Shown: positions 1 through 35,326 of the stretch, piece by piece
Numbering within the stretch: position 1 is the stretch's first letter
Layout: each line of letters opens with the position of its first letter
Assembly: GCA_900696505.1 (NCBI GenBank)
Contig: CAADGJ010000064.1
Location: forward strand, 1 to 35,326
DNA from: an uncultured Nitrosospira sp.
GTDB lineage: Bacteria > Nitrospirota > Nitrospiria > Nitrospirales > Nitrospiraceae
Length of the DNA: 35,326 nt
Direction of reading: 5' to 3'
Notes under the pieces: model-generated
Told to the model about the DNA's origin: nothing
Seen by the model: the letters and a program-made list of their open reading frames with translations, nothing else
Database searches by the model: none
Position numbers and translations under genes: made by a program

Positions 1-959
1 AATCCGTGGTCGCCCGTGATGATCAGGACATCACCAACTTTGAGACACTCTTGCAAGTCGCGCAACCGGCGATCGACGTGTTGCAGCGTGGACAGGGTGT
101 CCTGCAGATCGGGGCTCATGATGGGAAGATTCGCGTAGATCAATCCGCGAGGCGCTTTGCTGAACATGCCGATGACTTCGTCCATCACGGCATGCGCTTG
201 AAACAAGGGTACCGATCTGGTGACCCCGCGCCCGCTGAAAAGGTCGCCGACTTTACCCACCCCGAAGACCAGCTGGCTGGCTTGGCTCAGGTGATCCAGC
301 AGTGTGAGGCCCGGTGCTTCCACGGCAAAATCCCGGCGACGTTCCGTAATAGCAAATTGTCCCGGCTGGCCGGTAAACGGATGGGCCACCACGCGAACGA
401 TCGGCATCGTCGCCTTGAGCCGGCGGCGAGCCTCGCGCGCCAGGCGATACAACTCCTCAGGCGGGATGACCTGTTCGTGGGCGGCCAGCATGATGGTCCC
501 GGCGGTATCGATCCACGCGATGGGCATGCCTGACTTCTGATGCTGCGCGCCGAACTCTGCAATGGGCTCCAGGTGAACGGTGCGACAGTTCCCCAGCGTC
601 TTTTGTCCCAATGCGGCTTCGAGACCGGAGGCCAGCTCGCTCGTGAACGCCTCGAGAGGGGTCGGACCATCTTCGATGACATACCCAGCCAATTCCCAAT
701 GTCCGGCCAGCGAGTGTTTACCCTTGGTCGTAAACCCCAGCATGCCGTAGCAGCCCTCCGGTTGAGCCATGGGGCGGATACCTTGAAATTGGCCCAGGAG
801 ACCGAGGCCGAGTTGTTCCAGATTCGGGAGGGCAAGTCCTTTGGAAATCGCAGCCAGCCGCTGCAGCGTATTGCAGCCGCCATCGCCATACGATTCCGCA
901 TCGGGCAAAGACCCGATGCCAAATCCATCTAAGACCAGCAGGACGATTCGAGTCATCAT
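1..959 (-). CDS. deoB: Phosphopentomutase, C-terminus cut off by window edge
   Basis: Interconverts (deoxy)ribose 1-phosphate and 5-phosphate in nucleoside catabolism. The frame is open from the ATG pair at 959/956 to the window edge, giving about 319 residues of a roughly 390-residue family. The N-terminus carries the alkaline-phosphatase-superfamily metal motif LDGFGIG (Asp at residue 11). VGKVGDLFSGRG lies about two thirds of the way along, and ITGDHG, a second metal-binding element, is the last thing visible. The next gene upstream, deoC, uses its product, so the pair forms a deoxynucleoside salvage unit. No strong Shine-Dalgarno precedes the start, so either ATG is possible. The missing part lies beyond base 1. 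Confidence 0.93.
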   Translation of the reverse strand, partial: MMTRIVLLVLDGFGIGSLPDAESYGDGGCNTLQRLAAISKGLALPNLEQLGLGLLGQFQGIRPMAQPEGCYGMLGFTTKGKHSLAGHWELAGYVIEDGPTPLEAFTSELASGLEAALGQKTLGNCRTVHLEPIAEFGAQHQKSGMPIAWIDTAGTIMLAAHEQVIPPEELYRLAREARRRLKATMPIVRVVAHPFTGQPGQFAITERRRDFAVEAPGLTLLDHLSQASQLVFGVGKVGDLFSGRGVTRSVPLFQAHAVMDEVIGMFSKAPRGLIYANLPIMSPDLQDTLSTLQHVDRRLRDLQECLKVGDVLIITGDHG

Positions 960-1047
960 CGGGGCACTATATCAAATCCGCTGAAACGAGCAAGCCAATC
1001 TCACCGTCCGGGCACAGTGACGGCCGTTCCTTCGTACCCAGTGGGAC

Positions 1048-1740
1048 TCAGCGAGTCATGACGGCCTGTTCCGCACGCCACTCGCTCAGGATTTTCAGAC
1101 TGGCGCTGGTGCCGATCCGATCCGCCCCAGCCTCCAGTAACGCTCGTGTCGACTTCCAATCCCGAATGCCGCCAGAAGCCTTGACCTTCGCCTGTCCGGC
1201 CACGGCCTCTTTCATGAGCCGCACATCTTCCACCGTGGCACCGGCTTGATTGAATCCCGTTGAGGTCTTCACATAGTCCATACCCGCTTCAACGGCTAGG
1301 CGGCACGCCGTAATTTTTTCTTCGCGTGTGAGCAAACAGGTTTCCAGAATGACCTTATGGTTGACTCCAGGCGTGGCGCGCACGACGGCCGCCATATCCT
1401 GCCGTACGAAATCATAGTCCCCGGATTTCAGGCGGCTGATGTTGATGACCATGTCCAACACTCGCGCGCCATGCGCCACCGCTTCGATCGCCTCGGTCAC
1501 TTTCGCATGGGTCGAATGGCCACCGAGAGGGAACCCGATCGGAATGCCCACTTGCACGGCGGTTCCGGCCACGGCCGCAACCGCCTCATCGACATAACAG
1601 GGCGGCACAAAAATCACGACAAATCCCTGCTCCTTCGCCTCGGCACACAGCCGCAAGACGTCGGCCTTTGTCGCCTCGGGACGCAATACCGTGTGATCCA
1701 GCAGAGCAGGTAAATTCTCATTCCACGACACAAGTCCCAT
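1048..1740 (-). CDS. deoC: Deoxyribose-phosphate aldolase
   Basis: Cleaves 2-deoxyribose 5-phosphate to glyceraldehyde 3-phosphate and acetaldehyde; cytosolic class I aldolase. The 230-residue protein is full length for the short bacterial form. Lys-158 in YVKTSTGF is the Schiff-base lysine, Asp-96 lies in LDMVIN, and Lys-187 lies in KASGGIR, so the Lys/Lys/Asp catalytic set is complete. The ATG at 1740 has AAAGGA about eight bases upstream. It lies 85 bp downstream of mltG and 88 bp upstream of deoB on the same strand, so it probably belongs to the long recA-to-deoB run. Because deoB supplies deoxyribose 5-phosphate, the two enzymes act in sequence. Confidence 0.96.
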   Translation of the reverse strand: MGLVSWNENLPALLDHTVLRPEATKADVLRLCAEAKEQGFVVIFVPPCYVDEAVAAVAGTAVQVGIPIGFPLGGHSTHAKVTEAIEAVAHGARVLDMVINISRLKSGDYDFVRQDMAAVVRATPGVNHKVILETCLLTREEKITACRLAVEAGMDYVKTSTGFNQAGATVEDVRLMKEAVAGQAKVKASGGIRDWKSTRALLEAGADRIGTSASLKILSEWRAEQAVMTR

Positions 1741-1825
1741 GCGCGATTCCTTTCAGATGATGAATGTTGATGGATGCAATAGACCGTCACGAGGCGATGC
1801 GGCGTGGAGTAAGGCACCGATACGA

Positions 1826-2878
1826 TCACGCGCCGTGAGTCACGAGGCTTCCCCTGGCCCGCTTGCGGAACGGCTGCTTCTGATACTTTTCCACGGCGAG
1901 ATTATGTTCGGCCAGGGTTGAGGAGAACTGATGGGTGCCATCGTTGCGCGAGACGAAATAGAGATAGGACGCCTGCGCCGGAAACAGTGCTGCACGAAGC
2001 GAGTGAGCTCCTGGACTGGCGATCGGGCCGGGCGGAAGTCCCTGCACACGATACGTATTGTAGGGGCTCATGACGGACAGGTCGCGTTTATGAATATTGC
2101 CGTCAAACGCCGGGAGCCCATAAATGACCGTCGGATCGCTCTGCAGGGGAATCTTCTTTCGCAACCGGTTGTGAAACACCGCCGCAATCAATTCCCGCTC
2201 TTCCTTGGAGCCGGTCTCTTTTTCGATGACTGATGCCAGCGTCAAGACTTGATGGAGCGACAACTTCATGCGCGCGGCCTGTTCCTGCAAGTCGGCGCTC
2301 CATACGCGATGGAGCCCGTCCACCATGGCCTTGATGACATCACGGGCCTTGGCTTGGCGAGGAAAGGAATAGGTCTCCGGAAACAAGTAGCCTTCCAGCG
2401 AGTCCGCTTCAATCCCTAGCGTCGCAATGAACGTGCGATCGCGCACCAGCTTCGAGAATTCCTTCGCATCCGTCACCTGCTGTCCCGCCAGCACCTCGGC
2501 GATTTGCGCAAGATTGTATCCTTCGGGGATCGTGACCGGATGCAATACGACCCGGCCCGCCAACAGCTTACTCAGAATGTCCTGAGGCGACATGCCGCCA
2601 TCGAGTTCGTATTCGCCGGGGCGAATTTTGCGATCACTGTCGTGCGACCGGCCAAGCAGGAGAAACGCCCAGCGGCTGCGAATCAGCTGCTCGCTCTTCA
2701 ACATGCCCGCAACCTGCTGAAAGGTACTGCCGTCAGGAATCGTGACGATCTTGGAGGGTGGCTTAGGAAGCCCGCTGGCGACGGGACTTTGAGCCCAGCG
2801 CAGGACCAGATAGCCCGAGAGGGCCAAGAGTATCACCATCGCTAGAACCAGTCCCGCAATCAATCGCTTCTGCATCAT
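1826..2878 (-). CDS. mltG: Endolytic murein transglycosylase MltG (YceG family)
   Basis: Inner-membrane lytic transglycosylase that cuts nascent glycan strands and so sets their length. An N-terminal membrane anchor (about residues 5-28) is followed by a LysM-like part and the YceG domain. The catalytic Glu is in ASVIEKETG (Glu-219), and the family signature LQSDPTVIYG follows about 40 residues later. I chose the first of two tandem ATGs (2878, 2875); a TTG at 2896 would add six residues. No good Shine-Dalgarno is visible, and the start lies inside the 3' end of ruvX, so translation may be coupled. The length of 350 residues is normal for the family. Confidence 0.93.
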   Translation of the reverse strand: MMQKRLIAGLVLAMVILLALSGYLVLRWAQSPVASGLPKPPSKIVTIPDGSTFQQVAGMLKSEQLIRSRWAFLLLGRSHDSDRKIRPGEYELDGGMSPQDILSKLLAGRVVLHPVTIPEGYNLAQIAEVLAGQQVTDAKEFSKLVRDRTFIATLGIEADSLEGYLFPETYSFPRQAKARDVIKAMVDGLHRVWSADLQEQAARMKLSLHQVLTLASVIEKETGSKEERELIAAVFHNRLRKKIPLQSDPTVIYGLPAFDGNIHKRDLSVMSPYNTYRVQGLPPGPIASPGAHSLRAALFPAQASYLYFVSRNDGTHQFSSTLAEHNLAVEKYQKQPFRKRARGSLVTHGA

Positions 2879-3374
2879 CGACTCGTGGTTCGTCAAAAGA
2901 CCAGGGATCGTCTTCGTGGGAATTGCTTATGGCCTGCTCTTGGCTCGTCGACGGCTTCTCCAAACTCGCGAGGTAACTCTGGAGGAGAATCGCGGCAGCG
3001 ATGCGATCGACGATGCCTTTCCGTTTGCGGCGGCCGACATCGGCGGCGATCAATAAGTCCTCCGCCGCACAGGTCGTCATCCGTTCGTCCCAGGTTACCA
3101 CCGGAACCGACAAGGCCGGTTCCAGCAGTTGGATGAACTCCTCGACGACTTTTGCGGCGGGGCCACTTTCCCCGTCCAATCGAAGCGGTAAGCCGACGAG
3201 CACCCGGCCGACCTCGTGCTCGCGCACCAACTCCTGAATATGTCGAATATCGGCCTCGGGATTGCGTCGATGAAACGTTTCCAACGGCTGGGCGGGCCAC
3301 CCGAGCTCATCGCTCAGGGCAAAGCCGATGCGTTTGGAGCCGTGATCGATCGCAAGAATCCGTTGGCCTTTCAT
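2763..3374 (-). CDS. ruvX: Pre-16S rRNA nuclease / Holliday-junction resolvase-like protein YqgF
   Basis: RNase H-fold nuclease of the YqgF family, implicated in maturing the 5' end of 16S rRNA. Acidic residues at the expected places are Asp-10 (LAIDHGS), Asp-96 (TWDERMT) and Asp-123 (VDRIAAA). The ATG at 3374 follows the alaS stop by four bases, with GGAAGGG as ribosome-binding site. The family normally ends near residue 140; here the frame runs on to residue 203 with a low-complexity acidic then Ser/Gly-rich tail that overlaps the first 116 bp of mltG in another frame. The tail resembles run-on rather than a domain. Identity is secure; the functional extent of the tail is not. Confidence 0.9.
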   Translation of the reverse strand: MKGQRILAIDHGSKRIGFALSDELGWPAQPLETFHRRNPEADIRHIQELVREHEVGRVLVGLPLRLDGESGPAAKVVEEFIQLLEPALSVPVVTWDERMTTCAAEDLLIAADVGRRKRKGIVDRIAAAILLQSYLASLEKPSTSQEQAISNSHEDDPWSFDEPRVDDAEAIDCGTGSSDGDTLGPLGLSGPALGSKSRRQRAS

Positions 3375-3378
3375 CAGT

Positions 3379-6009
3379 CTACCCTTCCAAGGCCTTTTGG
3401 ACCAACCCAAAAACTTTTTCGAGCGCCGGTCCCAGCCCTTCGGGATTTTTTCCGCCGGCTTGCGCCATCTCAGGGCGACCACCGCCTGTCCCGCCGACTT
3501 CGGTCGCCATCGCCTTGATCAATTCACCCGCCTTCAAACGGCCGACCAGATCCTTCGTCACCACCACCAGCAACGAGACCTTGCCGTCGTTCGCCGCGCC
3601 CAAAGCGACAACACCGCTTCGGAGCTTGTCCCGTAGTTGATCGGCGAGCGCCCGCATGCCGTTTACATCGAGGCCATCCGTACGTTGCGCGTGCACCTGG
3701 ACGCCCTTGATCTCTCGTGCCTGCGCGTCACCGGACGATGTGCTCGCCATTTTCAGCTTCACGTCTGCAAGTTCGCGTTCCTTGTCCTTCAGCTGTTCGC
3801 TCAACTTCCGGGTGCGCGCCACAACCTCCGTCGGCGCGACTTTCAGAAGTTCAGACATCTCTCGCACATCCGCTTCCAGGCGCTTGAGGGAATCCAAGGC
3901 ACCACTCCCCGTCAAACACTCGATGCGGCGCACCCCGGCGGCTACTCCCGATTCAGAGACGATCCGGAACAATCCGATTTCCCCCGTACGCCCACAATGA
4001 GTGCCCCCGCACAATTCCTTGCTGAAGGTGTCGATCTGGACCACTCGCACCCGATCGCCATACTTGTCCCCAAAGAAGGCCAATGCCCCGCCCGCCACCG
4101 CATCCTGCACGCCCATCACATCGGTTTGCACCGGCTGATCAAGGCGGACCTGCTCATTAACGATCGATTCGATCTCGTCGATGTCACGGGACGACATGGG
4201 CCGGAAGTGGGCAAAGTCGAACCGCAGACGATTCGGTGCCACGAGCGAGCCGTACTGTTTGACGTGCGGCCCAAGTAGATCGCGCAACGCGGCATGCACC
4301 AAATGGGTAGCGGTATGGTTACGCGCCGCATCTTTCCTGGTCCGAGGATTCACCGAGAGCTGCAGCCGTTCGCCTTCACGAATAGAACCGGATGTCACCA
4401 CGCCCTTATGGACGATCAACGTCGGCACTGGTCTGGTGGTCTCGCGAATCTCCACGCGGCCGTCGGTCCCGCTTAACACACCTTGATCGCCGGCCTGGCC
4501 GCCGCCTTCCGCATAAAATGGCGTGACGTCGAGCACGATCTCGATTTCGTCGCCTTCGCGGGCCTCCTTGATCAGGCGATCACCCAGAAGGAGCGCCTGC
4601 ACCACACCTTCGGAATCCAAGCGGTCATAGCCGACAAATGCGGTGGTTCCGACACGCGTCGCCACGTCGCTCAGGGCCGGCCTCGCGGTTTCGCTCTCGA
4701 AGCCCGCCGTTTTTCTGGCGCGCGTCCGCTGCTCTTCGATGGCCGCTTCAAAGCCGGTTTCATCAAGGGTGATCCCCTGTTCACGGCAGGCTTCCGCGAT
4801 GAGATCCATCGGAAACCCGTACGTGTCGTAGAGTTTGAAAATTTCCGTCCCCTGCAACACGTGCTGCCCCGACGCCTTCACCTTCGACAGCATGTCGTTC
4901 AGGATCGGCAGCCCTTGATCCAGTGTGGCGATAAACCGCTCTTCCTCACCGCGCGTCGCTTCCGCCACCGTCCCGGCCGCCGGCCGCAATTCGTGATAGG
5001 CCTCGCCCATTTGGTCCACGACCGTCGCCGTCAATTCGTGCAGGAACGGCTCGGTGATACCGAGCAACCGTCCGTGACGGGCCGCTCGCCGGAGAATTCG
5101 CCGAAGCACATAGCCCCGCCCTTCATTCGACGGCAGGACACCGTCAGCCATCAGAAACGTAATGGCTCGAAGGTGGTCGGCAATGACCCGCATGGACCGA
5201 TCTGACTGCTCCACCGCTCCGTACTCAGCACCGGCTCGCCGTCCAATCGCGGCCAGCAATGGCGCGAACAAATCACTGTCGTAATTGCTGAGCCGGCCCT
5301 GCGCGACCGCCGTGAGTCGCTCCAGTCCCATGCCGGTGTCGATGCTCGGCTTTGGAAGCGGATTGAGCGTCCCGGCGCTATCGCGATTGAATTGCATGAA
5401 CACCAGGTTCCAGATCTCAATGACCCGGTCGCCTTCACCGTTCGGCGTATCATCGCCCGGCACCGACGGCCCCTGATCGAAGTGCAGTTCCGAGCAAGGC
5501 CCGCAGGGACCCGTGTCGGCCATCTGCCAGAAATTGTCCTTCTCGCCACAACGCACGATACGGCTCGGGGACACGCCGATCTTCCGCCACAACCGATCGG
5601 CTTCGTCGTCTTCGCGAAAGATCGTGATCCACATCCGGTCTTTCGACAGCCCGACCACCGAGGTCAGAAATTCCCAGCCGAAGCGGATGGCGTCTTCCTT
5701 GAAATAATCGCCGAAGGAAAAGTTGCCGAGCATTTCGAAGAACGTATGATGCCGCCTGGTGTAGCCGACATTTTCAAGGTCATTGTGCTTGCCGCCGGCA
5801 CGCAGACACTTCTGCACGGTCACGGCCCGCTGATAGGCGCGCGTTTCTTCACCCAGGAACACCCGTTTGAATTGATTCATCCCGGCGTTCGTAAACAGCA
5901 ACGTGGGATCCGCCTGTGGAATCAACGGCGCGCTCGGCACCGCTCGATGGCCCTGCTGCTCAAAGTACCGGATGAAGGCTCGCCGCAGATCGTTTACACT
6001 TTGGCTCAT
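3379..6009 (-). CDS. alaS: Alanyl-tRNA synthetase
   Basis: Charges tRNA-Ala with alanine and clears mischarged Ser/Gly. The 876-residue protein is complete. The class II catalytic core occupies about residues 1-240, with FEMLGNFSFGDYFK near residue 91. A tRNA-recognition region follows, then the editing domain with the zinc ligands HTATH (565-569) and CGGTHC (667-672), and a coiled-coil plus DHHA1-type C-terminal domain ending in a glycine-rich segment (AGGKNPEG). The start codon overlaps the recX stop as ATGA, so the two are translationally coupled. recX-alaS adjacency is common in several phyla. Nothing is missing. Confidence 0.98.
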   Translation of the reverse strand: MSQSVNDLRRAFIRYFEQQGHRAVPSAPLIPQADPTLLFTNAGMNQFKRVFLGEETRAYQRAVTVQKCLRAGGKHNDLENVGYTRRHHTFFEMLGNFSFGDYFKEDAIRFGWEFLTSVVGLSKDRMWITIFREDDEADRLWRKIGVSPSRIVRCGEKDNFWQMADTGPCGPCSELHFDQGPSVPGDDTPNGEGDRVIEIWNLVFMQFNRDSAGTLNPLPKPSIDTGMGLERLTAVAQGRLSNYDSDLFAPLLAAIGRRAGAEYGAVEQSDRSMRVIADHLRAITFLMADGVLPSNEGRGYVLRRILRRAARHGRLLGITEPFLHELTATVVDQMGEAYHELRPAAGTVAEATRGEEERFIATLDQGLPILNDMLSKVKASGQHVLQGTEIFKLYDTYGFPMDLIAEACREQGITLDETGFEAAIEEQRTRARKTAGFESETARPALSDVATRVGTTAFVGYDRLDSEGVVQALLLGDRLIKEAREGDEIEIVLDVTPFYAEGGGQAGDQGVLSGTDGRVEIRETTRPVPTLIVHKGVVTSGSIREGERLQLSVNPRTRKDAARNHTATHLVHAALRDLLGPHVKQYGSLVAPNRLRFDFAHFRPMSSRDIDEIESIVNEQVRLDQPVQTDVMGVQDAVAGGALAFFGDKYGDRVRVVQIDTFSKELCGGTHCGRTGEIGLFRIVSESGVAAGVRRIECLTGSGALDSLKRLEADVREMSELLKVAPTEVVARTRKLSEQLKDKERELADVKLKMASTSSGDAQAREIKGVQVHAQRTDGLDVNGMRALADQLRDKLRSGVVALGAANDGKVSLLVVVTKDLVGRLKAGELIKAMATEVGGTGGGRPEMAQAGGKNPEGLGPALEKVFGLVQKALEG

Positions 6010-6452
6010 AACTCGTCTAACCCCGTCTCCAAGTCGACTTGCGTGACTTGCTGAATGGTGTCGTCATCAAACCCGCGTTGCCGCAAAAATCTCACCCACT
6101 GTAGTGGACGCATCCTCGTCGTTCGTCCTTCTAACGCCTGGCACGCCAATTCCTGTTCAGAAACCGACCGGTAAGCACTGCACAAGGCCCGCTCCGCCAC
6201 CGTATCTTCGAAGCCTCGACGAAGGAGTTCCAGCTTCAGTCGTTCACGTCCCATCGGGCGTCGCGAGAGCCGGGCTTCCGCCCACCGGGTGGCATAGGCT
6301 TGATCGTCGAGATACCCGCGCCGCTGTAACTCACGGACAACCGCGTGCCCCTGCACCCGGCTCGCCCCTTTTTCTTGAACGTAGTGCTGGACCTGAGAGG
6401 CTGTCCGCTCAGCACGGCCAAGGTACCGGATCGCCATTGTCAGGAAATCCAT
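6006..6452 (-). CDS. recX: Regulatory protein RecX
   Basis: Binds RecA filaments and modulates recombinase activity. The 148-residue protein has the expected three-helix tandem repeats: DFLTMAIRYLGRAERT, then RELQRRGYLDDQAYATRWAE near residue 45, then RFLRQRGFDDDTIQQV near the end. I chose the ATG at 6452 because AGGGAG lies eight bases upstream. An ATG at 6494 would add 14 residues without a properly spaced ribosome-binding site. It follows recA by 50 bp and overlaps alaS by four bases, so it is cotranscribed with recA and probably shares its DNA-damage control. Confidence 0.92.
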   Translation of the reverse strand: MDFLTMAIRYLGRAERTASQVQHYVQEKGASRVQGHAVVRELQRRGYLDDQAYATRWAEARLSRRPMGRERLKLELLRRGFEDTVAERALCSAYRSVSEQELACQALEGRTTRMRPLQWVRFLRQRGFDDDTIQQVTQVDLETGLDEL

Positions 6453-6502
6453 CGGCGACTCCCTGCGTCGTGGTACACCACGTCCAGCCGACATCCTGCT
6501 GC

Positions 6503-7615
6503 CTATGATGTCACTCTCGCACTGTGGCCGCGCTTCTCGTCCTGGCGAATCTCAACCTTGCGCTCGGGTTTCTCTTCTTTTGCCTCTTTGGCCTCGGCTT
6601 TCTTCTCGGCCCCGCGCAAAGGCAGCCCGGCTAGTTCGCGCACCTTGCCTTCGATCTCCTTGGCGATGGCCGGGTTGGTCTTGAGAAAGTCGCGGACGGC
6701 TTCACGCCCCTGGCCCAATCGCTCGCCCTTATAGGAGTACCAGGCGCCGGCCTTCTCCACCACGCGCTTCTCGACTCCCATATCGACAATCTCGCCCGAT
6801 TTGGAAATTCCCTCGGCGAACATGATGTCGAATTCCGCCTGTCTGAACGGCGGGGCCATCTTGTTCTTGACCACCTTGACGCGGACGCGGCTTCCGGTGA
6901 CATCCTGCCCATCCTTGATCGACTCAATCCGACGAATGTCGAGGCGCACGGACGAATAAAACTTCAAGGCGTTGCCGCCCGTCGTGGTTTCCGGATTGCC
7001 GAACATCACACCGATTTTCATGCGGATCTGGTTAATGAAGATCAGGGTCGTCTGCGATTTGGCGATGGCAGCCGTCAGTTTACGCAAGGCCTGGGACATC
7101 AGTCGTGCCTGCAACCCCATATGGGCATCACCCATTTCGCCTTCGATCTCAGCTCGAGGCACCAGCGCCGCGACGGAGTCCACGACAATCACGTCAATGG
7201 CGCCGCTGCGGACGAGGGTCTCCGCAATCTCCAGCGCCTGCTCGCCGGTATCCGGCTGCGACACGAGCAAGTCGTCGGTGTGTACGCCCAACTTCTTGGC
7301 ATAGGTCAAATCCAGCGCATGTTCGGCGTCGATGAAGGCCGCTACGCCACCGGCCTTCTGTGCCTCGGCGATCGCATGCAACGTCAGGGTGGTTTTACCG
7401 GACGACTCCGGTCCAAAAATCTCGATGACGCGCCCACGAGGGAATCCCCCTACGCCGAGCGCAATATCCAATCCCAAGGATCCGCTCGAGATCGCCGGTA
7501 CGTCGGCCGGTCGATCATCGGTCCCCAGCTTCATCACCGCGCCCTTGCCGTATTGTTTTTCAATCTGAGCCAGGGCCAGGTCCAACGCGCGTTTCTTTTC
7601 ATCTTTTTCAGACAT
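6503..7615 (-). CDS. recA: Recombinase RecA
   Basis: ATP-dependent strand-exchange protein and co-protease for LexA. The 370-residue protein has Walker A GPESSGKT at residues 68-75, Walker [11 protein letters not shown], and the L1/L2 loop region including [12 protein letters not shown] and [14 protein letters not shown] long Lys/Glu-rich C-terminal tail (about residues 330-370) is more charged than in E. coli. The ATG is preceded by AAGGAG. It heads the minus-strand run recX, alaS, ruvX, mltG. Upstream lie a TATAAT box and a GTTC direct repeat described separately. Confidence 0.99.
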
Positions 7616-7723
7616 TCATAACTCCTTCTCGCGACATGACTCGTGAAGTGTGCCTGTCTCGCATGCCGTGGGAGACAACGCACCAGCCGGCCATGAGTTG
7701 ACCACGCGCCAGACTCAGACCAG

Positions 7724-7738
7724 GAACGCAGACAGAAC
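7724..7738 (-). promoter_or_regulatory. Candidate LexA-type operator, GTTC-N7-GTTC, over the recA start point
   Basis: On the minus strand the bases are GTTCTGTCTGCGTTC: two GTTC half-sites in direct repeat separated by exactly seven bases. It begins five bases downstream of the TATAAT box, so a bound repressor would block initiation. The direct-repeat form is the LexA recognition type known from Alphaproteobacteria. Assigning it to LexA here is inference, since no lexA gene lies in the window. Confidence 0.45.
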
Positions 7739-7743
7739 AGCGG

Positions 7744-7749
7744 ATTATA
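7744..7749 (-). promoter_or_regulatory. Candidate -10 box of the recA promoter
   Basis: Read on the minus strand this is a perfect TATAAT, about 129 bp upstream of the recA start codon, in a gap that otherwise lacks coding potential. No good -35 hexamer is visible 16-18 bases upstream. That is common at activated or repressed promoters but lowers certainty. The expected start point would be near 7737. Confidence 0.5.
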
Positions 7750-7805
7750 CCGGACTTAGAAGGAAGAAGCCTAGCCCGCACGGGCCTGCGATCCATCCAA
7801 TCTCG

Positions 7806-7973
7806 TCAAGCAAGACGGGATGGAGCCCCTTCGTGAATCTCGCGAAACCATGCATCGAAATCCCCTGATGCTCCATACCTGCTTCCGGCATCGACGTCAA
7901 AAAACCCGCAGCCTTCCGTCATAGCTGCCACGTCTCCGACGTGAGAGGGTATTGGTCTTCGCCCGCCGTGCAT
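7806..7973 (-). CDS. Possible small protein of 55 residues, unknown
   Basis: A short frame ending in TGA at 7806. The ATG at 7973 has AGGAAGGA six bases upstream, which is the main argument that it is translated. An upstream ATG at 8084 would give 92 residues but has no ribosome-binding site. The product has no recognisable domain, no signal peptide and mixed composition (Gly, Ser, Asp; C-terminus DAWFREIHEGAPSRLA). It would be transcribed toward recA. An unlucky open frame in the recA-upstream gap is an equally good explanation. Confidence 0.3.
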   Translation of the reverse strand: MHGGRRPIPSHVGDVAAMTEGCGFFDVDAGSRYGASGDFDAWFREIHEGAPSRLA

Positions 7974-8105
7974 CGCGAGTCCTTCCTGGCGACCTGACGC
8001 GTAAGTATATGAAAATGTGTTTGAGACTGAAGGGAGTTGGCCAAAGAGCGGACGGCTAAAGTCATAGCGCGGACGCGCCGACATTCTTGGTGAGGGACAA
8101 TGCGC

Positions 8106-8122
8106 TTGGCACCAAGCTTGCT
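8106..8122 (+). promoter_or_regulatory. Sigma-54 promoter (-24/-12)
   Basis: TTGGCACCAAGCTTGCT matches the sigma-54 consensus at every conserved position: TGGCAC, five bases, TTGC, then T. The GC of the -12 element is at 8120-8121, predicting a start near 8132, which is 37 bp ahead of the small gene at 8169. A sigma-54 activator with an intact GAFTGA loop is encoded at 16317-17729, so the needed machinery exists, although a regulatory link to that protein is not shown. Confidence 0.75.
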
Positions 8123-8168
8123 CCTACCTGGAGTATTCGTTCACCTCTTACGGATGCAGGAGGCCCCC

Positions 8169-8432
8169 ATGCCACAGCAACACATGGACGATCATTCAGG
8201 ACAATCTGCGGTTCAATTGCATGTGCCCGCCGCTCGCGCGCCACGCGACTTGACCTATGACGAAAAAAAAGCCGCCGAGGCGGCCTTTCGTGGCGAACCG
8301 TTCAATCCCGCCTGGTCTGCCGCGGCAGCAGTCGTGTATGAAGGGATCGTCTCAGCGATGTGTCGCATGCAGGTCGCCTCACTGACTGATATGGAGGCCG
8401 TTTCTGTCGCTGAGGAATGTCTCACGCGATAA
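8169..8432 (+). CDS. Small conserved-looking protein, unknown, behind a sigma-54 promoter
   Basis: An 87-residue soluble protein that I do not recognise. The ATG at 8169 has a strong GGAGG five bases upstream, better than the in-frame ATGs at 8154 or earlier. The sequence starts with a polar His/Gln-rich stretch. It continues with an alanine-rich helical part (YDEKKAAEAAFRGEPFNPAWS, then AAAVVYEGIVSAMCRM) and ends in a short helix with one further Cys. No transmembrane segment or signal peptide is visible. It stands alone on the plus strand, convergent with thpR, 38 bp away. The sigma-54 element at 8106-8122 is its likely promoter and suggests expression under a specific signal such as nitrogen, envelope or motility control. 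Confidence 0.7.
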   Translation: MPQQHMDDHSGQSAVQLHVPAARAPRDLTYDEKKAAEAAFRGEPFNPAWSAAAAVVYEGIVSAMCRMQVASLTDMEAVSVAEECLTR

Positions 8433-8470
8433 ATGACTCGCGCACGAGGTCATGCGGCCAGACGTGTCGC

Positions 8471-9088
8471 TCAGGCTGCCGAAGCTGCCAGCGGACATTC
8501 CCACAGCTTCGAATAGACCGGCCCGGCGGGACGCAATTCGCTTCTCATCATGACGAGCGCCTTGATCGGCAGGACACCGATCATCACCGGTTGATCCAAC
8601 GCCCCGCTTTGAGCCAGGACCTGTCCAACCTGTCGCTCCCCTTCTTTTATTCGTGCTAGCGTCAGATGCGGACTGAACGGCCGCACCTCCGCAGCCAAAC
8701 CGGCCTCCCGACATACCTCCTCCACCGCCCGATACAATGCCTGCAAGCGCTGCCCGTGGTTTCCCTGCTCCCAACTTTCCAGCGGTCCAGCCCACAGAAC
8801 TCTCGGCTGTTGGATTCGAGGGAACGATCCCAGCCGGGAAAAGGGCACTTCAATCATGTGATGATTGGCGACTACTTCGGAAACCACTGCATGAAGGGAT
8901 TCGATCACCTCTTGCGGCGTCTCGCCCAGAAACCTCACTGTCAGATGCATGGAGGCTGGTTGTACCCAACTGACACGCGCCTGCCGTCCGAACGCTGGCT
9001 CCAGCCGTCGCTTGAGATCCTGCTGGATAACCGATAGGGCCGCGCGAAAATCCGGAGGCAGTTCGACGGCCAGAAACGCCCTGATCAT
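8471..9088 (-). CDS. thpR: RNA 2',3'-cyclic phosphodiesterase (2H family, ThpR/LigT)
   Basis: Two-histidine phosphoesterase that opens 2',3'-cyclic phosphate RNA ends; some members show 2'-5' RNA ligase activity in vitro. Both HxT motifs are present, HLT at residues 48-50 and HLT at 141-143, each followed by the expected hydrophobic strand. The length of 205 residues is slightly above the usual 180-190. Its ATG overlaps the cinA stop as ATGA, so the two genes are translationally coupled. The function of such cinA-thpR pairs is not settled. Confidence 0.92.
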   Translation of the reverse strand: MIRAFLAVELPPDFRAALSVIQQDLKRRLEPAFGRQARVSWVQPASMHLTVRFLGETPQEVIESLHAVVSEVVANHHMIEVPFSRLGSFPRIQQPRVLWAGPLESWEQGNHGQRLQALYRAVEEVCREAGLAAEVRPFSPHLTLARIKEGERQVGQVLAQSGALDQPVMIGVLPIKALVMMRSELRPAGPVYSKLWECPLAASAA

Positions 9089-10368
9089 CCGCCACCTTTC
9101 GTGATCAACCAGCGACGGAGAACATCCAGCGCGGCCTGCGAGGAGCGCTGCTTGATGACGCTCCGGTCGCCGCCATGAAAACGGAATTCCTTCGTCAGGT
9201 TCTCGCCCGGTCCGCCATCAAGCCCCACATAGACAAGTCCCACCGGCTTGCTCTTCGTGGCGCCTCCCGGTCCGGCAATGCCGGTCACACTCAACCCAAC
9301 TGATACGCCGCTGCGTTCACGAATGCCTCGCGCCATGGCGGCCGCCACTTCGGCACTAACCGCGCCATGCCGGTCGAGGAGATCCGGAGAGACGCCCAAC
9401 AACTCCACCTTCGCGCGATTGCTGTAACTCACAACGCCCCGATCCACGTAGGCTGACGATCCGGGTATCTGAGTCAGCCGATGGCCGATCAATCCGCCGG
9501 TGCACGATTCGGCCAAGGCCAGGGTCAGGTGTTGATCGGTGAGTAATCGCCCGACCACCGATTCCATCGTCTCGTCCGCCTCCCCATACATAATGTCTCC
9601 GAGCCGGGTCTTCGCGTCTTCAAACAGGCGGTCAATCGTCACAGGCCCCGACTCCTTCTCCGGCCCTGTGAGCGACACCATCACTTCCATGGGGGAAGCA
9701 TAAATACCGAGCTGAATCGCCGTCCCGTCCGGAAGCAATCCCTCCAATCGCTGATCCACAATGGATTCCGGCACGCCGGAGGTGTGCAGCACCCGCCGAA
9801 TGACGGGAGTGGCAGGGATTCCCTTGTGCTTACCGATCCAGGCCTGCAGGCGAGGCAGGACTCCGTCTTGGATCATCGGCTCCATCTCACGTGGCACTCC
9901 GGGTAAGGCTGCAAAGAACGTGTCTTTCCAGATCAAGGCGAACCCCGGCGCCGTACCAACCGGATTGGTCAGCACTTCCCCGCCTGCAGGAATCATCGCC
10001 TGTCGCAACTGCGCCTTCGTCGGCGTTCGCCCCCACTCGGCGAAACGAGCGATCATCCCATCAAGTGCTGTCTTTCGTCGGCTCAGGCGTTGTCCCGTCG
10101 CCTGCGCAACCGCCTCACGCGTGAGGTCGTCGATCGTCGGTCCCAATCCACCCGTGATGATCACCACGCGGACGCGCCGGGCCGCCGTTTTGAGCACCCC
10201 CACGATATCGGACAACTCATCGCCGACAATCGACTTGTATCGAAGCTCCACACCACACGTCGCCAGATGATCAGCGATAAACAAAGAGTTCGTATCCATC
10301 CGGCCACCGAGCAATAACTCAGACCCGATGGCGATGGTTTCAGCCGTCCAGGCTTTGGACTTGTTCAT
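9085..10368 (-). CDS. cinA: CinA family protein, with nicotinamide-nucleotide amidase domain
   Basis: Two-domain NAD-salvage protein. The N-terminal part (about residues 10-175) is the molybdopterin-binding-like COG1058 domain with IGSELLLGG and ITGGLGPTIDDLT, associated with ADP-ribose or NMN-type substrates. The C-terminal part (about 265-427) is a PncC-type deamidase with AESCTGGLIGH near residue 286 and SVTGIAGPGG. The 427-residue length fits the full two-domain form. An AAAGG stretch lies about ten bases before the ATG. It is downstream of an exported unknown protein and coupled to thpR. Competence or recombination roles assigned to some CinA proteins are not implied here. Confidence 0.95.
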   Translation of the reverse strand: MNKSKAWTAETIAIGSELLLGGRMDTNSLFIADHLATCGVELRYKSIVGDELSDIVGVLKTAARRVRVVIITGGLGPTIDDLTREAVAQATGQRLSRRKTALDGMIARFAEWGRTPTKAQLRQAMIPAGGEVLTNPVGTAPGFALIWKDTFFAALPGVPREMEPMIQDGVLPRLQAWIGKHKGIPATPVIRRVLHTSGVPESIVDQRLEGLLPDGTAIQLGIYASPMEVMVSLTGPEKESGPVTIDRLFEDAKTRLGDIMYGEADETMESVVGRLLTDQHLTLALAESCTGGLIGHRLTQIPGSSAYVDRGVVSYSNRAKVELLGVSPDLLDRHGAVSAEVAAAMARGIRERSGVSVGLSVTGIAGPGGATKSKPVGLVYVGLDGGPGENLTKEFRFHGGDRSVIKQRSSQAALDVLRRWLITKGGG

Positions 10369-10414
10369 GCGGAATCAACCTTTATAGTTTGAAAGGCGTG
10401 AAGGAATGTTCACG

Positions 10415-11029
10415 TTATTCGATATGGGCAAAGTCCAATTCGAAGGTTACCTGCCCGCCGCTGGATGGAAACACGCTCAAGGTTGTCTTCGCATGCGGAT
10501 CGAGATCGGCGTAGGGAAATTGGGCAATCACCTTCGCGCGATAGGCAGGCTGTTGGGGCCAGACGGATGTGCGTTCACCCCGCGCATCAAATCGAACCGA
10601 GGAAGGTTTGACCGTCCGTCCTGCCTGCTCCAATACAATATAACTGTCAGCAGCGAAGTTCACGCGGTCGCCGAACAGCACGACATTCACCAGAAGGTTG
10701 CCGTTCGCCATCACCTGCGCAACGTCCTGATCGGTGGGAGACAGCGCCCGCAACGACAAGTGGTTGGCCATGACCAGCAGACTGCCCAGCTTGGTCATGA
10801 TGAATCCGTGCGGAGTCAGATCCTCTTTGGCGCCAAACCATTCATGCAGCTGATCCGGAGACGCACCCTTGGCAGCGGCCGTTTTCCCCCGTTCCATCGT
10901 GGCTTGAATTTGTTCGGGAGTCGGCTGCACTTCGATGGCGAGCGACAGAGCCGGGGGGCCCGTCCCTGCGACGACGAACAGGTAGAGCGCGAGTTTGAAA
11001 CCGGCACACCGTCGCCGAATGGTACGCAT
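10415..11029 (-). CDS. Exported protein of unknown function
   Basis: A 204-residue protein with a clear signal peptide: basic RTIRRR, then the hydrophobic LALYLFVVAG, with cleavage expected around residue 30. The mature part is soluble, with no domain I recognise. It looks beta-rich toward the end (DSYIVLEQAG, AKVIAQFPYADL, VTFELDFAHIE). A GTG at 11083 would give 18 more residues ahead of the signal peptide; neither start has a good ribosome-binding site, and I prefer 11029 because it places the basic region first. It shares the strand with cinA (46 bp gap) and is divergent from the heme-enzyme gene. Confidence 0.75.
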   Translation of the reverse strand: MRTIRRRCAGFKLALYLFVVAGTGPPALSLAIEVQPTPEQIQATMERGKTAAAKGASPDQLHEWFGAKEDLTPHGFIMTKLGSLLVMANHLSLRALSPTDQDVAQVMANGNLLVNVVLFGDRVNFAADSYIVLEQAGRTVKPSSVRFDARGERTSVWPQQPAYRAKVIAQFPYADLDPHAKTTLSVFPSSGGQVTFELDFAHIE

Positions 11030-11094
11030 GATGAGGAGGCAGTACCAGATCGATAGGGGCCTGTCAATTCGCTGCCGCCGCACCCCGCCATCGG

Positions 11095-11124
11095 TTGACA
11101 GCCTAGGAGACGAAATGCTAAAGA
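11095..11124 (+). promoter_or_regulatory. Candidate sigma-70 promoter of the HemQ-like gene
   Basis: TTGACA at 11095-11100, an 18-base spacer, then TAAAGA at 11119-11124 preceded by an extended -10 TG at 11116-11117. It lies 50 bp ahead of the ATG at 11175, in the divergent gap. The -35 is perfect and the -10 is weak. Confidence 0.45.
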
Positions 11125-11174
11125 GCTAATTCTTATTCTTTCACATTATCAAGAAGTTGCCTGGAGGGTTCCTC

Positions 11175-11882
11175 ATGTCCAGCCCCGAACAAGCGCCCCG
11201 CCGTCAGTACGTGAATTTCACCTTCTACAAAGTTGATCCGGCATGGCGTCGGCTTCCTGAAGATGAGCGCACGCGCGGAAAACAGGAGTTCCTGCGTGCC
11301 GTGGAGGAATACCAGGGAAAAGTGCTCGTGATCGCGTACACGAGCGTCGGTATTCGCGGCGACTGCGACCTCATGCTTTGGCGTATCAGCTATGAACTCG
11401 AATTGTTCCAGGAAATGAGCACCAAGATCCTGGCGTCCGGATTGGGGAAGTACATTCTCAATCCGTACTCGTACCTCGCAATCACCAAACGCTCCATTTA
11501 TGTCGACAATCACACCCACGAGAATCAGGAAAGCAAACGGCTGACGGTTGTGCCGGGCAAGGCGAAGTACATCTTCGTGTATCCGTTCGTGAAGACTCGC
11601 GAATGGTTCCTGCTCACCAAGGCCGCGCGACAGGGCATGATGGACGAACACATTGAAGTCGGCCATCGCTTCCCCTCGGTCAAACTGAATACCACGTACT
11701 CCTTCGGTCTCGACGACCAGGAATGGGTTGTGGCGTTTGAGAGCGACAAGCCGGAAGATTTCCTGGATCTCGTCATGGCGCTCCGGGAAACGGAAGGCAG
11801 CCGGTATACCCTGCGCGACACACCGATCTTCACCTGCATCCGCAAGAGCCTGAAGGAAGCCTTAGACACGCTCGGCGGTTAA
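11175..11882 (+). CDS. Chlorite-dismutase-fold heme protein, probable coproheme decarboxylase (HemQ/ChdC-like)
   Basis: Family members either split chlorite or decarboxylate coproheme to heme b. Proximal His-159 (MMDEH) and the YPFV segment with Tyr-136, the position of the catalytic Tyr in coproheme decarboxylases, are present. The arginine that chlorite dismutases carry on the distal side is absent: the aligned place in VKLNTTYSFGLDD is Leu-171, where actinobacterial enzymes have Ala. The motifs NTxxSF and EWVVAFE also resemble that actinobacterial group. So I favour heme synthesis over chlorite detoxification. The 235-residue length fits. The ATG at 11175 has GGAGGG six bases upstream; a TTG at 11157 is less likely. 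Cytosolic, with no signal peptide. Confidence 0.85.
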   Translation: MSSPEQAPRRQYVNFTFYKVDPAWRRLPEDERTRGKQEFLRAVEEYQGKVLVIAYTSVGIRGDCDLMLWRISYELELFQEMSTKILASGLGKYILNPYSYLAITKRSIYVDNHTHENQESKRLTVVPGKAKYIFVYPFVKTREWFLLTKAARQGMMDEHIEVGHRFPSVKLNTTYSFGLDDQEWVVAFESDKPEDFLDLVMALRETEGSRYTLRDTPIFTCIRKSLKEALDTLGG

Positions 11883-11909
11883 AATCGATTGACACTCCCT
11901 GACGGTTCG

Positions 11910-11942
11910 CACGGCCTTCGATCCAGTTGATCGAGGGCCGTG
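11910..11942 (+). terminator. Long stem-loop after the HemQ-like gene
   Basis: A 14-bp stem (CACGGCCTTCGATC against GATCGAGGGCCGTG, with one G-U pair) closes a five-base loop, CAGTT. It begins 28 bp after the stop codon. The following bases (TACGTTCT) are not a proper U-run, so it could be a weak terminator, an mRNA-stabilising hairpin or an attenuator ahead of the membrane-protein gene. Confidence 0.5.
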
Positions 11943-11990
11943 TACGTTCTACCCCACTTATCCATTAAGCCACTGCACCTCCGCAGATCC

Positions 11991-12653
11991 ATGTCAGTTG
12001 AAGCTCAAACTCACCCGGCCTCCGATTACCGCGCAGCCGTGTACTCAGCCATTCTCCCCGGACTCGGTCACCTGCTCCGCGGACGGCATAAAGCCGCGAT
12101 GTTTTTTGGCTTCATCACGATTCTCCTCATCATCCTTAGTCTGGGCCTGGGACGCGTATCGGGTCGAGCGGCGGAAGTCTTCTTCTTCATGCTCCTCGCC
12201 CTTCCCTGGTGGGCACTGCAGAGTTACGATGCCGCACTCGGACCGGCCGCCTCGGGCTCGGACCTCGTGCGAACCGGCCGCCTGGCATGGGCAGAGGGGC
12301 ATGATATCCGGTTCCTTGGCCTCCTCTTTCTGGTCAGCGCCGCCAACGATGCGATTATCATCGCCAAGAACCCCGACTATCTCTTGCCATTTTTCTGTAC
12401 AAAGTTGGACGGAGCTGCCGGCTTCGTCACCAAGGCCCTTTCCCCATTTCTCCATACCTGGGTGGGGTACGGCTTTCTGCGCATCAAGAAGTGGTCACTC
12501 CTGGTGTATTTGGTCTATGCGGCCTACGGAACCACCAATGCCCTCGTCAATTTAACCTGTTTCGGACCGGGTCGAATTCGGAACACTCTGCTGATCGCCC
12601 TCATTGCCTTTACCAGCTACATCCTCTGGCGACGACGGATGTTCCAGCGTTGA
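11991..12653 (+). CDS. Integral membrane protein, unknown
   Basis: A 220-residue protein with about five to six membrane segments: near residues 18-60 (LPGLGHLLRGRHKAAMFFG, then FITILLIILSLGLG), 70-90, 110-128, 160-182 and 195-213, with an Arg-rich C-terminus. The LPGLGHLLRGR stretch resembles the LPGLGxxYxGR motif of TM2-type membrane proteins, but no function follows from it. The ATG at 11991 was chosen over an upstream GTG at 11940 that lies inside the hairpin. No clear Shine-Dalgarno is visible. It follows the heme-enzyme gene on the same strand across the stem-loop, so it could be a cotranscribed partner, but that is unproven. Confidence 0.75.
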   Translation: MSVEAQTHPASDYRAAVYSAILPGLGHLLRGRHKAAMFFGFITILLIILSLGLGRVSGRAAEVFFFMLLALPWWALQSYDAALGPAASGSDLVRTGRLAWAEGHDIRFLGLLFLVSAANDAIIIAKNPDYLLPFFCTKLDGAAGFVTKALSPFLHTWVGYGFLRIKKWSLLVYLVYAAYGTTNALVNLTCFGPGRIRNTLLIALIAFTSYILWRRRMFQR

Positions 12654-12684
12654 CTAGATCCGCTCGGCAGTTGAAGATCGCATT

Positions 12685-12713
12685 TTGACACTCGGCTCTA
12701 GGCTGTGTTACCT
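12685..12713 (+). promoter_or_regulatory. Weak candidate promoter ahead of the 70-residue protein gene
   Basis: A perfect TTGACA at 12685-12690, a 17-base spacer, then TTACCT. The -10 is poor. It lies 44 bp ahead of the ATG at 12757. Confidence 0.3.
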
Positions 12714-12756
12714 GTAATAGCGATACCGTTCCCCATCCTCAGATGGAGCAGCTCCT

Positions 12757-12969
12757 ATGGCCGAAAACAATGCGGTCTATGCGATTCGCCACCCTGACGG
12801 TTCTGTGACCCTGTATATCGACGAAGAATATGCCATCGATCGGGGCGTCGACCCCGCCAAGCTGGTGCGGGTCGAAATCCCGCGCGAATTGTTCGTCAGC
12901 GGCAGCATCCAACACATTCGGGAATACGTCGCGGTCTACCTTGAAAATAGCCATCAGGGCACGGCCTGA
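12757..12969 (+). CDS. Small soluble protein, unknown
   Basis: A 70-residue acidic protein with no recognised family. The sequence alternates short strands (AVYAIRHPDGSVTLYIDEE) with a segment that ends in a helix (IQHIREYVAVYLEN), suggesting a small alpha/beta fold. The ATG is preceded by GGAG eight bases upstream. It is 32 bp ahead of the larger unknown gene at 13002 on the same strand, so the two probably form an operon and may act together. Confidence 0.75.
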   Translation: MAENNAVYAIRHPDGSVTLYIDEEYAIDRGVDPAKLVRVEIPRELFVSGSIQHIREYVAVYLENSHQGTA

Positions 12970-13001
12970 GCGAACCTTTTACCTCGCAGAGAGGCCACAC
13001 C

Positions 13002-14171
13002 ATGTCCGCGTTACTCACCTCGGAACTTATCGCCTCCACCATCGAACAAGCACCGATTCAGGGCAGGGTCATGCTCAAGCTGCTGCTCTTGCAGCATTTT
13101 GACATCACGCCCGAGGAAATCAGCTATATCGCCGCCGACCGACCGGACCCTCGCTGCGTGGCCGGCTCCAAACCCATCCACCAGATGGTCAAGCAGGATG
13201 CCTTGCGGGATGTGACTAATCGAAGAGATGAGTATCGCCGTCGAGTCCGCCTGCGCCGAGAGCGCCTCTGGCTGCAAATGGAAGCCATGAAGGGCATGAT
13301 CGCCCTGGCTGAAGGAATGATTCGGGCAACCACCGATCTGCTACGCACGCGTTTCAAGCTCGACGCTGAAGCCGTGAACGCCATTACGCAAAGCGCCCGC
13401 ACGGCAGTCCCTAAGCCGGCGATTCGATCGTTGAACCGCAGGTGGGACGAGGATGAGATCTCTGCTGAGTCCTATCAGGAGGCCAGGCTTGGTCTGGAAA
13501 TTCAGGCTCAACTCCGCTTGATTGAGAAGTACAGGAAGCGCCTGGAAGTCTCGGAGCGGGAATGGAAATCGATCAACGCCGCTCCACTGCAGGATCACGA
13601 GATTGGCCATATCTGGGGGATTCCGGCCGGGAGCCTGGCCGGCCGCAAGGTGAAACATCTTCACCAGTATCTTCACGCCATTCAATCCGCCTTGCAAAAG
13701 GCGTCAGCCCAGACAGTCCCGACGACGGGAGCACTTGATCTCTGGAAAGAAACGCTTGCCGTCTTAGGCGAACAACCGGTTGAACGATCTATCGCGCTGT
13801 ATGATGGCCTCGAACGAACTGAGGAAGCCCTGGTGGAAAAACTCCGGACCTTCGCCTGGGGCACCCTGGGGGAGGACCTGGAGGCAAAGTTCTGGTTGTC
13901 ACTCGTTCATGGTGCCAGCTCCAATGCCGTGCACTCTGAAAACACGCGCTCCGTCTTCGGCTTGCAACGGCTCCTGGCAGTCCTGTCGGAGATTGATTCC
14001 AGCCCGGACGCCCTTGAAGAAGAACTCCTGGCCCGTACAGCGCCGACCCCGAAGGATGTCCCTGCACTGACCGACGAAGCAGCACAGCCAAAGGCGGAAG
14101 AGATGGGGCAAATGCAGCAGCACGTGCTGACCAGTTTCATCGGGGAGTTACACAACGACCTTCAACGCTAA
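13002..14171 (+). CDS. Large soluble helical protein, unknown
   Basis: A 389-residue protein without signal peptide or membrane segment. It looks almost entirely helical, with a very basic stretch around residues 70-95 (RRDEYRRRVRLRRERLW) and a charged, coiled-coil-prone middle around 160-190. The C-terminal third is acidic and alanine/glutamate-rich. I recognise no domain or motif. An AGAGAGG ribosome-binding site precedes the ATG. It is cotranscribed with the 70-residue gene. The basic patch could bind nucleic acid or an acidic partner, but that is only a guess from composition. Confidence 0.75.
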   Translation: MSALLTSELIASTIEQAPIQGRVMLKLLLLQHFDITPEEISYIAADRPDPRCVAGSKPIHQMVKQDALRDVTNRRDEYRRRVRLRRERLWLQMEAMKGMIALAEGMIRATTDLLRTRFKLDAEAVNAITQSARTAVPKPAIRSLNRRWDEDEISAESYQEARLGLEIQAQLRLIEKYRKRLEVSEREWKSINAAPLQDHEIGHIWGIPAGSLAGRKVKHLHQYLHAIQSALQKASAQTVPTTGALDLWKETLAVLGEQPVERSIALYDGLERTEEALVEKLRTFAWGTLGEDLEAKFWLSLVHGASSNAVHSENTRSVFGLQRLLAVLSEIDSSPDALEEELLARTAPTPKDVPALTDEAAQPKAEEMGQMQQHVLTSFIGELHNDLQR

Positions 14172-14253
14172 CGCACTGTCGACAGCTGCATGGTCGATTC
14201 TGGAACATCGGCTGGTTTCCCACGGACCCGGCAAGATTTCTTTTTCAACCGGC

Positions 14254-14282
14254 TTCTCAGCGGGGAGAGTATTTTGTATAAT
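14254..14282 (+). promoter_or_regulatory. Candidate promoter of the OB-fold gene
   Basis: A perfect TATAAT at 14277-14282 with TTCTCA 17 bases upstream (14254-14259, four of six matches). The implied start point falls within a few bases of the ATG at 14292, so the mRNA may be nearly leaderless, or translation may begin at the ATG at 14310. Confidence 0.5.
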
Positions 14283-14291
14283 CCACCTATC

Positions 14292-14729
14292 ATGCGGCAC
14301 GATCATGTCATGATTCCTGTCCGGTCACTGGCGAGAGTCGCGGGTCTGATGTTGTGCATGCTGGTCTTGTCCCTCTCGATCATGCCGGTGGCTTCGCTCT
14401 TCGCTGCGGGTCTCGTTGAAGTCACGGAACTGTTGGCTCATCCCGATCATTACAATCATCAGGTCGTAACCGTCAGTGGACGCGTAAGCAGTTTTCAGCT
14501 TGCCACGAATCGCGACGGTCAACCGGCATTCGGCTTTCTTTTGCAGGACACGGCAGGAACGGTGAAAGTAGTGGGTCTTGGAAAGGCGGATGTTCGAGAA
14601 GGTGACTACGTCGTGGTCGAAGGAATCTTCAGCCGCCTGCGTCAAGCCGGTCGCGCCATCGTCTACAACGAAATCAAAGCCACCTCGGTTCAATCCATGG
14701 CGAAGATGAACCCGGACCTGGTCGGCTAA
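14292..14729 (+). CDS. Exported OB-fold protein
   Basis: A 145-residue protein whose first 40 residues form a signal peptide or anchor (basic start, then LMLCMLVLSLSIMPVASLFAAG). The remainder looks like one OB-fold: HQVVTVSGRVSSF, then FGFLLQDTAGTVKVVG, then GDYVVVEGIFSRL and a final strand. Such periplasmic domains occur in nucleic-acid-binding-like and heme-chaperone-like families. No CcmE-type heme His is placed as expected, so ligand and role are unknown. The start could be 14292 or 14310. It converges on the prolyl isomerase gene, and the two stop codons overlap. Confidence 0.75.
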   Translation: MRHDHVMIPVRSLARVAGLMLCMLVLSLSIMPVASLFAAGLVEVTELLAHPDHYNHQVVTVSGRVSSFQLATNRDGQPAFGFLLQDTAGTVKVVGLGKADVREGDYVVVEGIFSRLRQAGRAIVYNEIKATSVQSMAKMNPDLVG

Positions 14730-15202
14730 CTTTCCCCCTTCTTTGCCGGTGCTATCTCCTCCGCACCCAGACTTCCTTCTCTCTCGATATCGATTACTCT
14801 GACATCGAAGACTAAGGTCTTTCCCGCAAGCGGATGGTTGAGGTCCAGGACAATGACCTCCGGCTTGATCTCGGCCACATAGGGAAACACAACCCTCCCG
14901 TCAGGAGCCGTCGTTTCCAGCTTCGCCCCAACGCGCTGAGCCTCCACTGGCACACGATCCCTTCGGACTTCGAATAGCCCCTCCGGATGTCTCTCGCCAT
15001 AACCATCCACGGGCATAACAGTCACGCGTTTTGCAGCACCGATTGCCATGCCCTCGAGTCCTGCTTCGAGCCCGCGCAAGATCTCATGCTGTCCGTGGGT
15101 GTAGACCAACGGAGCCTCGCCGACGGTCGTGTCAATGACCTGCTCATCTTCGAGGCGAATGACGTATTCGACTGAGACGACGTCTCCTGCCGTGACATGC
15201 AT
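14726..15202 (-). CDS. FKBP-type peptidyl-prolyl isomerase, SlyD-like
   Basis: Catalyses cis-trans isomerisation of Xaa-Pro bonds and acts as a folding helper. The 158-residue protein has the SlyD layout: an FKBP half (GDVVSVEYVIRLEDEQV, ILRGLEAGLEGMAIGAAKRV), an inserted-flap chaperone domain around residues 70-120, and the closing DLNHPLAGKTLVFDV. The His/Cys-rich metal-binding tail of E. coli SlyD is absent. No signal peptide is present, so it is cytosolic. AAGGAG lies about eight bases before the ATG. It stands as a single gene, convergent with the OB-fold gene. Confidence 0.92.
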   Translation of the reverse strand: MHVTAGDVVSVEYVIRLEDEQVIDTTVGEAPLVYTHGQHEILRGLEAGLEGMAIGAAKRVTVMPVDGYGERHPEGLFEVRRDRVPVEAQRVGAKLETTAPDGRVVFPYVAEIKPEVIVLDLNHPLAGKTLVFDVRVIDIEREGSLGAEEIAPAKKGES

Positions 15203-15439
15203 GTGCCAGCTCCTTTTTCCACAGTCTTTGAGACGGTGTGATCAATTGCCCAGACTCGTGCGAAACATTGTGCTCAGGTTCGTCTGCAACGGCGATGGTC
15301 GTCGCTAAGATGGTTCCGCCTTTGATCAGCCTATCACGGCAATCGACCATGGTCATACGAATACCGGAAGCGCAGAGGAGCTTCGCGAAACTCTGTCCGG
15401 ATTACTCAAGAAGGATCGAAGGAGGAATGGAGGGACTGC

Positions 15440-16006
15440 CTACCAATGCCGGAAGGGTCCCGAATCGAGGTGCACAAACTTTCCGCGCGGATAGTACCCG
15501 ACTCCGCCACAACCAAGTCGCAACGCGACTTCCCGAACAGTCCGCAAAGGGACGCCGGGAATCTGGACATCAACCGCCTGTCCCGACACATGATAACTAT
15601 GGCGTGCCGCGCGAGTGCCCATTCTGATGAGCTGTTCGTTATATTCAGGTGAACGGTAGGCGGACACGATATGAATGTCCCGGCGGCCACCGACCTTCTG
15701 TTGAACGAGTGTGACGAATTCGATGAGTTGCACATCCATCGTCGTCGTTTCATTCGAATGGTGACACCGCAAAAAATAATTGAGGTCGTCGAGCGCAGAC
15801 TGATCGTATGTTCCGCTCTCTGTCCGGAACGTGACTGACAAGCGTTCTTCGGTCTGCAGATTGAACAAGCTGATGCGTCCTGTCGGGAGTCGCGACGCTC
15901 GCGCTTTTGCAGGAAGAGCCAGGTTGGCAACGAATAGCGCCGTGCCTACGGTGACCGTACGCAAAAAATTCCGTCGACTCGACACAGAAAGAACCTCGGA
16001 TGGCAT
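15440..16006 (-). CDS. Tat-exported murein peptidase, MepK/YcbK-like (DUF882, M15 type)
   Basis: Probable periplasmic zinc peptidase that cuts peptidoglycan cross-links. The N-terminus has a twin-arginine signal, SSRRNFLRTVTVG (Arg-11/12), followed by a hydrophobic run ending in AKARA, so it leaves the cell folded. Zinc ligands are in place: His-139 and Asp-146 in YHVSGQAVD, and His-179 in FVHLD, spaced as in MepK. The 188-residue length matches. The ATG at 16006 has GAGGAG nine bases upstream; the frame stays open upstream to 16204 but that part is not protein-like. E. coli MepK prefers 3-3 cross-links; the specificity here is inference. Confidence 0.9.
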   Translation of the reverse strand: MPSEVLSVSSRRNFLRTVTVGTALFVANLALPAKARASRLPTGRISLFNLQTEERLSVTFRTESGTYDQSALDDLNYFLRCHHSNETTTMDVQLIEFVTLVQQKVGGRRDIHIVSAYRSPEYNEQLIRMGTRAARHSYHVSGQAVDVQIPGVPLRTVREVALRLGCGGVGYYPRGKFVHLDSGPFRHW

Positions 16007-16316
16007 CAATTCGTCTCCTCGCGAAACGTGCGAGTCATCTGTCGTGGGCACTCTCGCATCACGCCGCAATGTCTGTTGACAGAGACGGTTCGCACACACT
16101 GGCGGACGCAAACTGCACGGCAACACAGGCGCTATGCAAATAGGCTGACGATACCTCGGGAGGAACCAGGCCAGCAGAGACCGGAAGACTCTTCTTCTTA
16201 ACAAATACCAAAGAAGTGGTCAACCAATTTACACTCGCGAGCGGCGTATCCCTGCTGCCGCAGCGTCGCTCGCCTCGTTCGCATGACACCATACCGCAGC
16301 AGACACGTCCGAGAGA
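16007..16316. other. Non-coding gap of 310 bp between the MepK-like gene and the sigma-54 activator
   Basis: No convincing gene on either strand. On the minus strand TTGACC at about 16219-16224 is followed 16 bases later by TTAAGA, a possible promoter for the MepK-like gene. No clear terminator for the activator gene could be seen. Confidence 0.4.
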
Positions 16317-17729
16317 TCAATGCTCCGTCATCGAAGCGCGCGGCGAGAGACCGGGAAACCGGCGGGCCTCAAGAGATCGTTCCATTCCATATTGGCGAAG
16401 TCGCCGGTACAACGTGGAGCGGCTAATGCCGAGCTCCTGGGCGGCCCGGCTCAAGTTCCCCTGTGAGAGGGTGAACGCTTTCATGATCAGGTCCGTTTCG
16501 ATCCGCTGCTGATTGACCTTCAGTGAAATTGATCCGTCGTCCTGCGGCGGGGCCTGGCGAGGCAAATCCAAATCGGCAGCGGTGATATGCGTGCCTTCCG
16601 CCATGACCACGGCACGTCCGATCCTGTTGGATAACTCCCGCACATTGCCCGGCCAGGAATAGGCCTGCATCGCCTCCAGCGCCTCACGAGTAAACCCGTA
16701 CAGAGGTTTATTGTAGTGAGCAGCGGCCTGCCGCAGAAACGCCATGGCGATCAGCGACACATCCTCGCCTCGTTCCCGTAACGGAGGCAGGTTGATGTGC
16801 ACCACGCCCAGCCGATAATACAGGTCATCCCGAAAGGTCCCCTTCTCGATCGCTTCCTTCAAATTCACGTTTGTGGCGGCAATGATCCGCACGTTCATCT
16901 CAATCGCCTGATGCCCGCCGACTCGCTCAAACGTGTGATCCTGAAGGAACCGCAGTAACTTGACCTGCAACGCATTGGGAAGTTCACCGACCTCATCGAG
17001 GAACAACGTCCCACCCTGGGCAAACTCCACTTTTCCCTTTTTCTGCCCGACGGCGCCCGTAAAGGCGCCTCGCTCATAGCCAAAAAGCTCGGATTCCAGG
17101 AGACTTTCCGGGATGGCCCCGCAGTTGATCGGAATGAATGGCCCCTGTTTGCGTAATCCCCGGGCGTGAATCGCACGCGCCGTCAGTTCTTTGCCGGTGC
17201 CGCTTTCGCCAGTGATCAGAATCGGCGCATCACTCGTCGACACCTTCCGAATAGCATCAAAAATCCGATTGATACTCGCACTCATGCCCAACATGCCGCT
17301 GAATTCTTCGGGCCCGCCAACCACCATGGCCCCGCGCGCTTCCTGTTCCAGATCGGCGACCCGCGCGACTCGTTCTATACTCTGCAGTAATTGCACTGTA
17401 TCAAGGGACTTGGCGAGGACATCACAGGCCCCGCACTGAACCGCGCGCACCGCCACACTTCGCTCAGGTCTCCCGGTGTACGCGATGACTTTCCCGGAAT
17501 ACCCCGTCTGACGCAATTTCTGGAGCACATTCAACCCTTCTTCGGCAGACGGCTGCGATGGCGAATCGATATCGAGCAGCATGACCGGCGAAGCCTGTTC
17601 ATGAATGGGCAACAGCGTGTCCGTCGTCCACATTGCCGTCGAGACTTCGAACTCGTCCTGAATCAATGCCTGCGCTGCGGACACGGTCGACTGATCAGGT
17701 CCGACAATTACTACACTATGCTTCGCCAC
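16317..17729 (-). CDS. Sigma-54-dependent response regulator (NtrC family)
   Basis: A 470-residue enhancer-binding activator. The receiver (residues 4-115) keeps the phosphoacceptor Asp-53 (MLLDID), Thr-85 region and Lys-107, but the usual acidic pair near the start is reduced to a single Asp (VGPDQS). The AAA+ domain has Walker A GESGTGK at 174-180, the sigma-54-contact loop GAFTGA at 221-226 and Walker B at 241-246. The C-terminus is a Fis-type helix-turn-helix (GNLSRAAQELGISRSTLYRRL). Translation begins at GTG 17729, six bases after AAAGGAGA; the upstream ATG at 17768 has no such site. The partner kinase is not adjacent. It could act on the sigma-54 promoter at 8106, which is untested. Confidence 0.93.
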   Translation of the reverse strand: MAKHSVVIVGPDQSTVSAAQALIQDEFEVSTAMWTTDTLLPIHEQASPVMLLDIDSPSQPSAEEGLNVLQKLRQTGYSGKVIAYTGRPERSVAVRAVQCGACDVLAKSLDTVQLLQSIERVARVADLEQEARGAMVVGGPEEFSGMLGMSASINRIFDAIRKVSTSDAPILITGESGTGKELTARAIHARGLRKQGPFIPINCGAIPESLLESELFGYERGAFTGAVGQKKGKVEFAQGGTLFLDEVGELPNALQVKLLRFLQDHTFERVGGHQAIEMNVRIIAATNVNLKEAIEKGTFRDDLYYRLGVVHINLPPLRERGEDVSLIAMAFLRQAAAHYNKPLYGFTREALEAMQAYSWPGNVRELSNRIGRAVVMAEGTHITAADLDLPRQAPPQDDGSISLKVNQQRIETDLIMKAFTLSQGNLSRAAQELGISRSTLYRRLRQYGMERSLEARRFPGLSPRASMTEH

Positions 17730-17839
17730 GATTCGTCTCCTTTCGGCTGGTAAGACCACGGGCGCCATTCAGGCAAACCATCGTCTCACGAACGGCAAGA
17801 TCGAGATAAGGATGCGGCTCAGGTCCGCATGACAGCACG

Positions 17840-18232
17840 TTACGAGACTATCGACGGAGGGTCGAGCGAGTCGCACATAAACACATCTCCACCGAATGCC
17901 TTCGCCAGCGCTGGCAAGGTGCCATTCGCTTCCTGAGCGGTGCGATCCAGCATCGCGATGATTGGCACTTGCGGGCAGGTACGTTTCAAACGGGGAACCG
18001 CCGTCTGCAGCGGCGTGGAGAATGATGACAACCCAACGACAATCACATCGGGACGCAGTTCCTGAAGGTGATGCTCCAAATGAGGCACAGCGGACGTCAT
18101 GGTGGCTTGGTATCCATGGAGCGCAAACCAGTCGGCATAACGATACCCGCTGGTGACATCTTCATAAATCACCGCGACCGTCCGCCGTTTTCCGGAACGC
18201 GCCCCATTCCCGCCTGTTGATGATGGCCCCAT
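17840..18232 (-). CDS. Degenerate receiver (pseudo-receiver) protein
   Basis: A 130-residue single-domain protein with the CheY-like pattern: VAVIYEDV at strand 1, PDVIVVGLSSF at strand 3 and VPIIAMLDRT at strand 4. Strand 3 shows Gly-67 where the phosphorylated Asp belongs, so it cannot be phosphorylated in the normal way. It may bind a partner constitutively or sense something else. The ATG at 18232 has GGGAGGG six bases upstream; another ATG at 18259, overlapping the previous stop as TGATG, is also possible. It lies 110 bp upstream of the sigma-54 activator on the same strand and may modulate that protein or the nearby kinase system. Confidence 0.8.
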   Translation of the reverse strand: MGPSSTGGNGARSGKRRTVAVIYEDVTSGYRYADWFALHGYQATMTSAVPHLEHHLQELRPDVIVVGLSSFSTPLQTAVPRLKRTCPQVPIIAMLDRTAQEANGTLPALAKAFGGDVFMCDSLDPPSIVS

Positions 18233-18258
18233 AAGATTCCCTCCCCAGATGAATGGCA

Positions 18259-18513
18259 TCAGGTTGTGGTGTGCATCTTTGCGAGTTGGACCAGCCGGTG
18301 TTTCATTTGCGGACCCCACCAGGTCAGGTCCTGTAACATCGCGGCCTCTCGTGGGCTCAGTCTTGTCAGGAGATCCGACCACCCTTGACGGAACGACCCC
18401 GTTCGTCGATCAACAGACGATCGCTCGGCAGCCGCATGGCCTTGCGCTGCGTCAAAAATGGCCACTAATGTCGCGGTATTAGAGATCCAGGCCCTCTGCA
18501 TTTGGAAGAGCAT
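18259..18513 (-). CDS. Possible small protein of 84 residues ahead of the pseudo-receiver
   Basis: An open frame ending 26 bp before the pseudo-receiver start on the same strand, spacing typical of an operon. The second half reads as plausible protein (GWSDLLTRLSPREAAMLQDL, then two Trp). Two ATGs (18513, 18501) lack ribosome-binding sites. No domain is recognised. If real it would be the first gene of the pseudo-receiver and sigma-54 activator group. Confidence 0.4.
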   Translation of the reverse strand: MLFQMQRAWISNTATLVAIFDAAQGHAAAERSSVDRRTGSFRQGWSDLLTRLSPREAAMLQDLTWWGPQMKHRLVQLAKMHTTT

Positions 18514-18564
18514 AGGCCGGGAGGGTCGAGGAGGCTATCAACAGAGGCGCTATTCGTGTGTCAC

Positions 18565-18602
18565 AATAAAACAGTGTCGACTCGTCATCGTTCGATCGAC
18601 AC
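18565..18602 (-). terminator. Rho-independent terminator after the NarL-type regulator
   Basis: On the minus strand GTGTCGA pairs with TCGACAC (7 bp, 15-base loop that can pair further), followed by TGTTTTATT. It begins 20 bp after the regulator stop at 18623, so it separates the kinase-regulator operon from the pseudo-receiver group. Confidence 0.6.
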
Positions 18603-18622
18603 ATTCAGGCGCGCCAGCGCCG

Positions 18623-19270
18623 TCAGACAACGAGTCCGTGCTGGAGGGCATACCGGGTCAGCTCCGCATTGTTCTTCAAGTTCATTTTGTCCAGAATTCT
18701 CGCCCGATATGTGCTGATCGTCGTCACGCTCAGGTGGATACTCTCCGCGATATCGCTGACGGTTTGTCCTGAGGCGATGAGGCACAGCACTTCATACTCC
18801 CGATCCGACAATCGCTCGTGCGGCAGCTTATCGACCCCGGTGCGCACGGTCAACGCCAGCGCCTCGCCCACCGAAGCACTGACGTACTGGCCGCCCGCCA
18901 TGACTTTCTTCGCCGCATGGACTAGCTCTTCCGGCGCACTCGCCTTCGTGAGATATCCCGCGGCGCCGGCTTTGAACATCCGAATGGCATACTGATCTTC
19001 GGGATGCATACTCAAGATCAAGACCGGCAACGTGGGCGCCAGCTGCTTGAGTTCCTTGAGGACCTCCGGGCCACTGCGTCCGGGCATGCTGATATCCATC
19101 ACGACCAGGTCGTAGGTCTGTTCCCGGACCTGGTCCAGCATCTCCTGGGCGTTTCCGCATTCGGCCATGCTGGCTCCTTCGAATCCTTCCTCCAGAATGT
19201 CCTTCACTCCACGCCGGAAGGAGGGATGATCATCGACGACCAGAATACGTACAGTTGCTGTGTTTCGCAT
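18623..19270 (-). CDS. NarL/FixJ-type response regulator
   Basis: A 215-residue two-domain regulator. The receiver has the acidic pair VVDDH (residues 11-15), phosphoacceptor Asp-59 (VMDISMPG) and the conserved Lys in GYLTKAS. The C-terminus is a LuxR-type helix-turn-helix (LSDREYEVLCLIASG, TVSDIAESIHLSVTTISTYRA). Start 19270 is chosen because GGAGGG lies four to five bases upstream; an ATG at 19285 is weaker. It follows the multi-PAS kinase by 18 bp, so the two form a cognate pair read from one message that ends at the terminator at 18565-18602. Target genes are unknown. Confidence 0.95.
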   Translation of the reverse strand: MRNTATVRILVVDDHPSFRRGVKDILEEGFEGASMAECGNAQEMLDQVREQTYDLVVMDISMPGRSGPEVLKELKQLAPTLPVLILSMHPEDQYAIRMFKAGAAGYLTKASAPEELVHAAKKVMAGGQYVSASVGEALALTVRTGVDKLPHERLSDREYEVLCLIASGQTVSDIAESIHLSVTTISTYRARILDKMNLKNNAELTRYALQHGLVV

Positions 19271-19288
19271 CGTTCCCTCCATCATGCG

Positions 19289-22200
19289 CTATCCCTTTCC
19301 TTCACGAGGTAGTTGCAATGTAATGGTCGTCCCGTTGCCTTCCAGGGTCTCTATTTGCACATCTCCACCAAGCAGCCCGGCTCGCTCCCGCATTCCGAGC
19401 AGACCGAATGATCGGGCGTCGGCAAGTCGATCTTGAGGAATCCCTCGCCCGTTGTCGCGGACCTGCAGCAATAACCCCACGTTCTGCTCTTCCAATCGCA
19501 CGTGCACTTCTGTCGCCTGGGCATGGCGGGTGACATTGGTCAGCGCCTCCTGACAAATGCGAAAGACCGCAGTAGCCTGCTCCGGGTCCACACGCAAATC
19601 CTCATGGCTAACCACGCAATGACAAGTAATGCCGGTACGACGTTGAAAATCCCGGCATTGCCATTCAATCGCCGCGACCAGCCCCAGATCGTCCAATACG
19701 CCGGGGCGTAATTCCGCGACGATCCGCTGCACAGAGGTAATGGTGCTGTCGACCTGCTCCTTCATCCCTCGAATCTTCTCATCGACCTTGGCCCGATCGC
19801 CCGGAACGAGCCGCTCGCCCAACAAACCGCCCAGGCGGGATAAATCGATCTTCAGGCACGTCAGGCCGACACCCAGTTCGTCGTGCAATTCCCGGGCGAT
19901 GCGCCCGCGCTCCTCCTCGCGTATCCCCTCCATTCGCCCCGAGAGTTTTCGCAGCCGACGGAGAGAATCCTGCAGCTGCGCTTCGGCGCGCTTTCGATCC
20001 GTCGTATCCTTGAAGACGACGACCGCGCCGACAAGTTCCCCGCGCTCAGAAATGGGCGTACTCACATATTCCACCGGAAAACTCGTCCCGTCCTTGCGCC
20101 AGAATGCACTGTCCACCTGCTCGCGCACCTCGCCGTCCCGAATCGTCTCCACAATGGGGCAACTCAGCACGCCGAACGGTCGTTCAGCGAGATCGGGAGA
20201 GAACACCAAGGCGTATAGCGAACGGCCGATCATGGCATCTGCTTCCCACCCCAACATCTTGGCCGCCGCCGGGTTCATGAACGTCAAACGCCCCTCGCGA
20301 TCCACCCCGTAGATGCCTTCTCCCGCCGAATTCAGAACGACCTGATTGTGATAATGCAGGCGATCCAGCTGCTCCTCCGCAGTCCGCCGTTCGCTGATAT
20401 CCCGCATAATGATCGTGAAAAACAGATCGGATTTCCCCTTCCACGACGTCACGCTCAACTCCAACGGAAACTCGTCCCCTTGCTTTCGGCGGCCCACGAG
20501 TTCAAGCGTCTTGCTCGTCGATTGCACGCGCTCCAGCACACGCACCCGCTGGACGTTGCGTTCCAGCTCCTCATGGTACTGTTCCGGGATGATCATCGTG
20601 ACAGGCTGTCCGATAATTTCCTCCGCCGAGTATCCGAAGGTCGCCTCCGCTCCCTTGTTCCAGAAGGCCACCTTCATGAGAGCGTTGACGAGAACAATGG
20701 CATCTTTGGTCGATTGCACGATCGATCGCAGTCGTTCTTCACTGACCCGAAGCGCATCTTCGATCCGGCGGCGTTCGGTCACATCGCGAATGATTCCCAA
20801 TACGCCCACCACACGACCCTGCCGCATTTGCGGGGTGCCGACGAATTCTCCAGTCACGTAACCACCTTGTTTTGTGCTGATTTGCATCGAACAGGTGAGC
20901 GGCGTGCCACGCTCGAGAATCGCCTGCAACACGTCCTGACAAAACCCGGCATCGTCTGGATGGAGTAAGGTGGCGAGCGGTTCGCCAATCCATTGCGAAC
21001 GGGACCAGCTGGTCACCGTCTCAAATGCCTGGTTGAGGGAGGTCATGGTCGTATCGGCCGAGAGCGTGAAAATAATATCCCGCGCGCCCTCCACCAGACT
21101 GCGGAATCGATATTCCGACTCAAACAAGGCATCCTGCGCCCGCTTGAGCCAGGTGATGTCATGAAACACCACGACGGTCCCGCACAGCAGTCCAGCGTCA
21201 TCCCGGATGGGTCTGGCATTGATACTCACCCATCGCCCCGGCACTCCCTGCGAGGCCCGCATGTAGACTTCGAGCCAATCAACCTTTTCCCCTTTCAATG
21301 CGCGCGCCAGCGGCCATTCGTCGCGCTGGAATGGCGTCGCCGTGTCGCCATGAAAAAATTCATAGCGGTCTACCCACTCGATCGGGGGAACGTCTCCGGG
21401 AGAAAAACCGACGATGCTTTCGAGGGCGGGATTGGCCAAGACCAGTTTCCCCGCTGCATCGGTGACGACGACGCCATCTCCCATGCTTCGCAATACCGAA
21501 TTGACGATTCTGGTCTGCTCATGGAGAGCCTGCTCAGACCGTTGCAGCGCCGTAGCCCTGTCGTGGAGCGCCTGTTTCGCCTGTGCAATGCCAGCCGATT
21601 GTGTCCTGACCGCATCTTCATAGACCCGCAGCAATTGTTCCGCGACCGCCAAACGCGACTGATGACGGAGACTTGCCGGAGGCTCAGGCGCTGATCCCGA
21701 TTGCTGGCTCGCACCACTGTCTGTGCAAGACGCTTCATCAAACGCGAGCAAGGATGTTTTTAAACTGAGGGCGAGTGATTTGCACAACGCCGCGGTCTCA
21801 CGCGGCACCGGCGTCTTGGAGAACAAAATCACCGCGAATAAATCGCGCGACGGTAACATCCCCCCGAAACACAATACCGACTTCACGCCATATTTCCCGA
21901 CAAATCCGTCCTGGACAGGCACATAGGGACTTCCCACCGCGTCGGGCACATAAAACACGTTATACGTTTTCTCTTCCAAATCGACCAGCCATTCACCATC
22001 CGGCCTCACGTCGAACTCCGTGGACACACCGAACTGATGCAGGAGTTGCGAGAACATCGGAAATTGTTTCACGAAATCGGCGCTGACCATCGGTATGACA
22101 CGATATCGGTGAGAACGATCGACTCGATTCCAATCCGGCTCCGCGCCGGTTGAGGCCACGAGTGTGAAGCAGCGTAAATCGGGGAACGGCGCGATGCCGC

Positions 22201-22441
22201 CGAGCTTTTCTCTGACCAGCTGTTGATGTTCGGCATCCAGCCGGCTGTAGGAAATGGTTTTGAAGCACCGCACAAGGACACAATCGCGTTGCCCCGTGGC
22301 CGGGTCGCCGAGCGTGTCGAAAAGATAGTTCACCGCCTTGGAGGCCGCCTCCTGCAAAGACCGCGACTGTTCGCCCAGCTGGCGCAGGACGGCAGAGCAT
22401 TCCGTCATTTCCAACAGGGAAAAGCGAGCCAGACTATACAC
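19289..22441 (-). CDS. Multi-PAS sensor histidine kinase, HisKA_3 (NarX-like) type
   Basis: A 1,050-residue soluble kinase without transmembrane segments. Residues 15-235 form an N-terminal sensor region of GAF-like appearance. A coiled coil (260-312) leads into four PAS domains at about 312-435, 440-560, 565-688 and 695-820. The HisKA_3 domain has the phosphorylated His-853 in ARELHDELG, and HATPase_c follows with CQEALTNVTRHA (N box) and DNGRGI (996-1001). The GTG at 22441 has no clear ribosome-binding site; ATG 22408 is an alternative. Being cytosolic with stacked PAS domains, it probably senses redox state, oxygen or a small ligand, though no heme or flavin site could be identified. Confidence 0.93.
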   Translation of the reverse strand: MYSLARFSLLEMTECSAVLRQLGEQSRSLQEAASKAVNYLFDTLGDPATGQRDCVLVRCFKTISYSRLDAEHQQLVREKLGGIAPFPDLRCFTLVASTGAEPDWNRVDRSHRYRVIPMVSADFVKQFPMFSQLLHQFGVSTEFDVRPDGEWLVDLEEKTYNVFYVPDAVGSPYVPVQDGFVGKYGVKSVLCFGGMLPSRDLFAVILFSKTPVPRETAALCKSLALSLKTSLLAFDEASCTDSGASQQSGSAPEPPASLRHQSRLAVAEQLLRVYEDAVRTQSAGIAQAKQALHDRATALQRSEQALHEQTRIVNSVLRSMGDGVVVTDAAGKLVLANPALESIVGFSPGDVPPIEWVDRYEFFHGDTATPFQRDEWPLARALKGEKVDWLEVYMRASQGVPGRWVSINARPIRDDAGLLCGTVVVFHDITWLKRAQDALFESEYRFRSLVEGARDIIFTLSADTTMTSLNQAFETVTSWSRSQWIGEPLATLLHPDDAGFCQDVLQAILERGTPLTCSMQISTKQGGYVTGEFVGTPQMRQGRVVGVLGIIRDVTERRRIEDALRVSEERLRSIVQSTKDAIVLVNALMKVAFWNKGAEATFGYSAEEIIGQPVTMIIPEQYHEELERNVQRVRVLERVQSTSKTLELVGRRKQGDEFPLELSVTSWKGKSDLFFTIIMRDISERRTAEEQLDRLHYHNQVVLNSAGEGIYGVDREGRLTFMNPAAAKMLGWEADAMIGRSLYALVFSPDLAERPFGVLSCPIVETIRDGEVREQVDSAFWRKDGTSFPVEYVSTPISERGELVGAVVVFKDTTDRKRAEAQLQDSLRRLRKLSGRMEGIREEERGRIARELHDELGVGLTCLKIDLSRLGGLLGERLVPGDRAKVDEKIRGMKEQVDSTITSVQRIVAELRPGVLDDLGLVAAIEWQCRDFQRRTGITCHCVVSHEDLRVDPEQATAVFRICQEALTNVTRHAQATEVHVRLEEQNVGLLLQVRDNGRGIPQDRLADARSFGLLGMRERAGLLGGDVQIETLEGNGTTITLQLPREGKG

Positions 22442-22585
22442 AGGCGGGCCCTCGGGTGAACGATGGGGGATGACTGATCAACGCGCCACTGATTGACGGG
22501 TGCCGGGAGATGCCGAATCGTGAGGGAAGGCGCGTGTCGAGAACTCTGGCCTTCCAAAGCGAGGCGCAGAACCACTCTGAAGGCG

Positions 22586-22614
22586 AGTCTAGTTAAGGGC
22601 ACCAGGCTTGTCAA
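22586..22614 (-). promoter_or_regulatory. Sigma-70 promoter of the kinase-regulator operon
   Basis: On the minus strand: perfect TTGACA (22614-22609), 17-base spacer, TAGACT (22591-22586). It gives a leader of about 140 bases before the kinase start. The same -10, TAGACT, occurs at the Lon-like gene promoter (24263-24290). Confidence 0.6.
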
Positions 22615-22695
22615 GGCAGGGAGGGCGGATACCATCAGACGCGTGGTCTGAGAAAACAACAGATCTGTTCAGATGAAGACTAGGGGAAATCGTCG

Positions 22696-23118
22696 CTATC
22701 GAGAGGAAGGATCCAACTCAAGCGCATGCGACAATAACGCCGCATCGGACGCATAGGTCAGTCGCCGCAGGGCTTCCGTCTGCTCAACCCACTGCACTTC
22801 TTCCACCTCTCCGTCCGGAACGCCGGTCAGCTCGAGCGGAACCATCTTGAACCAGACAACCGTCTTGCGGAATCGACGTCCCTCTCGTTGAAACCAATAT
22901 TCGGTTGTTGAGAGATCCGCATCGATGCGGCAAGACCAGCCCGTCTCCTCACGGACTTCGCGCACAGCGGCCTGCGCCGGCGTTTCACCTGCATCCAGGC
23001 GCCCCTTGGGGAAGGACCAGACCGGACGACCTTTAATGTCGGACACCCGGATCAGCAACACTTCCTGCTGCCGCAAGACGACTCCGCCTGCCGAGCGGAC
23101 CAGTCCTCCTTCAGCCAT
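22696..23118 (-). CDS. Nudix hydrolase
   Basis: A 140-residue hydrolase of nucleoside-diphosphate-linked substrates. The complete Nudix box is visible: GRLDAGETPAQAAVREVREE followed by TGW, with both metal-binding Glu residues present. The FPKGRLDAGET context resembles diadenosine-polyphosphate or house-cleaning hydrolases, but substrate cannot be read from sequence. I chose the ATG at 23118 because the protein family starts shortly before AGGVVLRQQ; an upstream frame to 23196 overlaps the SDR gene. It is 47 bp downstream of the SDR gene on the same strand, likely cotranscribed. Confidence 0.9.
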   Translation of the reverse strand: MAEGGLVRSAGGVVLRQQEVLLIRVSDIKGRPVWSFPKGRLDAGETPAQAAVREVREETGWSCRIDADLSTTEYWFQREGRRFRKTVVWFKMVPLELTGVPDGEVEEVQWVEQTEALRRLTYASDAALLSHALELDPSSR

Positions 23119-23165
23119 GCCGCTGCTCTCTTTTCTGACGCCCGTTTGGTCCGCAGTGCGCAAGA

Positions 23166-24023
23166 TTACGCATGACGCGACAATCCTAAGAACCATGTCA
23201 GAAGACGATCCTGAGCGCTATCGGGGAGCAGCCACTTCAGAGCCGCTCTGAAGCGCGCATCCTTGCCGACCAGATAACGAGCACGCGGCGATGGCACGGT
23301 CAACGCACGGGCCACCACCCGGGCAACGGCCTCGGCAGGAATCGCACGGGCAGCAGCCCCGGCCATCACATCCTGCATACGCGCTAAGGGCTGAGCATAC
23401 AGGGCCAACGATTCCGGCGCGACTCCGCCGAGTGTGCGGGTGGCGGACATCGTGGCCCGCTGCCATATCTGAGATTGAATGGCGCCAGGTTCGACCAGCG
23501 CCACTGCGATGCCCCAGGGCGCCAGCTCCAGCCGCAAGGCATCACTCATGGCCTCGAGCGCAAATTTGGAGCTGCAATAGGCACCGAGAAACGGGGTGGC
23601 AGCCAGCCCGGCGATCGAACTGATGTTGACGATGCGCCCTCGTGCGCGGCGCAGCAACGGGAGCAAGGCTTGTGTCACCGCCAGCGCTCCCATGACATTG
23701 ACTTCGAACTGTGTTCGGACCTCGGCGATAGGCAGGAGTTCAAGCGGGCCCGCCACGGAGATACCGGCGTTATTCACGAGGCCGGCCAGCCCCGCTTCCG
23801 GCAACGCCTCTGTCAATGTTCGAGTGGCCGCGGTGATCGAATCGGAATCGGTCACATCGAGCAGCAGCACGCGCAGACGAGCGGAGGTGGAACGAGCCAG
23901 GGCCTCGCCATCCTCCTTACGGCGAACGCCGGCCCACACCGTAAAACCCAACCCGTCCAGATAACGCGCACAGGCTGCACCGATGCCAGTCGATGCACCG
24001 GTGATGACGATGGCTCCTTGCAC
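23166..24023 (-). CDS. Short-chain dehydrogenase/reductase
   Basis: A 285-residue NAD(P)-dependent oxidoreductase of the classical SDR type. The cofactor motif GASTGIG is at residues 9-15, NNAG is near residue 88, the catalytic Ser is in IVNISSIAG and the YxxxK pair is in YCSSK. The C-terminal extension with two hydrophobic segments (LKWLLPDSAQDRLLTWFLGL) suggests the subgroup acting on lipids or retinol-like substrates, possibly membrane-associated. The substrate is unknown. It starts at GTG 24023 with GGAG nine bases upstream. It is upstream of the Nudix gene. Confidence 0.9.
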   Translation of the reverse strand: MQGAIVITGASTGIGAACARYLDGLGFTVWAGVRRKEDGEALARSTSARLRVLLLDVTDSDSITAATRTLTEALPEAGLAGLVNNAGISVAGPLELLPIAEVRTQFEVNVMGALAVTQALLPLLRRARGRIVNISSIAGLAATPFLGAYCSSKFALEAMSDALRLELAPWGIAVALVEPGAIQSQIWQRATMSATRTLGGVAPESLALYAQPLARMQDVMAGAAARAIPAEAVARVVARALTVPSPRARYLVGKDARFRAALKWLLPDSAQDRLLTWFLGLSRHA

Positions 24024-24262
24024 TCACCTGCTCCACTGTTGAAAACGTATGCGCCGCACCGGAACTCTTGCCGGCTGTTCTATCTCGCCCGAGATTATCA
24101 CGCGCATGGGGTCAGAGGCATCAACGAGCCCGAGGGAAGACGCCCTCAGGAATTTCAGTAGGGAACTGCATGCGGAAAGAGAAAGAGGTCAATGTTTCCG
24201 GTTGTTTGCTCGACGCACGGTGATGATATCCGCCGACTGCGCCCCCTGCCGTTTAGGCGAAT

Positions 24263-24290
24263 TTGACAATCGGGCATCCTCATCTAGACT
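24263..24290 (+). promoter_or_regulatory. Sigma-70 promoter of the exported Lon-like gene
   Basis: TTGACA at 24263-24268, a 16-base spacer, TAGACT at 24285-24290. The start point would fall on or beside the ATG at 24297, which implies a leaderless message or use of ATG 24342/24345. Confidence 0.55.
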
Positions 24291-24296
24291 TGATTC

Positions 24297-24980
24297 ATGC
24301 GCGTACACACTTTCTTTTCCAGAAGCGGCACAGCGTCAAGAATGATGGCGATCTCGGTCCTCTCGCTGCTCGGGTATTTCGCTCTGCTTCCCTCTACCGC
24401 ACAGGCCAGTCGAACTCTCGTCGTTCCCATTTCTGTCGCAACCTATACCGACACCCAGGTCGGCTTCCCGACGTTCGTGATGAAATGGGACGAGGGGGCT
24501 CAGCCGGATCCCTTAGCATTGCGCTGGGGCCGTAGCCAGGTTCCTGTTCGCGGAACCGGCATGACGTCGATTCAGCACGCGTTCCAGTTTGCTGTCACAC
24601 GTCTGGATGCCTCCATTCGCCCGACAGGAACCCTCTCGCTGTATGCGACATTCACGGGTCCGCTCAGTGAAGAGGGATCAACGGCGGAAGCCGCGTTGGC
24701 GATTGGATTCATCGCTCTGCTCAAGGGTGACCAGCTGAGACGCGACATCACCATCACGGGCACGTTGGAAGGCGATGGTCGGATCGGACAGGTAGATCAA
24801 GTCGCCGAAAAAACAACTGCGGCGGCCAGAGCCGGCTACCACGTGCTGCTCGTACCACGAGGGCAATTTTATGCCCCTCGAGTCAATCGAGTCAGCTTGA
24901 CGCCGGAATCGAACGTCCTCGTCCGAGAAGTAGAGACGATTGAAGAAGCCTATGAGATCATGACGGGGAAGAAACTCTAA
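24297..24980 (+). CDS. Exported Lon-type (S16) serine protease domain without ATPase
   Basis: A 227-residue protein: signal peptide (basic start, then ISVLSLLGYFALLPSTAQA, cleavage near residue 37) followed by a domain like the proteolytic C-terminus of Lon. The Ser-Lys dyad is visible: Ser-128 in EEGSTAEAAL, and Lys-172 in VAEKTTAAARAG, the place of the Lon catalytic Lys. TGTLEGDGRIGQVD between them matches the Lon TGEI...GRVLPIGG segment, and HVLLVPRGQ matches the next strand. There is no AAA+ part, so it must act without ATP in the periplasm. Substrate unknown. The start could also be ATG 24342; neither has a ribosome-binding site. It is convergent with the CHAT protease gene. Confidence 0.75.
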   Translation: MRVHTFFSRSGTASRMMAISVLSLLGYFALLPSTAQASRTLVVPISVATYTDTQVGFPTFVMKWDEGAQPDPLALRWGRSQVPVRGTGMTSIQHAFQFAVTRLDASIRPTGTLSLYATFTGPLSEEGSTAEAALAIGFIALLKGDQLRRDITITGTLEGDGRIGQVDQVAEKTTAAARAGYHVLLVPRGQFYAPRVNRVSLTPESNVLVREVETIEEAYEIMTGKKL

Positions 24981-25057
24981 CGTCCCCGCCTACCCCACTC
25001 CGCACCGTTCACACCCTGTCCGCTTGTTGCTCTATTCCTAGCTTCTACGAATTGGCT

Positions 25058-27532
25058 TCACATCCAGTTGTTGATCAACAGGAATGCCGCCCAGTAACTC
25101 GGGTGCGTATGGCCGCGCTGCGAAAGAATCTTTTGCTGTGCCCGCTGCAAGGCCACAGCTTTTGAAATGGCGGGATCCTGCAACTGCCGGTAAAATTCCG
25201 ATACCAGTTCCGTCGTGGTTTCATCATCGGACGTCCACAGACTCGCCAGCGCTGTTCTCGCTCCCGTTTTGACGGCAACCCCGGTCAATCCGAGCGCCGC
25301 ACGATCATCCTCGGCAGCCGTTTCACACGAACTCAGCGTCAGCAGATCCAACGGCTGTTGCCGGTACTGCTGAAGTCCCACCAGCTGGGACAACCGGTCC
25401 ATCGTGATCTTGCCATCATGCGCCAGCACAAACGAATCTCTCGCCTCGGTTCCGACAACCGTATGAGATGCCACATGAACGATCCCCAGGCCCTGGTCCT
25501 TGATCTCCTCTTCCAAGGTCGGCGTAGAGAACTGTTTGTTCATGAGCAGCTTCCCGCCGTACATCGTTCTGATCGCCTGCACTTCGGTCTCCGCGTATCG
25601 CGGCGCGGACTGTCCCTCGACCGATTCAGTCAGCCCCACCGACAGCAAACTTCCCTTGCGGCGTTGAGCTCCATTCATATCGGTCAGCGCCAGACTCGGC
25701 GTGACTGCGACGGCGAGCGAATCGACGAGAAAATGCCGCCCATCGTGGAGCGCTCCCATGGGAATGGTCCTGAGCGATCCGTCGGCTACTACCACGAGCG
25801 TATGGACACCGGCGCCTTGCAAGTCCTGTTGAATGGGTGCAACGAGCCACCCGTGGAGCGTCTGCGCGGAAGACAGGTAATTCTGTGATTGCGAATCCTG
25901 GATCAGCCGCCTGAACGAACGAATTTCTTTCGTCAGCTTTTCTCCCGCCACAGGAACTCTGACTTGTTTGAGTCCGTTGGACGTTTCCAGGAGCAGTTCG
26001 AGCCGGTCCGGAAGGGCGATCGGATAGATCACCGCCGTGCCTGGCGCCAACGCCCCCGCGCCTCGATGACTCGCCACCGTCGCGACACAATCGTCCTGGA
26101 AATAATCCTGTAGCTCGGCCGCCCGCGACACCTCAATCGTTTCCTTGACCTTCACCAGCAACTGGTCATTTTGCTCGGGAGTCTTCGCCGCCGCCGCTCT
26201 CCGCAGCAAGACATCTTCATATTCGACGAACAATGGAGCCACGGATTCGTAGTACGAATGATGCCGTCCCTGATATCCGACGGAATATTCGTAGTGAATC
26301 GGCTTCAACAGCGTCACGGCACGCTGATACGCGGCCAGGGATTCATCTTCCTTGCCCTCCGCCCGCAACAATCTCGCCGTTTGCCACTGCCAGCGGTAGA
26401 GCGATTCCGGCGCATTCACCTTTTGAGCGGCGAACGTGGCTTTTCGCGTATACTCCAGCGCCTCGGGATTGCGATGCTCCTGCTCCCGCAATCCACCCAG
26501 ATAACCCCAGGCATACGATTGCCCGCGCGCATCGCCGATGCGTTCCGCCACTTCACCGGCCGCAGTAAAGGCTTCCGATGATTGGCGCAACAGACCGGAC
26601 GCAGAGCCGGTAGAAGCCACCGCTTCCGTCGCGCGCCCCTTCCCCGCATCTCTCTTCGCTGCCACACCGGATTTCCCCGTTGAGGCGGCAAACAACTCCT
26701 GATACCCAAGGCCAATGTTCAGCAAGCCAGCGGTCTTTGCCTGGCCGTCTCCAAGTGATCGGACATCCGACCAGGCTTGGTCAAGATGGCGGTGCGCTTC
26801 GCCCAATTGTTGATTCTGCAACAAGGCCATGGCGCCATTGATCTGTGCCGTGGCTGCCAGCGCCTGCTGTTTGGTTTCGGTGGCAAGGGCTCGGCTTTCC
26901 GCATAGACGTCGATCGCCTCAGCGAATTGCCGGCGAGCCGTCAGGGCATTACCCAGATCATTTAAAATTCCGGCAACCAGGACAGGTTTTTTCTCCTCCC
27001 GGGCCAGCGTCAGGGCTTTGGTCAAATGTTCGGTCGCAGGTTCGTCTTTTCCGAGGACATGAAAGGTGTTGCCGAGCTGAGCGAGAATCGTTGCGGTGAG
27101 ACCGCGTTCGCCGGCTTGCTCCGACAGTTTCAATGCCGCCTGCAACGTGCCCTGTGCACGGCGGATCTGCCCCTCCTGCTGAAGCGCATGCGCCACGTTG
27201 ATTAAGGCCTGACTTTGCTCTTTGATCTGTCCGGTTTCTTCGTACCCGCGCGCCGCATTCATCCAATGCGTAGCCGCCTGGGCAAACGCGCCTTGCTGAA
27301 ACTGTGTCGTCCCCTGTCGCATTTCTTGCGCCGGCGTGATCGACGACGTGCTAGAGCCGCCCAACAACTCCAGAGCCATCCCGCTAGCAGGCCAGGTGAA
27401 GCTGCTCAAGGCCAGCACTCCCAGGCTCAGTATCGTCAATGGCGACGACAGGGTGCGCGGGCCGGCCGAACCAGTAGCCCCATGGCTCCGCTTCATGCCG
27501 CGGCGAGTGACCATATTACGCATCGTAGGCAT
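25058..27532 (-). CDS. Exported TPR-CHAT caspase-like protease
   Basis: An 824-residue protein. A long basic N-terminus and the hydrophobic ILSLGVLALSSFTWPASGMA form a signal peptide. About ten TPR-type helical repeats fill residues 65-430 (for example AALKLSEQAGERGLTATILAQ). The CHAT domain occupies about 500-824, with His-690 in VHVASH and Cys-736 in TLSSCETA as the catalytic dyad; the residue after His is Thr instead of the usual Gly. CHAT proteases cut after specific residues in partner proteins. The ATG at 27532 has AAGGAGG, 18 bp after the exoprotein stop, so it is cotranscribed with the secretion pair. Its likely target is the exoprotein or its transporter, which is inference. Confidence 0.9.
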   Translation of the reverse strand: MPTMRNMVTRRGMKRSHGATGSAGPRTLSSPLTILSLGVLALSSFTWPASGMALELLGGSSTSSITPAQEMRQGTTQFQQGAFAQAATHWMNAARGYEETGQIKEQSQALINVAHALQQEGQIRRAQGTLQAALKLSEQAGERGLTATILAQLGNTFHVLGKDEPATEHLTKALTLAREEKKPVLVAGILNDLGNALTARRQFAEAIDVYAESRALATETKQQALAATAQINGAMALLQNQQLGEAHRHLDQAWSDVRSLGDGQAKTAGLLNIGLGYQELFAASTGKSGVAAKRDAGKGRATEAVASTGSASGLLRQSSEAFTAAGEVAERIGDARGQSYAWGYLGGLREQEHRNPEALEYTRKATFAAQKVNAPESLYRWQWQTARLLRAEGKEDESLAAYQRAVTLLKPIHYEYSVGYQGRHHSYYESVAPLFVEYEDVLLRRAAAAKTPEQNDQLLVKVKETIEVSRAAELQDYFQDDCVATVASHRGAGALAPGTAVIYPIALPDRLELLLETSNGLKQVRVPVAGEKLTKEIRSFRRLIQDSQSQNYLSSAQTLHGWLVAPIQQDLQGAGVHTLVVVADGSLRTIPMGALHDGRHFLVDSLAVAVTPSLALTDMNGAQRRKGSLLSVGLTESVEGQSAPRYAETEVQAIRTMYGGKLLMNKQFSTPTLEEEIKDQGLGIVHVASHTVVGTEARDSFVLAHDGKITMDRLSQLVGLQQYRQQPLDLLTLSSCETAAEDDRAALGLTGVAVKTGARTALASLWTSDDETTTELVSEFYRQLQDPAISKAVALQRAQQKILSQRGHTHPSYWAAFLLINNWM

Positions 27533-27550
27533 GACGTCCTCCTTGGGCAA

Positions 27551-28828
27551 CTAGCACCCCTGCCATGATTCCATAAGTTGTGCGATCGTCTGACCGTGAA
27601 TGTGGGCTGATGGTGCTGCCGGAGCGCCAGGCTCGAGATCGCCGGCGATCTCCTCCAGTACCACAGGCGCCGCCAGTGACCGGCCGGGCTGCGAGGGCGT
27701 GACGTCGCGTGAAGCTTGCACCAGGCTGCTGAAGGTGCCGTCTTTGCGTGCGGCGCACCGACTGGTCAATAAAGGAGCCGGCGGAGCCGGGGCTTCCTGT
27801 GGAAGCACCATGGCGGCACGATTCAAAAACGCGACAGGTTCGACAGGATTCGTCGGATTGACATTGGCCGCATTTGCGGTAGGGAGAGGCGGAAGGCCGC
27901 CAAGATTCACGCCCACCACTTGGATTTGGGTCACACGTTGCGTGAACGAATTCGTTGTCGTGTTGACCTGCGAACCAGTCGGCACGGTGACATTCGGGCT
28001 CACGTCGATCGAAGCTGGAATGACTCCACCACCACCCGCAGCGATCAGGGTTCCAGGTAACGCTTGGACCTGTCCGTTGCCAGACGCTCCGGAAAAAGGA
28101 TTTCCGACAGCCGGCTGCGCACTCATTTCTCCGCCCGAGCTCGTACTGCCGAGAATGACACGCTGCGCGCTGATTTTCGATCCGTTGATCTGAATGCCTC
28201 CCCCCATCAGGCCAAGCACAGCCCCGGTCTGGAGCACCGTCGAAGAAGATGAGAGGACGATCGAACCATAAGGCCCCTGACCTAGAAATCCGAATGCAGC
28301 CGGTGCACTGGAGGATAAGGTTGAATCCAGGCCCAGAAGGGCGGTGCTGGCAGTGAATCGCCCGCCATCGCTCAAACGTAGTTGCTGAGCGGTGCTGAAA
28401 TAAACAGATCCGGACACGTTCAAGTGGGCCGATGGGCCGAATATGATTCCGGAAGGATTCAGGAAGAACAGGTTCGCGTTGAGCGCTTGCACCGTGCCGT
28501 TGATGTTGGATGGTGATCCACCGATCACTCGGCTGATGACGTTCGACACGCCACCTGGGTTCACGAATGACGCCACATCTCCCGCCCCGACGGAGAACTG
28601 ATTGAAGCTATGAAAAAGATTGGGACCGCCTCCCGGTCTCGTCCCCCCGGTAATGTTGGTCGTATTGCCTGCCGTGCTCAGCGTGGTTCCAAGACCGCCC
28701 GGTCCGCCTGGAGTTGCGACGATGTTGGTGGCCTGTCCATAAGCGATCGACGCGGTAGAGCCCAAGAGCATCAGGAAGGCGAAATATCCACGAACCAACA
28801 GCGGCAATCCTGCGGGGCGACATAGCAT
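27551..28828 (-). CDS. Two-partner-secretion exoprotein, filamentous-haemagglutinin N-terminal domain, compact form
   Basis: A 425-residue secreted protein. Signal peptide (residues 1-31), then the TPS domain (about 33-285) with NxNL-like LNANLFFLNPSGIIFGP (NPSG at 124-127), the motif that the outer-membrane partner recognises. Beyond it only about 140 residues remain, Pro/Asn-rich, then a C-terminal box at 356-383 (Cys-358, TFSSLVQASRDVTPSQPG). This box resembles the conserved Cys-SSL/F-V-R-PP-type ending of cyanobacterial TPS proteins. Usual passengers exceed 1,000 residues, so the beta-helix is nearly missing. The last residue is Cys. The ATG at 28828 has GAGGAG. The partner transporter is upstream and the CHAT protease downstream. 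Confidence 0.9.
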   Translation of the reverse strand: MLCRPAGLPLLVRGYFAFLMLLGSTASIAYGQATNIVATPGGPGGLGTTLSTAGNTTNITGGTRPGGGPNLFHSFNQFSVGAGDVASFVNPGGVSNVISRVIGGSPSNINGTVQALNANLFFLNPSGIIFGPSAHLNVSGSVYFSTAQQLRLSDGGRFTASTALLGLDSTLSSSAPAAFGFLGQGPYGSIVLSSSSTVLQTGAVLGLMGGGIQINGSKISAQRVILGSTSSGGEMSAQPAVGNPFSGASGNGQVQALPGTLIAAGGGGVIPASIDVSPNVTVPTGSQVNTTTNSFTQRVTQIQVVGVNLGGLPPLPTANAANVNPTNPVEPVAFLNRAAMVLPQEAPAPPAPLLTSRCAARKDGTFSSLVQASRDVTPSQPGRSLAAPVVLEEIAGDLEPGAPAAPSAHIHGQTIAQLMESWQGC

Positions 28829-28845
28829 GGTCAATCTCCTCATGT

Positions 28846-28870
28846 GGTAAGAGAGGCCCCCTCTCTTACC
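28846..28870 (-). promoter_or_regulatory. Perfect 11-bp hairpin in the leader of the exoprotein gene
   Basis: GGTAAGAGAGG and CCTCTCTTACC form a perfect 11-bp inverted repeat around a three-base loop. On the minus strand it ends about three to eight bases ahead of the GAGGAG ribosome-binding site of the exoprotein gene. There is no following T-run, so it is not a standard terminator. It may stabilise the exoprotein mRNA against decay or control translation. Confidence 0.65.
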
Positions 28871-29104
28871 TTAAACGACACACAACTTCAACACGCACAC
28901 CCTATCCAGACCCACGAGTGCAAGGGCCAAGACCAGGCCGATCAGCCCTGGACATTCAGCCCTAACAAGGATGCATACGTGGCCTGCGGCACCGCGCACA
29001 AGCAAGGGCAAAAGGCCGTCAACAAGCAGCGGCCATTCACCCTCGAGGACAACATGCTGCATCAGCGAGACGGCAGCGACTCCATAGCATCCGTCCCTCT
29101 CTCG
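28871..29104. other. Gap between transporter and exoprotein genes with two opposed small open frames
   Basis: The 276-bp gap between the two genes is long for an operon. The minus strand has a 63-codon hydrophobic frame (29062-28871) with no ribosome-binding site, ending at the hairpin. The plus strand has a 93-codon frame (28844-29125, GTG start) whose middle has clearly higher third-position GC. Neither product resembles a known family. I do not call either a gene. Confidence 0.35.
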
Positions 29105-30913
29105 CTAAAATGCCTCTACGACTAATTGCAGATGGATGCCGTGATCCTGGAGGTTGTTGCGATCGGTATCGTATCGCTTCAACTGTTTTCCATAATAGAG
29201 TTCGAAATGACTCCCGCGCCAAAAATTCCAGATCACGCCAGCACCAAGACTGGCCAATGTTTTGGGGGGAGTACCGGGAGTCTGGGCAGTGGTTTGCCAG
29301 CCATGGCCGAAATCGAAAAACGGCGCCAGAAAGACGGAGTCCACACCCGCCTTTGTCGTATAGACCGGCACCCGCGCTTCAATCGATGCCATTGCGGCAT
29401 TGTCTCGAATCAGCGTGAACTCGCGATACCCGCGGACGCTATACCGTCCGCCGACGGCAATTTGTTCAAGCGGGAAGAGGTGATCGTTGGACAATTGCAC
29501 CACTCCGCGGCTCACTAACTGCGTCCGCCAAAACGGAAGTTGCCGGATCCACTGGGCTTCGCCCAACCAGGAAAAGAACCGCGCATCCGGCAGGTTCGGA
29601 TCAGCATTGGCGGTCGCCCCCATCGCTCCGATACCGACGGAAAACCGCGACAAAAGGGAAATCACCTGTTCGGCGGAACGTTGGGCATACTCCTGCCCGA
29701 AACGGAGCGCGGTCACACGGAATCTTCCGTTCGGCGCCCCGGTGATGAGCTCAAACGGATTGCTGCCCAACGTGCTCTCATTCCTGGCATGTTCGCCCGT
29801 GAGGGAAAACGCCAGCTCCTGGTCAGCCTTCCTGATCACGGGGTGCCTGACCGAGAGCCCGAAAATCTGAGCTTTGTTTTTGATATCCAATGAATCGAAC
29901 GGCGACTCCTCGACGCCGAAATCAAACCGGCGATACTGCAGTGCGACGGTCGTATCGCGAGGGCCTACCGGGATTTCATATTTAAAGTTGAGCATCGGGT
30001 TGACGCCGGCGGAGCGACCATATTGCAAACTCAGCGTATCGCCGAAACCCAACAGGTTCTGGTGAGCTAAGGTGATGAAGCCTTGTTCCGCACCGACGAC
30101 GGGAGATTGATAGTTGTTGAACTCCAACCAGGCCTTGAGCGGGTTGGCTTCCTTCACCTTCACATTGAGCGTATTTTCTCCAATCGTGGCACCGGGCAAG
30201 AGTTCCGCATTGATGCGTTCGATCCTCGGGTTGGCCTGCATGACGCGCAACCGTTCCTGGAGCGCTTCAACCTGGAGCGGAGGGCCGGCCGCCAGATTGA
30301 CGCGGCTCTGAAAATACGACGGCCGGAACCACTTGGTATCCTCGACGTTGACCTGCGTGATCTTTCCCTCGATGATCTGCATGGTCAGGGTGCCGTCGGC
30401 GACATCCTGCTCCGGGACCACCGCACCGGACGTCAAATAGCCATGGTTGACGTAGTAGTAGGTGAGCGCGAGACGCAACGATTCCAAGTCTTCCGCCGTC
30501 AACTCGCGATTCGTATATGGCGCGGTGATTTCCGAGAGTTGTTGCGCCGTAAAGGCGGTATTGCCGACCAGCCGGATATCCTTGACCATGATCTTGGGTC
30601 CCTTGGCAGCCTGATCGAGCGCACCAGGAGGCGTGGGTGTCGGGAAATCAAGCGCAGGGGGCTGTGCGGGCGGAGGCACGACGGGTAACTGGGGCGGTTT
30701 CGGAGGCAACGGCCCGAGCTGCGAGCCGGTTTGTGAGTGAGCGGGCACGACCAGCGCGCCAAGCAACAGCACAGCCGCCAGACCAGCAACGGTTCCACGC
30801 CATCTACGCAACACATCCCCGCGATTGGATGAACAGCCGGACGCATCCAAACGCGAGTCAGCCGCCCCGGATATTCCTGCTGCCGGCCCCACTGATTTCT
30901 TCACACAAGCCAT
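29105..30913 (-). CDS. Two-partner-secretion outer-membrane transporter (ShlB/FhaC/HecB family)
   Basis: A 602-residue Omp85-superfamily pore that exports the TPS exoprotein. The n-region is unusually long (about 38 residues), then the signal WRGTVAGLAAVLLLGALVVPAHS. A Pro-rich linker (66-98) precedes POTRA 1 (about 107-184, starting IMVKDIRLVGNTAF), POTRA 2 (185-257) and a 16-strand barrel. The barrel has the conserved VRGY motif in RYSVRGYREFTL and ends in the aromatic LQLVVEAF signature. The ATG at 30913 has GGGGAGG upstream; an internal GTG near residue 34 would shorten the n-region. First gene of the secretion-CHAT cluster. Its partner is the compact exoprotein next door. Confidence 0.93.
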   Translation of the reverse strand: MACVKKSVGPAAGISGAADSRLDASGCSSNRGDVLRRWRGTVAGLAAVLLLGALVVPAHSQTGSQLGPLPPKPPQLPVVPPPAQPPALDFPTPTPPGALDQAAKGPKIMVKDIRLVGNTAFTAQQLSEITAPYTNRELTAEDLESLRLALTYYYVNHGYLTSGAVVPEQDVADGTLTMQIIEGKITQVNVEDTKWFRPSYFQSRVNLAAGPPLQVEALQERLRVMQANPRIERINAELLPGATIGENTLNVKVKEANPLKAWLEFNNYQSPVVGAEQGFITLAHQNLLGFGDTLSLQYGRSAGVNPMLNFKYEIPVGPRDTTVALQYRRFDFGVEESPFDSLDIKNKAQIFGLSVRHPVIRKADQELAFSLTGEHARNESTLGSNPFELITGAPNGRFRVTALRFGQEYAQRSAEQVISLLSRFSVGIGAMGATANADPNLPDARFFSWLGEAQWIRQLPFWRTQLVSRGVVQLSNDHLFPLEQIAVGGRYSVRGYREFTLIRDNAAMASIEARVPVYTTKAGVDSVFLAPFFDFGHGWQTTAQTPGTPPKTLASLGAGVIWNFWRGSHFELYYGKQLKRYDTDRNNLQDHGIHLQLVVEAF

Positions 30914-31335
30914 CAAGGCCTCCCCTCTTTCTTGATGACGGGGCACGCAGATTCGTGAATCAGTGCCCGTAAAATCATCGGCTTTCGATATTTGTCCTGA
31001 ATCACACCGCTGCTGCGGTCTGCAACACGCACTCTTCAGAAACAACTCGCAGTCGCGCGACAATCGGCTATCGGCCGTGGCGATACGTAGGTGTTTGGAG
31101 AATCCGTCCTGCGAAGGAACTGCTTATAACATGTCTCGACGCAAATTACTCCTGGGGCCACAAAGTTTTTTGGCCGGGAGAAATGAATGGGTCAGGTTGG
31201 AACAGCGCAGGCGACAGGAGAGTCACGGTTTCTGAGATGGGACACATGATGGGAGATCAACGCGGAATCGGTCGTCGTATCGACATGGTCTATCCGGCCC
31301 GATGATGTACGTATATGCCGATGCAGCCCCGCCCG
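30914..31335. other. Non-coding upstream region of the secretion-CHAT cluster
   Basis: A gap of 422 bp with no supported gene on either strand. It must hold the promoter of the cluster and the end of the tryptophanase message. Visible elements are the leader stem-loop, a 10-bp palindrome GTCGCGCGAC at 31052-31061, and a TTATAA on the minus strand near 31122-31130 without a good -35. No sigma-54 element or clear terminator was found. Confidence 0.5.
30941..30968 (-). promoter_or_regulatory. Stem-loop in the leader of the transporter gene
   Basis: GGGCAC pairs with GTGCCC, and inside them GATTC with GAATC, giving a two-tier hairpin 28 bases long, about 28-55 bp ahead of the transporter ATG. 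It lacks a T-run. Its role is unknown. Confidence 0.4.
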
Positions 31336-32763
31336 CTACGACAAGGGCGCAGCGGCGAATCCCGCGCCGGGCCATAGCATCTCGGCAGGAGTCTCTTCCT
31401 CGAACCGGGCCGTAAAATGTCGAAGGCGAGGAGCCTCGTAAGTCATGACCAACCCTCCGATGGAGTGCCGGCGTTGGTAGAGATCCACCAACGCTTCCGC
31501 CACGAAGGACAGATGCCGGCTGGTATAGACTCGTCGGGGGATCGCCAATCGCACGAGTTCCAATGCCGGGTAGATCGTTTCCTCGGTCGCCGCATCCCGC
31601 TTGCCGAACATGACCGTTCCGATTTCGACGGTGCGAATGCCATAGTCCCGGTACAGCGCCACGGCAAGGGCTTGCGCCGGGAACTGGGATTGTTGCAGAT
31701 GCGGCAGAAATTCCTTCGCATTCACATAGACCGCATGGCCCCCGGTTGGCTTCACGATCGGGACGCCGCCTTCTTCCAGCAGAGCCCCCAGCGCCCGTAC
31801 CTGTCCGATGCGCTAGCGGAGATACTCCTCATCGAGCACTTCCTCGAGCCCCCTCGCCATCGCTTCCAGATCTCGCCCTGCCAGTCCGCCGTAGGTAGGA
31901 AATCCCTCGACGAGGATCAACATGTCGGTCACCGCCTGCGCCCATCGCTCATCATTGAGGGCCAGGAATCCACCGATGTTGACCAGGCCATCCTTTTTGG
32001 CAGACATGAGACAGCCGTCGCCCAGACGGAACAGTTCTCTGGCTACGTCACGAACTGGTCTATCCGCATACCCCGGTTCGCGCTCCCGGATAAAAAAACA
32101 ATTCTCTGCAAACCGGCAGGCATCGAAGAACAACGGGATGCCGTAACGATTCAGCACTTGCCTCGTCGCGCGGATATTAGCCATTGAGACCGGCTGGCCG
32201 CCGGCGCTGTTATTGGTAATGGTGATCATGACAAAGGGGATTCGCGAAGGCCCGACCCGCTTGATGGTCTCCTCGAGTCGAGCCACGTCCATATTGCCCT
32301 TAAACGGCAGTTCGCAATGCGGATCGTATGCCTCTTTGATGACCAGATCCTTCGCCTCCGCCTCCTGGTGCTCGACGTTGGCTCGGGTCGTATCAAAATG
32401 AATGTTGTTCGGCACGCACATGCCTGGTTTGAGAACCGTTGAAAACAACACATGTTCGGCCGCCCGCCCCTGATGCGTGGGAATGACGTAGCGGTACCCG
32501 AACAATCCGCGCACGACCGTTTCGAAGTGATGGTAGTTCTTGCTTCCCGCATACGACTCATCGCCGAGCATCATCCCGGCCCATTGGGAATCACTCATGG
32601 CCGATGTTCCGCTATCCGTCAGCAGATCGATGGCGACACTCTCGGCAGGGACATGGAAGAGGTTATACCCGGCCTCGCGAAGCAACCGGTCACGCTCCTC
32701 GCGGGTGGTGCGCTTGACGGGCTCGACGACTTTGATCCTAAACGGCTCGAATGGGAAGTTCAC
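31336..32763 (-). pseudogene. tnaA: Tryptophanase-family beta-eliminating lyase interrupted by one in-frame TAG
   Basis: PLP enzyme splitting tryptophan to indole, pyruvate and ammonia. The frame is open for 475 codons apart from TAG at codon 317 (31815-31813), where the family has Tyr or His in the pattern EYLx-(Y/H)-RIxQV. Both halves keep full similarity: IPTHQGR, FDTT with Asp-124, PLP Lys-257 in MSAKKDG, YGGLAGRD before the stop, and PTGGHAVYV, FPAQALA, RHFTARF after it. Asp-124, and Ile where tyrosine phenol-lyase has its substrate Arg, point to tryptophanase. GTG start with AGGAGG seven bases upstream. It overlaps the HTH gene by 26 bp. A recent nonsense mutation, readthrough or a sequencing error are the options. 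Confidence 0.85.
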
Positions 32764-33721
32764 GGATCGACCTCCTGAAGTAGGCCAACTGCTCGTGAAA
32801 CGGTCCGGATCCCTGGTAGTCGAATACGTATCGCGTCATGTCGAAGAGCGGCGCCGGATCGAGTTCTCGAATCATCTCCGGCTTCCACGAAATCTGCAGC
32901 CGATTGATCATCGTAATCGGCGTCGGCGTGCCAACCATCCCGAGCGGCACGCTCCCGTACGTCTGCGAAAAAATCAAAATTTCCCTGTCGAACATGGCCG
33001 TATTCATGTCTTCGGCCGCGCCGTATTTTCTGAAGTCTTCTTCCAGTCGCTGGAAAGCCGGCGAGTGAACCAGCGCCTCCCGGAAGGCATAAAACACTTT
33101 CACGCCCGCACGCCGCTGGTCATCCATCACCTGTATCACGTCGGCCACGGTGGCGTCGTGCTGCATCTGCTCCTGCGTGAGAATCAGCAGCCGCCGAATC
33201 CGGACGTGTCGCCGCGCCGCCGCCTGATTCGCTAGCAGATAGTTGGGATAGAGCGCTTCGCCTTTCTTCCAAATATTCCAGCGTTCCATCATGGCATCGA
33301 CAGACTGTTCCGCCGTCTCCATGAGACGCACCGCCTCGGCGTTCGCCGCCGCCCCTTCATACGTCAGGGTTTGCGCCTCCAACTGTTTCAATTCCCGCCC
33401 GATGGCTTCCACCTTCTTCGGCAGATACCGGGGCCGCTTCGGCACATGCAGCATGACATCTACCGCCGTGAGGGCCAGAGTCCAGTATTCTTTGGCCTGT
33501 TTGGGAGCCTTGTCTTTCTGCGCGATCAGCAGCAGTTCGACCGGATTTTTATCGAGCAGCTTGGCCATCTTGATGCACAGTTCCGGCTTGGGGATCTTCA
33601 GGCCGCGCCGCATCAAATTCGCCTCAGGCTGCGCGATCCCCAGCTTTTCAGCCAGTGCGTAATCACTGCTCAACTCATACCGGTCCTTGACCGCATCAAA
33701 GTACCTGGCAATTTCCATCAT
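32738..33721 (-). CDS. HTH protein with unknown sensor-like C-terminal half
   Basis: A 327-residue probable regulator. Residues 8-60 form a Cro/XRE-like helix-turn-helix (DYALAEKLGIAQPEANLMRRG) followed by a helix linker. The second half (about 160-310) has strands and helices in the order RRLLILTQEQM, RRAGVKVFYAF, NTAMFDREILIFSQ. This pattern resembles the ligand-sensing or PLD-like modules attached to some HTH proteins, though no catalytic HKD motif is present. The ATG at 33721 has GGGAG seven bases upstream. It sits 69 bp after the acyl-CoA dehydrogenase gene and overlaps the tryptophanase start, so it may control that operon. Confidence 0.75.
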   Translation of the reverse strand: MMEIARYFDAVKDRYELSSDYALAEKLGIAQPEANLMRRGLKIPKPELCIKMAKLLDKNPVELLLIAQKDKAPKQAKEYWTLALTAVDVMLHVPKRPRYLPKKVEAIGRELKQLEAQTLTYEGAAANAEAVRLMETAEQSVDAMMERWNIWKKGEALYPNYLLANQAAARRHVRIRRLLILTQEQMQHDATVADVIQVMDDQRRAGVKVFYAFREALVHSPAFQRLEEDFRKYGAAEDMNTAMFDREILIFSQTYGSVPLGMVGTPTPITMINRLQISWKPEMIRELDPAPLFDMTRYVFDYQGSGPFHEQLAYFRRSIRELPIRAV

Positions 33722-33790
33722 GTCGCTCCCGGCAACTCGTGATCTTCACTGACCCGGCGATCTACAGACACGCACTCAACCGCCGTCTCT

Positions 33791-35326
33791 TTAACCTCTT
33801 GCAGACGCACCGACCATCCGCTCCTCGTTCGACGCGACATCCTTTTCAATCGCGCGACAGGGAATGATGCCCTCTTCCAGCCACTCGACTTGCCCCGAGA
33901 GAATGGCCTTCGCCAGAGGATACAGCTTGGAATCATCGTCCCAGGACGACGTCCGAACTGAAAGTAACGGCTCAGGATTAAACGCGGCGCTGGTTCTCGA
34001 ACAGAAGTAGCTGACCAGTTGATCCAGATGCGGTTTGCCGCGTTGCTCCTGCCGGGACTTGTACCACAGCACTGTTTCGACGGCAAAGAGAAGCATCGCG
34101 GCACTGACCAGGCGCGTCATCACCCGTTGCTTCCGGGCCAGTCCCTGCCGGTCTCTCACGGCAACCCATAACGTCGTGCGGGCCAGTTCGCGACTCTTTC
34201 GCGCCACGAAACGCTCCCACAATGGATCGAACGAGCCTGCTTCAGAGTCCTGCTCGTATACCGTCAGACCGCCGAATGACCGGGCTGCGGTGTTGACGAA
34301 GAACGGCGTGGCCCGCAGCATCTCGGCAACGTGGTAATCGAGGAACGCCTGGCCATGCGTAAAATACTGCGACAGCCCTTCTCTTCCGATCCAGAGGGTC
34401 AAGATTCCGTTGCTGCCTTCCCAAATGACGTTGATCAGCGCGTCACGGATCATCCGTTCAATGGGCGCCGGCAGGTCGCCATGGAGACGCAGAGAATCCT
34501 GCGTCTCAAACGCGCGCCCGCCATAGATGCGGAACAGATCGAGCAGCGATTCCAGGAGCCATTCTGTCGCCAGGATTTTTGCGGCCGCGGACTCCAACCG
34601 CACATCCTGCTTGGTATCGGCCCAGTGGCCGGTAATTTTCACCATGGCTTCCAGTGCCAGCACGCGGGAAGCCATGAGCACGATCTTCGCGCCGATGTCG
34701 GTGTGTTCGCCGATCGGGCGATCGTATTGCTTACGCTGCTGCGCGCGTAGACGAGCCAACCAGAGACACTGCTTGAGATTCCCGAGGCAGGCGGCAGGCA
34801 GCGTGAGTCGTCCTACGGTCAGGCTTTCCAGGGCGCGCCGCAGCCCCTCGCCCTCTGCTCCCAGCCGATCCGCCACCGGCACCCACACCTCGCGCAAGTG
34901 CACCTGACCATTGTAGATACCGCGAACGCCCATAAAGCTAAGACGAGTGCAGGAGCATCCTCGCGTGTGGGTGTCGACGACAAAGGCCCCGAAACGCCGT
35001 TCTTCCTTGGCGCGATGGATGTCCTGGGGTGAGTCGACAATCTGTGCGATCACGACGAGCCATGACGCGAGAAATGCATGGTGCCCCCGCGGCGCATTGG
35101 TCGTATACAGTTTGTCGCCGGTCAGTCGATATCCGACCAACAGGCCCTGCTCATGGACAGGAATCGCATAGGTTTTAAGATCCCAGATGTCACAACCCGC
35201 CCCCTTTTCCGTCAGCGCAAATCCGGAGACCTCTCCCCTGGCCAGTCGCGGCAGCAATCGTTGTTGCTGCTCGGAGTTCCCGACCAACTTGACCGGTTCG
35301 GCCGCCCCGATCGAATTGTGCGCCGA
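33791..35326 (-). CDS. Acyl-CoA dehydrogenase with C-terminal extension, N-terminus cut off by window edge
   Basis: FAD enzyme that introduces a trans-2 double bond into acyl-CoA. The frame is open to the window end, so the start lies beyond 35326; 511 codons are visible. GFALTEKGAGCD is the flavin/substrate motif of the middle domain. RIYGGRAFE and VIWEGSNGI belong to the C-terminal helical domain, the latter with the Glu that serves as catalytic base in many family members. About 200 residues follow the normal domain end, mostly helical, as in the very-long-chain and FadE-type enzymes that dimerise or bind membranes through such a tail. The substrate is unknown. It is upstream of the HTH and tryptophanase genes. 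Confidence 0.92.
   Translation of the reverse strand, partial: SAHNSIGAAEPVKLVGNSEQQQRLLPRLARGEVSGFALTEKGAGCDIWDLKTYAIPVHEQGLLVGYRLTGDKLYTTNAPRGHHAFLASWLVVIAQIVDSPQDIHRAKEERRFGAFVVDTHTRGCSCTRLSFMGVRGIYNGQVHLREVWVPVADRLGAEGEGLRRALESLTVGRLTLPAACLGNLKQCLWLARLRAQQRKQYDRPIGEHTDIGAKIVLMASRVLALEAMVKITGHWADTKQDVRLESAAAKILATEWLLESLLDLFRIYGGRAFETQDSLRLHGDLPAPIERMIRDALINVIWEGSNGILTLWIGREGLSQYFTHGQAFLDYHVAEMLRATPFFVNTAARSFGGLTVYEQDSEAGSFDPLWERFVARKSRELARTTLWVAVRDRQGLARKQRVMTRLVSAAMLLFAVETVLWYKSRQEQRGKPHLDQLVSYFCSRTSAAFNPEPLLSVRTSSWDDDSKLYPLAKAILSGQVEWLEEGIIPCRAIEKDVASNEERMVGASARG

Follow-up and report, generated by a model that had tools for sequence, protein, structure and literature searches.

The window, i.e., the whole analyzed stretch of DNA with a length of 35,326 nucleotides, comes from contig C64 of the genome designated G000, the named relatives of which belong to Nitrospira. 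Nitrite oxidation is a trait of Nitrospira bacteria. The locus under study contains a small gene encoding a protein of 87 aa, which is preceded by a sigma-54-type -24/-12 element, TGGCACCAAGCTTGCT, and by a ribosome-binding site (Table 1). The element is directly preceded by T at position 8106, and the distance from its end to the start codon is 46 nt. The gene is apparently monocistronic, since it is flanked by convergent thpR on the opposite strand and by divergent recA on its upstream side. A longer frame (110 aa) starting from ATG 8100 was rejected: its start would fall inside the promoter, the leader length varies by 2–3 nt between close relatives, and AGGAGG is found only at ATG 8169. 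The GGAGG core is located directly 5' of the ATG in 27/27 element-bearing loci of the genus.

Table 1. Features of the window at and around the gene encoding the 87-aa protein.
Feature	Coordinates	Strand	Remarks
recA	6503-7615	minus	divergent, upstream of the 87-aa gene
GTCA-N18-GTCA repeat, candidate enhancer (UAS)	7896-7921	+	kept in 25/27 loci
TAAGTATATGAAAA, IHF-like box	8002-8015	+	TGAAAA kept in 25/27 loci
Sigma-54 -24/-12 element TGGCACCAAGCTTGCT	8107-8122	+	exact match, kept in congeners
Predicted transcription start	8133	+	spacing rule only; C of GC taken as -12
Ribosome-binding site AGGAGG	8158-8163	+	read from sequence
87-aa protein gene (P0001)	8169-8432	+	ATG 8169, stop 8430-8432, 87 codons
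Core module, residues 26-66, predicted helical hairpin	8244-8366	+	invariant columns, pLDDT, dN/dS
thpR/LigT	8471-9088	minus	convergent, beyond the 87-aa gene
Enhancer-binding protein: response regulator receiver, AAA+, Fis-type HTH	16317-17768	minus	~8 kb from the gene
Multi-PAS histidine kinase	19289-22441	minus	same stretch as the TPR-CHAT and ShlB-type genes
TPR-CHAT protein	25058-27550	minus	
ShlB-type two-partner secretion outer-membrane protein	29105-31063	minus	

According to the published description (PMC3538637), the consensus of sigma-54 (RpoN) promoters is TGGCACG-N4-TTGCW. The element of the window, an exact TGGCACN5TTGCT, contains the GG and GC dinucleotides with the sigma-54 spacing. 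The preliminary description of this DNA had reported a perfect -24/-12 element before a gene with a strong ribosome-binding site and had noticed no other perfect match in the gaps inspected. Both observations hold: TGGCACCAAGCTTGCT corresponds exactly to TGGCACN5TTGCW, AGGAGG is present, and no second exact match occurs in the window. With up to two mismatches to this pattern, 18 matches were found in the window versus 17 expected; hence, only the perfect match stands out. The whole G000 genome contains four exact sites versus six for the reversed-pattern control. In seven good congeners, 60 exact sites were found versus 14 reversed ones, and therefore the motif is in use by the genus. A perfect match alone proves little, and conservation is the decisive test.

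The genus set comprised 29 genomes, G000 included, and 28 of them carry an orthologue of the gene; in G028 (66% complete), only the paralogue was found and the orthologue was not detected. The element lies upstream of the orthologue in 27 of the 28 congeners, in 25 of them as an exact match and in two with one change (TGGCAT, loci L022 and L029). In G003, the orthologue (L122) is present, and the best element match has three mismatches. In G278, which belongs to another genus, the element is exact, and in G333 it has two mismatches. Mean information content was 1.80 bits per position in the element versus 0.35 in the flanks, with TGGCA and TTGCT invariant in 28/28 sequences; these 28 sequences were preselected at no more than one mismatch, the proportion within the genus before selection being 27/28. 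Over 351 pairs of sequences, the mean identity was 0.912 for the element, 0.338 for the upstream 48 nt, and 0.366 for the downstream sequence. In 267 of these pairs, the upstream identity was below 35%, and the element identity among them was still 0.897, the pairs not being independent since all of them derive from 27 related sequences. The element was found in 0 of 428 control windows. Locus L017, the upstream sequence of which is missing, was excluded from the pairwise and control-window comparisons. Thus, the joint conservation of element and gene, proposed for checking in the preliminary description, is observed in the genus, and the promoter bases do not vary freely in relatives, which had been named there as the outcome that would speak against the reading.

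The distance between the element and the ATG is 46–53 nt in 25/27 loci, and 61 and 82 nt in the other two. The neighboring genes were detected in part of the loci, namely, recA in 12/30 and thpR in 16/30 (contig ends truncate some of the loci). In G023 (Candidatus Nitrospira defluvii), the orthologue is flanked by different genes. The element therefore tracks the gene and not recA, and it is retained in two or more genomic contexts.

Alignment of the upstream regions revealed two more conserved blocks, by which the putative promoter region reaches approximately 210 bp further upstream than had been described preliminarily. The first block, GTCA-N14..18-GTCA, was sought 280–160 nt upstream of the element and is located 198–234 nt before it in 25/27 loci; in control windows of the same loci, such a repeat was found in 7/1240 cases. 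The second block is the TGAAAA of the TAASTNTWTGAAAA box, located 97–100 nt before the element in 25/27 loci. Both blocks are absent in L022 and L205. In PMC3682984, the IHF consensus is given as WATCAANNNNTTR, and the box of the window, TAAGTATATGAAAA, corresponds to the reverse of this consensus with two mismatches. Among the 25 loci, the box has one mismatch to the consensus in three and two mismatches in 22, and it is the best or joint best IHF match within 300 nt upstream in 24. The combination TGAAAA-N80..110-element occurs at 18 places in the 29 genomes, 15 of which are at the 87-aa gene (reversed pattern, 0); the arrangement is therefore almost specific to this gene. The GTCA repeat together with the element was found at eight places, seven of them at the 87-aa gene, within a distance range that leaves out the defluvii-type spacing.

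The gene rpoN (PF04552) was detected in 58 of 61 relatives, including all 47 good genomes, and the match in G000 has an E-value of 5e-57. Enhancer-binding proteins (PF00158) give 24–34 matches per genome in five genomes (24 in G000), and genes of the IHF/HU family number 3–4 per genome in six genomes. With rpoN, enhancer-binding proteins, IHF/HU genes, and both boxes present, the region has the appearance of a complete promoter of the enhancer-dependent sigma-54 type. The enhancer-binding protein encoded in the window is a candidate activator by proximity only; in the sequence before its gene (positions 17769–18300), no GTCA repeat, TGAAAA, or sigma-54 element was found. PilR binds tandem TGTC repeats, which provides only a lead to the putative activator acting at the GTCA repeats. 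According to published work, sigma-54-dependent regulators adjoin nitrite oxidoreductase genes in Nitrospira.

Elsewhere in the congeners, exact elements precede lpxC and genes for a universal stress protein, for CBS-domain proteins, and for a BACON-domain protein that seems to carry a signal peptide. The sequence TGGCACRAGCATTGCT is located 32–33 nt before the GTG of lpxC in five congeners (L035, L044, L087, L096, and L112; the identity of LpxC was established by Pfam for L044), which may place the synthesis of lipid A under sigma-54 control in these bacteria. The CBS-domain protein lies behind a YAAGN-type element in G023 and G018 (L063, L104), where both upstream boxes are absent in the stretches read by eye; for the CBS protein of G006 (L108), the spacer differs. 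In addition, a second tiny orphan, a peptide of 30–41 aa (MELVMGGLL...) with one apparent membrane helix, was found behind an identical element, TGGCACGGCTGTTGCT, in six loci (L004, L051, L052, L064, L103, and L106), namely, G000:C307:2617-2632 and five congeners. In the loci with a reported start, TGGCACGGCTGTTGCT is located ~74–79 nt before the ATG of this peptide.

The median dN/dS of the 87-aa gene was 0.126 (28 pairs, eight close orthologues), and that of residues 26–66 was 0.015. The 87-aa protein is therefore real, and its frame is under strong purifying selection. The core module contains 14 invariant columns among 37 homologues. The AlphaFold2 program predicts two helices, at residues 30–41 and 51–84, with pLDDT of ~91–98 over residues 31–70 (mean pLDDT of the model 76.9, pTM 0.56). 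A profile search of the 87-residue protein, suggested in the preliminary description, found 0 families in each of Pfam, NCBIfam, and PHROGs with E-values up to 10. Foldseek analysis against PDB found nothing with an E-value under 3, and searches of PDB by sequence yielded no useful match. By eye, neither a signal peptide nor a membrane helix was seen in the sequence. A cysteine is present within the last six residues in 27/28 type I proteins and is absent from the paralogue sequences compared.

The module was found in 130 of 395 genomes of the phylum, all in the same order among the matches listed. A pattern search in the species collection, which reaches near relatives only, gave among the 80 loci listed 76 with Nitrospir- titles, three from Nitrospinota, and one from Proteobacteria; the latter four metagenome bins may be mislabelled. 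Thus, of the term "small orphan protein" used earlier, the part concerning the lack of a known family stands, but the protein is not a singleton: it belongs to a family with paralogues that is almost confined to Nitrospirales. Among the papers listed in searches of the openly accessible literature on Nitrospira sigma-54/RpoN and on DUF6573, nothing on the 87-aa gene was found. Within the libraries and literature searched, the protein module appears to be undescribed.

Most congeners carry a second copy of the module, a protein of 66 aa. Its gene has a near-perfect sigma-70 promoter, TTGAC-N17-18-TATTAT, in 22/22 loci (L065-L084, L210, and L211), and its message is probably leaderless, since the -10 hexamer ends 5–7 nt before the ATG. 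The sigma-54 element is absent before the paralogue in 20/20 loci checked (best match with two mismatches). In other genera, the module forms the N-terminal part of proteins 211–226 aa long. The C-terminal region of these fused relatives resembles DUF6573 (PF20213) with E-values of 8.1e-5 and 0.005, the scores of 23.1 and 17.3 bits being below the Pfam cut-off of 27. Modeling of one fused form shows the hairpin, a low-confidence linker, and a separate domain (pTM 0.50); Foldseek analysis of a fused relative against PDB found nothing under an E-value of 0.05, and the best match had low coverage. A small CxxC...CxxC zinc-ribbon-like ORF is located just upstream of the module genes in other genera (L207, L208, and L209).

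Taken together, these data make it very probable that a single small gene is controlled by a sigma-54 promoter of the enhancer-dependent type; its product is taken to be a docking module. The earlier claim that a small orphan protein is expressed from a genuine sigma-54 promoter is supported by the conservation of the element, the occurrence of rpoN in 58/61 relatives, and the lack of a family match. According to the proposed mechanism, sigma-54 RNA polymerase would wait in the closed state at the element, an AAA+ enhancer-binding protein would bind the GTCA repeats, and an IHF-like protein would bend the DNA at approximately the IHF-like box. When a signal arrives, the enhancer-binding protein would contact the polymerase and open the promoter, and the transcript would start near position 8133, with a leader of 36 nt. 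The helical hairpin of ~40 residues would then dock on a partner. This hairpin probably binds a family-wide partner, since the same module heads longer proteins, with a linker and then a distinct domain behind it. Because its sister gene has a strong sigma-70, apparently leaderless promoter, the sigma-54 copy would be the one under conditional control. The element with its conservation, the upstream boxes, the coding gene, and the family are evident at the sequence level; conservation and strong precedent argue for the promoter half of the mechanism, and only the protein architecture suggests the docking half.

The spacer of the element is nearly fixed as YAAGN (AA in 28/28 sequences, G in 27/28), and these five near-fixed bases exceed what sigma-54 alone requires, and therefore the block may be recognized by a second binder as well. 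The 16-bp block could accordingly be a conserved operator or another DNA site, with the gene driven by a different promoter. We nevertheless regard this as improbable: the bases that do not vary are exactly the sigma-54 consensus ones, the ATG follows at a near-fixed distance, and no sigma-70-type promoter was found in 7616–8600. In addition, T at position 7 interrupts the palindrome TTGGCACCAA in 14/28 sequences. A palindromic operator was rejected, as neither TTGGCACCAA nor the AAGCTT palindrome of the window is kept in relatives.

Slightly less credence is given to a silent or repressing sigma-54 site, or to the promoter of a small RNA instead of the protein gene. Sigma-54 is able to bind without an activator, but in each of the 27 loci the ribosome-binding site and ATG follow the element with fixed spacing, and purifying selection on the reading frame is strong; as for a small RNA, no Rfam match was found in the window. 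A chance match beside an unrelated ORF, consistent with the unremarkable count of exact sites in G000, has practically no probability, being contradicted by the conservation of the element (27/28; 0.912 versus 0.338) and by the TGAAAA-plus-element composite, which occurs mostly at the 87-aa gene and never in reversed form.

The conservation of the putative enhancer-dependent sigma-54 promoter suggests a preserved switch by which the cell would make the 87-aa protein only under a particular condition. A more specific version is tentatively mentioned, although we think it rather doubtful: within a set of docking modules specific to Nitrospirales, the protein would be the member made conditionally. 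The constitutive sister and the fused forms would all act on one common partner in the cell. A single enhancer-binding protein dedicated to the sigma-54 copy, which has a C-terminal cysteine tail of its own, would release this copy to displace or re-target the others under one condition, e.g., an altered nitrogen or redox supply. Nitrospira possesses some 30 enhancer-binding proteins per genome, and for one sigma-54 circuit the 87-aa gene could provide a reporter that is clean, conserved, and limited to a single gene, for which the putative enhancer, bend site, and promoter as well as the product have been delimited. It also draws attention to an apparently undescribed protein module that is hardly found outside the order to which these nitrifiers belong.

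The promoter itself fits well into a known class. Like other enhancer-dependent sigma-54 promoters, it has GG and GC with the correct spacing, upstream repeats, and an IHF-like box between the repeats and the promoter, and the genome encodes rpoN and enhancer-binding proteins. It differs in that the position after TGGCAC is C/T instead of the consensus G and in that the YAAGN spacer is conserved. Exterior-centred sigma-54 regulons are described in Francke et al. 2011 (PMC3162934); the congener elements before lpxC and the BACON, universal stress, and CBS genes agree with this pattern, whereas no cell-surface sign was seen in the 87-aa sequence. Compared with DUF6573 (PF20213), the longer proteins that share the N-terminal module have a DUF6573-like C-terminal region, whereas the 87-aa protein corresponds to the N-terminal module only and has no DUF6573 match.

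What the first reader, a model, noticed from the sequence alone, without database searches (positions are those of the whole stretch)
25058..30913. Two-partner secretion pair linked to an exported CHAT protease
Seen: transporter, compact exoprotein and TPR-CHAT protease in one orientation, with 18 bp between the last two. Known: TPS exoproteins cross the periplasm unfolded, and CHAT enzymes are caspase-like proteases that cut dedicated partners. The CHAT protein has its own signal peptide, so it and the exoprotein would meet in the periplasm. Inference: a secretion system with a dedicated caspase-like processing enzyme, which may cut the exoprotein, gate release or kill on misfolding. I know of similar gene neighbours in cyanobacteria, but not of an assigned function.
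Basis: partly seen in the sequence, partly recalled or inferred. Interest (0 to 1): 0.78.

Follow-up and report, generated by a model that had tools for sequence, protein, structure and literature searches.

The report
Secretion pair with a caspase-like partner
A two-gene protein secretion system travels, in two bacterial phyla, with an exported caspase-like protein that probably acts on the secreted protein's tail; in the window's own lineage that protein has repeatedly lost its cutting residues yet is still conserved, so it may now work as a binding partner rather than a protease.

Summary
A TpsB transporter, a compact 430-aa TpsA and an exported TPR-CHAT protein lie in one orientation. The CHAT start (ATG 27532, perfect ribosome site) is 18 bp after the TpsA stop.

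The linkage is real. All three genes sit together in 27 of 29 congeneric genomes; the other two are cut by contig ends. Paralogous copies have other gene orders. Cyanobacteria carry equivalent operons, and one holds two single-frame TpsA-CHAT fusions.

CHAT tracks one TpsA class, marked by a C-terminal module with a cysteine pair (188 of 193 proteins). This resembles the periplasmic disulfide anchor of HMW1/HxuA. In this phylum 67 of 75 such exoproteins have CHAT within 16 kb; none of 8 intact long classical TpsAs does.

The 'dedicated processing protease' reading weakens for this locus. The His/Cys dyad is intact in all 92 linked CHATs outside the window's ortholog group. Inside it, 5 of 27 lost a catalytic residue (at least 3-4 events), while the CHAT domain stays under strong purifying selection, also after the loss (omega 0.043).

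Best reading: CHAT is a third partner that binds, and ancestrally cuts, the periplasmic TpsA tail; here catalysis has become dispensable. This is a new variant of two-partner secretion. Interaction and cleavage are untested.

The parts
29105..30913 (-). TpsB transporter (POTRA_2 plus ShlB/Omp85 barrel), 602 aa from ATG 30913; the open frame runs up to TTG 31063
   Evidence: Pfam PF08479, PF03865, PF01103; orthologs 67-93% identical in the same place in congeners
27551..28843 (-). compact TpsA exoprotein, 430 aa: signal peptide, TPS domain, linker, C-terminal module
   Evidence: PF05860 2.3e-33 and TIGR01901; orthologs in all congeners
28127..28690 (-). TPS secretion domain of TpsA (aa 52-239)
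   Evidence: beta-rich, pLDDT mostly above 80 for aa 51-150
27653..27781 (-). conserved C-terminal module of TpsA (about aa 355-397, RCAARKDGxFSSLVQAxRDVTPxxPG), with Cys363 at 27755-27757
   Evidence: found in 75 of 92 TpsAs of the phylum and 118 of 125 cyanobacterial TpsAs sampled
27554..27556 (-). C-terminal Cys430 of TpsA, the second of the only two Cys after the signal peptide
27539..27544 (-). ribosome-binding site AAGGAG of the CHAT gene, inside the 18-bp gap
25058..27532 (-). exported TPR-CHAT protein, 824 aa
   Evidence: predicted model pLDDT 77, pTM 0.74
25073..25870 (-). CHAT domain; catalytic His at 25463-25465 and Cys at 25325-25327
   Evidence: PF12770 9.8e-51; dyad columns; closest folds Craspase TPR-CHAT/Csx29 and separase
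24297..24980 (+). convergent neighbour: exported Lon/S16-fold protein, conserved beside the operon in the genus; its link to the system is not shown
   Evidence: PF05362 6.1e-07; orthologs in place in the congeners

Best explanation
This is a two-partner secretion (TPS) system with a third partner. TpsB exports TpsA, whose conserved C-terminal module with a cysteine pair stays in the periplasm as an anchor. The exported TPR-CHAT protein meets that tail in the periplasm: its TPR arm binds the tail and its CHAT domain ancestrally cuts it, which would release or mature the exoprotein as LapG does for CdrA. In the window's lineage the exoprotein has shrunk to little more than the TPS domain plus the tail, and CHAT catalysis has become dispensable, so CHAT mainly holds or gates the tail. 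Shown: gene linkage, the module and its cysteine pair, fusions, predicted export, the dyad conserved elsewhere and eroding here under purifying selection. Inferred: periplasmic retention, the disulfide, binding, cutting and release.
For: Same three genes in all 27 unbroken congeneric loci, and in other gene orders in paralogous loci (L064, L069-L076, L080, L081). The TpsA-to-CHAT gap is most often 18 bp. Cyanobacterial equivalents: TpsA within 8 kb of CHAT in 32 of 44 loci with enough flank, annotated as such on plasmids. Two single-frame fusions with the TPS domain near the N terminus and CHAT at the C terminus, each beside a TpsB gene (L199, L200). Census: 67 of 75 module-bearing TpsAs have CHAT within 16 kb, none of 8 intact long module-negative ones. 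Cys pair in 188 of 193 and no other Cys in most passengers. Review PMC5422565: HMW1/HxuA C-terminal disulfide anchors; periplasmic LapG cuts the CdrA tail. TPS and CHAT distances correlate between pairs within a genome (r 0.37 and 0.48, p about 0.01). Dyad intact in 92 of 92 CHATs outside the window's ortholog group, lost in 5 of 27 inside it; omega 0.043 after the loss.
Against: No binding, cleavage, disulfide or periplasmic retention has been shown. In cyanobacteria nearly every TpsA carries the module, including many with no CHAT within 12 kb, so there it marks a TpsA class, not local linkage. In the window's phylum the module and the TPS-domain subfamily cannot be separated. Four module-bearing TpsAs lie far from CHAT in their genomes (G050 twice, G057, G060). 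Many unlinked CHATs also have signal peptides, so export alone is not telling. The Cys loop spans 65-126 residues, against about ten in HMW1. The tail was predicted with low confidence.
Confidence: 0.5

Rival explanations
1. Dedicated processing protease: CHAT cuts TpsA in the periplasm and the cut is the point of the system, also in this lineage.
For: Operon linkage and fusions; the window copy keeps His and Cys; the dyad is intact in all 92 linked CHATs outside the window's ortholog group; the closest fold is the TPR-CHAT of Craspase, a protease with a dedicated partner.
Against: Dyad lost in 5 of 27 orthologs, at least 3-4 times, with purifying selection kept. The Gly after the catalytic His is replaced by Thr or Ser throughout the group where read, and the Thr two after the Cys is often Ile.
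Confidence: 0.25
2. CHAT is a general exported quality-control or stress factor that only shares regulation with surface-protein genes and does not act on TpsA.
For: Cyanobacteria hold dozens of CHATs, many exported and unlinked. CHASE2 and DUF928 genes also recur beside these loci.
Against: 18-bp spacing and overlapping frames, association with one TpsA class only, fusions, and within-genome distance correlation.
Confidence: 0.12
3. CHAT is an effector carried out by the TPS route, as the fusions suggest, and the stand-alone CHAT uses the TpsA/TpsB pair to reach the cell surface.
For: In two fusions CHAT is the C-terminal part of a TpsA with its own TpsB.
Against: The stand-alone CHAT has its own signal peptide and no TPS domain; the fusions lack the C-terminal module, so CHAT may simply take the tail's periplasmic place. 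Dyad loss fits poorly with an enzymatic effector.
Confidence: 0.08
4. CHAT triggers cell death when secretion fails, a caspase-like guard of the TPS machine.
For: Only the general link of CHAT proteins with cell death and defence (background knowledge); a fold match to Csx29.
Against: No defence family matched apart from generic TPR and Lon-like hits; catalytic loss under purifying selection; no toxin-like partner seen.
Confidence: 0.05

Closest known systems
Two-partner (type Vb) secretion with a third partner: HMW1A/HMW1B/HMW1C, HxuA/HxuB/HxuC
   Same: TpsA and TpsB with a third gene in one operon; C-terminal Cys pair on the exoprotein like the HMW1/HxuA periplasmic anchor (PMC5422565, PMC3983070)
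   Different: The third partner is an exported TPR-CHAT protein, not a glycosyltransferase or a receptor. The Cys loop is 65-126 residues rather than about ten. The TpsA here has almost no passenger.
CdrA/LapG and FhaB with DegP, CtpA and SphB1
   Same: A periplasmic protease acts on a TpsA C-terminal tail and controls release or maturation (PMC8263021; PMC5422565)
   Different: Those proteases are of other families, and the review states that maturation protease genes appear not to be part of TPS operons. Here the protease-like gene is in the operon, and its catalytic residues are dispensable in this lineage.
Craspase TPR-CHAT (Csx29)
   Same: Same architecture and fold: TPR arm plus C-terminal CHAT with a His/Cys dyad; best structural match (7y85_D, Z 29.6, 564 residues aligned, rmsd 7.0)
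   Different: Only about 10% identity; exported; no CRISPR effector neighbour; linked to TPS genes instead.
HetF of Anabaena
   Same: Cyanobacterial CHAT protein with a dedicated substrate, PatU3; its protease activity is reported in PMC12288457
   Different: Works in cell division and heterocyst development, not with a secretion pair. No sequence comparison with HetF was made here.

Membership tests
Two-partner secretion system (type Vb) | TpsA with signal peptide and TPS secretion domain | tested here: met
   PF05860 2.3e-33, TIGR01901 2.1e-20; hydrophobic N terminus in the sequence
Two-partner secretion system (type Vb) | TpsB with POTRA and ShlB/Omp85 barrel encoded beside TpsA | tested here: met
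   PF08479 2.5e-22, PF03865 1.4e-31
Two-partner secretion system (type Vb) | TpsB exports TpsA across the outer membrane | not testable with these tools
   needs a secretion assay
CHAT peptidase family (PF12770) | CHAT domain above the curated cut-off | tested here: met
   173.3 bits against a cut-off of 24
CHAT peptidase family (PF12770) | catalytic His and Cys, with the HG motif | tested here: inconclusive
   The window protein has both residues, but Thr replaces the Gly of HG; 5 of 27 orthologs lost His or Cys
CHAT peptidase family (PF12770) | proteolytic activity | not testable with these tools
   needs a cleavage assay
Csx29/Craspase | TPR plus CHAT fold | tested here: met
   Z 29.6 to 7y85_D
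Csx29/Craspase | type III-E effector (Cas7-11/gRAMP) beside it | tested here: not met
   Neighbours in congeners are TPS, Lon-like, dehydrogenase, NUDIX and histidine kinase genes
HMW1/HxuA-type anchored TpsA | C-terminal Cys pair | tested here: met
   188 of 193 module-bearing TpsAs; C363 and C430 in the window protein
HMW1/HxuA-type anchored TpsA | disulfide-bonded tail retained in the periplasm | not testable with these tools
   needs labelling or fractionation

The most novel reading that the evidence does not exclude
A caspase-like protease caught turning into a pseudoprotease: in TPS systems of two phyla an exported TPR-CHAT enzyme is the operon-encoded partner that reads the exoprotein's periplasmic tail, and in the window's lineage it has lost catalysis several times while being kept as a non-enzymatic lock on a nearly passenger-less TpsA.
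Probability: 0.35. Interest if true: 0.77.

Novelty: new variant of a known kind. Interest (0 to 1): 0.64.

Why it matters
A 2017 review states that proteases maturing TPS exoproteins appear not to be encoded in TPS operons (PMC5422565). Here a protease-fold gene is in the operon across two phyla. That names a third partner for a large, mostly unstudied class of exoproteins, marks a conserved tail as its likely target, and gives a ready-made evolutionary comparison (intact against dyad-lost orthologs) to separate catalytic from non-catalytic roles of CHAT proteins. No paper joining CHAT with two-partner secretion, filamentous hemagglutinin or hemolysin activation was found in the open library searched.

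Tried and rejected
(1) Module as a tag tied to local CHAT linkage: rejected for cyanobacteria, where nearly all TpsAs carry it whether or not CHAT is near; it holds only as a class marker. (2) Signal peptide as proof of a special role: weak, since unlinked CHATs have one too. (3) Structure of the exoprotein tail: low confidence beyond residue 241 (pLDDT under 50), so no claim. (4) Sequence search of the CHAT domain against solved structures: no significant match; only the fold comparison was informative. (5) Defence-system reading: the PADLOC scan gave only generic TPR and Lon-like hits. (6) Promoter and terminator scans of the operon: no excess over shuffles. (7) Literature on the combination: no paper found, so no prior function could be cited. 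(8) The organism was not identified; that the genus looks like Nitrospira is my impression and was not tested.

Full report
Observation. TpsB carries POTRA_2 and ShlB domains; the 430-aa TpsA is little more than a TPS domain, a linker and a C-terminal stretch; the third gene encodes TPRs plus a CHAT domain (173 bits against a cut-off of 24). A perfect AAGGAG precedes ATG 27532, so CHAT is 824 aa, starts 18 bp after the TpsA stop and has its catalytic Cys at 736. In the 830-aa numbering used by my alignments this Cys is 742 and the His is 696.

Conservation. In the 61 genomes searched (own genome and its relatives), all 29 members of the genus have this CHAT, and 27 have TpsB, TpsA and CHAT together with the same neighbours; the other two, G009 and G028, are broken by contig ends. 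Paralogous loci keep the three families together in other arrangements: B-A-CHAT, mostly with an 800-aa exoprotein, and A-A-B-CHAT or A-B-CHAT with exoproteins of about 1000 to 1900 aa. An exported Lon/S16-like gene lies convergently beside the window-type operon throughout the genus.

Other phylum. A scan for the CHAT family brought 80 cyanobacterial loci. Of 44 with at least 5 kb on both sides, 32 have a TpsA and 35 a TpsA or TpsB within 8 kb; CHASE2 (30) and DUF928 (31) genes recur. Annotated cyanobacterial plasmids show the same neighbourhood. In two near-complete genomes, Calothrix brevissima NIES-22 and Scytonema sp. NIES-4073, 19 of 53 and 8 of 26 CHAT genes lie within 8 kb of a TPS gene, against 2.6 and 1.2 when positions are randomised. 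In Calothrix two open frames hold both domains: one of 1884 aa, whose predicted start runs into a glycosyltransferase-like region, and one of 2945 aa with a clear signal peptide. Each lies beside a TpsB gene. For the 2945-aa protein, Pfam's single-protein scan did not report the TPS domain, although the whole-genome search did (1.8e-35) and the N-terminal sequence shows it plainly.

A tail module. All exoproteins next to CHAT that I read end in a shared module, RCAAxxxGxxSSxxxxxRDxxPxxPG in this phylum and CxxxxxSxFxxTGRGGLPPxP in cyanobacteria, although their middles differ. A profile found it in 75 of 92 TpsAs of the phylum and 118 of 125 cyanobacterial ones. Of these 193, 188 have one Cys in the module and one in the last 25 residues, 187 have exactly two Cys from the module to the end, and 161 have none between residue 50 and the module, at a median length of 987 aa. 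The window protein has C363 and C430 only, besides one in the signal peptide. Published HMW1 and HxuA carry a C-terminal disulfide loop that is thought to stay in the periplasm and anchor the protein.

What CHAT tracks. In the phylum, 67 of 75 module-bearing TpsAs have CHAT within 16 kb. Four of the eight exceptions sit on contigs without any CHAT match (G013 three times, G009); four are genuinely apart (G050 twice, G057, G060). Intact module-negative TpsAs longer than 900 aa have none within 16 kb (0 of 8); two truncated frames inside CHAT clusters also lack the module. All 34 genomes with a module-bearing TpsA also have a CHAT. These counts are not phylogenetically independent: about 27 of the 75 are one ortholog group. 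In cyanobacteria the module is nearly universal and cannot discriminate.

Catalysis. Among linked CHATs and window orthologs (120 rows), the only losses of the catalytic His or Cys are in the window's ortholog group: L061 (H to R), L043 and L060 (H to Q, shared), L045 (H to Q), L065 (C to S), that is 5 of 27 against 0 of 92. A tree needs four changes for the four full-length cases, at least three forced by well-supported branches. Selection stays strong. CHAT-domain omega in pairs with a dyad-lost member is about 0.03-0.07. On dyad-lost branches synonymous to nonsynonymous counts are 43:4, 45:4, 22:3 and 54:4, similar to their sisters. Between L043 and L060, which share the loss, the last 250 codons give 28:4, omega 0.043. 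The whole ortholog group, where read, also replaces the Gly after His, and many members replace the Thr after the Cys. L060 carries a one-base deletion in the middle of the gene, which may be an assembly error. The window copy keeps His and Cys, so it may still be active.

Structure. The predicted model (pLDDT 77, pTM 0.74) matches Craspase TPR-CHAT/Csx29 best (7y85_D, Z 29.6, rmsd 7.0 over 564 residues, 10% identity), then also separases and the anti-sigma factor DdvA (8rw5, Z 21.5). TPR-only proteins also score highly, so the TPR arm contributes. The TpsA model is confident only in the TPS region.

Mechanism. Shown: linkage, class specificity in this phylum, fusions, predicted export, the Cys-pair tail, dyad conservation elsewhere and erosion here under purifying selection. 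Inferred: the tail stays in the periplasm, CHAT binds it, and in most systems cuts it, as LapG cuts the CdrA tail and DegP/CtpA trim FhaB. In the window's lineage the kept function does not need cutting, which points to a structural role such as locking or gating the tail. Within-genome correlation of TPS and CHAT distances (r 0.37 with 14 pairs, p 0.011; r 0.48 with 6 pairs, p 0.014) is modest support for pairwise co-evolution.

Verdict. The processing-protease reading is plausible for the family but weakened for this locus. It is a new variant of a known kind of system; the step from association to mechanism awaits experiment.

Noticed in passing
window 24297-24980 (+): Exported Lon/S16-like protein conserved beside the operon in the genus. 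In the alignment to a solved Lon domain the position of the catalytic Ser holds Thr while the Lys is kept, so it may be a second protease-fold protein with an altered active site.
   Followed up: partly
window 31813-32763 (-): Beta-eliminating lyase (tryptophanase-like, PF01212) of 316 aa where most congeners have about 460-490 aa; possibly truncated or frameshifted in this genome.
   Followed up: partly
L199:3839-9493 and L200:1928-10765: Single frames joining a TPS secretion domain to a C-terminal CHAT domain in Calothrix brevissima NIES-22; the fusions lack the usual C-terminal Cys module.
   Followed up: partly
L288-L292 and the matching places: A separate CHAT class of about 1165 aa occurs in nearly every genome of the genus without TPS neighbours.
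   Followed up: no
L083, L085, L086 and many of L088-L167: CHASE2 and DUF928 genes recur beside cyanobacterial TPS-CHAT loci (30 and 31 of 44), perhaps further partners; they were not seen beside the window operon.
   Followed up: no
model mb2f2b8524009 against PDB 8rw5/8rot: The transmembrane anti-sigma factor DdvA matches the TPR-CHAT model at 14-16% identity, hinting at another envelope TPR-CHAT-like protein.
   Followed up: no
L060:10616-13086: The CHAT gene of G020 is split by a one-base deletion in a lineage that has already lost the catalytic His.
   Followed up: partly
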